Source: Anaerococcus provencensis (GTDB lineage Bacteria > Bacillota > Clostridia > Tissierellales > Peptoniphilaceae). From it: a stretch of DNA of 64,000 bases. The DNA lies in NCBI RefSeq assembly GCF_000312365.2, contig NZ_HG003690.1, forward strand, positions 44,966 to 108,965, written 5' to 3'. The translations under genes and the position numbers were made by a program. Numbering within the stretch: the first letter of the stretch is position 1; every line of letters starts with the position of its first letter. Of this stretch, positions 1-64,000 are shown one piece after another. The notes beneath the pieces are model-generated. The model saw only the letters and a list, made by a program, of their open reading frames with translations, had not been told where the DNA came from and searched no databases.

Positions 1-132
1 ATGGCAAAACAGTCAGTAGGATTTGGAGACCACTATCAAGCGGTTGCCAAAACCACAGGACTACATCATATAAACAAAGAAATCCTCGCAAAGCGAGGAC
101 TTCAAAGTTGTTTGGATTATTATTTGAATTAA
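1..132 (+). CDS. C-terminal end of group II intron reverse transcriptase/maturase (partial)
   Basis: A 43-codon open frame ends at the TAA at 130-132, immediately before ribozyme domain V. That is where an intron-encoded protein ends in compact class C introns. The visible residues (GLHHINKEILAKRGL region, then a CLDYYLN end) carry no catalytic motif, so the assignment rests on position next to domain V. The ATG at position 1 is probably internal, because the gene must continue leftwards. Confidence 0.55.
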   Translation: MAKQSVGFGDHYQAVAKTTGLHHINKEILAKRGLQSCLDYYLN

Positions 133-164
133 ACCGCTGTATGCCGAACGGCACGTACAGTGGT
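133..164 (+). ncRNA. Group II intron domain V hairpin
   Basis: The arm accgctgta pairs with tacagtggt, and tgccg pairs with cggca around a tiny loop. A two-base cg bulge sits on the 3' side. This is the catalytic domain V shape of group II introns. Domain VI follows at about 165-193 with a candidate bulged A. Confidence 0.75.
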
Positions 165-211
165 GTGAGAGGGGCTACATGTTAGCTCCTACTCGATTGT
201 GGAAAAAATTT

Positions 212-240
212 TTGACATTTAAAAACAACTTTGGTACTAT
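212..240 (+). promoter_or_regulatory. Sigma-A promoter for the XRE regulator
   Basis: TTGACA at 212-217 and TACTAT at 235-240 are separated by exactly 17 bases. The site lies just downstream of the intron end and reads into the regulator gene starting at 296. The -10 element lies inside the first copy of the direct repeat described separately. Confidence 0.75.
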
Positions 241-273
241 AAATGTAACATATTTAGTACTATAAATGTAACA
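235..273 (+). repeat. Two 16-bp direct repeats over the promoter (candidate operator)
   Basis: The 16-mer tactataaatgtaaca occurs at 235-250 and again at 258-273, a 23-bp period of about two helical turns. The first copy includes the -10 box and the second covers the likely transcription start. This placement fits autorepression by the small XRE protein encoded just downstream. The binding partner is inferred. Confidence 0.6.
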
Positions 274-295
274 TTTTCTATGAAAGGATAAGCAC

Positions 296-499
296 GTGGA
301 AGTTCAAATAGAAAATAGAATTGCAGAATTTAGAAAGGAAAAAGGCCTATCTCAGCATAAGCTAGCAATAGCTGTTGGTCTAAAGAGGAGATCGATCATG
401 GCCTATGAAAACAACACCATAAGCCCAACACTTGAAACAGCCTACAAAATCTGCAAGGTCTTGGACAAGGATATCAAAGAAGTATTTATTTTTAAATAG
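296..499 (+). CDS. Small XRE/Cro-family transcriptional regulator
   Basis: The 67-residue protein is essentially one helix-turn-helix domain (residues 5-60; motif LSQHKLAIAVGLKRRSIMAYE, then a second-helix stretch SPTLETAYKICKVL and a C-terminal VFIF) of the YozG/HTH_3 type. The start is GTG, preceded by gaaagga. It has its own promoter (212-240) with repeated operator-like elements, and the next gene begins 9 bases after its stop, so the two form an operon. A likely role is autoregulation and control of the membrane- or stress-related neighbour; the target is unknown. Confidence 0.8.
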   Translation: MEVQIENRIAEFRKEKGLSQHKLAIAVGLKRRSIMAYENNTISPTLETAYKICKVLDKDIKEVFIFK

Positions 500-508
500 G
501 AGAAGATA

Positions 509-925
509 ATGGGACTATTATTTAACGATACAAATGAAATAAAAACAAAGGTTAAAGAAAACTTTGGCGATAATAAAAATTTCCTAGTAGCAATGAAATA
601 TAATGATACAAAAACAGGACTAGGAAAACTTGTAATTAGTAATCTGCTATATACAATGGATTCGGCAAGAACATTTATCCTATACTTCAGCCCAAAAGGC
701 ATATATGAAAAAGAAATAAGCAATTCAAGTAAGGGAAATTTTACTCTCTTGTCAGCAAATGAAATAGAAGACTTTGAAATAGAAGAAAAATCTAACAAAA
801 CAATTATAAACTTACTACACTTAGGTAAAAAGATAAGCTATGAAATTCCTTATAAGGGCAAGATTTTCATGGATAACGAGAAAAATTTACAAATCTTAAA
901 GGCAAATAATTGGAATATGATTTAA
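509..925 (+). CDS. Hypothetical protein, possible PH-like fold
   Basis: I do not recognise this 138-residue protein with certainty. It has no signal peptide or membrane helix. The middle and end alternate beta-like segments (FILYFSPKGIYEKEI, IEDFEIEE, KKISYEIPYKGKIF), reminiscent of bacterial PH-like domains. A good Shine-Dalgarno (taggagaag) precedes the ATG. It is cotranscribed with the XRE regulator 9 bases upstream, which suggests a regulator-target pair. Confidence 0.55.
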   Translation: MGLLFNDTNEIKTKVKENFGDNKNFLVAMKYNDTKTGLGKLVISNLLYTMDSARTFILYFSPKGIYEKEISNSSKGNFTLLSANEIEDFEIEEKSNKTIINLLHLGKKISYEIPYKGKIFMDNEKNLQILKANNWNMI

Positions 926-1020
926 CATTCAAAATTTAAAATAATATTATCATTAATAGATAGATTTAATATGTTTAATAATAATTTGATATAATAAATT
1001 CAAAAGTATAAGGAGAACTT

Positions 1021-1785
1021 ATGTATAAGATTGAAAATTTTCTAAACAATGATGATATTGACGTAACTTACCAGATGGGTGCCTTTAGAGTTGCTGAGTA
1101 CAAGAGAGACCTATCAGTTACCAAAGAAACTGCCCAAAGAGAATACTTTGCCTCACAAATGGGTGTTAGATTAAAACAACTAGTATGTGACCTAAAACAA
1201 AGCCCAGTTACTGTACAAGCGGGTGCTATGCAATGGATGATAGGAAATGTAAATGCTAGTTCTGGCATCAAAGGAGTTGGTGATTTTATAGGCAAAAGTT
1301 TAAGAAGTACAGTTACCAAGGAAACTGCTGTAAAACCAGAATACCATGGAACAGGCATGATAGTCCTAGAACCTACTTATAAATATATAATTCTTATAGA
1401 TGTTGGAGCTTGGAATGGATCAATCGTCCTAGAAGATGGATATTATTTGGCCAGTGAAGCAAGTCTCCAACATAAAATAGCAACAAGAAGTTCATTTTCA
1501 TCTGCTGTTGCCGGTGGAGAAGGACTATTCAACCTAAGCCTTAGGGGAAATGGCGTAGTTGCCCTTGAGTCACCAGTAGCTAGGAATGAATTAATCGAAA
1601 TCGACCTAGTTGATGATGAACTAAAAATAGATGGGTCATTTGCCATAGCTTGGTCGGGATCATTGAAATTTACAGTAGAGCGCTCAACAAGTTCGCTAGT
1701 GGGATCGGCAGTAAGTGGAGAAGGCTTGGTGAATGTATACAGAGGAACAGGCAAAGTTTTGATGGCACCTGTTGACTTTAATTAA
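1021..1785 (+). CDS. AIM24 family protein
   Basis: The 254-residue protein has the glycine-rich beta-sandwich pattern of the AIM24/DUF124 family: internal repeats such as VTVQAGAMQWMIGNV, GTGMIVLEP and GEGLVNVYRGTGKVLMAP. The family is widespread in bacteria and named after a mitochondrial protein, but its biochemical role is poorly defined. There is no signal peptide. The start ATG follows aaggaga at proper spacing, and a TATAAT-like -10 lies at 990-995. The gene stands alone. Confidence 0.8.
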   Translation: MYKIENFLNNDDIDVTYQMGAFRVAEYKRDLSVTKETAQREYFASQMGVRLKQLVCDLKQSPVTVQAGAMQWMIGNVNASSGIKGVGDFIGKSLRSTVTKETAVKPEYHGTGMIVLEPTYKYIILIDVGAWNGSIVLEDGYYLASEASLQHKIATRSSFSSAVAGGEGLFNLSLRGNGVVALESPVARNELIEIDLVDDELKIDGSFAIAWSGSLKFTVERSTSSLVGSAVSGEGLVNVYRGTGKVLMAPVDFN

Positions 1786-1885
1786 AAATATTTTTTAAAA
1801 AAGTGTTTAGGAAATCATTTGCTGGGTATAATATAAATAAGAAAAATATATTTTTCATAAACTGATGGAATAGGAGGACAGTCCA

Positions 1886-2146
1886 ATGAAAAGTGAAGAC
1901 TCACAGTTTGAGCTATATTTTAAGCCAGATTGTCCATATTGCTTGAAGGTGTTAAATTTCTTTAGAGAAAATGACATTGAAAAATTCCCATCATATAACA
2001 TAGAAGATGCGACTTGCGGAGATGAAAATAAGAAAAAGTTAGAAGAAGTCGGAGGAAAGGTCCAGGTACCATGTCTTGTTATAGATGGTAAGGCAATGTA
2101 TGAATCTGACGATATAATTGAATACGCAAAAGAAAATCTTCTTTAA
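1886..2146 (+). CDS. Glutaredoxin-like / GST N-terminal thioredoxin-fold protein
   Basis: The 86-residue protein is one thioredoxin-fold domain. It has the redox motif CPYC at residues 16-19, the cis-proline loop VQVPCLVIDG, and a C-terminal helix after the ESDDIIEYAKE motif typical of glutaredoxins. It probably reduces disulfides or mixed thiols in the cytosol. A strong ribosome site (aggagga) precedes the ATG. It is monocistronic, with a TATAAT at 1827-1832 but no clear -35. The long gap downstream holds a separate structured stretch. Confidence 0.8.
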   Translation: MKSEDSQFELYFKPDCPYCLKVLNFFRENDIEKFPSYNIEDATCGDENKKKLEEVGGKVQVPCLVIDGKAMYESDDIIEYAKENLL

Positions 2147-2442
2147 GATAAAATATGTAGTAAATGATTGCTATTAAGCCTCGGTTGAAACTTAGAGAAT
2201 AAAAGAAAGTGGATAAGTCCAATGTACACACTTCAGTTTTGATATGGCGATATGAGTAATTAAAGAAATTTGCTTTGAAGAATACAACTAAACCCAAGCT
2301 TTTAAGATTATTATAAAAACAGGAGTCAACAATACCAGTTGATGCTAGGATAAATCGCAAAGTAAGAAAATAGTCAAGACGACTTATCTAGCCCTTGTTT
2401 GGAGAATGATTTTAATAGATGCTTGGGTTTTTTAGTGCAATA
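2147..2442. other. Non-coding gap with possible structured RNA
   Basis: No convincing gene is visible in this stretch. The segment aaacccaagc (2290-2299) is the exact reverse complement of gcttgggttt (2421-2430), which runs into more T residues like a terminator. An 8-base complement, gataagtc (2213-2220 region) with gacttatc (2381-2388), would cross that helix. The first pairing is unlikely by chance; the second could easily be chance. It could be a small RNA of about 140 nt or a long leader, but I cannot match it to a known family. Confidence 0.3.
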
Positions 2443-2464
2443 AAAAAATCCAGGCATAGCCTGG
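2443..2464 (-). terminator. Rho-independent terminator of the DUF1232 gene
   Basis: On the minus strand, ccaggc-tat-gcctgg is followed by a run of T residues (the a-tract at 2443-2448). It begins 6 bases past the stop of the minus-strand gene at 2470-2751. Confidence 0.8.
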
Positions 2465-2469
2465 AAATT

Positions 2470-2751
2470 TTAATCCATTTCTTGATAATTAATATCTTCT
2501 ATTTCATCCTTTTTTTCATCCATAACAGTATCTGGGATCATTTTTCCTGCAATTGTAAACAAAATAGCCATTACAATTGCGTCGTCAAACCATCCTAAGA
2601 ATGGAACAACGTCAGCTACCAAATCTGCTGGCATTACTGCGTAAAGTATTGCTGCTAGTACGGCGATTTTTGCGCTGGCAGGTGTGTTTTTGTTAAATAG
2701 AGCTTTCATAAAAGCAGGAATGGATGTTCTGATTGTATTTAATTTATTCAT
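2470..2751 (-). CDS. DUF1232 (YkvA-like) small membrane protein
   Basis: The 93-residue protein carries the DUF1232 signature around residues 37-60: YAVMPADLVADVVPFLGWFDD, a helix-turn-helix pair of hydrophobic segments. A second hydrophobic stretch (AIVMAILFTIAGKMI) follows, then an acidic tail. Family members are small membrane-associated proteins without a settled function. The gene is monocistronic and convergent with the glutaredoxin-like gene. The start ATG has a good minus-strand ribosome site (aaggggt). Confidence 0.8.
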   Translation of the reverse strand: MNKLNTIRTSIPAFMKALFNKNTPASAKIAVLAAILYAVMPADLVADVVPFLGWFDDAIVMAILFTIAGKMIPDTVMDEKKDEIEDINYQEMD

Positions 2752-2891
2752 AAAAACCCCTTTCTTAAAATGAGTTTAAATAATATTAACTTGTAAGATT
2801 ATTATACTTGAATATTTTAAAAGTCAAGTTAATTATATTTAATGTTTATAAAAAATCTTTTCTTTGGTATAATATTACAAAGGAGAATAGT

Positions 2892-3890
2892 ATGGGATTT
2901 AGATATAGAAAAAGTATAAATCTAGGCAAGGGCTTTAGAGTAAACATGAGCAAATCTGGGCCAGGATTTTCCTGGGGCGGCAAGGGCTTTAGGCTTACAA
3001 GAACTGCCAAGGGCAACATACGTGGAACTGCCTACATACCAGGCACGGGCGTTTCCTACCAAAAGGAATTCAAAAACCCTTTTAATAATACCAAGGCCCA
3101 AAAGGCCACAACTAGCAAGAAAAGAGAGGATGTAAGCAATAATTCCAAGAATTTTACTAATGATATAGGCAATATCAAATCAGGAGATATGGGAGAGCTA
3201 GTAGCAGCCAAAAATCAAAACAAGACCAATAAAATTATTGCTGGAATATTGGTTCTCGCAGGAATAGGACTTGCAATAATAAACCCACTATTTTTGATCA
3301 TATCAGCCCTAGGACTAGTCTTTGGCCTATATAGCAAAAATAATGATACCATAAAAATAGACTACGACTTCACCGATGAAGCAGCCAAAGAACTAAGCCA
3401 AACCAACAAACTCCTAGAAGGAATTATGGAATCAGATGAGGTCTGGCTAGTCACAGAAGCAGAAGAACTAAGCGATGAAACGGGCGCAGATATGAAAATC
3501 CTATCTCGCATGCCAATAAGCTACTACAAGGGCAACGAAGAGATAGAAACAAATGCAGAGACCTTTACCCTAGACGCAACATCTAGCAAATTTATATTTT
3601 TGCCAGATTCTATAGTAATAAAAGAGGGAAACAAGGTAAATGCCTTAAACTTCAAAGACATAGACATCAACCTAGGCAAAATGACCTTCCTAGAAGACCA
3701 GACTCCAGCAAAAGATGGCACAGTACTTGGCAAAACCTATGAGCATACCAACAAAGACGGCAGCCCAGATAGGAGATATAAAGAAAATAGAGAAGTTTAT
3801 CTAGTAGAATACGGATTCTTGTCCCTATATAACTCAACTGGCTTAGATACTCTGATAGTATTTTCTGATACGGTTTTGGATGGGGAGTAA
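2892..3890 (+). CDS. DUF4236 domain protein with membrane segment
   Basis: The first 60 residues (start GFRYRKSINLGKGFRVN, then SKSGPGFSWGGKGFR and GTAYIPGTGVSYQKEF) are a classical DUF4236 domain. A linker, a hydrophobic hairpin (residues about 112-145, IIAGILVLAGIGLAIINPLF) and a soluble C-terminal region follow. An upstream in-frame ATG at 2808 exists, but the start at 2892 has the ribosome site (aaaggag) and begins exactly with the family's conserved N-terminus. The protein is 332 residues. Function unknown; it probably forms an operon with the methyltransferase 3 bases downstream. Confidence 0.8.
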   Translation: MGFRYRKSINLGKGFRVNMSKSGPGFSWGGKGFRLTRTAKGNIRGTAYIPGTGVSYQKEFKNPFNNTKAQKATTSKKREDVSNNSKNFTNDIGNIKSGDMGELVAAKNQNKTNKIIAGILVLAGIGLAIINPLFLIISALGLVFGLYSKNNDTIKIDYDFTDEAAKELSQTNKLLEGIMESDEVWLVTEAEELSDETGADMKILSRMPISYYKGNEEIETNAETFTLDATSSKFIFLPDSIVIKEGNKVNALNFKDIDINLGKMTFLEDQTPAKDGTVLGKTYEHTNKDGSPDRRYKENREVYLVEYGFLSLYNSTGLDTLIVFSDTVLDGE

Positions 3891-3893
3891 GAA

Positions 3894-4694
3894 ATGGACA
3901 TAAATGATATTTTGAAAATCACAGATGATCTTAAAAGAAATGACGAACTATATAAAATATTTGATGAAGAAAAAAGACTAGAAAGTAAAGCTGGATCAGT
4001 AGAAAAAATAACAACAATTAATGAAATTGATAAACTTATAAACAGCAAAACAAAAGTCCTAGATATTGGGGCAGCAACAGGTGTATATAGTCTTTATCTA
4101 GCAGAAAAAGTAGATGAAGTCGTATCATATGAGCCATCTAGTGCTAATTTTTCAAAATTAGATGAGAAGATTTCTCAAGGAAATATTAAAAATATCAAAG
4201 CTTACAAAAAGTCATCCATGGATATGGGTGATCTACCTAGCAATTACTTTGACTTAGTATTACTTTTTGGTCCAATGTATCACCTGTCAAATGAAGAAGA
4301 TAGGCAATTTACCCTAAAGCAGGCCAAAAGAGTATGTAAGAAGGGTGGTCATATCTTAATAGCATTTATAAATCACGATATGATTCCAATGACAGAAACT
4401 AAGTACAATCCAAATTTCATGTCAACAGATCTTTTTGACCAAGGAAAATTGAGGGTTAAAAACACTCCATTCATATATTTCACTCTAGATGAATGCACAA
4501 AAATGCTAGAAAAAGAAAACTTAAAAATAAAAGAGAGGATAGCAAGCGACGGATTTTCTGAAATTTTAGCAGATAAAATTAATCAAATGTCAGAAGAAAG
4601 TTTCTCCACATACTTAGCTTGGCACCAAAGCCACTCAAAAAATGAAAATCTATTATCAGCAAGCAACCACTTTTTGTTTGTGTGTGAAAATTAA
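3894..4694 (+). CDS. Class I SAM-dependent methyltransferase
   Basis: The 266-residue protein has motif I, VLDIGAATGVYSLYLA, at about residues 54-69. An acidic residue ends the next strand (VVSYEPS). A motif IV-like FDLVLLFGPMYHL and a post-motif segment GGHILIAF follow, so a methyltransferase fold is clear. The substrate cannot be told; members of this branch act on small molecules or proteins. Its start overlaps the region of the DUF4236 stop (taagaaATG), implying translational coupling. A terminator follows at 4701. Confidence 0.8.
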   Translation: MDINDILKITDDLKRNDELYKIFDEEKRLESKAGSVEKITTINEIDKLINSKTKVLDIGAATGVYSLYLAEKVDEVVSYEPSSANFSKLDEKISQGNIKNIKAYKKSSMDMGDLPSNYFDLVLLFGPMYHLSNEEDRQFTLKQAKRVCKKGGHILIAFINHDMIPMTETKYNPNFMSTDLFDQGKLRVKNTPFIYFTLDECTKMLEKENLKIKERIASDGFSEILADKINQMSEESFSTYLAWHQSHSKNENLLSASNHFLFVCEN

Positions 4695-4700
4695 TAGAAT

Positions 4701-4741
4701 AAAGCTGGTGAGCAGTTCATCCTGTATTATCAGCTTTTTTG
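4701..4741 (+). terminator. Rho-independent terminator after methyltransferase gene
   Basis: The arm aaagctg (4701-4707) pairs with cagcttt (4731-4737), followed by T residues. It ends the DUF4236-methyltransferase transcript ahead of the sialic acid operon. Confidence 0.65.
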
Positions 4742-4763
4742 TTTGCAAAAATAATGGTCATAT

Positions 4764-4833
4764 CATTTTCCTGTTTTCCTGAATTCACTTTCACCAAAAA
4801 CTTAAGGAAAACGGGAAAATGTTATCTTTTTTT
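4764..4833 (+). promoter_or_regulatory. 17-bp inverted repeat with T-run upstream of nan operon
   Basis: The arm at 4764-4780 (cattttcctgttttcct) is complementary to 4805-4821 (aggaaaacgggaaaatg) with a single G-U position. A T-rich run lies at 4826-4833. The stem is long and precedes the nan promoter. It could be a second terminator, an attenuator of an upstream transcript, or an operator for the RpiR regulator of this operon. A shorter hairpin (4835-4842 with 4861-4868) lies between it and the promoter. Confidence 0.55.
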
Positions 4834-4872
4834 GCTTGTTACTGAAAGTAATTTCTGAATGTAGCAAGTAAA

Positions 4873-4901
4873 TTGAAATTATATTCAAGACGGTATATAA
4901 T
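4873..4901 (+). promoter_or_regulatory. Promoter of the sialic acid (nan) operon
   Basis: TTGAAA (4873-4878) and TATAAT (4896-4901) are 17 bases apart. The predicted transcription start is about 15 bases before the nanE ATG, with aggagg in between, so the leader is very short. The hairpin with arms 4835-4842 and 4861-4868 sits directly upstream, where an RpiR-type regulator could act. Confidence 0.75.
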
Positions 4902-4923
4902 TTCCTTAAATGAGGAGGAAGGA

Positions 4924-5619
4924 ATGAGTGATAGTAAAAAAATTGAATCTTTGAAGGGTAAGCTCATTGTTTCTTGCCAAGCCTTGGCTGATGAACCTTT
5001 GCATTCTTCATTTATTATGGGAAGGATGGCAAGGGCTGCCAAAGTAGGTGGGGCAAGTGGCATCAGAGCGAATACTAGCGAAGATATTAGAGAAATCCAA
5101 AAAGAAGTGGATCTTCCAATTATAGGCATAGTTAAAAGAGACTATGACGATTCGAAAGTATACATAACACCAACTATGGCTGAAGTTGAGGAACTTATAC
5201 CAACTAATGTAGATATAATAGCCCTTGATGCTACAGGAGACCTTAGACCAAATGGACTTATCCTTGATGATTTTTATAAGGAAATCAGAGATAAATATCC
5301 TGACCAATTGTTGATGGCCGATTGTTCTACTGTCGAAGAAGCCATCCACGCAGATGAACTTGGCTTTGATTTTGTTGGCACAACCTTGGTTGGATACACA
5401 GACCAATCTAGGGAAGATAAGATCGAGGCAGATGACTTTGCTATACTTAAGAAGATTATCAAAAATGTAGGTGCAAGGGTCATTGCCGAGGGCAATATCA
5501 ATACGCCAGAAAAGGCAAAGAGGGTTATAGACCTAGGTGCTTATAGTGTAGTTGTTGGTTCAATAATAACTAGACCACAAGTTATTACAAAGAATTTCGT
5601 TGATAAATTAGCAGAATAA
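4924..5619 (+). CDS. nanE: N-acetylmannosamine-6-phosphate 2-epimerase
   Basis: The 231-residue TIM-barrel protein converts ManNAc-6-P to GlcNAc-6-P in cytosolic sialic acid breakdown. NanE hallmarks are visible: the N-terminal [51 protein letters not shown], and the C-terminal phosphate loop [13 protein letters not shown] with [10 protein letters not shown]. An earlier in-frame ATG at 4873 lies in the promoter itself, so the start is the ATG at 4924 after gaggagg. It is the first gene of the nan operon; nanA follows after 26 bases. Confidence 0.92.
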
Positions 5620-5645
5620 TTAATATTTTTAAAGGAAAGGACATT

Positions 5646-6569
5646 ATGAGAAATTTAGATAAATACAAGGGAGTTATTCCAGCATTTTATGCTTGTTATG
5701 ATGATGAGGGCAACATTAGTCCAGAAAGAGTGAGAAATCTTACAAAATATTTTATAGAAAAAGGCGTTAAGGGTCTTTATGTCAATGGTTCTTCTGGAGA
5801 ATGTATCTACCAAAGTGTTGAGGATAAGAAAATCGTTTTAGAAAATGTCATGGAAGAAGCAAAAGGCAAATTAACAGTTATTGCCCACGTAGCTTGCAAC
5901 AACACAAAAGATTCTATGGAACTTGCAGCTCATGCAGAAAGCCTTGGAGTAGATGCCATAGCTGCTATACCACCTATATATTTTAGACTACCAGAATATG
6001 CTATAGCAGAATATTGGAACGACATATCATTAGCTGCTCCAAATACAGACTTTGTAATCTACAACATCCCACAACTAGCAGGTGTTGCACTTACACCAAG
6101 CCTATTTGCAGAAATGAGAAAAAATCCTAGAGTAATAGGCGTTAAAAACTCATCTATGCCAGTTCAAGACATACAAATGTTCAAGCAAGATGCTGGCGAA
6201 GATTACATCATCTTCAACGGTCCAGATGAACAATTTATCTCAGGCCGTCTAATCGGTGCTGAAGGAGCAATCGGTGGAACATATGGTGCTATGCCAGACT
6301 TATTCTTAAAGATGAACGAACACCTAGTAAATGGCAACTTAGAAGAAGCTAGAAAGATGCAATATGACATCAATGCTATCATCTACAAGATGGTATCAGG
6401 CCATGGCAATATGTATGCAGTTATAAAAGCTATACTTAAAGAAAATGAAGGCCTAGAACTTGGCTCTGTAAGAAAACCTTTAGCAGGACTTATAGATTCT
6501 GATCAAGCTATAGTAAAAGAAGCAGCTGCCATGATCGATAAGGCTCGTGAAAAATACATCACAAACTAA
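5646..6569 (+). CDS. nanA: N-acetylneuraminate lyase
   Basis: The 307-residue DHDPS/NAL-family aldolase splits sialic acid into ManNAc and pyruvate. The GSSGE motif for pyruvate carboxylate binding is at residues 48-52. The catalytic tyrosine is in IYN near residue 139, and the Schiff-base lysine is K167 in IGVKNSS. Length is normal. It lies between nanE and the transporter in the same operon, which fixes the sialate lyase role over dihydrodipicolinate synthase. A clear ribosome site (aaaggaaagg) precedes the ATG. Confidence 0.92.
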   Translation: MRNLDKYKGVIPAFYACYDDEGNISPERVRNLTKYFIEKGVKGLYVNGSSGECIYQSVEDKKIVLENVMEEAKGKLTVIAHVACNNTKDSMELAAHAESLGVDAIAAIPPIYFRLPEYAIAEYWNDISLAAPNTDFVIYNIPQLAGVALTPSLFAEMRKNPRVIGVKNSSMPVQDIQMFKQDAGEDYIIFNGPDEQFISGRLIGAEGAIGGTYGAMPDLFLKMNEHLVNGNLEEARKMQYDINAIIYKMVSGHGNMYAVIKAILKENEGLELGSVRKPLAGLIDSDQAIVKEAAAMIDKAREKYITN

Positions 6570-6583
6570 ATCAGGAGAAACTT

Positions 6584-8098
6584 ATGCAAGGATTTACAAA
6601 TATTGATTTAGCAATACTAATAGTCTACTTAGCGGCTGTTCTATTTGCTGGTCTTCACTTCTCAAAAAAAGAGATGAAGGGCAAGGAATATTTTAAGGGA
6701 GATGGATCCATACCTTGGTGGGTAACATCAGTATCCATCTTTGCAACCCTACTTAGTCCTATATCTTTCTTATCCCTTCCAGGAAACTCATATGCAGGCA
6801 CTTGGCTTATGTGGTTTGCCCAATTGGGTATGATCATAGCTATTCCATTTACAATCAAGTTCTTCTTGCCTATCTATAGCAGACTTGATATTGATACAGC
6901 CTACCACTATCTTGAACTAAGATTTAAGAGCAAGGGCCTAAGAGTTCTTGGAGCTATAATGTTTATCATCTATCAAGTAGGACGTATGTCTATCATCATG
7001 TATCTACCATGTATGGTACTTTCTAAGCTTATGGGCATTAGCGTAGATCTATTGATAATTATTATGGGAGTTATTGCTATCATATATTCCTACACAGGTG
7101 GACTAAAATCAGTACTATGGACTGACTTTATCCAAGGATCTGTCCTATTAATTGGTGTAACTTTCGGATTAATATACCTAATTTCTCATATAGATGGGGG
7201 ACTTGGTGCAATAAACTTAGAACTGTTCACCAACCACAAATTTTTAGCCGTAGATCAACCAATGTTCGACCCAAATATATTTAGAGATAGTGTATTTTTA
7301 TTAATAGTTGGTGCAGGATTAAATACAATTGGTTCATATGTATCAAGTCAAGATATTGTACAAAGATTTACAACGACAACTGATACTAAGAAACTTAACA
7401 AAATGATGAAAACTAATGGACTCCTTTCCATATTTATATCAACAGTATTTTACCTAATAGGTACTGGATTATTTGTTTTCTATAATGTCCAAGGCAACCC
7501 TTTGCCACCAGCAGCTCAACAAGACCAAATATTTGCATCTTGGATAGCTTTTGAACTACCTGTAGGTGTTACTGGATTATTACTTGCAGCCATATACGCA
7601 GCCAGCCAATCAACCCTATCAACTGGCCTAAACTCAGTAGCATCAAGCTGGACCCTAGATATTCAATCAAGATTAAACAAAAAAGAGCTATCATTTGAGC
7701 AACAAACCAAAATCGGTCAAAGAGTATCATTAATAGTTGGTATATTTGCTATAATCGTATCAATAATACTAGCTCACGGTTCCATCAAGTCAGCCTATGA
7801 ATGGTTCAACGGCTTCATGGGTCTAGTACTAGGCATATTAGTAGGTATATTCATACTAGGAGCATTTACAAAAGTAGCAAATAAGTTCGGAGCAAGCCTA
7901 GCCTTTGTTGTATCATCTTTACTAATGGTATACATCAAATACTTTGTAGATCCAGCAAAAGTATCATTTTGGTCATATTCCATTATTTCAATAGTAGTTT
8001 CCCTAGTGGTTGGAGTAATTGGGTCTATAATCTACAACAAAGTTAAGGGAGTAGAAGACCTAGCACCAGCTGGCACAACAATTTATAAGGCAAAATAG
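6584..8098 (+). CDS. Sodium:solute symporter, probable sialic acid transporter
   Basis: The 504-residue membrane protein of the SSS family has about 13 predicted transmembrane helices. Typical SSS segments are visible: an N-terminal DLAILIVYLAAVLFAG helix, the motif SVSIFATLLSPISFLSLPG, the TGGLKSVLWTDFIQG segment and SQSTLSTGLNSVASSW. Location between nanA and the YhcH gene makes sodium-driven sialic acid uptake the best reading, equivalent to SiaT/NanT of this family. It starts 14 bases after nanA. Confidence 0.88.
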   Translation: MQGFTNIDLAILIVYLAAVLFAGLHFSKKEMKGKEYFKGDGSIPWWVTSVSIFATLLSPISFLSLPGNSYAGTWLMWFAQLGMIIAIPFTIKFFLPIYSRLDIDTAYHYLELRFKSKGLRVLGAIMFIIYQVGRMSIIMYLPCMVLSKLMGISVDLLIIIMGVIAIIYSYTGGLKSVLWTDFIQGSVLLIGVTFGLIYLISHIDGGLGAINLELFTNHKFLAVDQPMFDPNIFRDSVFLLIVGAGLNTIGSYVSSQDIVQRFTTTTDTKKLNKMMKTNGLLSIFISTVFYLIGTGLFVFYNVQGNPLPPAAQQDQIFASWIAFELPVGVTGLLLAAIYAASQSTLSTGLNSVASSWTLDIQSRLNKKELSFEQQTKIGQRVSLIVGIFAIIVSIILAHGSIKSAYEWFNGFMGLVLGILVGIFILGAFTKVANKFGASLAFVVSSLLMVYIKYFVDPAKVSFWSYSIISIVVSLVVGVIGSIIYNKVKGVEDLAPAGTTIYKAK

Positions 8099-8107
8099 GA
8101 GAAAAAT

Positions 8108-8551
8108 ATGATATTTGGAAATATAGCAAACTTAGAAAGCTACCTATCAGATGAGATCATAGCTGCCATTGACTACTACAAGGCAAATGACCTATTAGCC
8201 TATAATCCAGGCAGCCATCCAATCGATGGAGACAAGCTTTTTGTAAATATAGCAGAATATGAGACGACAAGTCCAGAAAATAGGTTCTGGGAAGCCCACA
8301 AGGACTACCTAGACTTGCACATAATCTTAAAAGGAAGAGAAAGAATCGACCTAAACTTCCTAGAAAATATGAAGCCAGGAGCTTATGTAAAGGAAGACGA
8401 CTTCTTGCCTATAGAAGGAGAAAGCAAGACTTCCCTTATCCTAGAAGAGGGTGATTTTCTCATATGCTATCCAGACGATGGACATATGACAGGCCTTAAA
8501 GCTTGCGGGCCAGAGAAGATTAAAAAGGCCATATTTAAAATAAAAATTTGA
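8108..8551 (+). CDS. YhcH/YjgK/YiaL (DUF386) family protein, NanQ-like
   Basis: The 147-residue cupin-like protein has the family pattern: an N-terminal leader, AEYETTSPENRFWEAHKDYLDLHIILKGRERI, and the C-terminal FLICYPDDGHMTG with its conserved HDGHM-type histidine. In other bacteria members act as sialate anomerases (NanQ/YhcH) in sialic acid pathways. The operon position supports the same role here. It starts 9 bases after the transporter gene with aggag upstream. An intra-operon terminator follows its stop. Confidence 0.85.
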   Translation: MIFGNIANLESYLSDEIIAAIDYYKANDLLAYNPGSHPIDGDKLFVNIAEYETTSPENRFWEAHKDYLDLHIILKGRERIDLNFLENMKPGAYVKEDDFLPIEGESKTSLILEEGDFLICYPDDGHMTGLKACGPEKIKKAIFKIKI

Positions 8552-8555
8552 CAGG

Positions 8556-8576
8556 GGCAGATTTATCTGCCTTTTT
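8556..8576 (+). terminator. Intra-operon terminator after the YhcH gene
   Basis: ggcaga-ttta-tctgcc is followed by five T residues, starting 5 bases past the stop codon. Read-through would give reduced expression of the kinase and regulator genes downstream. Confidence 0.75.
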
Positions 8577-8603
8577 GTCGATTATAAAAACAAGGAGAGA
8601 GAC

Positions 8604-9482
8604 TTGAAAAAATATATCAGCATTGACATAGGTGGGACCTACATAAAATACGGGCTAATAGATGATGAGGGCAATATTATCGAAAAACACGAGACGGCAA
8701 CCCAGGCCCAAAAAGGTGGAGAAGAAATCCTAAAAAAGGTCCTAAATATCATTAAAGATTATATGAAAGCCCAGCAAATCGAAGCAGTAGCCATATCCAC
8801 AGCTGGCATGGTCGATAGGGAAAATGGGTCCATTCGCTATGCCTCAAAGCTCATACCTGACTACACAGGCATCAACTTCAAAAAACCAATTAAGGAAAAA
8901 TTTGGCCTTAACTCTTCAGTAGAAAACGACGTCAACTGTGCAGGCCTTGCCGAATACATATCAGGAGCAGGCAAGGATAGCAAGATTGCTCTTATCCTAA
9001 CCATAGGAACTGGCATAGGAGGTTGTGCCGTAATAAATGGTGAGGTATACCAAGGAGTATCAGGCTCTGCCCTAGAAGTAGGTTATATGAAAATAAATAA
9101 TGGCACATTCCAGTCCCTAGGCTCAGCAAAAAGCCTAGTAGAAAAAGTGGCAAGAGAAAAAAACGAGAGTGTAGAAGATTGGGATGGTAAAAAGATCTTT
9201 GACCTAGCCAAGAAATCTGACCCCATATGTACAAAGGCCATAGATGAAATGTGCCAAGCCCTAGCCATAGGCATAGCCAATATCTCCTATGTACTAAACC
9301 CAGATACAGTAATACTAGGAGGGGGCATTATGGCCCAAGAAGACTACCTATATGACATAATAGATGGCAAACTTAGAGAAAACTTAGCAGAGCCAATCTA
9401 TGAGCAAATCAGCCTCAAATTTGCTAAACACAGAAACTCAGCAGGTATGCTGGGGGCTTTCTATAATTACAAAAACAAGTAA
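8604..9482 (+). CDS. nanK: ROK family kinase, probable N-acetylmannosamine kinase
   Basis: The 292-residue protein has the ROK phosphate-binding start (YISIDIGGTYIKYGLID), the ADP-binding GTGIGGCAVINGEVYQG loop at about 135-151 and C-terminal PDTVILGGGIM. The usual ROK GEIGH is ALEVGY here, and the CXCG zinc motif is missing, so it belongs to the zinc-free ROK group. The start is TTG after an excellent aaggagag. In context it phosphorylates ManNAc for NanE. Sugar specificity is inferred from the operon. Confidence 0.85.
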   Translation: MKKYISIDIGGTYIKYGLIDDEGNIIEKHETATQAQKGGEEILKKVLNIIKDYMKAQQIEAVAISTAGMVDRENGSIRYASKLIPDYTGINFKKPIKEKFGLNSSVENDVNCAGLAEYISGAGKDSKIALILTIGTGIGGCAVINGEVYQGVSGSALEVGYMKINNGTFQSLGSAKSLVEKVAREKNESVEDWDGKKIFDLAKKSDPICTKAIDEMCQALAIGIANISYVLNPDTVILGGGIMAQEDYLYDIIDGKLRENLAEPIYEQISLKFAKHRNSAGMLGAFYNYKNK

Positions 9483-9493
9483 GGAGGCCAGCC

Positions 9494-10327
9494 ATAGACT
9501 ACCGCAGAAAATCAGTTATTGAAAATATAGAATCAAACTATGAAAACTTCACACCAGTAGAAAAAAACATTGCTGATTTTTTCATTCACAATAATAAAAA
9601 GGGAGACTTTGCAGCCAAAAAATTAGCAGAAAAACTATTTGTATCCGAAGCCTCTCTATCAAGATTTGCCCAAAAATGTGGATTTAGAGGCTATAGGGAA
9701 TTTATCTACGAGTATAAGCAAAATTTTGTAGTAAAACAAGAAGTTATCACCCAAAATGTGAGCAAAGTACTGACAACCTACCAAGAACTATTGAACAAAA
9801 CATATTCGCTAATAGACGAAAATCAAATCAAAAGAGTCATAGACTATTTTAATAGTAGCAATAAGGTCTTCGTATGTGGTAAGGGATCATCAGGTCTTGC
9901 AGCAAGCGAGATGAAAATGAGGTTTATGAGGATAGGAGTAAACATAGACTCCATCACAGACACAGATCAGATGAAGATGCGAGCTGTCTTTCACACAGCA
10001 AATAGTCTAATCATAGGTCTTAGCATAAGTGGGGAAACAGAAGAAGTCCTATACTTTTTAAAAGAAGCTCACAAGAAAAAGGCCAAAACTGTTCTAATCA
10101 GCTCACAAAATAGGACTGAACTAAAAGACTACTGCGACGAAATAGTCCTAGTCCCATCACTCAAACACCTAAACTACGGCAATGTAATCAGTCCCCAATT
10201 CCCCCTATCAGTAATGGTAGACCTTCTCTACTCCTTTTTCGTAGACGAAGATAAAAACATCAAAGAAAAAATGCACGGGGATACTCTAGAAGCACTAAAT
10301 GTAGGCTACAAAAGAGAAAACAAATAG
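9494..10327 (+). CDS. RpiR family transcriptional regulator, apparently starting at ATA
   Basis: The protein has about 277 residues: an RpiR helix-turn-helix domain (residues 1-77, with FTPVEKNIADFF, KLAEKLFVSEASLSRFAQKCGFRGYREF) and a SIS sugar-phosphate domain (about 100-230, VFVCGKGSSGLAASEMKMRF, GLSISGETEEV). It probably senses ManNAc-6-P or GlcNAc-6-P and controls the nan operon. No ATG, GTG or TTG exists in frame before the HTH; the first usable codon is ATA at 9494, six bases after a perfect aaggagg. Starting at the GTG at 9758 would remove the whole DNA-binding domain. Either a rare ATA start or a mutated ATG is involved. Confidence 0.85.
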   Translation: MDYRRKSVIENIESNYENFTPVEKNIADFFIHNNKKGDFAAKKLAEKLFVSEASLSRFAQKCGFRGYREFIYEYKQNFVVKQEVITQNVSKVLTTYQELLNKTYSLIDENQIKRVIDYFNSSNKVFVCGKGSSGLAASEMKMRFMRIGVNIDSITDTDQMKMRAVFHTANSLIIGLSISGETEEVLYFLKEAHKKKAKTVLISSQNRTELKDYCDEIVLVPSLKHLNYGNVISPQFPLSVMVDLLYSFFVDEDKNIKEKMHGDTLEALNVGYKRENK

Positions 10328-10354
10328 GGGCTGTAAGCACAACCCCTTGTTTTT
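10326..10354 (+). terminator. Terminator at the end of the nan operon
   Basis: The arm ggggctgt pairs with acaacccc (one mismatch) around a short loop, followed by tgttttt. It separates the nan operon from the convergent panB gene. Confidence 0.6.
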
Positions 10355-10364
10355 CTAAAATTTA

Positions 10365-11192
10365 TTATAAATCGCTTAAGTCCACATCCCTATTAAAAGA
10401 ATATTCTTCACTTGGGAATTGGCCGCTAACAGACTCATCGTGGTAAGCATTGAGGCCCTTTAACATCGCTTCTCTAACATTGGCAAATATCTTTACAAAT
10501 TTTGGTTTAAAATCTGGATACATACCAAGCATATCTTGTAAAACTATAACTTGGCAATCCACATCTTTTCCAGCGCCAATTCCTAATATTGGCACAGAAA
10601 CACTTTCAGCAATCTTCTTGCCAACAACACTTGGAACACATTCCAAAACTATAGAAAAACAACCAGCTTCTTCCAAGGCCTTGGCATCATCAATAAGTTT
10701 TTTGGCAGAATCCCTGGTAGTTCCCTGAACCTTAAAACCACCAAGCATGGTTGAAGATTGAGGAGTAAGACCAATATGGCCCATGACAGGAACACCTGCA
10801 TTAATTATCGCCTTGATAGTATCAACGTATTCCACTCCACCTTCAAGTTTTACACAATCACAGCCAGTTTCCTTAAAAATCCTCACAGCATTTTCAACAG
10901 CCTTTTCCTTGGAAATTTCATATGAACCAAAAGGCATATCAACAGTAATAAAAGTATTTTTTGCTCCCCTAACAACAGCACTTCCATGGTGGATCATATC
11001 ATCAACAGTAACAGGAACTGTAGAATCATAACCAAGCATAGTCATGCCCAAAGAGTCCCCAACCAAAATAATTTCCACATCACTCTCATCAACTATAGAT
11101 GCCATAGTATAATCGTAGGCAGTAACATAAGCAAACTTTCTCTTCTCTTCCTTGTATTTTTTAAAGTCCAGTATAGACATTTTCTTTTTCAT
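10365..11192 (-). CDS. panB: 3-methyl-2-oxobutanoate hydroxymethyltransferase
   Basis: The 275-residue cytosolic enzyme makes ketopantoate from ketoisovalerate and methylene-THF. The PanB landmarks are all present: VTAYDYTMASIVDE near the N-terminus, the metal-binding LVGDSLGMTMLGYDST, DMPFGSYE, VKLEGG, MGHIGLTPQ and GIGAGKDVDCQV. Length matches the family. It is translationally coupled to panE (4-base overlap). No panC or panD is in view, so the local pathway supplies pantoate only. Confidence 0.93.
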   Translation of the reverse strand: MKKKMSILDFKKYKEEKRKFAYVTAYDYTMASIVDESDVEIILVGDSLGMTMLGYDSTVPVTVDDMIHHGSAVVRGAKNTFITVDMPFGSYEISKEKAVENAVRIFKETGCDCVKLEGGVEYVDTIKAIINAGVPVMGHIGLTPQSSTMLGGFKVQGTTRDSAKKLIDDAKALEEAGCFSIVLECVPSVVGKKIAESVSVPILGIGAGKDVDCQVIVLQDMLGMYPDFKPKFVKIFANVREAMLKGLNAYHDESVSGQFPSEEYSFNRDVDLSDL

Positions 11193-12100
11193 ATATTTCC
11201 CTCCTTAGCCTTAATCAACAATGTTATAGCTTCGTTATAAGGACAAGTCATACCCTTTGACATAGCCTTATCGACAATGACCTTGTTGATTTTATCAATC
11301 TCGCTCTCGTTCTTCTTCAAGAGATCAGCCCTCATTGAAGAAGTATTTTTCCCGGTTTTCTTTGCGGTTTCAATAACCCTATCAAAAATTTCTTCCTTAT
11401 CAAAATCATATCCATACAAGTTGAAAATATGGCAAGCCTCACTAACCAGAAGCTTAGACATCTCTCTGGCATAAGAATTTTTGTATATACAAGAATTTTC
11501 CTTATCAGCAAGAGCTGTAATAGCGTTAATGCCAATATTTATGAACAACTTTTCAATCATCAATTTTTCAATATTTTGACTAATTTCAAGGTCAAAACCA
11601 GAATCGATGAGGACTTTTTTTACAATATTTAGACTGTCTTTGTTAAAATCATTCTCACCCAAGAAACTTTTCCCACTACCAGCATGAAAAACTTTCCCAT
11701 AAGAAAGAATAGTTGAACCATGGGTAGTAGAGCCAATCACAACATGACTTTTATCTTGAAACATTTCCAAATCCTTGTCATTACCATAACCATTTTGTAG
11801 GCTTACAAGAATAGTATCATCAGAAATCAGATGAGAAATATTTTCTAAAGCCTCCATATTTTTGATGGATTTTACAAAAGAAAAAATAATATCGGGCTTA
11901 GGCAAATTTTCATCATACATATATGCAGGAATATTATAAAAATGACTAGAATTGTCATTTTCAATAAGCTCTATGCCGTCTTTATTAATCTTATCGATCT
12001 TTTCTATCTTGTGATCAATAAGAAAAACTTCGTAAATTTTTGACAAATAGCAAGCAAACAAAGATCCCATAGCACCTGCACCAAGTATAGCAATTTTCAA
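11189..12100 (-). CDS. panE: 2-dehydropantoate 2-reductase
   Basis: The 303-residue NADPH-dependent ketopantoate reductase has the Rossmann start IAILGAGAMGSLFACYL. It also has FSFVKSIKN, the SLQNGYGN loop, and the catalytic lysine region KLFINIGINAITAL around residues 180-195. Two TTG starts are possible; the inner one at 12100 follows ggagg with five bases of spacing and gives the canonical KIAILGAG N-terminus. The outer one at 12112 overlaps the ribosome site itself. It forms an operon with panB. Confidence 0.9.
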   Translation of the reverse strand: MKIAILGAGAMGSLFACYLSKIYEVFLIDHKIEKIDKINKDGIELIENDNSSHFYNIPAYMYDENLPKPDIIFSFVKSIKNMEALENISHLISDDTILVSLQNGYGNDKDLEMFQDKSHVVIGSTTHGSTILSYGKVFHAGSGKSFLGENDFNKDSLNIVKKVLIDSGFDLEISQNIEKLMIEKLFINIGINAITALADKENSCIYKNSYAREMSKLLVSEACHIFNLYGYDFDKEEIFDRVIETAKKTGKNTSSMRADLLKKNESEIDKINKVIVDKAMSKGMTCPYNEAITLLIKAKEGNI

Positions 12101-12112
12101 AATTACCTCCAA

Positions 12113-12749
12113 AATTTATCGAAAAAATCCGACAAAATAAATTGAGATAGCACTTAACACCATACAATCTAGTATTATCTTTAAAATTATTAAACAATTT
12201 GATGCCTTCTATAATAAAAAGTAAAGCTCAAATCAATCTTTATCCAAATATCATCTCCTAACAAAAAAAGCACGCCATAATTGTCTATAATTTAACAAAA
12301 AACAAAAATAGCATGCTTAATAAACACTGTATTTTGAGTCTCATTAAATATATAAGCTCAATTTTTTCAAATAAAAATGGTGTAAGAGTATAGTTTTGCA
12401 TTCAAATACTATCTCTTATCTAATTATAACAAGAATTTAATATTTTACAAAAGTAAAGTGCCTTTCATAGGGAATAAACCTTCATAAAAGCAGAAAATAT
12501 CCATATTAGCTATAGTTTAAGATTTATATTAAGAAACATTTTTTAAAGATAAGAGAATATTTATCAATTGCTGGAGGATATCTATCCAAAAATGCTAGCT
12601 GTGACATAGTTAAATTTATTTAGAATTATTAATTTTGTAATCACTTGATTTATGACAAGTAAAAAGCGCACATGTTTATTATTAGAGCAAAACAGTATAG
12701 TATTTATAAACAAAAATGATAATTATACAGGAAGTAGAAAGTTAATAAA
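12113..12749. other. 637-bp gap without recognised gene
   Basis: A very A+T-rich stretch between the divergent panE and cation-efflux genes. No ORF with a ribosome site stands out. An open run at about 12549-12620 (reading REYLSIAGGYLSK) might be a remnant but I cannot place it. Near 12717-12728 the sequence atgataattata resembles half of a Fur-type box shortly before the efflux gene, which would fit metal control, but the match is weak. Confidence 0.3.
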
Positions 12750-13901
12750 TTGAAAAGATTTGAAGATTTTAAGAAACTAGATCAACTAGAAAAAGAACGA
12801 GAAAATAAAATTATAAAAACTAGCATATTTGGCATCATTGGCAATGCAGTCCTTGCAATATTTAAAATATTTATAGGAATGAAATCAAATTCCATAGCTA
12901 TACTAGTAGATGCAATCAATAACTTATCAGATGCAGGAAGCTCTGTTATAACCATTGTCGGAACCAAACTTGCCGGCAAAGAAGCTAGCAACAAGCACCC
13001 TTTTGGCTATGGTAGGATAGAATACCTATCTGCTATGGTGATATCAGTCATCATCCTATACGTAGGTATAACATCCCTAGTAGAAGCAGTAAAGAAAATA
13101 TTTAACCCCATAGAGCCATCATATAGCCTTTTGAGTATTATAATAGTTATCCTATCTGTTATAGTAAAACTAGTTATAGCCCACTATTTCCTAAAGGTAG
13201 GCGATGAGGTCAAGTCCGACTCTCTCATAAACTCAGGTGAAGATTCCAAACTTGACTCTATAGTATCATTGTCAATTCTCCTAGCCGCAGGCATTTTTGT
13301 AATGTTTAATATTTCCCTAGAAGCCTAATTGGGAGCTATCATATCTATTATCATTATAAAATCTGCCGTAGATATGCTAAGCAAAACTATATCACAACTT
13401 TTAGGAGAGAAAATCGACCCAGAATTTGCCCAAGAAGTAATCAAAACAGTAGAAAACTTCCCAGGGGTAGAGGGAGCAAGCGCTCTTGTCCTTAACAATT
13501 ACGGGCCAAACGACTGGAATGGGTCTATCGATATAGGAGTGCCAGAGACCTACACAGCGGAAGAACTTGATGAGATCATTAGAGATATTCAGCTAGAAGT
13601 CTACTACAAGCATCAAATAATGCTCACAGCAGTAGGAGTATATCCTATCAACGCCATAAATCGCCACATTACAAGCATCAAAGACCAAATCAAAGAAATA
13701 ATCTTCTCCCACCAATACATCAACGGCATCCATGGCCTATATGTTGATGAGAAAGATAAGGAAATCAGATTTGATGTCATAATAAGCCTAGATGCAGCAG
13801 ACAGGCTAAAAGTCTTAGAAGAACTTGTAAGCGATGTGAAAAATCACTTCCCAAACTACAACATAGAAGTCTTCCCGAATGTGGACTACACTGACAGGTA
13901 A
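12750..13901 (+). pseudogene. Cation diffusion facilitator transporter split by an in-frame stop
   Basis: The two halves (192 residues to 13328, then 190 residues from 13329) are in the same frame, separated only by TAA at 13326-13328. Together they make a normal 380-residue CDF protein: TM helices, NNLSDAGSS in TM2, HPFGYGRIEYLSAM, EDSKLDS in TM5, and a C-terminal cytoplasmic domain. The metal ligand pattern N-x3-D / D-x3-D is closer to manganese-type CDFs than zinc-type ones. The stop falls in the last TM helix before the cytosolic domain. A TTG right after it could allow reinitiation, so two polypeptides are possible. Confidence 0.85.
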
Positions 13902-13932
13902 AATTTATATAAAGGTGAAAGTAGAGGTATAT

Positions 13933-14928
13933 ATGCAAATATTTGAAGAGATAAAAGCTAAAAATATAGATTTTAAAAATAGGATTATCATGCCACCAAT
14001 GGCTACAGCTAAAGCAGATGAAAATGGTCATATCTCAAAAGAAATACTCGATTACTACGAAGAAAAAACATCCCATGGATTATTTTCACTAGTGATAGTC
14101 GAACACAACTTCATAGCTCCCCTTGGCAGGGCAAGCGGGAGGCAAGTATCCATATCAGACGATTCATCTATAGAGGGACTAAAAAAACTTGCCAAAGTCA
14201 TCAAAGACAATGGTTCAAAAGCAGTCGTGCAAATTAACCATGCAGGTAGCGCTGCTAGAGAAAAAATAATAGGTCAAAGGCCAGTTGGTCCATCAGAGAT
14301 CAAAAACCCTTCCCAAAAAGATACAGAACTACCAAGAGAGCTTACAATAGATGAGATTAAACAAATAGAGGATAAATTTGCTGATGCAGCACTTAGGGTC
14401 AAAAAAGCAGGCTTTGATGGCGTAGAAATCCACTCAGCCCACGGATACCTACTAAACCAATTCCTATCCCCACTTACTAACAAAAGAGAAGACGAATATG
14501 GTGGGGACATCGAGGGAAGAATCAAAATCCACCTAGAAATCATCAAAAAAGTCAGAGAAAAAGTAGGAGAAGATTATCCAATATTTCTAAGACTAGGAGC
14601 AGGAGATGGTAAAGAAGCTGGCCTATCACAAAAAGATGCAGTCTACGCAGCAAAAGCTTTTGAAAAAGCAGGAGTAGATGCCCTTGACATATCAGGAGGC
14701 ATGTGCCTATATTTCACCGATTATGACTACCCAGGATTCTTCGACTACCTATCAAAGCCTATCTACGAAGAAGTCAATATTCCAGTAATTCTCACAGGCG
14801 GGGTCAAAAAAGGAAAAGATATCGAAGAAATACTTCAAAGAGATGTATGTGACCTAGTTGGAGTAGGAAGAGCAGTATTTAAAGACTCTAACTGGATGGA
14901 AAATGAAGTGAAGCCACTTATAAAGTGA
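13933..14928 (+). CDS. Old yellow enzyme family NADH:flavin oxidoreductase
   Basis: The 331-residue protein is a single FMN-binding TIM barrel without the iron-sulfur extension of the larger 2,4-dienoyl-CoA reductases. Visible motifs are NRIIMPPMATAKADENG, VQINHAGSAA, the active site GVEIHSAHGYLLNQFLSP and YGGDIEGR, and FMN phosphate residues in ILTGGVKKGKD and LVGVGRAVF. An upstream in-frame ATG (13879) overlaps the efflux gene; the start at 13933 follows gtagaggt and begins at the barrel. The natural substrate is unknown, probably an alpha,beta-unsaturated carbonyl compound. Confidence 0.88.
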   Translation: MQIFEEIKAKNIDFKNRIIMPPMATAKADENGHISKEILDYYEEKTSHGLFSLVIVEHNFIAPLGRASGRQVSISDDSSIEGLKKLAKVIKDNGSKAVVQINHAGSAAREKIIGQRPVGPSEIKNPSQKDTELPRELTIDEIKQIEDKFADAALRVKKAGFDGVEIHSAHGYLLNQFLSPLTNKREDEYGGDIEGRIKIHLEIIKKVREKVGEDYPIFLRLGAGDGKEAGLSQKDAVYAAKAFEKAGVDALDISGGMCLYFTDYDYPGFFDYLSKPIYEEVNIPVILTGGVKKGKDIEEILQRDVCDLVGVGRAVFKDSNWMENEVKPLIK

Positions 14929-14968
14929 TGCTATATAAAAAATCTTTATAAACTAAGGCTCTAAGGAG

Positions 14969-14993
14969 GAAGCAGAAAACTGCTTCTTTTTTT
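14969..14993 (+). terminator. Terminator of the oxidoreductase gene
   Basis: gaagcag-aaaa-ctgcttc is followed by seven T residues, 40 bases after the stop codon. It is a canonical rho-independent terminator. Confidence 0.9.
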
Positions 14994-14999
14994 CACGAA

Positions 15000-15015
15000 T
15001 ATTTCACGTGAAACA
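15000..15015 (+). promoter_or_regulatory. parS-like ParB binding site
   Basis: The 16-mer tatttcacgtgaaaca matches the widely conserved bacterial parS sequence (tgtttcacgtgaaaca) at 15 of 16 positions; only base 2 differs. It is intergenic, just after a terminator, as many parS sites are. If functional, the region is likely to be in the origin-proximal part of the chromosome. Confidence 0.7.
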
Positions 15016-15046
15016 CCTTTACCACAAGTTTAATAAGAATAAATCT

Positions 15047-15215
15047 GTGAGATTAAATTATTCTAACAAATCTATTTGTGAGAATATATTATTTAAAAAG
15101 GGCTAGTTATAGAGCTTTATCTTATAAAGAAAATATTTGAACTAGATAAATCCGTGAGAATAATTATTCTAACACCTATTCGCACGGAATATGTGAGAAT
15201 ATTTCCTAATCTAAC
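15047..15215 (+). repeat. Four operator-like gtgaga...taac repeats
   Basis: Copies start with gtgaga and mostly end with taac: 15047-15067, 15078-15095 (partial), 15154-15173 (gtgagaataattattctaac, with a perfect inner palindrome agaataattattct) and 15193-15215. They cover the 200 bases before the AlbA_2/HATPase gene, and the last copies sit at its likely promoter. The best reading is a cooperative operator for the adjacent regulator or a related repressor. Confidence 0.6.
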
Positions 15216-15247
15216 GCAGGTGTTATATAATATAGAAGAGGTGAGAT

Positions 15248-16513
15248 ATGAAAGAAACATCTAAGCTAGAGCTAAAAGAGAGAGTGACCAATTCATTTTT
15301 AAAAACTGTTAGTGCATTTTCCAATTACTATGGAGGTCAGATTATTTTTGGAGTTTCTGATAATGGAAAAATTTTAGGCCTTGATAATCCAGTAGATCAA
15401 AAATTAAATATTGAAAACAAGATAAACGATTCTATAAACCCAAATCCAGACTATAGCTTATCTATTGATCAAGATAACAATACAGTAGTCCTAACTATCA
15501 ATCCTGGCAAGTACAGACCTTATTATTATGAATCTAAGGCATATGCTAGAAATGATACAGCTACTGTTGAAATGGATAAGAGAGAGCTTCAATCCATGAT
15601 ATTAGAAAGTTCTAATATTAGTTATGACTCCCTTGAAAGTAACAATAAAGAACTAAAGTTTGACTATCTAGAAGATTATCTAATAAGACAACTTGGTATA
15701 AGCAAGCTTAATCTAGATATACTAAAAACTCTGGAGCTTTATAGTCAGGACTACCAATACTATACGATAGCTGGAGAGCTTTTTTCTGATAATAATTTGA
15801 TATCTGGCATAGATATAGCTAGATTTGGCGAAAGCATAAATATAATATTAGAAAGAAAAAAAGCAAATAATGACAGTATCTTAAAGCAACTTGAAGATAG
15901 CATGAATATTTATAGAAGTAATTATAAATATGAGAAGATAGAGGGAACGATCAGAAATAAATATGAAATGATTCCCGAAACTGCTCTAAGAGAAGCTATA
16001 GCCAATGCCCTTGTCCACAGACAATGGGATATAGATGCTAATATAAGAATATCTATGTATGGGGATAGGATTGAAATTGTATCACCAGGAGGCTTGCCAA
16101 GAGGTATAAGCCAAGAAGAATATCTAAACGGAGATTTATCAGTAATCAGAAATCCTATAATAGCTAATCTATTCTATAGATTAGACATTATAGAAAAGTT
16201 TGGAACAGGTATTAGAAGAATTAAGGAATCATACCAAGATTCATTTGTTAAGCCGGAATTTAAATTTACAGAAAATACTATAAAAGTAATTTTACCAGTG
16301 ATTAAAAATATTGAATTAAGCAAAGACCAATCTTTGGTACTAGATTTAATAACGCACGGTATTAATAGTAGTAAGGAAATATCTGAGAGAAGTAAATTTA
16401 GTAGAACAAAAGTATTAGGAATTATAGAAGATCTCATTGACTTAAACATAATAGAAAAAACTGGGGGAGGCAGAAGCACTCGCTATGTTCCCTTGTTAAC
16501 ACATTTAAGATAA
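15248..16513 (+). CDS. AlbA_2 (Schlafen-like) and HATPase domain regulator
   Basis: This 421-residue protein has an N-terminal AlbA_2 domain (residues 4-115; LELKERV, FSNYYGGQIIFGVSDNGKILG). An ATP-binding HATPase_c_4-type domain follows (about 235-350; ETALREAIANALVHRQWDIDA, EIVSPGGLPRGIS, GTGIRRIKESY), and a C-terminal winged helix (about 365-420). Such proteins are usually annotated as ATP-binding transcriptional regulators and often sit in defence or mobile regions. A good gaagaggtgag ribosome site precedes the ATG. Upstream repeats suggest autoregulation. Confidence 0.82.
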   Translation: MKETSKLELKERVTNSFLKTVSAFSNYYGGQIIFGVSDNGKILGLDNPVDQKLNIENKINDSINPNPDYSLSIDQDNNTVVLTINPGKYRPYYYESKAYARNDTATVEMDKRELQSMILESSNISYDSLESNNKELKFDYLEDYLIRQLGISKLNLDILKTLELYSQDYQYYTIAGELFSDNNLISGIDIARFGESINIILERKKANNDSILKQLEDSMNIYRSNYKYEKIEGTIRNKYEMIPETALREAIANALVHRQWDIDANIRISMYGDRIEIVSPGGLPRGISQEEYLNGDLSVIRNPIIANLFYRLDIIEKFGTGIRRIKESYQDSFVKPEFKFTENTIKVILPVIKNIELSKDQSLVLDLITHGINSSKEISERSKFSRTKVLGIIEDLIDLNIIEKTGGGRSTRYVPLLTHLR

Positions 16514-16766
16514 GAATATTAAAGTATACGTCTTCTTCCTATAAAATAAGTTCTTCTATATTATTAATAAGTCAACTCGATTGTAAGAAGAATAGCTATA
16601 TCTAAAGATTCAAATAAAATAGAAAATCAAATAAAAAAATTATTAAAAAATAAATAATATAAGAACTTGAGCTTAGTGAAATGCCTATCTCTTTGATTGA
16701 GAGTTTAATATTTTATAACGCACACCTCATTAATTAATAGGCTGCCATATAAGATAGGAGGTAAAA
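16514..16766. other. Gap before the frameshifted gene, no feature seen
   Basis: A+T-rich, with no open frame or convincing hairpin-T terminator. An aggagg-like ribosome site at 16756-16761 seems to belong to the decayed gene that follows. Confidence 0.3.
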
Positions 16767-17352
16767 GTACTCGAAGATAATTATTGTCCTACTATTCCAT
16801 AGGTTGACAAATATCTAAAAAGGTGGGATTCTCTTGAGAGCTATGTTATGCAAGAAAAAGCCCTAGACAAACTATTCCTTGAAACATATCCATACAATAT
16901 CGATATTAGTGAAATCCTTGTTAAAGCTTCTACATTGAATGATTTTTTATAGCACAAATATTTACTCAATATTTCAAGTAACTAAACACATTCATAACCT
17001 AAACATTGATAAAAAATTATACGATAAAGATACTACTATAGTTGATGAGATTGCGTTAGTAAATATGTATGGAAAATACAAAAACTTCTTTTCCTTGGCT
17101 ACTAAGCACTGTAGTCATCACAATCTAGTAAATAATCCTATATATGATATATATGTTGAAAAGGTGTTAATGGAACTTAATAAGAGAGATGGGTTCTCTG
17201 AATCTAAAAGGAAAGATTTAAAAGACTTTCAAAAATTTAAATGCATAGTTATTGATTTCAGAGAACATTATAAATTAGAAGAATTTAACTTAAAAGATAT
17301 TGACAGATATATATGTCAACTAGGGAAAGAGTTTTATACAAGAAAATACTAA
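16767..17352 (+). pseudogene. Decayed hypothetical gene with stop and frameshift
   Basis: Reading from about 16767, a frame carries VDKYLKRWDSLESYVMQEKALDKLF and then KASTLNDF before a TAG at 16950. The downstream frame resumes with YSTNIYSIFQVTKHIHNLNID and runs to 17352. A six-T run at 16943-16948 explains the switch: removing one T joins LNDF directly to YSTN. An in-frame TAG at 16800 interrupts the N-terminus as well, and no valid start remains. The product looks like a soluble protein of about 190 residues of unknown function. Confidence 0.7.
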
Positions 17353-17460
17353 TATCTCTACGAGAATGCAAGTTTTATTTTTATGAAATAAAACTATTGA
17401 ATATTTAAAAATAATAAAAAATAAGATTAACCAGATATAAAAATATACAAAGGATGATAT

Positions 17461-19059
17461 ATGCCAAAAAATACAACAATTTACGACTTATTAATTTCGT
17501 GCCCTGGAGATGTTTTAGAGTATGTTAGTGTAATAGAAGAGTGTGTAGAAAACTTTAATAAATCTATCGGCAACTTAAATAATATTAGATTAGAGACTAA
17601 GCATTGGTCTAAGGATAGCTATCCTCAGTCTGGAGGCAAAGCTCAGGAACTGCTAAACAATCAATTTGTAAGGAATTGCGATGCGGCCATTGCAATTTTT
17701 TGGACTAGGTTTGGTACGCCGACAGAAAAATATGGTTCTGGTACTGAAGAGGAAATAGAAGAGATGTTATCAATGGATAAGCAAGTTTTCATGTATTTTT
17801 TGGAAGCTCCAATTATCCCTTCTGAACATAATCCAGATCAATATCAAAAAGTTCAAAATTTTAAAGAAAAATATCAGAATATAGGATTATATACATTAGT
17901 AAATGATAAGGATGATTTTCATAAACAACTTACAAACCATTTATCATTATATTTCTTACAACTAATCACAAAAAAAGATACAACAGATGATAAAATGAGA
18001 CCCATTTTAACAATAAGGGATTTAGATGCATCATCAGAAGATAAGGTTTCACTTGTCAAGACTAATTTACTAAAATCAAGATTTATTAAAAGAAAAAAAG
18101 ACAAGATTATAGAAAATATTAATACATTAAATGATAATGTTTTACCTGTAACAAAGGATGAAAAATTAAATGTACAAGAAGGTGATATTGAAGAAAGAAA
18201 TATTACCTATAAGTTTCATAGTTCCCAAAAAACTGAAAATGTTATCGATAATGTTTCTATTTTTGGTAGTGAATATGTAAAAGTTAATGATAATTGGAAA
18301 AATACTGTAAATTCATTTGCTTATAATAACGATATTAAATTACATGAAGATTTTTGGAATATAGGAAACTTAAAGATACGTAATTCTACCTATCAATCTA
18401 TTTTTTCAAGTAATGGTTCATCACTTGTGGGAACTGATGAGGAAAAGAACTATTACTTTTCATTACGAGATCTATACAGGTCAATAGAAGGTTATAATCA
18501 ATATGTTGATTATTTAGGATACATTGATAATGTAGACTTTTTAAAACTAAGGGTTTCTAATTTAGGAACTAAGTATGATGAAGATATTGATGTTAAATTA
18601 TTGATACCAAAAGGATGTTTGCTAAAACATGATGAACTACCTTATCCAGGCATTGATATTATTGATGAAGTATTAAGTAATGGTTTTATTAACTACGCTT
18701 TCTCTTTTAAAGATAGTGATAGTTATAACAAATATGAATTTACTAAACCAAATTCCCCAAGTTTTAATAATATGAATAGATCTTTATCGTTATCTTTTTT
18801 AGAAAAGAGTAGGGATGAGCAATATGAAGATAATAAAGAAGATTATAGAGATTCGTTGGATACAATATTTCAGTATAAGATAGTAGAGAAATCAGATTCC
18901 GACGTGTTAATGTTCAATATAGACTATTTAAAGCATAATACATCAATAGCTTTTCCTTCAGCTCTTATGTTTAAAGATGTTCCTGAGTTAATTGAATATG
19001 AAATAAATTCAAAAAATATACCAGAAGTTATTAAAGGAAAACTAATCCTAAAAAATTGA
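17461..19059 (+). CDS. DUF4062-like N-terminal domain protein, possible defence effector
   Basis: The first 165 residues fit the DUF4062-type pattern: YDLLISCPGDVLEYVSVIEECVE, THWSKDSYP-like core, CDAAIAIFWTRFGTPT, GTEEEIEEML and QVFMYFLEAP. The fold family is thought to be TIR-like and is found in sensor or effector proteins. The following 370 residues are unknown to me, mostly beta-strand-like with no membrane helix. Placement between the AlbA_2 regulator and a type I restriction methylase suggests a defence role, which is inference. Low-G+C codon use resembles the neighbouring defence genes. Confidence 0.6.
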   Translation: MPKNTTIYDLLISCPGDVLEYVSVIEECVENFNKSIGNLNNIRLETKHWSKDSYPQSGGKAQELLNNQFVRNCDAAIAIFWTRFGTPTEKYGSGTEEEIEEMLSMDKQVFMYFLEAPIIPSEHNPDQYQKVQNFKEKYQNIGLYTLVNDKDDFHKQLTNHLSLYFLQLITKKDTTDDKMRPILTIRDLDASSEDKVSLVKTNLLKSRFIKRKKDKIIENINTLNDNVLPVTKDEKLNVQEGDIEERNITYKFHSSQKTENVIDNVSIFGSEYVKVNDNWKNTVNSFAYNNDIKLHEDFWNIGNLKIRNSTYQSIFSSNGSSLVGTDEEKNYYFSLRDLYRSIEGYNQYVDYLGYIDNVDFLKLRVSNLGTKYDEDIDVKLLIPKGCLLKHDELPYPGIDIIDEVLSNGFINYAFSFKDSDSYNKYEFTKPNSPSFNNMNRSLSLSFLEKSRDEQYEDNKEDYRDSLDTIFQYKIVEKSDSDVLMFNIDYLKHNTSIAFPSALMFKDVPELIEYEINSKNIPEVIKGKLILKN

Positions 19060-19103
19060 TACAATTGACTTTTAAAAAATTTATATACAAAAGGAGTGTG
19101 TAT

Positions 19104-19889
19104 ATGGAAACTAGTGTTAATCTTTACCAAAAATTATGGGCGGCTTCTGATGATTTGCGTTCTCAGATGGATGCCAATGAGTATAAGAACTACCTTTTAG
19201 GTATCATTTTTTATAAGTACTTATCAGACAAGATGCTAGATGAGGTTGGCAAATTACTTGAAGTTGAAAGCTCTGATCTAGTGGAGATTCAGGAAATCTA
19301 TGCAGAAGAGATGCAGGGGGATGATGCTGACCTTATTACTGAGGAGCTAAGGAACAAATTTTCCTTTATCATAGGGCCAGACCATACCTTTACTCATTTT
19401 ATAAAACAAATCGAGGAGGGGACTTTTCAGCTAGATGACTTGGGACAGGCTTTCAATGAAATCGAACGTTCTGATGAAGACTATATAGGACTTTTCGAGG
19501 ATATTGACCTCTATTCCAACAAGCTAGGTAAGGCTCCACAAGAGAAAAACAAACGCATATCAAATGTTATGAAGCAATTTGCAGAAGTCAACTTCGCCAA
19601 CTATTCTGGCGATGTCCTTGGTGATGTTTACGAATATATGCTAGCAAATTTCGCCTCAGAATCGGGAAAAAAGGCAGGGGAATTCTACACTCCACAGCCA
19701 GTATCTAGGCTTATGGCAATGATAGCTATGGATGGCAATGAGGACAAACAAGGCCTTACAGTATATGACCCAACTCTTGGGTTTCGTGTCATAATAGTGA
19801 TAGAGGCAAATAGTTATGTAAATATAAGGAGTTCAAGACTTCTACCAAAGTTTAAAACTCAAAAAATAAATAGTTGGTGTGCTGCTTAG
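19104..19889 (+). pseudogene. hsdM: Type I restriction-modification methylase, truncated by the ICE
   Basis: Residues 1-226 are the HsdM N-terminal domain (YQKLWAASDDLRSQMDANEYKNYLLGIIFYKYLSDK) and the start of the N6-adenine methylase domain (GEFYTPQPVSRLMA, LTVYDPTLG). The SAM motif DPTxGSGSLLL stops after DPTLG near 19781. The remaining 35 codons (FRVIIVIEANSY...) are ICE sequence read in frame to the TAG. The start at 19104 has aaggag; an upstream in-frame start is less likely. The catalytic NPPY region is missing, so the protein cannot methylate DNA, and the partner hsdS/hsdR genes are not beside it. Confidence 0.9.
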
Positions 19890-20048
19890 AGTATCCATTT
19901 TAACAATGGGTATTGTAAATAGCATACCAATAAAACTAAGGATTCTTTAAAGAGTCTTATTTTGTTATGAAAATTTAATATGCAAATCTCAGACGATAGA
20001 AAGTAATAATTCTGTCGTCTTTTTTTATTTCAAAGAAAGGAGGTAAGG
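19785..20048. other. ICE left terminal non-coding region
   Basis: This stretch after the hsdM junction has no own gene. It holds an imperfect hairpin (tatccatt at 19892-19899 with aatgggta at 19905-19912) and a repeat-like ggattcttt/agagtctt pair near 19943-19960. The terminator-like hairpin at 19991-20026 follows. The integrase binding site and perhaps oriT would be expected near such an end, but I cannot point to either. Confidence 0.35.
19991..20026 (+). terminator. Hairpin-T terminator before the rep gene
   Basis: agacgatagaa pairs with ttctgtcgtct (one G-U) and is followed by seven T residues. Closely similar hairpins recur at 24955-24989 and 25064-25095, each just ahead of an ICE gene with a strong ribosome site. 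Confidence 0.7.
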
Positions 20049-20822
20049 ATGAATTTTGATTATTTTTATAATAGGCAATCTGAGATGTATAACTTCATTA
20101 GGTTACCTATGGTATTAATGGAAGATGAAATTTTTGAGAGCATTTCTATTGAAGCTAAAGTTTTGTATTCATATATGCTTAATCGAATGGGTCTTTCATA
20201 TAAAAATGGCTGGATAGATGAAGATGGAAAAGTCTTTATTTATTACACAATTGAAAGCATAAAAGATCAATTTAATTGTGCAAGTGAAAAAGCAAATAAA
20301 TTAATAGCTGAACTTGATATTAAATCAGGGATAGGACTGATTGAAAAGAAAAGACAAGGACTTGGAAAGCCTAATAGAATTTATGTTAAAGACTTTATGA
20401 GCATATTTAATAATATGGAATTAAAAAATCAAGAAGTTCGAAAAACAAAATTCCAGAAGTTCGATAATCGAAATTCAAGAGATTCGAATATCGAAAGTCA
20501 AGATTTTCGAAAATCGGAAGGTAACTATAACAATATTAGTAATAATGAGTTAAGAAAGAATGATTTTAGTAAGGGACAAAAGCCTTATGGAATATATAAA
20601 AATATATTTTTGACTGATGAAGAATATAAGGACTTAACAAATGAGTTAGGAAGTAGAATTAATGAATACATTGATAGGTTGTCGTCATATATGAAAGCAA
20701 ATAACAGAGCGTATCAAGATCATAAGGCAACGATAATCAATTGGTATCTTAATGATCAGGCAAAAAACGTTAATGACAAGTCAACAAGAAAAATGAATTA
20801 CGATATAGGAGAGAGTTTATGA
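20049..20822 (+). CDS. RepA_N-type replication initiator
   Basis: The 257-residue protein starts with the RepA_N domain (residues 1-115: FIRLPMVLMEDEIFESISIEAKVLYSYMLNRM, SIKDQFNCASEKANKLIAEL). A variable linker and a C-terminal helical segment (about 190-245) follow. It is the presumed initiator for extrachromosomal replication of the excised ICE. Ribosome site gaaaggaggt. The linker codons contain four 23-bp iterons, so the origin probably lies inside the gene. The stop overlaps the DnaC-like start (ATGA). Confidence 0.85.
   Translation: MNFDYFYNRQSEMYNFIRLPMVLMEDEIFESISIEAKVLYSYMLNRMGLSYKNGWIDEDGKVFIYYTIESIKDQFNCASEKANKLIAELDIKSGIGLIEKKRQGLGKPNRIYVKDFMSIFNNMELKNQEVRKTKFQKFDNRNSRDSNIESQDFRKSEGNYNNISNNELRKNDFSKGQKPYGIYKNIFLTDEEYKDLTNELGSRINEYIDRLSSYMKANNRAYQDHKATIINWYLNDQAKNVNDKSTRKMNYDIGESL
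20431..20522 (+). repeat. Four 23-bp iterons inside rep (candidate origin of replication)
   Basis: Units at 20431-20453, 20454-20476, 20477-20499 and 20500-20522 share a core ttcga..atcgaa at a constant offset (cores begin at 20437, 20460, 20483 and 20506). The second core (ttcgataatcgaa) and third core (ttcgaatatcgaa) are palindromic. The period of 23 is not a multiple of three and the encoded peptide is not periodic, so the repeat is kept for the DNA. This is typical of initiator-bound iterons in RepA_N and phage Rep genes. Confidence 0.75.
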
Positions 20823-21646
20823 AGAACTTAAAAGATTTTGTATTAAGAGAAAATGATATTGAAAGAAATGGACATATTTATTGCAAGGTATGTGGTAAAA
20901 GAGTCGATGGAGAATTACTTGACCTTGGATTTACAAAGTTTATTCCCAGAATTAAATGTGAATGTGAAATAAAAAGAGATAAGGAAAATGAAGAAAGAGA
21001 AAGACTGATGAAAATATCTTCATTGAAAAGAGATTGCTTCTCATCGCATATCCAGCACCAATATACTTTTGAGAGATTCTTAAATGAAAAAGGTCAAGCT
21101 TACAAGGTTGCTTACAATTACGCCAAAAATTTTGAACAAATGAAGGAAGACAATGTTGGACTTTTATTTTATGGAGATGTTGGCAGTGGAAAGACTTATC
21201 TTGCTTGTTCTATTGCAAATGAATTAATTGAAAGAGAACAAGTTAAAGTTAAGATTATGAATTTATCTCAAGTTATAAACCAAATACAAAAATCAGCATT
21301 TAAACTAGATTCAAATGAAATAATAAGTAACCTCTCTAATATTCCCTTGTTAATTTTAGATGACCTTGGAATTGAAAGGGATACATCTTATGCAAGAGAA
21401 CAAGTATATAACATTATAAACTCAAGATACTTAAAGGGTAGGCCTACAATTTTTACTACAAACTTATCATTGGAAATTATTCAAAATCCTAATATTGACC
21501 TTGAGTATCAGAGGATATATTCAAGAATACTTGAAATGACAATACCAGTTAAAGTTACGGGAGAAGATTTTAGAAGAAAAATCCATCAAGAGAAGTTAAG
21601 AAAATACAAAGAGTTACTTTTATATGGAGGTGGAATAGATGATTAA
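20819..21646 (+). CDS. DnaC/IstB-like ATP-binding helicase loader
   Basis: The 275-residue protein has an N-terminal zinc-like knuckle (CKVCG at about 21-25, then IKCECE) and an AAA+ core. Walker A is GDVGSGKTYLACS at about 119-131 and Walker B is IPLLILDDLGIE around 175-186; the sensor segment TTNLSLEII follows. It should load the replicative helicase at the ICE origin together with the Rep protein. The ATG overlaps the rep stop, and the next gene overlaps its own end by 8 bases, so the genes are tightly coupled. Confidence 0.88.
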   Translation: MKNLKDFVLRENDIERNGHIYCKVCGKRVDGELLDLGFTKFIPRIKCECEIKRDKENEERERLMKISSLKRDCFSSHIQHQYTFERFLNEKGQAYKVAYNYAKNFEQMKEDNVGLLFYGDVGSGKTYLACSIANELIEREQVKVKIMNLSQVINQIQKSAFKLDSNEIISNLSNIPLLILDDLGIERDTSYAREQVYNIINSRYLKGRPTIFTTNLSLEIIQNPNIDLEYQRIYSRILEMTIPVKVTGEDFRRKIHQEKLRKYKELLLYGGGIDD

Positions 21647-22124
21647 TGAAGAAGTATCTAGGTCGAGTCTTAATCTTGAAGTAAGACTTGCAAAAGCAAC
21701 AAGTAAAGCAATTCTTGATGCCTTAAAGAAAGTACACAAGCAAATAGAAGAACAAGGAGGCTTGAAAAATGTAATAAAAAACAATGGAGAAGAAGTAAAG
21801 CTAAAAGATATGGTTAAAAAGGGACAGTTAGAAGAAATTAATCTAAAGGATCCTGAGTTAAAAGAATTAAAGAAAATTTTAAATAAACACGGAGTGAAGT
21901 TTTCTGTTATGAAAGATAAGGAAACTGGAAACCACTCTGTGTTTTTTCAATCCAAGGATATAAAAGTAATGGAACACGCCTTTAAAAAAGCAGTTAGAGC
22001 TTCTGAAAGAAAGTCAGATAGAAAAGATTCAATAACGAAGACAATAAATAAGTTTAAAGATATGGCTAAGGATACCATTAGTAAAGATAAAGTTAAAAAT
22101 AAACATAAGGAGCAAAGCTTATGA
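21639..22124 (+). CDS. PcfB-like (DUF3801) conjugation protein
   Basis: The 161-residue basic protein matches the DUF3801/PcfB pattern: SSLNLEVRLAKATSKAILDALKKV, a central ELKELKKILNKHGVKFSVMKDKETGNHSVFFQSKD core, then a lysine-rich tail. PcfB works with the VirD4-type coupling protein during plasmid/ICE transfer in enterococci and clostridia. It overlaps the upstream and downstream genes by 8 and 4 bases. It lies two genes before the coupling protein, separated from it by the antirepressor-like gene. Confidence 0.8.
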   Translation: MINEEVSRSSLNLEVRLAKATSKAILDALKKVHKQIEEQGGLKNVIKNNGEEVKLKDMVKKGQLEEINLKDPELKELKKILNKHGVKFSVMKDKETGNHSVFFQSKDIKVMEHAFKKAVRASERKSDRKDSITKTINKFKDMAKDTISKDKVKNKHKEQSL

Positions 22125-22855
22125 TAAGTAATTTAAAAACATTTGAAAATAAGAATTTTGGGAAACTCACTGTTATAGAAAAAGACGGTGAGTTTTTCTT
22201 TATAGCAAATGAAGTAGCAACTATGTTAGGATATGTTAATCCAAGAAAAGCTGTTTATGACCATGTAGATGAAGAAGATAAGGGTGTAACGAAATGGAAC
22301 ACCCCTGGAGGAATACAGAATATTTCAATAATTAATGAGTCAGGATTGTATTCACTTATCCTCTCATCAAAACTGCCAAAAGCAAAAATATTCAAAGCTT
22401 GGGTAACTAGAGAAGTCTTACCAAGTATTAGAAAAAACGGAGGATATATAGTAGGGCAAGAAAAGAAAACTAACGAAGAGCTACTTGCAGATGCAATTCT
22501 AGTAGCCAATAGAATTATTGCCGAAAGAGAAGAAGAGATTGAAGAATTAAGACCAAAGGCAGATTATTATGACAAATTAGTAGATTATAATCTACTTACA
22601 AACTTTAGAAATACTGCCAAGGAGTTAGGAATACCACAAAATCAATTTATAAGTTTTTTAATGGATAAGGGATTAATTTATAGAGATAAGAAAAAGAAAC
22701 TCTTACCTTATGCAGATAAGAACAAGGGATATTTTGAAGTAAAAGAATGGGTTGATCCACTAGGTACACTTGTAGGCATACAAACATTTATAACACCAAA
22801 AGGAAGACACTACCTACTAATTTTATTAGATAGCGAAGGTTTCTACGATGAATAA
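22121..22855 (+). CDS. BRO-N / KilA-type phage antirepressor homologue
   Basis: The 244-residue protein has an N-terminal BRO-N domain (residues 10-105: GKLTVIEKDGEFFFIANEVATMLGY, SGLYSLILSSKLPKAKIFKAWVTREVLPSIRKNGGY). A C-terminal KilAC-like domain ends in FITPKGRHYLLILL. These are DNA-binding proteins of phages, where they counter repressors. Here it sits inside the conjugation operon with a 4-base overlap upstream and 8-base overlap downstream. This suggests it is a regular ICE component, perhaps a regulator of transfer. Confidence 0.85.
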   Translation: MISNLKTFENKNFGKLTVIEKDGEFFFIANEVATMLGYVNPRKAVYDHVDEEDKGVTKWNTPGGIQNISIINESGLYSLILSSKLPKAKIFKAWVTREVLPSIRKNGGYIVGQEKKTNEELLADAILVANRIIAEREEEIEELRPKADYYDKLVDYNLLTNFRNTAKELGIPQNQFISFLMDKGLIYRDKKKKLLPYADKNKGYFEVKEWVDPLGTLVGIQTFITPKGRHYLLILLDSEGFYDE

Positions 22856-24644
22856 GGTATTAGAAGCCATTCTTTCTGATATTAAAAACTTAATTAAAAT
22901 AGACAACCCAAAGAAATTTATATTATCAAACATTCCCTATTTATCCTTTTTCTACATTGGAAATATTTTTTCTAAGCACATCAATTCTTATGTAGGAGGA
23001 GATATTATTGACAGAATAATGGTGGGAATTTCTGATATAGGAACTTTATCTTATATACCAAGTATTAATCCGAGGGACTTGTTAGTAGGTATTTCAGCTG
23101 CTGCTCTTGTTAAGTTAATTGTTTATAGCAAAGGTAAAAACAAAAAGAAATATAGGCAAGGTAAAGAATACGGATCTGCAAGATGGGGAGAAAGCAAGGA
23201 TATTGCTCCATACATTGACCCTAAGTTTGAAAACAATGTTCTTATAACTAATACCGAAAGGCTAACAATGAACTCAAGACCTAAGAATCCTAAATATGCG
23301 AGAAATAAAAATGTATTAGTAATAGGTGGTTCTGGATCTGGTAAAACAAGATTTTATGTAAAGCCAAATTTAATGCAAATGCATTCTTCTTATGTAGTAA
23401 CAGACCCTAAAGGTACACTTGTGTTAGAGTGCGGAAAAATGCTTTATGAAAATGGATATGACATAAAGATTTTAAATACAATAAACTTTAAAAAATCTAT
23501 GAAATACAATCCCTTTGCTTATCTTCGATCAGAAAAAGATATTTTAAAACTTGTGCAAACAATTATTGCTAACACCAAGGGAGATGGAGAAAAGGCAGGA
23601 GAAGATTTCTGGGTAAAGGCTGAGAAATTATATTACACTGCCCTTATCGGTTATATCTATTATGAAGCACCAGAAGAAGAAAAGAACTTTAAGACGCTTT
23701 TGGATATGATTGATGCAAGTGAAGTTAGAGAAGATGACGAAACCTATATGAACCCAATTGATAGGCTCTTTGAAGCTCTTGAAAAGAAAGACCCAAGTCA
23801 TTTTGCAGTTAAACAATATAAGAAATATAAACTGGCAGCAGGGAAAACTGCAAAGTCAATTTTAATATCTTGTGGAGCAAGACTTGCACCTTTTGATATA
23901 AGAGAGCTTAGAGAACTAATGAGCGAAGATGAATTAGAACTCGATAAAATTGGAGATAGAAAAACTGCCTTGTTTGTAATAATATCAGATACTGATGATA
24001 CCTTTAACTTTGTAGTATCAATAATGTATTCACAATTATTTAATCTACTATGTGATAAGGCTGATGATGTGTATGGCGGAAGACTTCCTGTTCATGTTAG
24101 GTGTTTGCTTGATGAGTTTGCAAATATTGGCTTAATTCCTAAATTTGAAAAACTGATTGCAACAATTCGTTCAAGAGAAATATCAGCAAGTATCATTCTG
24201 CAAGCACAATCTCAATTAAAGGCAATCTATAAAGATCATGCAGATACAATAGTTGGTAACTGTGACTCAACACTCTTTCTAGGAGGAAAAGAAAAAACAA
24301 CAGTAAAAGAACTATCAGAAACCCTAGGAAAAGAAACCATAGACTTATATAACACATCAGAAACAAGATCCAACCAGAAATCTTTTGGTCTAAATTATCA
24401 AAAAACTGGCAAGGAACTTATGAGCCAAGATGAAATAACTGTAATGGATGGTGGGAAGTGTATTTATCAGTTAAGAGGAGTAAGACCTTTCTTGTCTGAT
24501 AAGTTTGATATTACAAAACATAAGAATTACAAGTTGTTGGAAGATTACGATAAGAAAAACTTGTTTGATGTGGAAGAGTATTTAACAAATAGAAATAAGG
24601 TAAAGTTAAAATCAAGTTATAGAATAAATAGGTTAAACATTTGA
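22848..24644 (+). CDS. VirD4/TraG-type type IV coupling protein
   Basis: The 598-residue ATPase has two N-terminal membrane segments (about 25-90), Walker A GGSGSGKTRFYVKPN near residue 160 and Walker B CLLDEFANIG near 419-428. The conserved TraG segment TDPKGTLVLECGKML and the late QSQLKAIYKDHADTIVGNCDSTLFLGG motif are also visible. It would link the relaxosome to the secretion channel at the cell membrane. Start ATG overlaps the preceding gene by 8 bases; the following small gene begins 18 bases after its stop. Confidence 0.92.
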   Translation: MNKVLEAILSDIKNLIKIDNPKKFILSNIPYLSFFYIGNIFSKHINSYVGGDIIDRIMVGISDIGTLSYIPSINPRDLLVGISAAALVKLIVYSKGKNKKKYRQGKEYGSARWGESKDIAPYIDPKFENNVLITNTERLTMNSRPKNPKYARNKNVLVIGGSGSGKTRFYVKPNLMQMHSSYVVTDPKGTLVLECGKMLYENGYDIKILNTINFKKSMKYNPFAYLRSEKDILKLVQTIIANTKGDGEKAGEDFWVKAEKLYYTALIGYIYYEAPEEEKNFKTLLDMIDASEVREDDETYMNPIDRLFEALEKKDPSHFAVKQYKKYKLAAGKTAKSILISCGARLAPFDIRELRELMSEDELELDKIGDRKTALFVIISDTDDTFNFVVSIMYSQLFNLLCDKADDVYGGRLPVHVRCLLDEFANIGLIPKFEKLIATIRSREISASIILQAQSQLKAIYKDHADTIVGNCDSTLFLGGKEKTTVKELSETLGKETIDLYNTSETRSNQKSFGLNYQKTGKELMSQDEITVMDGGKCIYQLRGVRPFLSDKFDITKHKNYKLLEDYDKKNLFDVEEYLTNRNKVKLKSSYRINRLNI

Positions 24645-24662
24645 GTTTATGGAGTAAGCGAA

Positions 24663-24938
24663 ATGTGTGAAAATAGAAAATCATCTTTAATTATATTAAA
24701 TATAAACGGTGAGCAGTTTATTTTGGAAAGTGATACAGAACTCACTATGGATAAGAAAAATTATATTGGAGCAATATGCGAGACAATGTACGATGAAAGT
24801 AATGAATGGTATGATGATATATACGATATGTCCCCATATGATATTGCTAAGCTATTTGAAAAAACAGTAAAAGAAGAAGTAGGAATAACTGTTACATTTA
24901 AAGCGATAGACCTTGAAGTATCGATTTTAGAAGATTAG
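24663..24938 (+). CDS. Small ICE hypothetical protein
   Basis: I do not recognise this 91-residue acidic protein. It has a strand-rich start (SSLIILNINGEQFILESDTELTM) and an acidic middle (NEWYDDIYDMSPYDIAKLFEKTVKEE). No membrane segment or signal peptide is seen. It is 18 bases after the coupling protein gene and before a terminator-like hairpin. The open frame, ribosome site (gagtaagcgaaatg is weak) and operon position support it as real. Confidence 0.6.
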   Translation: MCENRKSSLIILNINGEQFILESDTELTMDKKNYIGAICETMYDESNEWYDDIYDMSPYDIAKLFEKTVKEEVGITVTFKAIDLEVSILED

Positions 24939-24954
24939 AAATAAGGTATTAATA

Positions 24955-24989
24955 GGCGATAGAAATTAAAAACTCTATCGTCTTTTTTT
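24955..24989 (+). terminator. Hairpin-T terminator after the small ICE gene
   Basis: gcgatag pairs with ctatcgt and is followed by seven T residues. A strong aggagg and a 9-codon frame starting ATGGTAAGG (25013) come next, ending at TAA before a second similar hairpin (25064-25095). The frame is too short to claim as a gene but may be a leader peptide. Confidence 0.6.
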
Positions 24990-25063
24990 ATACTCAAAAT
25001 TAGGAGGTTAAGATGGTAAGGATAAGAAGTCCCACTTAAAACAATTTAATATATAAGAAATTT

Positions 25064-25095
25064 AGCGATTGAAATATAAGTTCAGTCGCTTTTTT
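25064..25095 (+). terminator. Hairpin-T terminator ahead of the SSB-like gene
   Basis: agcgattgaa pairs with ttcagtcgct (one G-U position) and is followed by T residues. It is the second of two such hairpins in 140 bases, flanking the tiny frame at 25013. Confidence 0.6.
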
Positions 25096-25128
25096 AATTG
25101 AAATTTTTAGATTAAGGAGAAGAAATTA

Positions 25129-25440
25129 ATGGATAGAGAAATGATAAATATTAATGCAAATTTAGTTAAGGAAGCTGATTTTTCAGAATTTGAAAAAGAT
25201 GGAGAAAGTGTTCAAGTAGCAAATTTTGCTCTTGTGAAAAAATATGGAAAGGGCAAAGAATATACAAATTGCTCAGTATATGGAGAAAAGGTAGAAATTG
25301 CAAAAGAATTTGAAAAAGGAGATCTAATCCATGTCTTTGGATATTTCAAAGAAAACAAAAAAGGAGATAAGGTCTACAAGAATTTTATAGTTAAATCACT
25401 AAACAAAATAGAAAATAAGAAAGAAAACGAGGAGGAATAA
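25129..25440 (+). CDS. SSB-like OB-fold protein of the ICE
   Basis: The 103-residue protein resembles a compact single-stranded DNA binding OB fold: VQVANFALVKKYGKGKEYTNCSVYGEKVEIAKEFEKGDLIHVFGYFKENKKGDKVYKNFIVKSL. The same core (NFxxV...YTNCSxYG...GDxVxxFG) recurs in the C-terminal halves of the proteins at 50062 and 57063. It may protect or process the transferred strand, or guide it to the secretion channel. Good ribosome site (aaggagaag). Confidence 0.7.
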   Translation: MDREMININANLVKEADFSEFEKDGESVQVANFALVKKYGKGKEYTNCSVYGEKVEIAKEFEKGDLIHVFGYFKENKKGDKVYKNFIVKSLNKIENKKENEEE

Positions 25441-25441
25441 T

Positions 25442-25657
25442 ATGGAATTTTTTACAGCTGGAGTTGGAGTTTTAAAGACACTTGTAACTGCAATTGGTGC
25501 AGGTTTAGGAGCATGGGGAGTTATTAACTTAATGGAAGGTTATGGTAATGATAACCCTGGTGCTAAATCTCAAGGTATTAAGCAGCTTATGGCTGGTGGA
25601 GGAATTGTACTAATTGGTATTAAATTAATTCCACTACTTGCAAATACTTTAAATTAG
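25442..25657 (+). CDS. Maff2 family small membrane protein
   Basis: The 71-residue protein matches Maff2: EFFTAGVGVLKTLVTAIGAGLGAWGVINLMEGYGNDNPGAKSQGIKQLMAGGGIVLIG. It has two hydrophobic helices separated by a conserved NDNPGAK loop. In Tn1549-like conjugation loci this gene lies just before the TrbL-like gene, and a VirB2-like pilin or channel role is often suggested but not proven. The start is 1 base after the SSB-like stop with a ribosome site (gaggag). Confidence 0.85.
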   Translation: MEFFTAGVGVLKTLVTAIGAGLGAWGVINLMEGYGNDNPGAKSQGIKQLMAGGGIVLIGIKLIPLLANTLN

Positions 25658-25667
25658 GAGAAAGTCT

Positions 25668-26531
25668 ATGTTTGGTATCTTTGACAAGCTAACTGAATTT
25701 TTTAAGGATATGCTACTCGGAGGTATCAAAGCAAATCTTGAGTCCATGTTCTTAGATATAAATGACAAGGTAGGAGTTATTGCGACTGATGTTGGTAAAA
25801 CACCAATGGGTTGGAATGGAGAAGTATATAACTTCATAAAAAACATTAATGATAATGTGATTGTTCCAATAGCAGGTCTTATCATAACAGCAGTTTTATG
25901 TATTGAACTCATAAATATGGTTATGCAAAAGAATAATATGCACGATACAGATACTTTTGAGTTTTTCAAATACATTATAAAGATGTTTATAGCAGTCTAC
26001 CTTGCAAGCCATGCCTTTGAGTTTTCAATGGCAGTCTTTGATGTGGCACAAAATCTTGTAAACAAAGCGGCAGGGGTAATCACTACTTCTGCCACTGTTT
26101 CAGGAGATCAAATAGTTGCAATGGTTGATACATTGAAAGAAAAAGATGTTGGTGCATTAATAATGATATTAGTTGAAACAAGCCTTGTAAGGATTGCAAT
26201 TCAATGTATATCTTTAACTATTACCTTAATAGTATATGGGCGTATGTTTGAAATATATGTCTACTCATCAGTATCATCCATACCATTTGCGACAATGGGA
26301 AATAAAGAATGGGGTCAGATTGGAACAAATTATATCAAGGGACTTTTTGCCTTGGGACTACAAGGTTTGTTTTTGATGATATGTTTAGGTATCTACACCG
26401 TTTTAATAAGAACGGTACAGGTTACAGATATCCACGCAAGCTTGTTTAGTATATTAGGATATGCTCTATTACTTGGACTTATGATGTTTAAGAGTGGAAC
26501 AGTTGCAAAAAGTATTATGAATACGCACTAG
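25668..26531 (+). CDS. TrbL/VirB6-like conjugal transfer membrane protein
   Basis: The 287-residue protein has an amphipathic start and about six transmembrane segments (for example IVPIAGLIITAVLCIELINMV at 66-86, FIKMFIAVYLASHAF, LFALGLQGLFLMICLGIY and a final SILGYALLLGLMMF). Gene order next to Maff2 and PrgI matches the CD0411-type membrane subunit of Gram-positive type IV secretion systems. It probably forms the inner channel. Tight spacing on both sides supports cotranscription. Confidence 0.85.
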   Translation: MFGIFDKLTEFFKDMLLGGIKANLESMFLDINDKVGVIATDVGKTPMGWNGEVYNFIKNINDNVIVPIAGLIITAVLCIELINMVMQKNNMHDTDTFEFFKYIIKMFIAVYLASHAFEFSMAVFDVAQNLVNKAAGVITTSATVSGDQIVAMVDTLKEKDVGALIMILVETSLVRIAIQCISLTITLIVYGRMFEIYVYSSVSSIPFATMGNKEWGQIGTNYIKGLFALGLQGLFLMICLGIYTVLIRTVQVTDIHASLFSILGYALLLGLMMFKSGTVAKSIMNTH

Positions 26532-26540
26532 GAGGAATAA

Positions 26541-26831
26541 ATGTTAAAAAAGAAAAATTGTGCTTTATTGGGACTTGGTATTTTATTGGGAGGAACTTAT
26601 GAAATCTTAAAAGAGAAAAAAAGAAATGAAGAGATTAGAAACTTAAAGAAAAGAATAAACAGACTCGGAAGATGTCATAATGAATTTGTTATGTATCAAG
26701 GAGAATACAATGACAGAAATGAAGAAAAACAAGAAGAATTAGAAGAAAGAATTAGCTACCTGGAAGAGGAAACAACATCTAATTATGACTATATACTTGA
26801 ACTTTCTAAAGAAGAAGTAGAGGGAGATTAA
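26541..26831 (+). CDS. Small membrane-anchored coiled-coil protein
   Basis: The 96-residue protein starts with a hydrophobic segment (CALLGLGILLGGTYEILK), then a strongly charged helical stretch with heptad-like spacing (EIRNLKKRINRLG, EEKQEELEERISYLEEE). It could be an accessory T4SS anchor. I cannot assign a family. It starts 10 bases after the TrbL-like gene with aggaggaa and ends 2 bases before prgI. Confidence 0.65.
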   Translation: MLKKKNCALLGLGILLGGTYEILKEKKRNEEIRNLKKRINRLGRCHNEFVMYQGEYNDRNEEKQEELEERISYLEEETTSNYDYILELSKEEVEGD

Positions 26832-26832
26832 A

Positions 26833-27243
26833 ATGGCATATGTACCAATACCAAAAGATTTGGACAAGATTAAAACAAAGGTTGCCTTTAACTTAACTAA
26901 AAGGCAACTAATAGGTTTTTCTGTGGCAGGACTAATTGGCATACCAACCTATCTATTTATGAAGAAATATCTACCTAATGATGTTTCAATTATTGCAATG
27001 CTAATAGTAACCCTGCCAATCTTTTTTATAACCTTATATGAAAAAGATACCTTAACTTTTGAAAAATATTTTAAATTTTTCTATCTTCATAAGTTTTATC
27101 AACCAACTAAGAGAATAAGAAAGGAGGCATACATTGAAGCAAAGAAAAAAGCAAATCAGCGACTTAAATCTAAGGGAAAAACAATTAAAAAAAGACCGAA
27201 AGGAAGTAAGAAGGCTAAAAACAAAGAAAGATCCAACAAATAG
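26833..27243 (+). CDS. PrgI family (VirB3-like) T4SS protein
   Basis: The 136-residue protein begins AYVPIPKDLDKIKTKVAFNLTKRQLIGF, the PrgI signature. Two transmembrane segments (about 36-55 and 57-76) follow, then LYEKDTLTFEKYFKFFYLHKFYQPTKRIRKE and a lysine-rich tail. PrgI proteins couple to the VirB4 ATPase. The gene overlaps the VirB4 gene by 110 bases, since VirB4 starts inside the basic tail. Confidence 0.88.
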   Translation: MAYVPIPKDLDKIKTKVAFNLTKRQLIGFSVAGLIGIPTYLFMKKYLPNDVSIIAMLIVTLPIFFITLYEKDTLTFEKYFKFFYLHKFYQPTKRIRKEAYIEAKKKANQRLKSKGKTIKKRPKGSKKAKNKERSNK

Positions 27244-29557
27244 TCTTCTAAGTGTACTTTTAAAGAAAGAGAAAAAGAGATTTACTGTTGAAGATACAAT
27301 TCCCTATATAAGAATGTTACCAGAGGGCATTTGCCAGTTAGATGAAAAAAATTATTCAAGGACAATTTCATTTCAAGATATAAATTACCAGTTGGCATTG
27401 GAAGAAGATAGAGATTTAATCTTTAACCAATTTGCCAACTTTTTAAATTCTTTTGATCCAAGTGTCCACATTGAACTTTCGTATGTAAATCAATTAGGAA
27501 GAAATAAAGACCTACAAGATGCAATTAAAATTGCTGATAAGGGAGACTTCTATGACGATGTAAGAAAAGAGTTTAGGGAGATGTTAAAGCTTCAACTTGC
27601 AAAGGGCAATAACGGACTTAAAAAGATGAAGTATATAACCTTTACAACAGAAGCCGATAACCTAGAGCAAGCAAGAGCAAAGTTAAATAGACTTGAAGTA
27701 GATATTTTATCTAACTTTAAATCTATGGGAGTAAGAGCAGAAAGCCTTGATGGTGAAGAAAGGCTAAGACTTGTTCACGATATGTTAAATCCAGACAAAA
27801 ACTTTTATTTTTCATATAAAGATTTGAAGAAGAAAGAGTCTACAAAGTCACATATAACTCCCAATATCTTTAATTTTGCACCAGCAAATAATTTTAAATT
27901 TGGTAAATATATTGGAGCAGTAAGCCATTTTCAAATACTTGCAAGTGAGTTATCAGACAGAATGTTATCTGAGTTTTTAGATATTGATGACAATATTTAT
28001 GTAGCTTTTCATATAGATGTAGTTGAACAAGCAGAAGCCATTAAACTCATTAAGAGAAAAAATACAGACCTGGATAGAATGAAAATTGAAGAACAAAAGA
28101 AAGCAGTTCGAGCAGGATATGATATGGATATTATTCCATCAGATATAAATACTTTTGGTGCGGATGTTAAGTCCATGTTATCTGACTTACAAAATAGAGA
28201 TGAAAGGCTCTTTGTAGTTACCATAGTAATGATGAATTTTGCTAGGACTAATCAAAAATTAGAAAATACTATTGCTCAAATCTCATCAATTGCTAACAGA
28301 CATAATTGTCAGGTGAAAAGATTATCTCATCAGCAAGAGCAAGGACTTGTTTCTGTCTTACCTCTAGGAGTTAACCAAGTCGAGATAAAAAGATTTTTAA
28401 CTTCATCATCAACGGCAGTATTTATGCCTTTTACAACAGAAGAGCTATTTATTGATTCAGCAAATTCTTTGTACTATGGCTTAAATGCCCTTAGCCAAAA
28501 CTTAATTATGGCAGATAGGAAGAAACTCAAGAACCCTAACGGATTAATATTAGGAACACCAGGTTCTGGTAAATCTTTCTCGGCAAAGAGAGAGATGGCA
28601 AATGCAATTCTTGTAACAGACGATGATGTAATTATTTGTGATCCTGAAGGCGAGTATTCAAACCTTGTAAAACAATTTAATGGAGAAGTTATTAAAGTTT
28701 CAGCAAAATCAAAGGACTACCTTAATCCACTAGATATTAATATGAACTATGGAGATGGGGACGCACCTTTAAAGGATAAGGCAAACTTCATAATGTCTAT
28801 GCTTGAACTTGTAGTAGGAGGATCTGGTCTTACTGCTGCAGAAAAATCTGTTATAGATAGGTGCTTACCAAAGATATACCAAAAATATTTTGAAGACCCA
28901 AAACCAGAAAATATGCCAATATTAGGAGATTTATACGATATGCTCCTATCTCAAGAAGAGGGAGTCGGTAGAAAACTAGCAACAGAAATGGAAATTTATG
29001 TTAAGGGAAGTCTTAATGTATTTAATAATAGGTCAAATGTTGACTTAAATAGACAACTACTCTGTTTTGATATAAAAGAGCTAGGAACACAACTTAAAAA
29101 AATAGGTATGCTTGTAATTCAAGACCAGGTTTGGAACAAGGTTTCCCTAAATAGAGGAAGCAAGTCTACTAGATACTATATAGATGAGTTCCACCTTTTA
29201 TTAAAAGACCCACAAACTGCTTCATATTCAGTAGAAATCTGGAAAAGATTTAGAAAATGGGGTGGTATTCCAACAGGTATAACACAAAACGTAAAAGACC
29301 TTTTAACAAGTCAGGAAATTGAAAATATCTTTGATAATACAGACTTTGTTCTAATGTTAAATCAAGCATCTGGAGATAGGGATATTCTTGCTAAGAAATT
29401 AAAAATATCGCCTTATCAGTTAAACTATATAACTAATTCAAATGCAGGTGAGGGACTCTTATTCTTTGGAAATACTATTGTTCCATTTATAGATAAATTC
29501 CCTAAAGACACCATGCTATATAAGCTAATGACAACAAAACCAGAAGAAGCTAAGTAG
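27134..29557 (+). CDS. VirB4-like conjugation ATPase
   Basis: The 807-residue ATPase has Walker A LGTPGSGKSFSAKREM near residue 474 and Walker B STRYYIDEFHLLL near 681. The conserved VirB4 segments IICDPEGEYSNLVKQFNGEVI, ITQNVKDLL and DFVLMLNQA are present. It energises the secretion channel at the membrane. The start is TTG, preceded by aaggagg within the prgI tail, giving a 110-base overlap in different frames. Such an overlap implies tight translational coupling of PrgI and VirB4. Confidence 0.92.
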   Translation: MKQRKKQISDLNLREKQLKKDRKEVRRLKTKKDPTNSLLSVLLKKEKKRFTVEDTIPYIRMLPEGICQLDEKNYSRTISFQDINYQLALEEDRDLIFNQFANFLNSFDPSVHIELSYVNQLGRNKDLQDAIKIADKGDFYDDVRKEFREMLKLQLAKGNNGLKKMKYITFTTEADNLEQARAKLNRLEVDILSNFKSMGVRAESLDGEERLRLVHDMLNPDKNFYFSYKDLKKKESTKSHITPNIFNFAPANNFKFGKYIGAVSHFQILASELSDRMLSEFLDIDDNIYVAFHIDVVEQAEAIKLIKRKNTDLDRMKIEEQKKAVRAGYDMDIIPSDINTFGADVKSMLSDLQNRDERLFVVTIVMMNFARTNQKLENTIAQISSIANRHNCQVKRLSHQQEQGLVSVLPLGVNQVEIKRFLTSSSTAVFMPFTTEELFIDSANSLYYGLNALSQNLIMADRKKLKNPNGLILGTPGSGKSFSAKREMANAILVTDDDVIICDPEGEYSNLVKQFNGEVIKVSAKSKDYLNPLDINMNYGDGDAPLKDKANFIMSMLELVVGGSGLTAAEKSVIDRCLPKIYQKYFEDPKPENMPILGDLYDMLLSQEEGVGRKLATEMEIYVKGSLNVFNNRSNVDLNRQLLCFDIKELGTQLKKIGMLVIQDQVWNKVSLNRGSKSTRYYIDEFHLLLKDPQTASYSVEIWKRFRKWGGIPTGITQNVKDLLTSQEIENIFDNTDFVLMLNQASGDRDILAKKLKISPYQLNYITNSNAGEGLLFFGNTIVPFIDKFPKDTMLYKLMTTKPEEAK

Positions 29558-29564
29558 GTGTGAT

Positions 29565-32144
29565 ATGGATAAAAAACTAAAAAAAGATTTTCAAAAGAAA
29601 ATTATACGAAATAGGGACGCTCCTGAAAAGAATATGGATAGTAAACTTGTTCATTCAGATGATTATACCAATAAGATTATTAAGAATAAGGATAGGTTCG
29701 GAGATAAAATTTCAGAAAAAGAATCTAAACTTATTCATGAGAATGTATTAGCTAAAGATCAAAAACAAGATAAACTAAAAGATTTTCAGAAGTCTAAAAA
29801 CAAGGAAAGAATTAGAAAAGAATTTTTAGATAATAAGGATAAGGTTGAAGAAACAAAACAAACTAATCTTGAAATAAGGACAGATGAAAGCTTTAAACTT
29901 GATGAAGAGTTAGATGTAGACTTCAAAAAGGTAAATTTTGAAAGTGAAAATAGTAGAAATATTAATTCTAATAAATTAACAACAGATGATATTTCAGCTA
30001 ACGCTCAACCAATAAGCAATAAGAAGGCATCAAGTAAAAGAAAAGTTCTTAAAAATTATGAGGATAAACTTATCCATAGTAAGGATAAATTCCAAGACAA
30101 AATCAACGAGAAAGAGTCTAAGCGAATCCAGACAAGTGAAGATAAACCTATCGAAGCAGAGAAAAGCAAGAGAATATATAGAAAAGATAAGCTTGTTAAA
30201 GATGAAGTGAGCAAGAACGACAGTAATGCTAATATCGATAAAAAGCGAAAACAGAAACTTTATCAAGAAAAGAAGTTTAGAGATAAGGAGAAAATTTCTA
30301 AAGAAAAAGATAAAGAAAATAAGCTAAACGAAGTTGATACAGATAAAACTTTTGATAATCCTGAGTTTAAAGACAATAATCAAGAATTTATAAAAGATGA
30401 AAAAGAAACAAGCCTTAAACCTTCAGAACAAAAGAAAGTTAATAAAAAGAAGACTTACTACAAGAGAAAAAATTATGAAAGTGATAAATTTACTCGAAAG
30501 AAAATCGATGACTTAAAAAATGAATCTAAGAAAGTTACACCGAAAGATTCTAAGAAGGCACAAGATGTTAAAGACTTTATATCAGATAAAAAGATTGGAG
30601 AGCTTGAAAAGTCTAAAAGCAAGCTAAAGGATAATATTTTAAAGAATAAAACTAAAGGAAGTCTATCTTCTGGGGTTTTATTATCTGGAGCTAAGTCATC
30701 AGAGTTAGTGAGAGATTATTTAAGTTCAGGATCTGATAATACTGGTGTAGAATCTGGAGAAAAGGCCGCTAATGTAAGCTCTAAACTTCAGCATGGAATA
30801 AGGAAGTATAAGTTAGACAAAAAGAAAAAGTCATTAAAAAAGCTATCTACACTTGATAAGAAAATAAGAAATAGAAAAAGCAAGTTGGAGTTTAAAAGTG
30901 GCTTGGAAGATTTAAAAAAGTCAGACTCCTATATAAAGAAAAATAGATTTAAGAAGTTTTACCAAAGAAAACAAATGAAAAGCATGATAGCTAAAAAGCA
31001 CGAAACAAGACTGGTAGATAGAGTTAAAAAAGCTATTTTAAGTTTAGGTAAGGCTTCTAAAGAGCTAATCGTAAGAAAAAGTAAGATGGTTCTATTTCTA
31101 GTAATAGGACTAGGTCTTATGCTATCAATCATGATTGGTGGTGGAAGTGTTGGTATGAGTGGATTAAGTAACTCTGTTAACTCAGTAATGACAACAACAT
31201 ACCTATCACAAGATACAGTTCTAAGTGAAGTTAATCAAGAATTTTCATCAATGGAGTATGACCTACAATCACAAATCGAAAGTGTAAAAACAAGTCATCC
31301 TGGATATGACGAATATATTATAAATAAAGATGGAGAAATTGGTCATAATACCCATGAACTTTTATCCTATATAACTTCAAGATGTGGTGAAGTAAAATCA
31401 GCATCTGAAGTAAAAGGAATTTTAAAAGAGCTTTTCGATAAAATGTATAAGCTTGATTTTAAGGAAGAAATCGAAATTAGAACAAGAACAGTAGAAAGAA
31501 CTAGATATGATAGTCGTGGTAATCCCTATACTAGCTATGAAAAAGAAGAGTACGAATATAAAAAGTTAATTGTAACTTTAAAGAAAAGAGAAATGGATGA
31601 AGTTGTTAGGGAAATATTTAAAGATTATCCAGACAATGTAGTTCATTATGAAGCTCTTCTTGAAGCTAAGGGAAATATGGGAGATGTTTTTGGATCAGGT
31701 AATGGGGACTTAGGAGAAATAGTAGATAATCCAAACTTTGGAAATCCTGGTCTTGCTTTTGATTCAGCTACTGCCAAAGCCTTATTTAATGAAGCAGAAA
31801 AACATATAGGCAAAAGATATGTGTTTGGAGCAAGTGGACCATCTAACTTTGACTGCTCAGGTTTTGTATGTTGGTCATTTACAAAGTCTGGTGTAAAGAG
31901 AATGCCAAGAACAACTGCATGGAGAATATACAAAGACTATTGTAACCCAGTCAGTCCAAGTGAAGCTCAACCTGGAGATATTATATTTTTCCATTCAACA
32001 TATAACAGTGGAACACCAATATCTCACGTAGGAATATACGCAGGTAATGGAATGATGATTCACGCAGGAGATCCAATTCAATACACATCAATAAATTCAA
32101 AATATTGGAAATCACACTTTTATGGTTTTGGAAGACCTAGATAG
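29565..32144 (+). CDS. NlpC/P60 peptidoglycan hydrolase of the T4SS
   Basis: The 859-residue bitopic protein has a very long lysine/aspartate/glutamate-rich cytoplasmic part (1-505), with repeated KLIHSKDKFQDKINEKES-type units. One transmembrane helix follows at 508-527, then an outer linker and an NlpC/P60 domain (about 735-859). Catalytic residues are C764 in FDCSGFVCWSF and the histidine in ISHVGIYAG near 821. It opens the cell wall for the transfer channel. The lysozyme-like domain found in many relatives is not evident here. It starts 7 bases after virB4. Confidence 0.88.
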   Translation: MDKKLKKDFQKKIIRNRDAPEKNMDSKLVHSDDYTNKIIKNKDRFGDKISEKESKLIHENVLAKDQKQDKLKDFQKSKNKERIRKEFLDNKDKVEETKQTNLEIRTDESFKLDEELDVDFKKVNFESENSRNINSNKLTTDDISANAQPISNKKASSKRKVLKNYEDKLIHSKDKFQDKINEKESKRIQTSEDKPIEAEKSKRIYRKDKLVKDEVSKNDSNANIDKKRKQKLYQEKKFRDKEKISKEKDKENKLNEVDTDKTFDNPEFKDNNQEFIKDEKETSLKPSEQKKVNKKKTYYKRKNYESDKFTRKKIDDLKNESKKVTPKDSKKAQDVKDFISDKKIGELEKSKSKLKDNILKNKTKGSLSSGVLLSGAKSSELVRDYLSSGSDNTGVESGEKAANVSSKLQHGIRKYKLDKKKKSLKKLSTLDKKIRNRKSKLEFKSGLEDLKKSDSYIKKNRFKKFYQRKQMKSMIAKKHETRLVDRVKKAILSLGKASKELIVRKSKMVLFLVIGLGLMLSIMIGGGSVGMSGLSNSVNSVMTTTYLSQDTVLSEVNQEFSSMEYDLQSQIESVKTSHPGYDEYIINKDGEIGHNTHELLSYITSRCGEVKSASEVKGILKELFDKMYKLDFKEEIEIRTRTVERTRYDSRGNPYTSYEKEEYEYKKLIVTLKKREMDEVVREIFKDYPDNVVHYEALLEAKGNMGDVFGSGNGDLGEIVDNPNFGNPGLAFDSATAKALFNEAEKHIGKRYVFGASGPSNFDCSGFVCWSFTKSGVKRMPRTTAWRIYKDYCNPVSPSEAQPGDIIFFHSTYNSGTPISHVGIYAGNGMMIHAGDPIQYTSINSKYWKSHFYGFGRPR

Positions 32145-32158
32145 AAGGGAGATATTAT

Positions 32159-32398
32159 GTGAACAGGAAGCTTATAAGTATTAGAAACAAAAAGAAAAAA
32201 ATAGAAGAGAAATTGAAAGATTTAAATGCAAAATACAAGGAAATTTGCGATGAAGAAATACAGGTTGAAAATGAAGAAATAATTGTAACTCTTAGGAGGA
32301 ACAATATTAGCTTGGAAGAATTAATGGAGAAAATCAATGATAGAAAAAGAGAAGAGAAATTAAAAGAAAAGGAGAACATTCATAATGAAGAAATTTAA
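32159..32398 (+). CDS. DUF4315 family small coiled-coil protein
   Basis: The 79-residue charged protein fits DUF4315: IRNKKKKIEEKLKDLNAKYKEICDEEIQVENEEII followed by LRRNNISLEELMEKIN. DUF4315 genes follow the NlpC/P60 gene in many Tn1549-like elements; the function is unknown. The start is GTG (tatGTG) after aagggag. It overlaps the downstream surface protein gene by 14 bases. Confidence 0.8.
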   Translation: MNRKLISIRNKKKKIEEKLKDLNAKYKEICDEEIQVENEEIIVTLRRNNISLEELMEKINDRKREEKLKEKENIHNEEI

Positions 32399-34736
32399 TA
32401 CGAACAGACTAAGAGCCTTTTTTATGGCTCTTTTATTAGTTTTAACATCAACTGTGCATACAAGTGCATTTGCAAAGTCTGATGTTACTTGGACGGAAGA
32501 TGATTTTATGTATTCCTCTGAGGGAAATATAATCGCTTTTAGTGATAAGGGCTTAGAAAAGAAAGAAAAGACAAATATTCTAGTATTTCCTGAAGGAACG
32601 AAGTCTATAAATGGAAATTATTCTTTAAGTCATTCAAACGATGAACTTAGATATAAAAGAGAATTTGGGCGTGGCAAACATTGGGATAAAGTAATTATTC
32701 CTGATTCTGTTAAGCATTTAGGTTATGCTGCCTTTTACGAAGCAAGTATAGATGAAGTAAAACTATCAAATAGTCTAACTTATCTTGGTGGTTTAGCATT
32801 TTTCAATTGTGGACTTAGAGAAGTAACTTTACCTAATACTTTGGTAAATATTGAACATAATGCTTTTGAAAGAAATAACCTTCAAGAAATAACTATACCG
32901 AAGTCTGTGAAGACAATTGAACAGTATGCTTTTTCAAGAAATAAACTGCACACTGTAAAAGTTTTAGGCAATCCAAACATTAACAGTAAGGGAGTATTCC
33001 ATAATCAAGAAGTTGAGTATAGACCAAAACAAAATCCATTTTACGAAAATCATTTTGGTTTCAACGGAAATCAAGGATTCAAATCTATTCCTAATGGATT
33101 AAAGTTTGAAAATGGAGAGTTTGTCTTTGATAAGAACGTAGATAGTGTAGAACTTGAATTTGATTATAACAATGATTTGTATCAAGGAAAGATGACTATA
33201 TACAATCCAAATAAATATTCCATTGATACTCAAACAGATTTAACAGGGCAAGATATTGATGAAAAGGACAATAAGATTGATGATTTAACTAAAAATATTA
33301 AGGACTTGGAAAATCAGATCAAAGACTTAAATGATAAGAAACAAGAAGACCAAACAAAGATAGATGAATTAAAGGAAAAGTTAGAATCTTGCAAAGATAA
33401 TGGAGAAAAACTAAAACAAGAAAAAACTAAGCTAGAAGAAGAAATTATAGATAAAGACAATAAGATTGCTCAATTGAATAAAGAAATTGAGAATCTTAAA
33501 AACTCTAATAATGATGAACTAATCGCAGAAATTACTCAGCTTAAAGATGAATTAAAAAGATTACAAGATGAAAATGCAAAACTAAAAGAAGATTATTCAT
33601 CTACAAAATGGGAGTTAGAAGCTGAGAAAGAAAAGGCTGATAAAAACGAAAATAAAATCAAAGAAATGCAAGAAAAGCTCGAGTCTTTAGAAGAGGAACT
33701 TGCAAAGAAGACTAAAGAAATTGAGGATAAAGATAATAAAATTAAGGGTTTGGAAAAAGCTCTTGATGAAAAAGATAATAAGATAAAAGAATTAGAGAAT
33801 AAAAAGAAAGAAACAGAAAAGACTAAGTCAGAATGCTTTAAGAAAATTGAAGAGCTTCAAAAGGCTATTGATAGTTTAAAAGAATCTTCTGAAAATATGA
33901 AAAAAGATTTAGAAGAGAAGATTAAAGGGTTAGAAGAAAAACAAAAAGCTTCTGAAGAAGAAATTAAAAAGCTAAAAGAAGAATTAGATAAGAAAATTGA
34001 AGAAGCAAAGAAGTTAATCGAGGAAGCAAATAAAAAAGCGAAAGAAGAACTTGAAAAACAATCTAAAGATGAAAAAGATAAAAATCTAAACCAAGACTTA
34101 TCTAAGAAATTAGATGAACTTCTAAAACTCCAAAAAGAAAACAAAGAAAAGAAAGAAGATAAGAAATCTCAAGATAAGAAGTGGGATGAACTTTTGAAAG
34201 CTGATGACAAGAATATCCTAAATCAATTTGATCTTAACAAGATGAAAAAGCAAGAGGAACAACAAGGCAAAAAACAAGATAAAGATGAAAAAGAATTTGC
34301 AGTTTTTCAAGTAGACAAAAACTTTTATAACATTATCAATAAAGATGGTAAGACAACAGTCTATATGGATGTAAAAACTTATGTAGATCAAGGAAGAACT
34401 ATGATTCCAGTAAGATATATCGCTTATACTCTAGGTTTTAATGTTGAGTATGACAATTCTACTCGTGAAGCTATTTTCTCAAATAAAGAGAATAATATCC
34501 TAGCTAAAAAGACATTAAGACTAAATATTGATACTGGTGTTATGAAAGATTCAGATGGAAAGGTCTACAATTCAGATGTTAAGCCAGTGATTATAAATGG
34601 AAGAATTCATGCTTCAATTTCAAATATTGCTAAAGCTTTTGGAGCAAGTCATGGAGATATTAAAGATGGCAAAAACCAAACAATAGAATGGGACAATGCT
34701 AGAAAAGCAGTCTATGTATTTAAAAATGTAAAATAA
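32385..34736 (+). CDS. LRR and coiled-coil surface protein with CuAO-like C-terminal domain
   Basis: The 783-residue protein has a clear signal peptide (residues 1-30, cleavage after SAFA). A BspA-type leucine-rich region follows (about 100-205: VIIPDSVKHLGYAAF, VTLPNTLVNIEHNAF, ITIPKSVKTIEQYAF), then a coiled coil of about 330 residues (290-620) and a C-terminal copper amine oxidase N-domain (about 660-780: FYNIINKDGKTTVYMDVKTY, GRTMIPVRYIAYTLGFNVEY). No LPXTG or C-terminal anchor is present, so it probably binds the wall non-covalently. Between DUF4315 and DUF4366, it may mediate contact between mating cells, which is inference. Confidence 0.8.
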   Translation: MKKFNTNRLRAFFMALLLVLTSTVHTSAFAKSDVTWTEDDFMYSSEGNIIAFSDKGLEKKEKTNILVFPEGTKSINGNYSLSHSNDELRYKREFGRGKHWDKVIIPDSVKHLGYAAFYEASIDEVKLSNSLTYLGGLAFFNCGLREVTLPNTLVNIEHNAFERNNLQEITIPKSVKTIEQYAFSRNKLHTVKVLGNPNINSKGVFHNQEVEYRPKQNPFYENHFGFNGNQGFKSIPNGLKFENGEFVFDKNVDSVELEFDYNNDLYQGKMTIYNPNKYSIDTQTDLTGQDIDEKDNKIDDLTKNIKDLENQIKDLNDKKQEDQTKIDELKEKLESCKDNGEKLKQEKTKLEEEIIDKDNKIAQLNKEIENLKNSNNDELIAEITQLKDELKRLQDENAKLKEDYSSTKWELEAEKEKADKNENKIKEMQEKLESLEEELAKKTKEIEDKDNKIKGLEKALDEKDNKIKELENKKKETEKTKSECFKKIEELQKAIDSLKESSENMKKDLEEKIKGLEEKQKASEEEIKKLKEELDKKIEEAKKLIEEANKKAKEELEKQSKDEKDKNLNQDLSKKLDELLKLQKENKEKKEDKKSQDKKWDELLKADDKNILNQFDLNKMKKQEEQQGKKQDKDEKEFAVFQVDKNFYNIINKDGKTTVYMDVKTYVDQGRTMIPVRYIAYTLGFNVEYDNSTREAIFSNKENNILAKKTLRLNIDTGVMKDSDGKVYNSDVKPVIINGRIHASISNIAKAFGASHGDIKDGKNQTIEWDNARKAVYVFKNVK

Positions 34737-34750
34737 GAAAGGATAGAAAA

Positions 34751-35614
34751 ATGAATAAGAGTATTAAACGAGGAGTAGCCATAGCGTTACTCCTTTTTAC
34801 ATTTACAGTACCAAAAGCTACATTTGCGATGACAAATGAAGGGCAAATAGAAAGTCAAAATGAATCAATCTATGAACCACAAAAAGAAGAATTTGAAAAA
34901 ATGTTGAAAGATGATGTTTTTACACCATCAAAAGAAGAAATTCCTTATCAAGATGTTCCAAGAATACCAGGAAATACAAGTGAAGCAAACAAGCCTTCAA
35001 ATAATCCTCCAAAGAAAACCCCACTTGTAAAAGGTGGTAATACAAAGGCAGTAAATAATCTTGCGACACAAGAAAATAAGGCAAGAGGTTCAGTAATTGA
35101 AAATGTAGATAGGAATGGAAAAGATATAACACCAAGTGGAGATACAGAAAAAGATAAAGAAAATCCAGTAGATGTGAGACAATTTTTAACATTTCAAACT
35201 AAAAGTGGAAAAACTATGCACCTAATAGTGGATCACTCATCAAATCAAGATAATGTAAGGCTATTGACAGAAGTAGGAGAGAAAGACCTACTTAATATGA
35301 TTGAATCAGAAGACAAAAATACTATAAAGGTTGAAGAGCCTAAGAAAGAAGAAGTAAAAAAAGAAGAACCTAAGACTGTTCCAGTAAAAGAAGAAAAGAA
35401 AAGTGGAATAGGTTCATTTCTAATTATTGCACTTGTAATTGGAGGAGTTATAGGAGCAGGATACTATTTTAAGGTAGTCAAAGCTAAGGAAGATAAAATG
35501 TTGGAAGACTTTGAAGAAGATGATAAGGATTATATTAGTGAGTCGGAAGATGAATCTGACAATGATGAAAGTCATGAAGAATCACTAGATGATGATGGCG
35601 ATGAACTATTATAA
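34751..35614 (+). CDS. DUF4366 (CD1107-like) exported membrane protein
   Basis: The 287-residue protein has a signal peptide (about 1-26), a proline-rich linker and the DUF4366 core (about 125-195: VRQFLTFQTKSGKTMHLIVDHS...VRLLTEVGEKDLLNMIE). It then has one membrane helix (about 218-238) and a very acidic cytoplasmic tail. DUF4366 proteins are regular members of Tn1549-type transfer regions, though their role is unclear. It starts 14 bases after the LRR protein gene with aaaggat upstream. Confidence 0.85.
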   Translation: MNKSIKRGVAIALLLFTFTVPKATFAMTNEGQIESQNESIYEPQKEEFEKMLKDDVFTPSKEEIPYQDVPRIPGNTSEANKPSNNPPKKTPLVKGGNTKAVNNLATQENKARGSVIENVDRNGKDITPSGDTEKDKENPVDVRQFLTFQTKSGKTMHLIVDHSSNQDNVRLLTEVGEKDLLNMIESEDKNTIKVEEPKKEEVKKEEPKTVPVKEEKKSGIGSFLIIALVIGGVIGAGYYFKVVKAKEDKMLEDFEEDDKDYISESEDESDNDESHEESLDDDGDELL

Positions 35615-35635
35615 GAATATTAAATTTAAGTACAA

Positions 35636-35676
35636 TTGAACTTTTGTCCCAGATATGATATGATATTTGGGACAAA
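35636..35676 (+). promoter_or_regulatory. abiE promoter with inverted repeat operator
   Basis: The promoter is TTGAAC (35636-35641), 17 bases, TATGAT (35659-35664). An inverted repeat, tttgtccca at 35643-35651 and tgggacaaa at 35668-35676, brackets the -10. Type IV AbiEi antitoxins repress their own promoter through inverted repeats, so this is the likely autoregulatory site. Confidence 0.7.
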
Positions 35677-35687
35677 GGAGGATTGTA

Positions 35688-36299
35688 ATGAGTTCATATA
35701 TAGAAAAAATATCAGATAAAATAAATGATTTTGACTCACATAAAGTATTTTTTGCTAATGACTTTTTAGATATTGCTTCTTATGAAACTTCTAGAAAGAC
35801 ATTGAATAGGATGGTAAATGAAGATAAAATTAAGCGTGTCATTGATGGCTTTTATTACAATCCAAGATATAGTGAATTAATTGGAGAGTACGAAGCAGTA
35901 TCAATTCACGAATTAGCACTTGCCATAGCAAGAAAATACAATTGGAATATTGCACCATATAATAGCACAGCCTTAAACTTATTAGGACTTTCAACACAAG
36001 TTCCAACTCACTATAAATATATATCTAGTGGAAGATATAAAGAATATAAAATTGGGGATACAGTTTTAGAATTTAAAAAAGTAAATCCAGGAGAAATTGC
36101 CAATATGTCTTTGAAGACAGCGACAGTTATTCAAGCAATTAAGTCTTTGGGAAAAGAAAATATAACTAATGAAGTTATAAAAAAGATAAGAGAAAATTTA
36201 AGTGAAAAAGAAAGAACAGACTTAATGAACGAATCAAAATCAGTGCCAGCATGGATATATGAAGTAATAAGGGAAATTTGTGAGGGCAAAAATGAGTAA
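35688..36299 (+). CDS. AbiEi family antitoxin (DUF6088)
   Basis: The 203-residue protein fits DUF6088/AbiEi: an N-terminal winged helix (about 5-55, VFFANDFLDIASYETSRKTLNRMVNEDKIKRVIDGFYY) followed by SIHELALAIARKYNWNIAPYNSTALNLLGLST and a C-terminal helical domain. It is the antitoxin of a type IV AbiE toxin-antitoxin pair, typically with phage resistance activity, and should also repress its own promoter. The ATG at 35688 follows aaaggagg. It overlaps the toxin gene by 8 bases. Confidence 0.85.
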   Translation: MSSYIEKISDKINDFDSHKVFFANDFLDIASYETSRKTLNRMVNEDKIKRVIDGFYYNPRYSELIGEYEAVSIHELALAIARKYNWNIAPYNSTALNLLGLSTQVPTHYKYISSGRYKEYKIGDTVLEFKKVNPGEIANMSLKTATVIQAIKSLGKENITNEVIKKIRENLSEKERTDLMNESKSVPAWIYEVIREICEGKNE

Positions 36300-37275
36300 G
36301 TTTTATATAGAAAACAAAGAAGATTTAAGAATTTTAATAGTAAATACAGCAAGAAAGAAAAATATATCTGAAGCAGTCATTGAAAAAGACTATTGGGTTA
36401 CTTTTATCTTAGACTATCTATTCAATGAAAATAAATGGAAAGATTATTTTACCTTTAAAGGTGGCACATCACTTTCAAAGTGTTTTGGACTTATAGAAAG
36501 ATTTTCTGAAGATATAGATCTAATCTTAGATTGGCGAGTATTAGGATATGAAGAAAAAGAACCATGGTTAGAAAGGTCAAATACCAAACAAGATAAATTT
36601 AACAAAGAAGTTAATGAAAAGACAGAAGTATTTTTAAGAGATGAATTTTTAAAAGTTTTAGAACAAGATTTAAAGGATTTTGATTTTGAATTTTCTATAG
36701 ATAGTATAGATTCACAAACAATTCTATGTAAATATCCTAAAATTTTTGAATCTAATTATTTAACACAAAATATAAGGCTTGAAATAGGAAGCATTGCAGC
36801 ATGGACACCTGCAATTGATGTTGAAGTTTTGCCGATAATTGGCGAAGCATATTCAAATGTATTCCAAGAAAAAACTAATATAAGAACAGTATCAGCAGAG
36901 AGAACATTTTGGGAAAAGGCAACTATTTTACACCACGAAGCAAATAGACCAGAATCTTCTCCTATGCCACACAGATACGCAAGACACTTTTATGACTTAT
37001 ATAAAATAGCAAATTCAGATTTTAAAAACAAAGCTTTAGAGGATAAAGATTTATTAAAAAAAGTGACTGAATTTAAGATGAAATTCTACCCTAGAAAGTG
37101 GGCAAGGTATGAAGATGCATTAAATGGTAGATTGAAGTTAGTTCCAAGAGAGTTTCGATTTTCTGAAATAGAAAAAGATTATAAAGCTATGTCAGAAATG
37201 ATATATGGAGAATATCCAAACTTTGAAGAGATTATAAAAGTTCTTCAAGAACTAGAAAAAGAAATTAATAAGTAA
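36292..37275 (+). CDS. AbiEii/AbiGii family nucleotidyltransferase toxin
   Basis: The 327-residue protein contains the nucleotidyltransferase core FTFKGGTSLSKCFGLIERFSEDIDLILDW. The motif GG-S-...-D-D-L places it in the AbiEii toxin family, which blocks growth by adding nucleotides to tRNA or a similar target. Upstream VIEKDYWVTFILDYLF and downstream RTFWEKATILHHEANRP are also family-typical. The ATG at 36292 lies inside the antitoxin stop region, so toxin and antitoxin are coupled. It probably stabilises the ICE and may stop phages. Confidence 0.88.
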   Translation: MSKFYIENKEDLRILIVNTARKKNISEAVIEKDYWVTFILDYLFNENKWKDYFTFKGGTSLSKCFGLIERFSEDIDLILDWRVLGYEEKEPWLERSNTKQDKFNKEVNEKTEVFLRDEFLKVLEQDLKDFDFEFSIDSIDSQTILCKYPKIFESNYLTQNIRLEIGSIAAWTPAIDVEVLPIIGEAYSNVFQEKTNIRTVSAERTFWEKATILHHEANRPESSPMPHRYARHFYDLYKIANSDFKNKALEDKDLLKKVTEFKMKFYPRKWARYEDALNGRLKLVPREFRFSEIEKDYKAMSEMIYGEYPNFEEIIKVLQELEKEINK

Positions 37276-37320
37276 ATCGAATTCTCCCAAAAATAATATA
37301 ATATTCGGGAGAAAAACTTT

Positions 37321-37351
37321 GAGCGAGAGAGAAATCTTTCGCTCTTTTTTT
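37321..37351 (+). terminator. Terminator after the AbiE operon
   Basis: gagcga pairs with tcgctc (12-base loop) and is followed by seven T residues. Just upstream, ttctccc (37282-37288) and gggagaa (37307-37313) form a second inverted repeat around tataat, resembling the abiE operator in layout, 5 bases past the toxin stop. Confidence 0.65.
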
Positions 37352-37367
37352 ATTTATGGAGGTATTA

Positions 37368-39089
37368 ATGAAGTTAGTAATAGCAGAAAAGCCAAGTGTA
37401 GCAGTTACAATTGCAAAAGTAATTGGAGCAAGAACAAGAAAAAATGGATATTATGAGGGGAATGGATACATTGTTTCTTGGTGTGTCGGTCATTTAATTC
37501 AAATGGCAAGTCCAGATAAGATAGACGAAAAATGGAAGAAATGGACAATAGAAAATCTTCCTATAATTCCAGAAGAATATATTTATGAAGTATCTAAAAG
37601 CACTAAAAAACAATATGGAATTTTAAAGAAAATTTTAAATGATAAGAACATCGATACAGTAATAAATGCTTGTGATGCTGGAAGAGAGGGAGAACTTATT
37701 TTTAGGCTTGTATATAATCAAGCTAAATGTAAGAAGAAGATTAAAAGACTTTGGATATCTTCAATGGAAAACAAAGCTATTGAAGATGGCTTTAGAAATC
37801 TTAAAGATGGAGAAAACTTTGAAGACTTATATAAATCAGCAAGTGCAAGAGCTACCTCTGATTGGCTGGTGGGAATGAATTTAAGTAGGCTTTATTCTTG
37901 CATTTACAAGGAAACATATTCTGTTGGTAGAGTACAAACACCAACCCTATATTTAATAGCTAAAAGGGATAGTGAAATAAACCTATTTAAGAAGCAAAAA
38001 TATTATACGGTAGACCTATCTTATGGAGGATTGAAACTTGTATCAGATAGGATTGATAGAATTGAAGTGGCAGAGCAACTATTAAATCTACTAGAAGATG
38101 AAATAGTTATTACAGATGTAGAAGATAAAGAAATAAGCACAAAACCAGATAAGCCTTATGATCTCACTACCTTACAAAGAGAAGCAAATAAGTATTTTGG
38201 ATATTCAGCAAATGACACTTTAAATCTGGCACAAGGTTTGTATGAAAAGAAGCTAATCACATATCCAAGAACAGATAGTAGGTATTTAACCGATGATATG
38301 GTTAATACTATAAAAGAATTATTAGAAGGACTTGAAGAAGGTTTTAAAATCAATGAATCAAACTTTAAGTCTATTTTTAATTCATCTAAGGTTACAGACC
38401 ACTATGCAATTATTCCTACTATATCAGGTATCGGAAAAGCCAAAGATTTATCTGATAAAGAAAGTAAAATCTATAATCTAATTAAGGGTAAATTACTTGC
38501 TTCATGCTCGGATAACTTAAAGGAATCTAGCAGAAAAATCAGATATGAATATGACAAGTTTAACTTTAATGCAAGTGGCAAGACTGTAATTGATGAAGGT
38601 TATACCAAGTATCTAAAGAGCTATGGAAAGGAAAGACAAGAAAATGAATTACCAGATATAAAGACTGGAGATAAAATTAAGCTAACTTCTAAAAATATAT
38701 CTGAGAAATTCACAAAAGCTCCAGGTCATTATAATGAAGATACACTTTTAAAGGCTATGGAGAGTGCAGGGGTAGAATCCTTGGATAAAGATGTAGAAGT
38801 GGAGAGAAAAGGCTTAGGAACACCAGCTACAAGAGCAGGAATTATCGAAAATCTTATCTATAAAGATCTCATAAGAAGAGATAAGAAAAATCTACTTGTA
38901 ACAGAGAAAGGCAATAGGCTTGTATCGATTGTTGAGGATAAGTTTAAATCAGCAGAAACAACATCTGAATGGGAAATGAAACTTGCAAAGATTAGCTCTG
39001 GTGAAGTAGACAAAGAAGACTTTTTAAGAGAAATTGAAGATAGTATAAGGGAGCTTGTAGATAGGTACAAGAATAATCTAAATGAATAA
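37368..39089 (+). CDS. topB: Type IA DNA topoisomerase (topoisomerase III-like)
   Basis: The 573-residue protein has the Toprim start KLVIAEKPSVAVTIAKVIGA and the acidic motif NACDAGREGELIFR. Catalytic tyrosine Y299 is in ITYPRTDSRYL, and the late GLGTPATRAGIIENLI motif is present. No zinc finger tail is seen. ICE-borne TopB homologues are standard in Tn1549-type elements and probably resolve topological stress during transfer or replication. The ATG at 37368 follows atggaggt; an earlier in-frame ATG adds only four residues. It overlaps the methyltransferase gene by 8 bases. Confidence 0.92.
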   Translation: MKLVIAEKPSVAVTIAKVIGARTRKNGYYEGNGYIVSWCVGHLIQMASPDKIDEKWKKWTIENLPIIPEEYIYEVSKSTKKQYGILKKILNDKNIDTVINACDAGREGELIFRLVYNQAKCKKKIKRLWISSMENKAIEDGFRNLKDGENFEDLYKSASARATSDWLVGMNLSRLYSCIYKETYSVGRVQTPTLYLIAKRDSEINLFKKQKYYTVDLSYGGLKLVSDRIDRIEVAEQLLNLLEDEIVITDVEDKEISTKPDKPYDLTTLQREANKYFGYSANDTLNLAQGLYEKKLITYPRTDSRYLTDDMVNTIKELLEGLEEGFKINESNFKSIFNSSKVTDHYAIIPTISGIGKAKDLSDKESKIYNLIKGKLLASCSDNLKESSRKIRYEYDKFNFNASGKTVIDEGYTKYLKSYGKERQENELPDIKTGDKIKLTSKNISEKFTKAPGHYNEDTLLKAMESAGVESLDKDVEVERKGLGTPATRAGIIENLIYKDLIRRDKKNLLVTEKGNRLVSIVEDKFKSAETTSEWEMKLAKISSGEVDKEDFLREIEDSIRELVDRYKNNLNE

Positions 39090-40032
39090 GGTAAAAATAT
39101 TAGAGCTTTTCGGTGGCATAGGTGCTATTAGAAAGGCTTTTATTAATTTAAAGATACCTTATGAAGTTGTTGATTATGTAGAAATAGACAAGGCTTGTGT
39201 TAAATCATATAACGCACTTTATGGAGAAGAATATAAAGCAAAATCAGTAGTAGGATATAAAGCTCCTAATGAAAAGATAGACTTAGTTATGCATGGAAGT
39301 CCTTGCCAAGACTTTTCAAGAATAGGAAAAAAGCAGGGAGGAGTAAAAAACTCAGGAACTAGATCAAGCTTACTATTTGAAACAATTAGAATAATTAAAG
39401 AAATGAAAAATAAACCTAAATGGATAATTTGGGAAAATGTAAAGGGAGTCCTTGATAGAAATATGAGGGACTCCTTTTTTATTTATCTAAAAGAGCTGGA
39501 AAGCCTTGGATATGAAAGCAAATATGAAATCTTAAATGCAATGGACTTTGGGATACCTCAAAAAAGAGAAAGGATATTTGTTGTTTCATATCTTGGAGCA
39601 AATAACTTTTCTTTTAATAAATTGGAGAGGAAAGAAACAAGACCACTAAGTGAATTTTTAGAAAAGAATGTAAATGAACTTTACACAATGACCCAACCTT
39701 ATATGCTGAAATTTTTAAATAAAGGTATAGATAACAGTTTTAGAGGGCGACTAAAAGTGATTAAAGATTTTTCTTATACTATTTCTACAAAACAGATGAG
39801 AGTACCTAATTCTGGAATAATAGATATTGGAAATGGTCAGTATAGGTATTTAACAGAAAGAGAATGTTTAAGACTAATGGGTTTTGATGACAGTGATATT
39901 AACAAACTAGAAGAAGCACATCCAAGAAGAAAAAATTGCACTTCAAGTAAACTATATAAGCAGGCCGGCAATTCTATTGTGGTCGATATTTTAATGGCTA
40001 TTATAAAAGAAATTCATAGAATGGAGGTATAA
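39082..40032 (+). CDS. DNA (cytosine-5) methyltransferase
   Basis: The 316-residue enzyme has motif I ([15 protein letters not shown]) and motif IV with the catalytic cysteine C75 ([13 protein letters not shown]). Motif VI (WENVKGVL), motif VIII ([13 protein letters not shown]), and motifs IX/X ([25 protein letters not shown]) are also present. No restriction partner lies beside it, so it is an orphan methylase that could protect the ICE from host restriction on entry. It is coupled to topB and to the helicase gene (1-base gap). Sequence specificity cannot be read from the protein. Confidence 0.92.
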
Positions 40033-40033
40033 A

Positions 40034-43000
40034 ATGCAAGTAAATGATTTTAAGAATATACAAGAAGCTATAAAATATGAAGTGTTACAAGATGAAAAAG
40101 AATATTTAAAACTCTTAAAGGTTGTAGGTAACAATCAAAAATATGATTTTTCTAGCCAACTAAGTATATATAACAAAGAACCTGAAGCTAGAGCTTGTGC
40201 GACTTTTGAAATGTGGAAAAAATATTTTGGCAGAGTTGTTATGAGAGGTCAAAAGGGCATTCCAATTTTAGTTGGAAGTGATATAAACAAAAAAGTTTCA
40301 TATATTTTTGATATTAGTCAGACCACATCAATGGATAGGAATATTAATGAGGTTAGCTTATGGCAATTTGACCACGAAAACCATAACGAGGCTTTAAAAG
40401 AAATAATAAATAATTCTTCATTTGAAGCTAGTGATTCACTCAATGAAAATATATTTTCTTTGAGTCGAATTTATGGAGATGAATATATTAACTTGGCTCT
40501 TGCTGATTTAAGGATAGATATAGAGGATAGACTTAGTTTTGAAAAGTTTATGAGGGACTCAATATCCTATGCGGTAGCTAATAGGTTTAATACAGCCTAC
40601 CCTATGGATATGGAAAATTTAAAAAATAATTTTTCTAGGATTAATACAATTTCTTTAGAGCAGATAGGTCTTGTAATATCAAGGGTTAGTGAAGATATTA
40701 TAGATAGAACAATAGAAAAATCTAAGGAAATGGATCGAGCTAGGCTGCTGACAGAAAGGGCTGGTGGCGACTATAATAGAGATATAGAAAATATAAATGA
40801 AGATAGAGGAGGTCAAGATGATTTATATAGACGAGATGATAGGTCAAGAAGTAGAGATGGACGAGTTTTCACAGATGGAAGCGACAGAGGAAATAGCGAT
40901 GAAGATCGAAGAGAAAACCTTGGACATGATGGAGAAGGATCTGGAATTTATGGAGAGATATCCGAATCCGACATACGCAGTTCTAAGACTGTCTTACCTA
41001 GTAGGGAGCGAGGACATGGAGAACTGGAAGAAACTTCAGGAAATGTACGAGGAGAAAACACTTTTGAACCATCTGAAAGAAATTCAGAATCAGGCAGTGG
41101 ACTTTATCAAGAGAGAGAAAGTCAAGATGATGAAAGCACAAGGATTGACAGAGAAGATGATGAGAGAGAATCCAGAGGAATATCAAGGACAGATGAACAA
41201 CTTGATGGCAACAGTGAAGAAAATGGCAATCAAGGAATACGTAGAAGCTTAGAAAATGAAATAAGCCAAGAAAAGGAAGCTGATGAAGCTTCTTTTTTTG
41301 ATAGCAAAACCACTGAAAACAGAAAAGATTACTGGATTGTAGAATTTAATGAAAACCACGAATTAGTTCCCGATTATAGTGCGCAGATAGTAACCAAAGA
41401 ATTAATAAATGTCCTAAGACAAAAGGATATTGATGTTAAATACCATAATCAAACTCTTGGAGAAAATGAATTTAGAGAAATGACTGATGATTATATCGGA
41501 TATTTCAAATTCTATTTTGACCACTATGTAGATGGCGAAGTTGTCGAGCATTATAGGATTGACCTTGGTGATGGTGAAGAAGTAAATGAGCGTGAATTTT
41601 CATATTTAGAAGACCAAGTTGCACTAAGTGAGGAAAAATCTTTTCAAGAAGAAGTTAAGGAAAAGATAGAACCTAAATTTAAGATAGGCGATCAGGTTAG
41701 ATATAAAGATAAGGACTTTACCATTACAGATTTTGATGAACTAAGTGGAGGACTTAAAACTGTCACTATCAGAGATAATATGGAATATATGGGAGGTATG
41801 ATTAGGGGTTCGGAAGTAATTCCATATAGAAACGATTCATACCTTGAAGAAATCTTTGAAAATCTAAGTCAAACATCAGAAAAACTAGCAGTAAAGGTTG
41901 GTAAGGAATTTATTTTAGAAGATGAGAATACCTTTCATGGAATTAACTTAATTGAAACAGAAACTAAAGTAGAAGTTAATGAGGAAGAATATCCTTTATA
42001 TAAGGGTGAAACATTTGAAGAAAGTAGAAAGATTGATGACCTTTTAGATAGTGGAAATTATGAGATATACAAATTATCTGAGCATGAAAAACAAATTGAA
42101 AGACAAGTAGAACAAGAAAGCTTTATAGATAACTACAATCCAGAAATTGACCAAATGATGGATAGATACAATGTGCCTAGGGAAGCAGCCGAAAACTTAT
42201 TGAGGGGAAAAGAAGATTTAAAGAATCTAGGCTATGAACCTAATAAGGAAAGACTAAGTTTTGCTAGAAATTATGACTTAAAAAATCATATCTACTCAGA
42301 ATACCTAACACCATCAGAAAAGCTAGATAAAAATATCAAAGCTATTAAAATGCTCAAAAGACTTGAAAATGAAAATAGGAGTCCAAAAGAATATGAACAA
42401 GCTTATCTTGCTGATTATTTAGGTTGGGGTGGTCTTGCCGATGTCTTTGATGAAGAAAAGGGAGGTCAATGGCTTGAAGCAAGGAATATTTTAAAGGAGA
42501 ATCTAACAAATGAAGAGTATTTGAATGCTAAAGAGTCTACTTTAACATCGTTTTATACACCTAGAGAGGTAATGGATGGAATATATAAAACTCTAACGGA
42601 TATGGGATTTAAGACTGGGAATATCCTTGAACCATCTGCAGGAGTCGGAAATTTCATTGGTAATATGCCAAATGAAATGAAAGCGTCTAAAATCTATGGA
42701 GTAGAAAAAGATAGCCTAAGCGGAAGAATAGCCAGAGAACTTTATCCTGAAGCTAATATTCAAATTAAAGGTTTTGAAGAAACAAACTTCTCAAACAATT
42801 TCTTTGATTTAGTAATTGGAAATGTTCCCTTTGGAGATTTTAAAGTTAACGATCGTGAATATAACAGAAATAACTTTCTGATTCACGATTATTTTTTTGC
42901 AAAGTCAATAGATAAGGTAAGAAATGGAGGAATTATCGCCTTCATAACTTCATCTGGAACTATGGATAAAAAAGATGAATCTGTTAGAAAATATATTAAT

Positions 43001-46000
43001 GCAAGATGTGAATTTTTAGGAGCTATGAGGCTACCTAATACAACATTTAAAGGACTTGCTGGTACAGAAGTTACTTCAGATATTATTTTCTTAAAGAAGA
43101 GAGATTCAGTTATAGAAAGAGATGATGATTGGATACACCTATCAACTGATAAAAAGGGTTTGACCTATAATAAATACTTTGTAGATAATCCTCAGATGGT
43201 ATTAGGGGATATGAAAGAAGTATCTGGCAGATTTGGCAATACTATTACTTGTGATGAAAAAGAAGATGAAAAGTTAAAAGACTTAATGGATATTGCAAGT
43301 AAGGAAATATCTTCAAATTCAAAATATGAAGAGGTCGAACTATTGGAAGATGAAGAATTAAGTCTTCCAGCAACAGATGATGTTAAGAATTTTTCTTACA
43401 CTATTATTGATGAAGAGGTCTACCTAAGAGAAAACTCAGTCTTAATCAAGCAGAATATATCAGATAAAAATAAAGAAAAGATAAAAGATTATCTTGATGT
43501 AATGAATGCTTTAAAAGATGTAATAGAAAAACAAAAGGACGATTTTTCTGAAGAAGAAATAAAAGAGTCACAAGCAAAGTTAAATGAAGTCTATGATAAC
43601 TTTTCAAAGAAACATGGCTTTATTAACTCCTTATCAAATACTAGAGCTTTAAAGGAAGACTCAAACTTTCCTTTGGTTTCATCAATAGAAATACTTGATG
43701 ATGAGGATAATTTCAAAGCTAAGAGTGATATATTCTCAAAAAGAACAATAACAAAGGCAAAAGTAGTAGACCATGTAGATACTTCCCTTGAAGCTTTAGT
43801 CTTATCAGTTTCACAAAAAGGATATGTAGATTTTGAATATATGGAATCTATCACTAATAAAGATAGGAATACTTTAATTGGTGAACTTGAGGGCGAAATA
43901 TTTTTAGATATTAAGGATACAGACCTAATAAATAACAAAATGCCCTTTGAAAACTTTAATAATGACGATCCATTTCATTTTTCATATGTATCAGCTGATG
44001 AGTATTTAAGTGGCAATATTAGAGAAAAGATTGGTTATCTCAATTCATATATAGGAGAAATTGAAAATGTAATAGATTTAGCACCTTCTGAAAAGAAAGA
44101 CACATTATTAAACGAGTTAGGCAAACTCAAATATCAGAGAGAAAAATTACAAGAAGTTATGCCTGAAGAACTCACTGCTTCTGATATAAATGTAAGGTTA
44201 GGAGCAACTTGGATACCTCAAAAAGATATAGAAGACTTTACTTTTAATCTTTTAAAAACACCTGGCTATGATAGGTGGAATATAAATGTTAGGTTTTCGC
44301 CACACACGAGTGAATGGAACATTGAAGGTAAAAGTGTTGACTCAACTAATGACCTTGCTAACATGACTTATGGTACAAGTAGAGTAAATGCCTATAAGCT
44401 AATTGAAAATGCCCTTAATCTAAAAGATACAAAGGTATTTGACCAAGTAATAAATGATGATGGTTCTAAGACTTCTGTATTAAACAAAAAAGAAACTATG
44501 CTTGCAAGTCAAAAGCAAGAACTGATTAAAGAAGAATTTAAGAATTGGATATTTGAAGATCCTGATAGAAGATATAGGCTAGAGAAGATTTATAATGAAA
44601 AATTCAATTCAATTAGAAATAGAGAATTTGATGGTTCTAACTTAACTTTTGATGGAATGAATACTGAAATCAGACTACGAGAACATCAAAAAAATGCCAT
44701 AGCAAGGACTCTTTATGGTGGAAATACACTACTTGCCCATGTAGTAGGAGCAGGAAAAACTTTTGAAATGGTAGCTTCTGCTATGGAATCTAAAAAGTTG
44801 GGACTTGCAAGTAAGTCATTATTTGTAGTTCCTAACCATCTAACCACTCAAATTGGTAGAGAGTTTATGCAATTATATCCGTCAGCAAATATTATGGTGG
44901 CCGATAAAAAAGACTTCCAACCTAAAAATAGGAAAAGATTTATTGGTAGGATTGCAACTGGAGAATATGACGCAGTCATTATAGGACACTCTCAATTTGA
45001 AAAGATACCAATGTCCAAAGAATACCAGGTAAGGCATATACAAGACCAAATAGATGATATAGTTTCCTTTATTGATGAGAACAAAAGAAATAGAGGAGAA
45101 AATTTCACAGTTAAACAACTAGAAAAGACAAAGAAGAAGCTTTTGGTAAGACTGGAAAAACTAAATGATGATTTTAAAAAAGATGATGTAATAACCTTTG
45201 AAGAGCTAGGAGTAGATAAGTTATTTATAGACGAAGCTCATAATTACAAAAACTTATTCTTGCATACCAAGATGAGAAATGTTGCGGGTATCGGTCAGAG
45301 TGAAGCCTTTAAGTCTTCAGATATGTATATGAAATGTAGGTATATGGACGAAATGACAGATGGAAAGGGTGTTGTATTTGCTACTGGTACACCAATATCA
45401 AATTCGATGACAGAGCTTTATACAATGCAAAGATACCTTCAGTATGACGATTTAAAGGCAAGAGGATTAGAACATTTTGACGCTTGGGCTTCTACTTTTG
45501 CAGAGACAGAAAACACCTTTGAATTATCTCCTGAAGGTACTGGATATAGGCAAAAGACAAGATTTTCAAAGTTTTATAACTTGCCAGAGTTAATGTCTAT
45601 GTTTAAAGAAGTAGCAGATATAAAGACTTCAGATATGTTAAATTTGCCAGTGCCAGAAGCAAATTTTGAAGTTATTAAAACAAAACCTACTGAGGAACAA
45701 AAAGAAATATTAGAAGCTATTTCAGAAAGAGCTGACGCAGTTAGAAATAACCAAGTCGAGCCAACAGAAGATAATATGTTAAAGATTACAAATGATGGTA
45801 AAAAACTTGCCCTTGACCAAAGATTAATAAATCCACTACTTCCCGATGATCCTAATTCAAAGGTAAATGTATGTGTAAAAAATATCTTTTCGATCTGGGA
45901 TAAGACAAAAGAAAATTCATCGACACAATTAGTGTTTTCAGATATGTCTACACCAAAAGGAGATGGAGAATTTAATATCTATGATGATATTAGAAATAAG

Positions 46001-46309
46001 CTAGTGAATATGGGAATACCTAAAGAAGAAATAGCCTTTATCCACGAAGCAGATACAGACAAACAAAAAGATGAATTGTTCTCTAAGGTAAGAAGAGGAG
46101 AAGTAAGAGTCTTATTAGGTTCTACTCAAAAAATGGGAGCAGGTACAAATGTACAAAATAAACTAATAGCCTTACACGATTTAGACGTCCCATGGAGACC
46201 GTCTGACCTAGAGCAAAGAAGTGGTAGAATTGTTCGTCAAGGTAATGAAAATGATAAAGTCAATATCTTTAGATATGTAACAGAAAATACCTTTGATTCT
46301 TATTTGTGG
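40034..46309 (+). CDS. N6-DNA methylase / SNF2-type helicase fusion, exon 1
   Basis: Residues 1-2092 of a giant ICE protein. An N-terminal ssDNA-binding/ArdC-like domain (about 1-105, [24 protein letters not shown]) precedes a disordered D/E/R/S/G-rich linker (about 262-407). An N6-methylase core follows (motif [14 protein letters not shown] near 864; VIGNVPFG near 928), then SNF2-like helicase motifs ([11 protein letters not shown] near 1569, [10 protein letters not shown] near 1731, [40 protein letters not shown]). The frame is cut by a group II intron after W2092 and resumes at 48651; spliced length is 2547 residues. Without splicing the product ends six residues later. Confidence 0.9.
40818..41252 (+). 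CDS. TnpV-like protein overprinted in the helicase gene (+1 frame)
   Basis: A 144-codon frame lies entirely inside the helicase gene, shifted by +1. Its ATG at 40818 follows a perfect gaggaggt (40806-40813). The product is helical and ends with [18 protein letters not shown] and [20 protein letters not shown], the style of TnpV proteins (QA....GVTE.LK...MEW..+MNN). In the helicase frame the same bases encode a low-complexity charged linker, so the alternative frame seems to be the constrained one. Family assignment is by eye and moderately sure; that the frame is real is supported by the ribosome site and length. Confidence 0.6.
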
Positions 46310-46885
46310 GTGCGACATGAAGTCGCTTAATTTAACTGTTTGGCATGATGACCAAACCAACTATTCCGTTAGTTGAGCCGAGTATCGACTGCACTTAAGT
46401 GTGGTAAGCCGATATTAAAGTAGCCCTACTTGAGGTAAAACCGTGAGGAAATACCGAAACTGCCAGCAACAAAGTGGTTAGGGAGCGAGGCTTGATAATA
46501 TGGCTAACATATGTGAACTACTGATAAATGTCGTTAAGGCGAACAGGCTAAAGTTGCTGATAAGCCTGAACCAAAATGGTGTGTAGTCGGATAATCCTTT
46601 CCACAGTGGGATTACACGGACAAAAAGACTACCGGCAGAGAGGTAGAGCCTAAGTTATCAATGTTAATTAAGTGAAACATGGTAAGCCTGTACTATTGCC
46701 AAAAGGCAAGGCAAATCGTAAGAAATGCTGATAATGGTGCAGGTAAAGGAGAATGGAAAAAGCGAATGCCATCTTGTAATGAGATGGATAGGGGTTCAAA
46801 ATTTGCCCTAACTTGAAAGAGTGCAGACTTCCATTTGGTTTTTAATCACAAGAGAACTTGTAGAATTTTTGAAAGGAGAAAGCAA

Positions 46886-48556
46886 ATGAACAGTAAAATG
46901 TGTGCTACTACTAACAGAGCTAAAAACTGGGAAAGTATAGACTTTTCTCTAGCAGAAAGCTATGTTAAAAAACTACAAATGCGTATTGTGAAAGCGTGGA
47001 AAATGAGTAAATATGGAAAGGTAAAATCTTTACAGCATTTACTCACAACTTCATTTTATGCAAAAGCCTTGGCTATTAAGAGGGTAACTGAAAACCAAGG
47101 CAAGAAAACAAGTGGTGTAGATGGCGAATTATGGCTAACACCACAGGCAAAGTATAAGGCGATAGAAAAGTTAAATTTAAGAGGATATAAACCTAAACCT
47201 CTTAAAAGAGTGTATATACCAAAGAAAAATGGTAAGAAAAGACCCCTCAGCATTCCCACAATGACAGATAGGGCAATGCAAACACTATATAAATTTGCAC
47301 TTGAACCCATAGCAGAAACTACTGCTGACCCTAATTCTTATGGATTTAGGGCAAAAAGATGTACACAAGACGCTATCGAGCAGTGCTTTACATCACTTAA
47401 TAAAAAGAAATCTGCAAAATGGGTACTTGAGGGAGATATAAAAGGTTGTTTTGATAATATAAGTCATGAATGGATATTAAATAATATCCCAATGAACAAG
47501 AAATTATTAAAACTCTGGCTTGAGTGTGGATATATAGAAAAACAAAAACTATTTCCAACAGAAACAGGAAGTCCACAAGGCTCGCCAATATCACCTATTA
47601 TTTCCAATATGGTATTAGATGGTTTAGAAAAAGCAATCAAAGAGAAATACCATAGAAGAACAGTAAATAAGAAAACATATTTCCCAAAGGTTAACTTTGT
47701 TAGATATGCGGATGATTTCATCGTTACAGGAGAAAGTGCAGAATTGCTTGAAAATGGTGTAAAGCCAATCATTGTAAAATTCTTGGCTGAAAGAGGTCTA
47801 GAATTATCAGAGGAAAAGACACTCATAACACACATAAATGACGGTTTTGATTTTCTTGGAGTTAATATTAGGATGTATAAAGATAAGTTGCTTACAAAAC
47901 CATCTGATAAGAACCTCAAGGCTATTGTCGATAAAATCAGACGAATCATAAAAGATAATCCGTCAATGAAACAAGAAATTTTGATTAGAAAATTAAATCC
48001 AATCATTATAGGTTGGGTAAACTATCAGAAATATAATGTTTCATCTAAAGCCTTTGAAAAACTTGATTATGAAATATATAAAAGCTTGTGGACCTGGTGC
48101 GTTCGTAGACACCCAAAGAAAGGTAGAAAATGGATAGCTAAGAAATACTTCAATACCATTGGAAACAGAACCTGGACTTTCAGTGTAGCAACTGGCGACA
48201 GAATGGAAAATGGCGAGAAATACTATCTTCGTCTTAAATATGCTACAGACACTGATATTAAAAGATTTACCAAAATACAAGCTGAAGCAAATCCATTTGA
48301 TGAAAATTGGCAAATATACTTTGAAGAAAGAGAAGAGTTAAAAATACGAAACGAACTTAAAGGACGTACAGTTATAAATAAACTGTATAAAACGCAAAAT
48401 GGAATATGCCCTGTTTGTGGAGAGAAAATAACTATGGATACAGACTTTAGAGTACATCAAACAATTCAAAATAAAATTACCCTTAAAACTTTAGTACACC
48501 CTTGGTGTCATAAAAAATTGCATATAAATGATGAAGAAAACACGCTGGCTCTTTAA
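46886..48556 (+). CDS. ltrA: Group II intron reverse transcriptase/maturase with HNH endonuclease
   Basis: The 556-residue protein has an N-terminal RT0 region (SGVDG), fingers/palm motifs (KKNGKKRPLSIPTMTDRAMQ, GFRAKR), KGCFDNISHEWIL, SPQGSPISPIISN, the catalytic YADDF box and a maturase domain X (RKLNPIIIGWVNYQKY). A C-terminal HNH zinc region follows (CPVCGEKI ... HPWCHKKLH). It promotes splicing and reverse transcribes the intron into target DNA. The ATG at 46886 has gaaaggag; the longer open frame upstream lies in the ribozyme. All catalytic residues seem present. Confidence 0.93.
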   Translation: MNSKMCATTNRAKNWESIDFSLAESYVKKLQMRIVKAWKMSKYGKVKSLQHLLTTSFYAKALAIKRVTENQGKKTSGVDGELWLTPQAKYKAIEKLNLRGYKPKPLKRVYIPKKNGKKRPLSIPTMTDRAMQTLYKFALEPIAETTADPNSYGFRAKRCTQDAIEQCFTSLNKKKSAKWVLEGDIKGCFDNISHEWILNNIPMNKKLLKLWLECGYIEKQKLFPTETGSPQGSPISPIISNMVLDGLEKAIKEKYHRRTVNKKTYFPKVNFVRYADDFIVTGESAELLENGVKPIIVKFLAERGLELSEEKTLITHINDGFDFLGVNIRMYKDKLLTKPSDKNLKAIVDKIRRIIKDNPSMKQEILIRKLNPIIIGWVNYQKYNVSSKAFEKLDYEIYKSLWTWCVRRHPKKGRKWIAKKYFNTIGNRTWTFSVATGDRMENGEKYYLRLKYATDTDIKRFTKIQAEANPFDENWQIYFEEREELKIRNELKGRTVINKLYKTQNGICPVCGEKITMDTDFRVHQTIQNKITLKTLVHPWCHKKLHINDEENTLAL

Positions 48557-48575
48557 TTAGGGCTTATAAAAACTT

Positions 48576-48609
48576 GAGCCGTGTGAGGGGAAACTCTCAT
48601 GCACGGTTC
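48576..48609 (+). ncRNA. Group II intron domain V
   Basis: The 34-nt hairpin gagccgtgtg...gcacggttc has the standard domain V form: gagccgt pairs with acggttc, and an upper stem is capped by gaaa. Domain VI (about 48611-48648, with gggata and tatcccc arms) follows and leads to the 3' splice site at 48650. Confidence 0.88.
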
Positions 48610-48650
48610 TTAGAGGGGAAAGGGATAGTAATATCCCCGACCTACTCGAC

Positions 48651-50018
48651 CAGACGATAGAGAATAAGCAAAAATTCATTTCTCAAATTATGACTTCAAA
48701 AACTCCAGTAAGAGTTGCAGAAGATGTTGATGAAGCAAGTCTATCTTATTCAGAAATTAAGGCTTTAGCCACTGGCAATCCTCTAATTAAAGAAAAAATG
48801 GATTTAGATAACGAAGTTACAAAGCTAAAAATGCTGGAAGCAAACTATAAATCTAATAAATATAAGCTTGAAGATAAGGTAAATAAATTTTATCCTCAAA
48901 GTATTTTAAAAACTGAAATGGAAATACAAGCAGTTAAAGAAGATATTGCAAGTGTTGAGAAATTAGGAGAAGGAGATAGTAAATTTACATCAATGAGTCT
49001 TGGTGGAAATAAAATTTTAGATAAGAAAGAAGCTGGAGAGAAGCTATTAGAAGAAATAAAAAAAGTAAAGATAAATGATAGTAAGGTCATTGGTAAATAT
49101 AGAAATTTAGACTTACAAGTTTCATATAACTTTATGACTAATACTCATACATTTAAACTCCTAGGAAAAGCAGAATACTTTGGAGAGTTTTCAAACTCTA
49201 CTGATGGTAATATAACAAGGCTTGATAATGCTATTGAAAAAATGCCTTCAAGACTTGAAAGATTGAATCAAAACCTTGAAAACTATAAGGAATCTTTAGA
49301 AAATGCCAAAGTAGAATTAATCAAACCATTTGAAAAAGCAGATGAGTTAAGGGAAAAGACACTAAGACTAGCTGAAATTAATAAACTTTTAGATATGGGA
49401 GAAGTAGAAGAATTAGAAAACCAATCACCATTATTAGAAGATTTAAAGAGGGCAATAGTTGATTATTCCAACTATGAGTTTTCAGAATCTAATAGCTATG
49501 AAGACTTTGACAAACTATACCCTGATTTAAGTCATATAGGACTTGCCTATACAGAAACACCTGATGGTAAGCATTCTATTCAATATGAAGTAAATTTGGA
49601 AGAAAAAACATGGACTCAGTATGTAGATAATGTAGCTATTAGAACAGAATCTTTTGTAGAAGAAGATATATCTAACTCACAAGCTATTAAAGATATGACC
49701 GAAGCTATAAAGATGTCTAGTTTTGATGATCTGGTATCAGTAGATGAAGAAGATTTAAAACAAGCACTGGGCTTAGAAATAGATGATGACGGAAACTTCT
49801 ATGATCCACTTGCAAAAGATCATGATAATGACGGAATACCAGATAGGTATGACAATGATTTTAAAGATAGTGATTACTTTGAATCAACTTATGATGTAGA
49901 GGATAATCTTCACGCAAGAGAAGAGAAACCATCAATATTGGGTCAAATATCAAAATTCAAATCAGAAGAAGAAAAAGATAAAAATCAAGAAAAAAACGAA
50001 AAAGGACAAGAAAGGTAA
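48651..50018 (+). CDS. Methylase-helicase fusion, exon 2
   Basis: The 455 codons plus stop continue the giant protein of exon 1 directly with QTIENKQKFISQIMTSKTPVRVAEDVDEASLSYSEIKAL. The long C-terminal part is helical and coiled-coil-rich, followed by a short acidic, calcium-loop-like DHDNDGIPDRYDNDFKDSDYF segment and a low-complexity tail. On its own, translation could only begin at an internal ATG (48690) with no good ribosome site, so function needs intron splicing. It was read as the C-terminal part because the frame and the family motif continue exactly. Confidence 0.85.
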   Translation, partial: QTIENKQKFISQIMTSKTPVRVAEDVDEASLSYSEIKALATGNPLIKEKMDLDNEVTKLKMLEANYKSNKYKLEDKVNKFYPQSILKTEMEIQAVKEDIASVEKLGEGDSKFTSMSLGGNKILDKKEAGEKLLEEIKKVKINDSKVIGKYRNLDLQVSYNFMTNTHTFKLLGKAEYFGEFSNSTDGNITRLDNAIEKMPSRLERLNQNLENYKESLENAKVELIKPFEKADELREKTLRLAEINKLLDMGEVEELENQSPLLEDLKRAIVDYSNYEFSESNSYEDFDKLYPDLSHIGLAYTETPDGKHSIQYEVNLEEKTWTQYVDNVAIRTESFVEEDISNSQAIKDMTEAIKMSSFDDLVSVDEEDLKQALGLEIDDDGNFYDPLAKDHDNDGIPDRYDNDFKDSDYFESTYDVEDNLHAREEKPSILGQISKFKSEEEKDKNQEKNEKGQER

Positions 50019-50061
50019 AGGAGGGCGAAAGGCTCTCCTTATTCATTACAAGGAGGAAACT

Positions 50062-50721
50062 ATGGAATACAAAGATATTAGAGAAAACTTAGAAGAAATG
50101 ATGAATGATAATTACAAGGACTTTATAAAAGCACTTGTGAGTATAGAAAAAGGTGTTAATGATGAAAAGGCACTTGAAGAAGTCTATGTTTTATTTATGA
50201 TCAAAGACACAACAGGTCTATTAAATGATGACTTTGACTATATGATTGATGATATGAAAGAACAAGGTAAGATTGTTGAAAATGTCAGTGATATTGAAGA
50301 AAAAGATGATCTTATAAATCTCGTGGGTAATATAGCTGGTAAAGTAGAAAACTTGGAAAGAGAGAATGCCAATGGAGAAAAGTTTAAAGTAAGTAATTTC
50401 TCAATTGTTTCAAAAGATGACGATGGAAATAAAGTTTATACCAATTGTTCAGCCTATGGAGATAAGACAAAAGATTTAGAGAACCTGAAACAAGGAGATT
50501 TTGTTAAAATCTTCGGTCAAGTAAAAACAAGCATTGATAACAACGGAAAGGAACATAAAAATGTCCGTATTTTGTCTTCTAAGCTTTTAAAAGCAAAAGA
50601 ACAAATGAAAGGACAAGAAAAAAAGAAAGAGTCTGTGCTTGGAGAAATCAAAAAATATCAGACTGAAGATAAGGGAAAGCCTAAAGAAAAGAAAGAAATA
50701 TCAAAAGAAGCTGAAAGATAA
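50062..50721 (+). CDS. Two-domain SSB-like ICE protein, copy A
   Basis: The 219-residue protein has a helical acidic N-terminal half (EYKDIRENLEEMMNDNYKDFIKALVSIEKG) and a C-terminal SSB-like OB fold (FKVSNFSIVSKDDDGNKVYTNCSAYGDKTKDLENLKQGDFVKIFGQVKT), then a lysine-rich tail. It is nearly identical to copy B at 57063-57719 except for a short loop (VSDIEE) and the tail. It follows the helicase gene, with a ribosome site (aaggagg) and a hairpin at 50021-50040. Confidence 0.72.
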   Translation: MEYKDIRENLEEMMNDNYKDFIKALVSIEKGVNDEKALEEVYVLFMIKDTTGLLNDDFDYMIDDMKEQGKIVENVSDIEEKDDLINLVGNIAGKVENLERENANGEKFKVSNFSIVSKDDDGNKVYTNCSAYGDKTKDLENLKQGDFVKIFGQVKTSIDNNGKEHKNVRILSSKLLKAKEQMKGQEKKKESVLGEIKKYQTEDKGKPKEKKEISKEAER

Positions 50722-50728
50722 ACTTATG

Positions 50729-50764
50729 GTCGGTGTGGTCTTAGTACTGCACCGACTCTTTTTT
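50729..50764 (+). terminator. Terminator after SSB-like copy A
   Basis: gtcggtg pairs with caccgac and is followed by tcttttttg. It ends the main transfer transcript. The relaxase remnant on the other strand begins about 20 bases further on. Confidence 0.7.
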
Positions 50765-50784
50765 GTTTGGAGGAAAAAAGAGGA

Positions 50785-50905
50785 GAGAACACTATCTCTC
50801 CATATCCTTGCCCATATAAATTCCTAGTTTTTTCGTATCCTGTAAAGATCGTCCATTGTTTTTTTGAGGAAGAATACTCTCGCATAAGGGTATTCTTTTT
50901 TGTTC
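50785..50905 (-). pseudogene. Relaxase 3'-end remnant (copy A side)
   Basis: On the minus strand, this stretch reads KKNTLMREYSSSKKTMDDLYRIRKN and is then stopped by TAG. The larger minus-strand fragment at 56233-57039 ends in the matching LMQEYSSSKSTMDEFYKIRKNYGIYMDKEMER. It is the tail of a relaxase gene, cut at about 50905-50920 where XRE-linked sequence begins. It shows that the cargo to the right was inserted into, or recombined through, a relaxase gene. Confidence 0.75.
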
Positions 50906-50977
50906 AGTTTATTAAGTCTGTATAAAGACAAAATGTAAAAAATGGTTGTAAACAATCTTTTAAAAATCAAATAAAAA

Positions 50978-51006
50978 TTGAATATAATCAATAAAAGTGA
51001 TATAAT
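50978..51006 (+). promoter_or_regulatory. Promoter of the XRE-two-component operon
   Basis: TTGAAT (50978-50983) and TATAAT (51001-51006) are 17 bases apart, 36 bases before the XRE start. It is A+T-rich upstream and there is no obvious operator. Confidence 0.65.
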
Positions 51007-51042
51007 TACTCCGAAAATCGTTATAAAGAAAAGAGGATTAGT

Positions 51043-51255
51043 ATGGCATTGAATTATAAACCATTATGGATACTATTGGCGAAGAAAAGTTTGAAGAAAA
51101 CAGATGTAATAGTTATGGCAGGGATTACCACTAATGTTATGGCACAGATGGGAAAAAATAAGCCTATAACACTTAAAAACTTAGAAAAAATATGTAAGTC
51201 TTTAGATTGTACACCGAATGATGTATTTTCCTTTGATGATAATTATATTGAATAA
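51043..51255 (+). CDS. XRE/Cro-type HTH regulator of the cargo operon
   Basis: The 70-residue protein is one helix-turn-helix domain: KSLKKTDVIVMAGITTNVMAQMGKNKPITLKNLEKICKSLDCTPNDVF, characteristic of Cro/CI-like YozG regulators. It precedes the response regulator by 20 bases. It may control this ABC-exporter cassette together with the two-component system. A weak ribosome site (agaggat) precedes the ATG. Confidence 0.82.
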   Translation: MALNYKPLWILLAKKSLKKTDVIVMAGITTNVMAQMGKNKPITLKNLEKICKSLDCTPNDVFSFDDNYIE

Positions 51256-51275
51256 GAAGTATGGAGTTATGAGAT

Positions 51276-51974
51276 ATGAGAGAGATAATAATTATAGATG
51301 ATGATATTGCATTATGTAATTTAATTAAAAAGTGTTTAAGTACTGATGGATATTCTGTTGATATTGCCAATAATGGATTAGACGGATATAAGAAAATACG
51401 AAATGCAAATAATTTGTGTCTGATTTTATTAGATATTATGCTTCCTGATTTTGATGGGTTTCAAGTTCTGGAGATGATAAGGGAAGAATGCACTATTCCG
51501 GTTTTAATGCTGACTGCGAAGTCTGATGATGATTCAAAAATTTATGGACTTAAACAAGGTGCTGATGACTATTTGACAAAGCCATTTAATATAAATGAAC
51601 TTAAGGCAAGAGTTGAAGCTATGGTTCGTAGATATATAGATTTCAATCAGAAAAGCACAGACCAGTCTGATATACTCACAATAGATGGTATGCAAATAGA
51701 TAAGGAAAATAGAATTGTAAAAATAAGTGATAATAACATAGAATTAACAAATAAAGAATTTGATTTATTGTATTTTCTTGCGTCTAATAAAGGGAGGATT
51801 TTTACAAAAAAACAAATATATACGAATGTTTGGGAAGAAGATTATCTTTTTGATGATAGTAATATCATGTCTTTTATCAGTAAGCTTCGAAAAAAAATAG
51901 AGCCTAACCCTGAAGAACCAACTTATATTTTGACAGTTAGGGGCGTGGGTTATCGTTTTAGTAAGGGGGTATGA
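51276..51974 (+). CDS. OmpR-family response regulator
   Basis: The 232-residue protein has a receiver domain (1-118; acidic pocket DDD at 8-10, phospho-acceptor D53 in LLDIMLPDFDG, K in LTKPF) and a C-terminal winged-helix domain (about 130-230, ELTNKEFDLLYFLASNKGRIFTKKQIY, VRGVGYRF). It pairs with the sensor kinase 3 bases downstream and probably turns on the ABC exporter genes that follow. Confidence 0.92.
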   Translation: MREIIIIDDDIALCNLIKKCLSTDGYSVDIANNGLDGYKKIRNANNLCLILLDIMLPDFDGFQVLEMIREECTIPVLMLTAKSDDDSKIYGLKQGADDYLTKPFNINELKARVEAMVRRYIDFNQKSTDQSDILTIDGMQIDKENRIVKISDNNIELTNKEFDLLYFLASNKGRIFTKKQIYTNVWEEDYLFDDSNIMSFISKLRKKIEPNPEEPTYILTVRGVGYRFSKGV

Positions 51975-51977
51975 TAT

Positions 51978-52886
51978 ATGGATGTAAAAATCATCATAAT
52001 CTTATTATTGATATTTGTAATTTTTTGTTTGTTAAAAAAAATTACCAACATAAAAAAAGAAATAAACAGTATTCAGGAAGTACTCGTTGATATAAAAAAT
52101 GGTGATTACAATCGCAGAATTTTAATTAAGAAAAATGAAACTACAGAAAAGATCTGTCATGATATAAATGAGATAACTCTACAAAGTCAGAACAAGCTAA
52201 TAGAACAAAAGCAGTCAGAACAGGCGTATAAATCACTTATGACAAGTTTGTCTCATGATGTGAAAACTCCTTTAGCATCTATGGTCGGGTATTTGGAAGC
52301 AGTGCAAGAGGGAATTGTTACGGGAGATGAGAAGGAAGATTATATAAAAATTTCTTTAAGTAAGGCACATTACTTGAAGGATTTTGTAGAAAAACTCTTT
52401 GATTGGGTAAAGTTGGATTCAGGAGAATGGAAGTTTTCTTTTGTAGATAAAGACCTGAATGAATTAACAAGAAATGTGATAAGCGACTGGATTCCTATTT
52501 TTGAAGAAAAACATATAAGTTATGAAATTGAAATTCCGGAACAGGAATTCTATATAAAGATAGATGAAAATGCCTATTTTAGGAGCTTAAACAATATTAT
52601 AAACAATATTATTATTCACAGTAATTGTGATAGAGTACACTTGAAATTAGAAGAATCGGATACAAAAGCTACTTTGATGATTTTAGATAATGGAAATGGT
52701 ATAAGTGAAAAGGACTTACCATATATATTTGATAGGATGTATCAGGCAGATAGTTCAAGATTAACAAAAGGATCGGGACTTGGCTTATCAATTGCTAAAG
52801 AATTGTTAAGAGTGAATAATGCCAAAATAAGGGTAAGTAGTATACCTAACATAAAAACTGTCTTTACTGTGGAGTTTGCAATGTAA
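51978..52886 (+). CDS. Sensor histidine kinase
   Basis: The 302-residue kinase has one N-terminal transmembrane helix (about 3-20), a short HAMP-like linker, a HisKA box with H93 (LSHDVKTPLASM) and an HATPase domain (N-box NIINNIIIHSNC, G1 DNGNGIS, G2 GSGLGLSIAKELL). There is no large extracellular sensor domain, as in intramembrane-sensing kinases of lantibiotic and bacitracin systems. It sits beside the response regulator in one operon. Confidence 0.9.
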   Translation: MDVKIIIILLLIFVIFCLLKKITNIKKEINSIQEVLVDIKNGDYNRRILIKKNETTEKICHDINEITLQSQNKLIEQKQSEQAYKSLMTSLSHDVKTPLASMVGYLEAVQEGIVTGDEKEDYIKISLSKAHYLKDFVEKLFDWVKLDSGEWKFSFVDKDLNELTRNVISDWIPIFEEKHISYEIEIPEQEFYIKIDENAYFRSLNNIINNIIIHSNCDRVHLKLEESDTKATLMILDNGNGISEKDLPYIFDRMYQADSSRLTKGSGLGLSIAKELLRVNNAKIRVSSIPNIKTVFTVEFAM

Positions 52887-52898
52887 GTAGCTGATTTA

Positions 52899-52923
52899 GA
52901 AAGCCCCTTTTGGGGCTTTTTTT
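52899..52923 (+). terminator. Terminator after the kinase gene
   Basis: aaagcccc-tttt-ggggcttt with a T-run is a canonical rho-independent terminator. The ABC exporter genes downstream must then have their own promoter, perhaps with TATAAT at 52978-52983 and a response regulator site. Confidence 0.88.
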
Positions 52924-53005
52924 ATTGAAACAAGATAAAAACAAGGGTGTCGCAAGATTATGGCAAGGTTAATCATTTATAATATTTATTGTAAGGAGGT
53001 GCGAT

Positions 53006-53773
53006 ATGTTCTTGATAAAAGCTGAAATAAAAAAATGGAAGAGAAGTAAAATTTTGATAGGTATTATTATACTAACTGTTATCTTGAATTTGTTTGCAAT
53101 TGAAAGAGCATTTTCAATTTCAAGAGAAAGTCCTATCATGGATAGTTTTGGAGACTTATATTGTTTAGCGTTTAAGAATATAACTTTTGTGTTCTTGCCA
53201 ATCGTAATTGGAATGATTTCTACAATGTTATTTTTTGACGAAAGGAAGAATGACACTTTAAAGAATGTACTAATAACTTCGGTTAGTAGATTTGAAGTAT
53301 TTTTTGCGAAATTTATTTTGATAGAATTACTGACTATATTTTTGATGGTATTAACATATATGTCATCAGTTTTGGGTGCAGTATTAAGTGCCGGATTCGT
53401 AGATTTTAATTTAATTACATTAAAAGAGGCAGCAATATTATATATGCTTGCAGCTTTATTAATTCCGATTGCAATGCTTCCGGTAATTTATATTGCTACT
53501 TTTTCTAAGAGTTATGTTTTACCTATTTCTATGTGCTTGCTTTATTTAGGAATTGGGATATTTGGAGCTTCGATATTAGTTCATATACATCCGCTTGCAA
53601 GTTTATTAGGGGTTTATCAAAATGTATCATCGGCTGCCAAAGAAATGGTAGAAAACAGTATAGGTGGATATTCATTAAATGTATCGCAGTTTAGTTGTTT
53701 GTTACATATTTTAACAATTGGAACACTATTTTTTGTGTTCTCTATAAAATCTATGAAAAGACAAAATTATTAA
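53006..53773 (+). CDS. ABC-2 type permease of lantibiotic/bacitracin-type exporter
   Basis: The 255-residue protein has six transmembrane segments (first at about 14-32, later ones such as FVFLPIVIGMISTMLFF and AILYMLAALLIPIAMLPVIYIA). It begins FLIKAEIKKWKRSKILIG, in the style of LanE/LanG and BcrB permeases. It lies upstream of the ATPase and two further permeases of the same type. It probably exports or removes a peptide antibiotic. A strong aaggaggtg precedes the start. Confidence 0.8.
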   Translation: MFLIKAEIKKWKRSKILIGIIILTVILNLFAIERAFSISRESPIMDSFGDLYCLAFKNITFVFLPIVIGMISTMLFFDERKNDTLKNVLITSVSRFEVFFAKFILIELLTIFLMVLTYMSSVLGAVLSAGFVDFNLITLKEAAILYMLAALLIPIAMLPVIYIATFSKSYVLPISMCLLYLGIGIFGASILVHIHPLASLLGVYQNVSSAAKEMVENSIGGYSLNVSQFSCLLHILTIGTLFFVFSIKSMKRQNY

Positions 53774-53787
53774 GGAGAAAAAAGAAA

Positions 53788-54711
53788 ATGAAAAACTATA
53801 TTATTGAAACAAAGAATTTAACAAAAGTGTATGGAGAACAAAAGGCTGTAAATTCGGTAAATTTACACATTGAAAAAGGTTCTATATACGGGCTATTAGG
53901 ACGAAATGGAGCAGGAAAGACCACTATTATGAAGATGATACTGGGACTTACTGATATTACGAATGGTGAAGTAAGTGTTTTTAACCAAAATATAAAAGGT
54001 AATGAGAAAAAGATTTATCCAAGAATTGGTGCGATTATTGAAACACCCGGATTTTATCCTAATCTTACAGGGACGGAGAATTTGGAAATATTTGCACTGC
54101 TTAGAGGAACGGCTTTCCCTGATGCGGTAAAAAATGCTTTAGAAGTAGTTGGCTTACCACATAAAGATAAGAAACTATTCGGAAATTACTCTTTAGGAAT
54201 GAAGCAGAGACTTGGGATTGCTAATGCAATTTTACATGATCCAGAGGTTTTAATTTTAGATGAACCGACAAATGGCTTAGATCCCATTGGAATAGCGGAA
54301 GTTAGAAATTTTATAAAAGATTTAAGTATAAAAAAAGGAAAGACAATTTTAATCTCCAGTCATATTTTATCTGAAATAACACTTCTCGCTGATACAGTTG
54401 GCATTATAGATAAAGGGGTTCTTTTAGAAGAAAGCAGCATGGAAGAATTAAATAAAAAAAATAGAAAGTATATTATGTTGGAAGTGTCTGATGTATCAAA
54501 GACGACTATTGTGTTGGAAAAAGAGTTCGGAATAACCAACTATTCTGTTGAAGATAATAATCATGTAAAGATATATAGTCACGGATTAGATATGGCAAAA
54601 ATTAATAAGTCATTAGTTATGAATGGAATATCGGTGGCTTCATCACAAACCTGTAATGATTCTTTGGAAGATTACTTCAAGAAGATAACCGGAGGAGAGG
54701 GAATTGCTTAA
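53788..54711 (+). CDS. ABC transporter ATPase, LanF/BcrA type
   Basis: The 307-residue ATPase has Walker A GRNGAGKTTIMK, Q-loop, signature YSLGMKQRLGIANA, Walker B VLILDEPTNGLDPIG and switch histidine SSHILSE. The C-terminal extension ends in DYFKKITGGEGIA. This is the BcrA/LanF subfamily, for self-protection or resistance against bacitracin or lantibiotics. An upstream in-frame start at 53695 lies in the permease gene; the ATG at 53788 with aaggaga is used. It overlaps the next permease gene by 8 bases. Confidence 0.9.
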   Translation: MKNYIIETKNLTKVYGEQKAVNSVNLHIEKGSIYGLLGRNGAGKTTIMKMILGLTDITNGEVSVFNQNIKGNEKKIYPRIGAIIETPGFYPNLTGTENLEIFALLRGTAFPDAVKNALEVVGLPHKDKKLFGNYSLGMKQRLGIANAILHDPEVLILDEPTNGLDPIGIAEVRNFIKDLSIKKGKTILISSHILSEITLLADTVGIIDKGVLLEESSMEELNKKNRKYIMLEVSDVSKTTIVLEKEFGITNYSVEDNNHVKIYSHGLDMAKINKSLVMNGISVASSQTCNDSLEDYFKKITGGEGIA

Positions 54712-55435
54712 TTTAGTTAAAGTAGAGTTTCTTAAATTGAAAAGGAAAAAGATTGTTTGGATGATGTTTCTGGCAACACTCTTAATGCCATTGCTTGCCA
54801 CTATATACTTTGGGAATATAGACCTTTCAGACAATGCAATGAAATATTTCAAATGGACAATCTTTAGTTATAATTTATGGCTGATTTTACCAATTATATT
54901 AGGAATATTTTCCACAATGATTGTGTCTATGGATTATGAAAATGACACTTTTAAAGCATTATGGATTGTTCCGATACAAAAGACGAAGCTTTTAATTAGC
55001 AAATTTATAATTGTGTTTTTATATACTTTAGTCTTTATGGGTTTATCAATTCTCTTTACACTTCTTTTTGGAAGAATTATTCATCATATAGAGATGGATC
55101 ACTTTTTGTTGATTTTTCTCATTAGAAAGTGTTTTGAGATTAGTGGACTTTTATCAGTTTCCATGCTGCCTATTTTATCTATCGCATTTTTAACAAAAAA
55201 ATACATTTTACCGATTTGCATTACGATTGTTTATGCCTTTTCGGGATTTGTAATTTTAATGGTTAATATGTATATACACCCATTATCAAGCTCTACAGCA
55301 ATTGTTTTGAGGGATGTCCCGGGAATAATATTAAATCAGGATATAAATATATTTTATTCTCTTCTTTGTATAGGGATATGGGTCGTCGGATTTACAATAG
55401 TTACAAAATTATTATTGAAAAGGAGAGGATGGTAA
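54704..55435 (+). CDS. ABC-2 permease, LanE/MutE-like
   Basis: The 243-residue protein has six transmembrane helices and begins LNLVKVEFLKLKRKKIVWMMFLATLLMPLLATIY, typical of MutE/EpiE family permeases. The start is TTG after ggaggaga, overlapping the ATPase gene. It works with the following permease and the ATPase as an exporter. Confidence 0.85.
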   Translation: MLNLVKVEFLKLKRKKIVWMMFLATLLMPLLATIYFGNIDLSDNAMKYFKWTIFSYNLWLILPIILGIFSTMIVSMDYENDTFKALWIVPIQKTKLLISKFIIVFLYTLVFMGLSILFTLLFGRIIHHIEMDHFLLIFLIRKCFEISGLLSVSMLPILSIAFLTKKYILPICITIVYAFSGFVILMVNMYIHPLSSSTAIVLRDVPGIILNQDINIFYSLLCIGIWVVGFTIVTKLLLKRRGW

Positions 55436-56188
55436 ATGAAGACACTTTTATTAGCTGAATATAAAAAACTTCACAGATCAAAATTGATATTTTTGCTTGT
55501 ATTTGCACTCATAATGACTTTGGGAGTTGTTTTTCTTCAAGGACAATTTACATTTAGTGGGGAAAAGTATATAGACACATTTGGATGGTATATTTTACAG
55601 GTGCATTCTTTGACCACATATTTTGTCTTGCCAAGTTTGATAGCATTGTTTGGAGGATATATTATTTGTCGTGAGGAACAAGAAGATGTACTGAAATCAT
55701 TAAGGCTAATACCGATAGACGAGAGTAATATGATTACTGCAAAAATGATAATTACTCTATTAGGTAGTATTTTTGTTTATTTAATACTATTTACGGCATC
55801 CTTAATTATAGAAGCGGTATTGCATTTACACGCAGTAAATATGAGTGAAGTAGTTCACTATTTTGTTGTATATGTATTAACTGGAATAAGCGTTTTTATG
55901 GTAATATCTCCAATTATTGCACTTATTGGACTTGTTAAAAGGAGCTACTGGATAGCTCTGATTATCGCTGAGATATACTCTTTTGTGGGAATATTTTTTG
56001 CCTCAAAGGAAATTTTAAGAGCCATTTATCCAATATCATCTGTGTTTATTTTGTCAGGAGCGTATGAAACATCCATGTTGGAATTTGCGATTAGTGTACT
56101 TGTAAATTTTGGTTGTTGCTTTATTTCATATAAAATATTAAAGGGCATGAAAGTTGGCAAAAAGAAAAGAATTAGCAAAAGAAAATAG
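55436..56188 (+). CDS. ABC-2 permease, LanG/MutG-like
   Basis: The 250-residue protein has six transmembrane helices and begins KTLLLAEYKKLHRSKLIFLLVFALIMTLGVVFLQ, in the style of LanG/MutG. It is directly joined to the previous permease gene (no gap). With three permeases and one ATPase the cassette resembles lantibiotic immunity transporters, but there is no precursor or modification gene in view. It is therefore likely resistance rather than production. Confidence 0.85.
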   Translation: MKTLLLAEYKKLHRSKLIFLLVFALIMTLGVVFLQGQFTFSGEKYIDTFGWYILQVHSLTTYFVLPSLIALFGGYIICREEQEDVLKSLRLIPIDESNMITAKMIITLLGSIFVYLILFTASLIIEAVLHLHAVNMSEVVHYFVVYVLTGISVFMVISPIIALIGLVKRSYWIALIIAEIYSFVGIFFASKEILRAIYPISSVFILSGAYETSMLEFAISVLVNFGCCFISYKILKGMKVGKKKRISKRK

Positions 56189-56232
56189 TTGGAAAAATAA
56201 GTTGAAAGTAATTTTAAAGAGAGGAGAGGACA

Positions 56233-57039
56233 CTATCTCTCCATCTCCTTATCCATATAAATTCCGTAATTTTTTCGTATCTTATAAAACTCATCCATAG
56301 TGGATTTTGAGGAAGAATACTCTTGCATAAGGGTGTTCTTTTTTTCTTGTAATTTATCGAGGTTTGATAGTATTTCTTTTGTGTTTGGCAGTTTTTTATA
56401 GTTTTCTAAAATTTCTTTAGCAGCTATTTTGTAGACGGAAAGTTCGCTATAATATTCTTCTGCAAATTGTTTGTCCTCAGGATTTTTCTTGTGGTATTTA
56501 TATATTTCACGATACTTATTTATAGTATTTATATTTTCCATATCTTGGGATAAACTCTTCATTTCAGTTTCAATTTTCTTTATTTTATCTAACAAGTCTT
56601 GTCTATCATCAGCAGATTTTTTGATCAGGTCATCGAGTTGGGTAATTGATTTAATGCCTTGTTCTCTTAATTTAATTATTGAATCAGACATTGTTTTGAT
56701 ATTGTGTTTTCTTGCCCAAACTTCATAGCCTTTACAAGATTGTGCTTTTTCATTTGTAGATATATCAATAACATTTCCTACACGTTTTTTAATAGGATTA
56801 GTTTTATTTTTAATTGCTAAATCTATTCTTTCTTTGATTTTTTCTTCAGTATAATCTTCTCCGATAGTCTTTGCCCTTGTAAATCTTTGCTTATCTTTAT
56901 GACGAAAAGCAATATGTTTACCAAACTTAATTTCATAATCAAGAGATTTCATATTTTCTAAAAACTCTTCCCAAGATTTAGACTTATTAATCATTCTATC
57001 TATATCAAATTGCAGTTTAGACTTCCAAGAATTTCCTCC
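56233..57039 (-). pseudogene. Relaxase C-terminal fragment, N-terminal part lost
   Basis: The open frame runs from a stop at 57040 to 56233 on the minus strand. It reads WKSKLQFDIDRMINKSKSWEEFLENMKSLDYEIKFG, a segment typical of Tn1549-type MobA-like relaxases between the catalytic and C-terminal parts, then a long coiled coil. The HUH catalytic histidines and tyrosine are absent. It abuts SSB-like copy B at 57040 and may be a fusion point. The protein may be translated from an internal ATG at 56994 but would lack nicking activity. Confidence 0.75.
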
Positions 57040-57062
57040 TTATTTAGTACAAGGAGGAAATT

Positions 57063-57719
57063 ATGGAATACAAAGATATTAGAGAAAACTTAGAAGAAAT
57101 GATGAATGATAATTACAAGGACTTTATAAAAGCACTTGTGAGCATAGAAAAAGGTGTTAATGATGAAAAAGCACTTGAAGAAGTATACGTTTTATTTATG
57201 ATCAAAGACACAACAGGTCTATTAAATGATGACTTTGACTATATGATTGATGATATGAAAGAACAAGGTAAGATTGTTGAAAATACCAATGAACTTGAAG
57301 AAAAAGATGATCTTATAAATCTCGTGGGTAATATAGCTGGTAAAGTAGAAAACTTGGAAAGAGAGAATGCCAATGGAGAAAAGTTTAAAGTAAGTAACTT
57401 TTCAATTGTTTCAAAAGATGATGATGGGAATAAAGTATATACCAATTGTTCAGCCTATGGAGATAAGACAAAAGATTTGGAAAACTTAAAACAAGGAGAT
57501 TTTGTTAAAATCTTCGGACAAGTAAAAACAAGCATTGATAAAAATGGGAAAGAACACAAGAATGTTCGTATTTTCTCTTCTAAGCTCTTAAAAGCAAAAG
57601 AGCAAGTAAAGAGTCAATACAAGGATAAAAAGTCAATATTAGGGCAAATAAAAAGCTTTAAGACAGATGACAAAGCTAAGTCAAATAAGAAAGACCATAG
57701 CAAAGGTACAGAGAGATAA
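57063..57719 (+). CDS. Two-domain SSB-like ICE protein, copy B
   Basis: The 218-residue protein is nearly identical to copy A at 50062, including the N-terminal EYKDIRENLEEMMNDNYKDF and OB core. It differs mainly at TNELEE near residue 78 and in the lysine-rich tail. The duplicate 5' leader (aaggaggaa(a/c)(t/c)tatgg) is also kept. It is placed 23 bases from the relaxase fragment and marks a recombination boundary. Confidence 0.75.
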   Translation: MEYKDIRENLEEMMNDNYKDFIKALVSIEKGVNDEKALEEVYVLFMIKDTTGLLNDDFDYMIDDMKEQGKIVENTNELEEKDDLINLVGNIAGKVENLERENANGEKFKVSNFSIVSKDDDGNKVYTNCSAYGDKTKDLENLKQGDFVKIFGQVKTSIDKNGKEHKNVRIFSSKLLKAKEQVKSQYKDKKSILGQIKSFKTDDKAKSNKKDHSKGTER

Positions 57720-57724
57720 ATATC

Positions 57725-57752
57725 GGCAGTCTTCGGACTGCCTTTATTTTTT
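57725..57752 (+). terminator. Terminator after SSB-like copy B
   Basis: ggcagtc-ttcg-gactgcc, with a stable UUCG loop, followed by tttatttttt. It ends copy B transcription ahead of the convergent AraC-type gene. Confidence 0.92.
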
Positions 57753-57835
57753 GCTCATTTTTTAATCTAATTTATTTAGGTCATATATGCATATCCACTT
57801 AAACTCATACAAAAATATTGCTTGTAAAAAAATAC

Positions 57836-58828
57836 TTAATCACAATAATCGCATTTTAACTTGTGATCCTTGCAAACTAAATTACGGACTTCACTAGGAA
57901 GTTTTCCCTTGTATCTTTTGTAATAAATGGAAAATTTGCTATGGGATGTGTATCCTACAGATTCGGCAATTTCTTTTATAGGAAGTTTGGTATTTAAGAG
58001 AAGAGTTTCAGCTACATTCATTCTTTTTCTTTGGGTGTATTCTGTAATGCTTTGACCATATTTTTCTTTGAACAAATTTTTTAATTTTGTTCCGCTCATT
58101 TTAGATATTTTTTCAAGAGTTTCCTGATTTACATTCATGGCGAAATGATCATCTAAAAATCTGGCTACATCTTCAAGTGCTTTATTATCATCAGATTCAA
58201 TTTTATATTTTTTTCTATTTAAGTAGGTATCGATTACTATACTTATCCACTCATTTGCTTTGGCTTTAAAGAAAAAATCAGCGGCAGGAGCGTCCATCTT
58301 ACAATTTAATATTTCCATTGCCACTTTTTCCAATGACTTTGTAAGTATTATTTGATTTGTTTGAAGTAAAGCCCTATAAAAGGATTCAAGATCGATATTA
58401 ATGGATGACAGGTGCTTTTCTAAAAGTTCTCTTTTAAATCCAACAGAAACAGTGAGATAGTAACTATTCTCGTGTAATAAAAATAGAAAGTCATCTTCTA
58501 TATTGTCAAAATCAAGAGTATATAAGGAGTTTGGCGTCAAAGTTTGATAAGGGTTAAATTTTTCACCGTTTGCACTTACAATATAGCTAGAGCATATCGA
58601 AACATAGTTTTCCATACTATAAGTACTATTTTGAATAACTTCTTCTTTGATATAAAAATCGTGGATATCAATAATAAATTCATTTCCTTCATAAAACCAA
58701 TATAGGCCTTCTGCATTAATTGAATCATCTTTACTCCAACAAAATGTATGCCCTGCACTTGAATATTTCTTATTATTTTTACATTCATCTACGTTCATAT
58801 ATTCTTTTACAAAATCATAATATGTCAT
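57836..58828 (-). CDS. AraC family transcriptional regulator
   Basis: The 330-residue protein has an N-terminal cupin-like ligand region (about 1-200) and two AraC helix-turn-helix motifs in the C-terminal 100 residues (LEKISKMSGTKLKNLFKEKYGQSITEYTQRKRM and IKEIAESVGYTSHSKFSIYYKRYKGKLPSEVR). It is divergent to the ABC transporter operon, with a Fur box in the shared region. This layout resembles YbtA-type control of siderophore-linked ABC genes. The final residues KCDYCD hold two cysteines of unknown role. Confidence 0.88.
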   Translation of the reverse strand: MTYYDFVKEYMNVDECKNNKKYSSAGHTFCWSKDDSINAEGLYWFYEGNEFIIDIHDFYIKEEVIQNSTYSMENYVSICSSYIVSANGEKFNPYQTLTPNSLYTLDFDNIEDDFLFLLHENSYYLTVSVGFKRELLEKHLSSINIDLESFYRALLQTNQIILTKSLEKVAMEILNCKMDAPAADFFFKAKANEWISIVIDTYLNRKKYKIESDDNKALEDVARFLDDHFAMNVNQETLEKISKMSGTKLKNLFKEKYGQSITEYTQRKRMNVAETLLLNTKLPIKEIAESVGYTSHSKFSIYYKRYKGKLPSEVRNLVCKDHKLKCDYCD

Positions 58829-58882
58829 AACACACTATCCCTTTTAGACAATATTCCAATTAGCTTTATTAATTCAAAACTA

Positions 58883-58912
58883 TTGTATTAGTAATTATAA
58901 CTGATGTATAAT
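58883..58912 (+). promoter_or_regulatory. Promoter of the ABC-MATE-ECF operon
   Basis: TTGTAT (58883-58888) and TATAAT (58907-58912), 18 bases apart, lie 70 bases before the first ABC gene. The Fur-type box begins 11 bases after the -10 and covers the predicted start of transcription. Confidence 0.6.
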
Positions 58913-58922
58913 AAAAACGCAA

Positions 58923-58937
58923 TGATAATTATTATCT
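58923..58937 (+). promoter_or_regulatory. Fur-box-like operator
   Basis: tgataattattatct matches the 15-base Fur consensus tgataatnattatca at all but the last position. It lies between divergent AraC and ABC genes and overlaps the predicted ABC transcription start. Iron-loaded Fur or a related repressor would block the ABC operon. Confidence 0.75.
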
Positions 58938-58980
58938 CCTAGGCAAATTTGAATCTAATAGGAATATTAAGGAGGGGAAT

Positions 58981-60735
58981 ATGAAAATTTATAAAAGGCT
59001 TTTTTCCTATGTGCCTGAAGAAAAACATAATGGATATATAGCAGTTTTTTTATCAGCACTATCTGCATTTTTAATGGTGTACGGATATTCGTTACTGTAT
59101 AAACTTTTAAGAAGTTCCATTTTTGAAGGGGATTTATTAGTAGCTAGGACTTTGTCCATTCAAGCTGTCTTATATTTGACGATAGGGGCATTAGTTTACT
59201 TTTTGTCGGGCTTTTTTTCTCATAAACTTGGATTTCGCTTAGAAACTAATTTAAGAAAAAAAGGTATAGATGGACTTACAGGAGCAAGTTTTCGCTTTTA
59301 TGATTTAAACCCATCTGGAATTATAAGAAAAACTATTGATGACAATGCAGCTAAAACTCATACGGCAGTAGCACATATGATACCAGATAACTCTCAAGCT
59401 TTTTTAATTCCAGTATTATCTTTAATACTTGCCTTTTCTATTAGTAGCAGAGTGGGATTAGTTATTCTTATACTAACAATAGTAGGGGCTCTTATTTTAA
59501 AGAACATGATGGGTGGAGGAGAGTTCATGGAATACTACCAAAAATCCTTAGAAATTTTAAGTGGTGAAACAGTTGAATATGTCAGAGGAATGCAAGTTGT
59601 TAAAATATTCGGAGCTACTGTAGAGTCTTTTAAAACTCTTTATAGGGCGATTAAGGATTATTCTAAGTATGCTCTTGATTACTCAATTAGTTCTAAAAAA
59701 CCTTATGTACTATATCAATGGATATTTTTTGGAATTATTACAATTTTGTCTATCCCTTTAGTTTTTACCATAAATAAAGTTAATAATGCTAATTTGCTTA
59801 TTGTTGAACTATTCATGATTTTGTTTTTAAGTGGAGTAATGATGGTTTCATTTATGAAAATTATGTGGGCTAGTATGAACATCTTTAATGCTAGGTATGC
59901 GGTAGATACTTTGGAAGATTTATATAAAAAGATGAATGAAGATAAATTGTCTTATGGAGAGAATATTAATTTCAAAAACTATAATATAGAGTTTGATAAT
60001 GTAACATTCGGTTACAATGGAAATAAAGTATTAGAAAATTTATCTTTTAAATTAGAAGAAGGAAAAAAATATGCTTTGGTGGGTCATTCAGGATCAGGTA
60101 AATCGACTATTGTAAAGCTATTATCTGGTTTTTACAAAGTAGATAGTGGCAGTATAAAGATTGGAGAGAGACCCTTAGAATCTTATAGTAAGGATACTCT
60201 AATAAACACAATTTCTTTTGTTTTTCAGGATAGCAAACTTTTTAAGACATCTATTTACGAAAATGTTGCTCTTGCTAATAGAAAGGCAAGTAGAGAAGAA
60301 GTTATGAAGGCTATGGAACTTGCAGGTTGTAATGTTATTTTAAATAAGTTTCCTGAAAGGGAGAATACCATGATCGGCTCAAAAGGAGTCTATTTATCAG
60401 GAGGAGAAAAACAGAGAATTGCTATTGCGAGAGCCATGCTCAAGAAATCTAAAATTGTAATTATGGATGAAGCGAGTGCTTCTATTGATCCAGACAATGA
60501 GTATGAGCTTCAAAAGGCCTTTAAAAACCTTATGAAAGATAAAACAGTTATTATGATTGCCCATAGGATGAGTAGTATTCGTTCTGTTGATGAAATTTTA
60601 GTTTTAGAGAATGGAGAAATAATTGAAAGAGGCAGTGATCAAGAACTTATTTCAAAAAGTGGAAAATATAAGGAATTATTAGAGCTTTATGACAGTGCAA
60701 ATCAATGGAGGGTTAAAGATGAGGAAATTTTATAA
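58981..60735 (+). CDS. ABC half-transporter, YbtP-like
   Basis: The 584-residue protein has an N-terminal six-helix exporter-type membrane domain (about 1-310) and a nucleotide-binding domain with Walker A VGHSGSGKSTIVKL, signature LSGGEKQRIAIA, Walker B IVIMDEASASIDP and switch H in AHRM. It is paired with the next gene (17-base overlap), like YbtP/YbtQ, exporter-fold proteins used for ferric siderophore or metal uptake. The Fur box supports iron control. The substrate is not known. Confidence 0.85.
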   Translation: MKIYKRLFSYVPEEKHNGYIAVFLSALSAFLMVYGYSLLYKLLRSSIFEGDLLVARTLSIQAVLYLTIGALVYFLSGFFSHKLGFRLETNLRKKGIDGLTGASFRFYDLNPSGIIRKTIDDNAAKTHTAVAHMIPDNSQAFLIPVLSLILAFSISSRVGLVILILTIVGALILKNMMGGGEFMEYYQKSLEILSGETVEYVRGMQVVKIFGATVESFKTLYRAIKDYSKYALDYSISSKKPYVLYQWIFFGIITILSIPLVFTINKVNNANLLIVELFMILFLSGVMMVSFMKIMWASMNIFNARYAVDTLEDLYKKMNEDKLSYGENINFKNYNIEFDNVTFGYNGNKVLENLSFKLEEGKKYALVGHSGSGKSTIVKLLSGFYKVDSGSIKIGERPLESYSKDTLINTISFVFQDSKLFKTSIYENVALANRKASREEVMKAMELAGCNVILNKFPERENTMIGSKGVYLSGGEKQRIAIARAMLKKSKIVIMDEASASIDPDNEYELQKAFKNLMKDKTVIMIAHRMSSIRSVDEILVLENGEIIERGSDQELISKSGKYKELLELYDSANQWRVKDEEIL

Positions 60736-62437
60736 AAAACGATTTTGTCTGACTGATAAAGGGGCTAAAGATCTCACTAAATCTACTATATCGAGTTTCT
60801 TGGTTTACTGTATTAATATGGTTCCTGCCTTTATTTTAATGATGTTAACAGATGAGCTTCTTTTGAAAAATGTTAAAAGCCCTTATTTATATTTTGGAGT
60901 TTCTGTTGTTACATTAGTAATAATGTATGTTTTGTTAGCCAAAGAATATGATGATCTTTATACTACAACTTATGAAGAGAGTGCTAATTTAAGAATAGAT
61001 ATTGCTGAAACTCTATCAAAACTTCCCCTATCCTACTTTTCAAAACATAATTTATCAGATATATCTCAAACGATTATGGCAGATGTGGAAAAAGTAGAAC
61101 ACGCTATGAGTCATTCAATTCCTAAAGTAGGAGGAATGGTTTTATTTTTCCCACTAATTGGAATTATGTTAATGATAGGTAATTTTAAGATGGGGCTAGC
61201 AGTAATGATCCCAACTATTTTAAGTTTTATACTAATACCTATTGCTAAAAAGTCGCAGGTAAAAGGAAACAAGAAATATCACAAGGTACTTAGAGAAAAC
61301 TCAGAAAAATTCCAAGAAACCATTGAACTTCAACAAGAAATAAATAGTTTTAACTTATCCGATGAAGTGAGGTCTTCGTTATATATGCAGATGGATGAAA
61401 GTGAAAAAATACATCTTAAAGTTGAACAAGGCTCTCTTTTTGTAATGGGTTTGTCCTCTGCTCTTGGCTTTGTAAGTATTGCAGTAGTTAGTTTTGTTGG
61501 GATTAGCCTTATTCTATCTGGGGAGATTGACATTTTATATCTCTTAGGTTATTTAATGGCTGCCATAAAGATAAAAGATATTTTCGATTTATCAAAAGAA
61601 GGATTATTAGAAGTGTTCTCTATAGATCCAAGTGTTGAAAGGATTAGGGAGATTAAGGAAACAAAAATTCAAGAGGGTAAAGATGTAGAACTGAATATGT
61701 TTGATATAGTCTTTAAAAATGTAGCTTTTTCTTATGATGATAATCAGGTTTTAAAGGACATTAGCTTTACTGCGAAACAGGGAGAGGTAACGGCTCTAGT
61801 TGGAGCTTCTGGCTCTGGAAAGACAAGTATATTAAGATTAATATCAAGATTATATGATTATGATAAAGGTCAAATTTTAATAGATGGAAAGGATATAAAA
61901 AACATTTCCACAGATTCTTTATTTAAGAAAATATCTATTGTTTTTCAAGATGTTACTTTATTTAACTCATCTATATTAGAAAATATTCGTATAGGTAAAA
62001 AAGATGCCAGCGATGAAGAAGTTGTAAAGGCAGCTACCCTTGCAAATTGTATGGATTTTATTAATAAACTTCCTAATGGGTTAGATACAGTTATAGGAGA
62101 AAATGGGTCAGAGCTTTCTGGTGGTGAAAGACAAAGACTTTCTATAGCTAGAGCCTTTCTGAAGGACGCACCAATACTTATATTAGATGAAATATCAGCA
62201 AGTTTAGATGTGGACAATGAAAAGAAAATCCAAGAAAGTTTGAATAAATTAATAAAGGATAAAACCGTTATTATTATATCCCATAGATTAAAATCTATTG
62301 AAAATGTAGACAAAATTATAGTCATAGAAAATGGATATGTGGAAAGTCAAGGCAATCATAAAGAACTGATAGAAGAATCAAAATTGTATAACAATTTATT
62401 AGAAAAAACAAAACTAGCAGAAGAATTTATTTATTGA
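60719..62437 (+). CDS. ABC half-transporter, YbtQ-like
   Basis: The 572-residue partner has an exporter-type membrane domain (about 1-310) and an ATPase domain: Walker A VGASGSGKTSILRL, signature LSGGERQRLSIA, Walker B LILDEISASLDV, and SHRL switch region. The ATG at 60719 follows ggaggg; a GTG-like upstream start only adds ten residues. It overlaps the first ABC gene by 17 bases and probably forms a heterodimer with it. Confidence 0.85.
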   Translation: MRKFYKKRFCLTDKGAKDLTKSTISSFLVYCINMVPAFILMMLTDELLLKNVKSPYLYFGVSVVTLVIMYVLLAKEYDDLYTTTYEESANLRIDIAETLSKLPLSYFSKHNLSDISQTIMADVEKVEHAMSHSIPKVGGMVLFFPLIGIMLMIGNFKMGLAVMIPTILSFILIPIAKKSQVKGNKKYHKVLRENSEKFQETIELQQEINSFNLSDEVRSSLYMQMDESEKIHLKVEQGSLFVMGLSSALGFVSIAVVSFVGISLILSGEIDILYLLGYLMAAIKIKDIFDLSKEGLLEVFSIDPSVERIREIKETKIQEGKDVELNMFDIVFKNVAFSYDDNQVLKDISFTAKQGEVTALVGASGSGKTSILRLISRLYDYDKGQILIDGKDIKNISTDSLFKKISIVFQDVTLFNSSILENIRIGKKDASDEEVVKAATLANCMDFINKLPNGLDTVIGENGSELSGGERQRLSIARAFLKDAPILILDEISASLDVDNEKKIQESLNKLIKDKTVIIISHRLKSIENVDKIIVIENGYVESQGNHKELIEESKLYNNLLEKTKLAEEFIY

Positions 62438-62448
62438 GGGGATTAAAA

Positions 62449-63792
62449 ATGAAACAAAACATCAAAGAACAGTTGTTAACCAAGAAGCCATTGTCTTTAA
62501 TGTTTCAATTATCTATACCAGCAGTAATTGGGATGGTAGTTATAGGCCTATATCCACTTATGGATGGAATATTTGCTGGACAAATAATTGGCGAGAATGC
62601 TATGGCGGCTTGCTCAATAGCTATGCCACTTACATTTTTTAATAATGGGATTGCAACGCTTATAGGGATAGGTTCGGCATCCATTTTATCAAGAGCCATG
62701 GGAAAGGGTGATAATGATACTATAAACAAACTTATGGGAAATCTTATCTATTGGGTTATCTTTTTTTCAACGATTATAACAATAGGAGGAATACTTCTAG
62801 GACCATATTTCTTAGATTTAATTGGAGCAACAGGAGAAATAAAGGCATTAGGCATAAGGTATTTAAGAATAATATTTCTAGGCTCAATTTTTGTGAACTT
62901 TGCTCAGTCAGCCAATATGGTTATGCGTGGTGAAGGGCTTATGAAAAGAGCAATGAGTATCATGGGGCTTGGTGCCTTTATCAACATAGCTCTTGATCCA
63001 ATACTAATGAAATTAATGGGTGATTATGCCATTGAGGGAGCAGCTATAGCCACTGTAACAGCACAAATAATTCAAGCTGTCATTACTCTTTATTATTTTA
63101 AGAATAAAAGTGAAAATGTAAAAATAGGGAAAATAAAAAAAGAAAAAGATATATCAACTGAAATGTTTGGAGTAGGTTTCTCAGCCATGATAATGCAAGT
63201 TTTTCTTATGATTCAACAAACATTACTTTATAAACAAGCTTTTAAATATGGTGGAGATCCAAATGCAATATTAATGTCAGCAACTTTGAGATTTTATGGG
63301 TTTTCATTTATACCAATTTGGGGAATGAGTCAGGGGTTACAGCCGATTATTGGCACAAACTTTGGAGCAAAACAATACAATAGAGTAAAGGAAACTATGA
63401 AGATATTTTCTATAGGAGGAACAGTACTTGCAGCAATTTTTTGGTTACCAGCACAAGTATTTTCAAAACAGTTACTTGGTTTATTTAAAGTAAGTCAGGA
63501 TATAATTTCGAGCGGAGTTAATAACTTCAGAATATTCTATTCAGTATTTATTCTTTATGGAATTATGATTATGACAATAACTTTTTTCCAAGCGATAGGG
63601 GATGGGAAAAAAGCTGGAATGATTGTAATGCTAAGACAGTTAATACTACTTGTTCCAGCCTTACTTATATTACCAAGAGTATTTGGAGCAGGGGCTGTTT
63701 GGTGGGCAGAACCAGTTGTAGATTTTACTATGATAATGGTAGGTTTAGCAATGCAAGCAAAGGCTCTTTCAAATATGAATGTAAATGATTGA
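62449..63792 (+). CDS. MATE family efflux transporter
   Basis: The 447-residue protein has twelve hydrophobic segments and the MATE pattern, beginning LSLMFQLSIPAVIGMVVIGLYPLMDGIFAGQIIGENAMAACSIAMPL, then GIGSASILSRAMGKGDN, LRFYGFSFIPIWGMSQGLQPIIGTNFGAKQYNRVKET. MATE proteins export drugs or metabolites by sodium or proton exchange. Here it is in an operon with the ABC pair and may export the same siderophore-like compound. The ATG at 62449 follows gagggg. Confidence 0.88.
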   Translation: MKQNIKEQLLTKKPLSLMFQLSIPAVIGMVVIGLYPLMDGIFAGQIIGENAMAACSIAMPLTFFNNGIATLIGIGSASILSRAMGKGDNDTINKLMGNLIYWVIFFSTIITIGGILLGPYFLDLIGATGEIKALGIRYLRIIFLGSIFVNFAQSANMVMRGEGLMKRAMSIMGLGAFINIALDPILMKLMGDYAIEGAAIATVTAQIIQAVITLYYFKNKSENVKIGKIKKEKDISTEMFGVGFSAMIMQVFLMIQQTLLYKQAFKYGGDPNAILMSATLRFYGFSFIPIWGMSQGLQPIIGTNFGAKQYNRVKETMKIFSIGGTVLAAIFWLPAQVFSKQLLGLFKVSQDIISSGVNNFRIFYSVFILYGIMIMTITFFQAIGDGKKAGMIVMLRQLILLVPALLILPRVFGAGAVWWAEPVVDFTMIMVGLAMQAKALSNMNVND

Positions 63793-63845
63793 AAATAAAG
63801 AGAAAAACAAAAATGACAGGAGAATTTATTTATTAGGAGGTTAAA

Positions 63846-64000
63846 ATGGATAATAAAAAACTAAAGGGAAAAGATGTTATTACAATAGGAATATTTACTG
63901 CAATATATTTTGCAATCAATTTTGGGTTTATGCTTTTAGGAGGTCTCCATCCATTAATGTGGATACTTATGCCTGGCTTTATAGCATTGGTTGGATCTAT
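63846..64000 (+). CDS. MptD/Trep_Strep-type ECF transporter S component (partial)
   Basis: The visible 51 codons read DNKKLKGKDVITIGIFTAIYFAINFGFMLLGGLHPLMWILMPGFIALVGS, the N-terminal pattern of the MptD/Trep_Strep ECF S subunits. Two hydrophobic helices are seen. The ribosome site (taggaggtt) is strong. EcfA/EcfT components should follow to the right. The gene is cut by the window edge. Confidence 0.75.
   Translation, partial: MDNKKLKGKDVITIGIFTAIYFAINFGFMLLGGLHPLMWILMPGFIALVGS

Follow-up and report, generated by a model that had tools for sequence, protein, structure and literature searches.

Comparative analysis confirms that positions 40818-41252 of the window (the whole 64,000-nucleotide stretch of DNA under study) hold a real overlapping gene, guarded far more strictly than the helicase segment that shares its bases. 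An earlier note on this DNA had proposed a true overlapping gene here, and the proposal is borne out by homology of the product to TnpV, a shift of the substitution pattern in five clades and strong purifying selection; together with the conservation of the arrangement these make the case for a real gene, and selection is the decisive part of it. The reading that we prefer, with a probability of roughly 0.87, is that the segment would serve two genes on the same strand, namely tnpV, with its own internal Shine-Dalgarno sequence, and the linker of an ICE helicase, and that the two would act together.

The locus and its two reading frames

The features of the locus and its surroundings are as follows.

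37356..39089, + strand: DNA topoisomerase 3, the upstream neighbour (same order in NC_013164.1)
39082..40032, + strand: C5 cytosine DNA methylase, directly upstream of the helicase
40034..46330, + strand: ICE helicase ORF, 2098 aa, with N-domain, linker, Eco57I-like methylase and SNF2-type helicase domains
40034..40771, + strand: helicase N-domain ('helN'), weakly ArdC-N-like (PF08401, 16.3 bits, below the cut-off of 22.6)
40797..41252, + strand: longest ATG-started form of the tnpV frame, 151 aa
40806..40813, + strand: Shine-Dalgarno sequence GAGGAGGT, 4 bases (CAAG) upstream of ATG 40818
40818..41252, + strand: nested tnpV from its preferred start, 144 codons, +1 relative to the helicase (Pfam TnpV, codon-position shift, dN/dS)
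40818..41249, + strand: helicase linker, about residues 262-405, on the same bases as TnpV; stop-free, disordered by composition
46357..48650, + strand: group II intron (Rfam RF02012 at 46357-46485, RF00029 at 48574-48650)
46835-48556, + strand: maturase ORF of this intron, which lies between the helicase ORF and ORF 48690-50018

The original description of a 144-codon frame in +1 with a ribosome site of its own stands, and the spacing of five bases given there is corrected to four from the ATG (five if counted from GGAGG). In the helicase frame, GAGGAGGT (40806-40813) is read within residues EDRGGQ. Inspection by eye of the bases before the alternative start, ATG 40797, gave no clear Shine-Dalgarno match. 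The helicase residues over tnpV had been called charged and disordered, and a composition count agrees: they are charged, and the residues WFYILVCM make up 14% of them versus 34% upstream.

The setting in a mobile element, also put forward at the outset, is upheld by the T4SS genes of the window and by a 95.8% identical copy on plasmid pAPRE01 of Anaerococcus prevotii, which is typed as conjugative and whose annotation gives topoisomerase, methylase, helicase and intron maturase in the window's order. The conjugation genes of the window comprise a T4SS coupling protein, TrbL/VirB6, a TraG P-loop ATPase and an NlpC/P60 hydrolase; upstream of them, ORF 15248-16513 carries Schlafen AlbA_2 and HATPase_c_4 domains. 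ORF 48690-50018 is likely the C-terminal part of the helicase, because the helicase frames of many relatives run to approximately 2540-2565 aa; those of some relatives measure 2099 aa, as in the window. A snf2 gene with a group II intron has been reported in an S. suis ICE (PMC9815147, in the part of the text available). Proteins 97-98% identical to the hidden product occur in records of Streptococcus agalactiae, S. pyogenes and Fusobacterium necrophorum (P0017, P0098 and P0117), and such identity across these hosts suggests recent, wide transfer of the element family.

The hidden frame and the TnpV family

On profile evidence, the hidden frame encodes a divergent TnpV (PF14198) protein that lies at the Pfam threshold. 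The window protein matches PF14198 with an E value of 7.3e-6 and 26.4 bits in hmmscan (cut-off 27 bits), and with 27.0 bits, scored as over the cut-off, in a genome-wide profile search. Among nested copies in relatives the top score is 31.5 bits, and nested intermediates score higher (63.5 bits for L001 and 62.9 bits for L030), so that the HMM check of the suspected TnpV-like product gives a match at threshold for the window protein itself and a clear one for its intermediates. Among the 120 homologues listed, of 282 found, precomputed PF14198 matches are present in 12; the listed homologues are 97-100% identical. The TnpV-like C-terminal end that had been noticed is there as well: the PF14198 alignment spans profile positions 23-110, and the C-terminal helical core, including the MNNL region, is present in the window protein, with conserved columns in alignments A1 and A4. 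The N-terminal TYT..GDYLIPDL motif, a feature of typical members rather than a curated criterion, is absent from the window protein in the alignments.

The prediction of an ordered, helical product agrees with the best of five AlphaFold2 models of the window protein, which has a mean pLDDT of 88.0 and a pTM of 0.77, with most helices above 90 and residues 1-13 low; the remaining four models average pLDDT values of 71-76. A model of a typical TnpV (L131; pLDDT 83.2, pTM 0.63) has a predicted N-terminal hairpin where the window model has a helix. Fold searches returned no reliable relative, and Pfam scans returned no excisionase family.

Substitution pattern and selection in the two frames

The note had further supposed that selection acts mainly on the hidden frame, and both codon-position counts and dN/dS speak for this. 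Helicase codon position 1 is the wobble position of TnpV. In the window and 26 relatives (27 sequences), variable sites at helicase codon positions 1, 2 and 3 number 38, 31 and 100 of 254 in the upstream flank, 55, 17 and 18 of 150 in the overlap, and 94, 61 and 220 of 493 in the downstream flank. For position 1 against position 3 the chi-square is 56 (p 6e-14), and in a sliding count the pattern of variable sites turns close to where the hidden ORF begins and reverts near its end. For this set, three of 30 rows were dropped (L064 for an indel, L077 as short and L088 for a frame change), L050 duplicates the locus of L090 and was passed over, and L068 gave no match. The same inversion is found in four more groups, namely the L001/L012 clade, the Paenibacillaceae, the Lachnospiraceae and a Desulfosporosinus/Clostridia set (five-clade test, n = 25, 8, 20, 26 and 17; rows with duplicate TnpV DNA or short flanks fell out).

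Across the five clades, dN/dS for the TnpV frame is 0.10, 0.18, 0.28, 0.16 and 0.22, every upper limit being 0.42 or lower, versus 0.72, 1.15, 1.01, 0.92 and 0.76 for the helicase linker, where every interval includes 1. For the window clade the values are 0.10 [0.05-0.17] for TnpV and 0.72 [0.33-1.92] for the linker. These values come from a simplified count of ours, inspired by the approach of OLGenie (PMC7531306, as far as its text was available) rather than from the published program, using single-change classes, Jukes-Cantor correction and pairs with at most 20% divergence.

Spread of the nested arrangement

The nesting is, across the genomes sampled, not peculiar to the window's ICE; this family of helicases nearly always carries a nested TnpV. 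In two genome samples, strong matches to the helicase N-domain (at least 179 bits; 21 of 43 rows in the phylum sample and 65 of 75 rows in the relatives sample) were followed directly downstream by Pfam TnpV in 78 of 86 cases, two rows being shared, as the two N-domain matches of the window genome (G000) were counted in both samples. By sample, a PF14198 match lay behind all 21 strong matches in the phylum sample (299 genomes) and behind 57 of the 65 in the relatives sample (101 genomes). Six of the eight Pfam misses have a frame of 137-146 codons, in +1 to the helicase, that scores 47.7-57.1 bits with a wider TnpV profile; none of these six helicases is among the seeds of that profile, and one (G042) has a stop inside the N-domain. 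The last two misses are fragments, with frames of 208 and 187 aa. The wider profile was built from 15 seeds including L050, a 98% identical copy of the window protein, and its 112 bits for the window clade are circular because L050 is among the seeds, and were not used. Between profile matches, the gap from N-domain to TnpV is -7 to 233 nt. Since the note had asked after an open frame and a ribosome site in homologous helicases, it bears on its claim that both are found there, the nesting in these 78 of 86 and the Shine-Dalgarno sequence in 47 of 53 representatives.

The 32 weaker N-domain rows represent a partial domain, many of them in proteins of approximately 300 aa, and were left out of the counts; Pfam TnpV lies at most 600 nt behind five of them (G129, G049, G034, G002 contig C245 and G035 contig C1), and the tables show no Pfam TnpV match within 600 nt behind the other 27. 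Standalone TnpV is common too: no strong N-domain precedes 21 of the 42 TnpV matches from the phylum sample, nor 12 of the 69 from the relatives sample. A standalone TnpV gene in L003 (1465-1839) lies upstream of 2205-3329, which by eye resembles a ribosomal-protection tetracycline-resistance gene; a tnpV adjoining tet(O) is described for Roseburia in the available part of PMC11913394.

Of 533 loci found, the 80 named ones that were kept are the best matches; 76 of these are nested, one adjoins a helicase whose frame is broken, and in the remaining three no N-domain was scored, their helicase frame being open nonetheless; the proportion is non-random, because loci were ranked by similarity to a query with six of seven rows nested, and the helicase profile used for this scoring extends past the N-domain. 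Hosts of nested loci include Peptococcaceae, Desulfitobacteriaceae, Thermotaleaceae, Lutisporaceae, Lachnospiraceae and Paenibacillaceae. The window genome itself has a second helicase with this N-domain (L001; G000 contig C2, 30221-30538), with a frame of 3502 aa and a nested TnpV that scores 63.4 bits in the genome search.

The helicase frame is kept open over tnpV

We compared 154 distinct TnpV DNA sequences, a non-random sample, of which 133 are nested, two adjoin a broken-frame helicase and 19 count as alone. Every one of the 133 nested sequences has the +1 frame offset. No helicase-frame stop occurs in these 133, while 15 of the 19 alone have stops (mean 5.5 over the 19); the zero is partly definitional, because nesting was scored by an open helicase frame, and the alone genes provide the comparison. 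Some TnpV wobble sites would spell a stop in the helicase frame if they held T; T occupies 0 of 5706 such sites in nested sequences and 104 of 695 in those alone. At control wobble sites, where no stop is written, T is found at 5.3% in nested sequences versus 19.6% in those alone, base composition being uncontrolled; this scarcity may hint at pressure on the composition of the linker, and base composition could also account for it. The linker seems to shun codons that begin with T (aromatic residues, Cys, some Ser and Leu).

Start site, expression and the question of a fusion protein

A Shine-Dalgarno match of at least five bases, 3 to 10 bases from the ATG, was found for 47 of 53 nested representatives (89%), compared with 12.6% of 1996 matched random stretches scored under the same rule, the value in each case being the highest among approximately 4.7 candidate starts, ATG receiving a bonus. 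Under this rule, which favours ATG, the chosen start is ATG in all 53. The RNA around the window start is no more folded than shuffles (z -0.70). Internal initiation is the likeliest route of expression, because the ribosome site is kept so far above the controls. The TnpV protein is predicted to be made from its own start and to help the element move.

We propose that ribosomes would start inside the helicase message at the Shine-Dalgarno sequence of tnpV, so that each message would give both the giant helicase and a small, mainly helical protein, TnpV, in fixed relation. Judging by their co-occurrence, TnpV probably acts with the helicase on element DNA during conjugation or excision, and such a joint role would explain the near-universal retention of TnpV in helicases with this N-domain. 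Against it counts that TnpV is also found apart from these helicases. The linker would act as a flexible spacer, its sequence being determined for the most part by TnpV, and its own needs would be an open frame and, probably, few bulky residues.

The best of the other explanations, which we regard as improbable, is that TnpV forms the tail of a +1 frameshift product, a fusion of N-domain and TnpV of approximately 400 aa. The +1 offset and the closeness of TnpV to the N-domain (the gap given above) are as such a fusion would have them, and frame changes in the helicase genes of L088, L027 and L150 shift or join the frames of N-domain and TnpV, in L088 as a single frame of 396 aa. These frame changes could be assembly error or decay, which look alike in such data; the two rows in which the offset by profile position deviates, L088 and L027, are both among these frame-changed helicases. 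Against a fusion stands the ATG with its Shine-Dalgarno sequence, kept in the large majority of representatives, which a fusion would not need.

Insertion, chance and the age of the frames

The open frame could instead be a standalone tnpV that inserted recently or is decaying, kept only since it left the helicase frame unstopped; standalone TnpV genes do exist, and TnpV is described on transposons (PMC3158075, in the part available). We consider this very unlikely: position and offset are the same across Paenibacillaceae, Lachnospiraceae and Desulfitobacteriaceae, no other linker position or offset was seen among the nested cases, and there is purifying selection in each clade tested. In a tree of 71 rows, thinned at 85% similarity from the 154 and 123 columns wide (L028, L088 and rows shorter than 85 aa were left out), the window TnpV falls among nested rows, grouping with nested L030 and L099 (97/92) and then with a nested set of nine rows (97/99), on a long branch (2.3) and in a tree without a non-TnpV outgroup. 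That the hidden frame is a chance opening in a stop-poor, low-complexity linker and no gene at all was rejected as the least credible explanation: when the helicase was permuted synonymously, 27 of 5000 permutations contained an open +1 run of at least 151 codons, which makes openness by itself only modest evidence, and the hidden frame stayed open in 80 of 20000 permutations confined to the linker segment, but Pfam homology, the wobble shift in five clades and dN/dS values of 0.10-0.28 are unexpected of such a frame, and the shift and dN/dS contradict it.

Either frame may be the older. The word 'overprinted', used earlier for tnpV, may fit the helicase linker rather than TnpV. Codon usage of the TnpV frame is closer than that of the linker to the flanks in Paenibacillaceae, Lachnospiraceae and the Desulfosporosinus/Clostridia set, and farther from them in the window clade and in L001/L012. 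In the tree, which is unrooted and has long branches, 12 of the standalone rows cluster together (94/69), and there are seven changes between nested and alone; three rows classed as alone (L149, L150 and L210) have DNA of the nested type with the helicase part broken or missing. In L149 (TnpV at 4919-5368), the linker frame is open and no helicase N-domain or motor was found in the 10-kb locus; this TnpV may be what remains of a nested copy now separated from its helicase.

A bolder reading, to which we give somewhat less than even odds, is that a whole class of conjugative elements in the Bacillota would carry an obligate two-in-one gene, in which the helicase is read through an older tnpV, the disordered linker that separates its N-domain from its motor is a by-product of TnpV, and initiation couples the output of the two proteins. 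If so, internal initiation would tie the two outputs together and thereby control transfer, and much of the TnpV family, now classed among transposon genes, would consist of nested genes.

Annotation and comparison with known systems

Claims of long overlapping genes in bacteria often come without evolutionary support. The tnpV/helicase pair has such support in five clades and in a named protein family, and could serve as a model for studying how two proteins come to share DNA through internal initiation, avoidance of stops and disorder. TnpV, a protein without known function, gains the helicase as a likely partner. The conjecture that the gene had been overlooked in annotation is true in part. 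The gene table of pAPRE01, called incomplete by its source, lists the helicase only and no TnpV; on the other side, the product has already been called in places, since near-identical proteins bear the name 'TnpV protein' in records of S. agalactiae, S. pyogenes, Anaerococcus hydrogenalis and F. necrophorum. Overlapping protein-coding genes are disallowed by standard annotation programs, according to the available part of PMC8665328, and gene finders that allow one gene per stretch would drop one of the two in a common mobile-element locus. In the literature searched, which included few subscription papers, we found no report of TnpV nested in a helicase gene.

The SNF2 genes of Tn5252-superfamily and S. 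suis ICEs resemble the window's helicase gene in being conserved, of helicase type, and an insertion site for IMEs and group II introns, and TnpV genes are reported on the inserted cargo; unlike here, the accessible portions of these two papers treat TnpV as cargo of inserted elements and do not mention nesting in the helicase (PMC5704250, PMC9815147). The TnpV proteins of Tn4451/Tn4453 and Tn6104-Tn6106 belong to the same family by profile and tree, are likewise found on mobile elements, and are small and mostly helical, whereas the gene is a separate one there and nested in the helicase gene here; a role of Tn4451 TnpV in excision has been postulated from homology with lambda Xis (PMC3158075, partial text). 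The window branch also departs from typical TnpV in having a predicted helix in place of the N-terminal TYT..GDYLIPDL hairpin. As judged from the part of PMC12915044 available, comS in srfAB of Bacillus subtilis is again a small gene in another frame inside a giant gene with a different function; its product is a competence protein unrelated in sequence to TnpV. The long overlapping genes of E. coli O157:H7 (PMC9927249, available portion) are overlapping protein-coding genes as well; they are antisense, whereas the pair described here lies on the same strand, involves a named Pfam family and has had selection measured in five clades.
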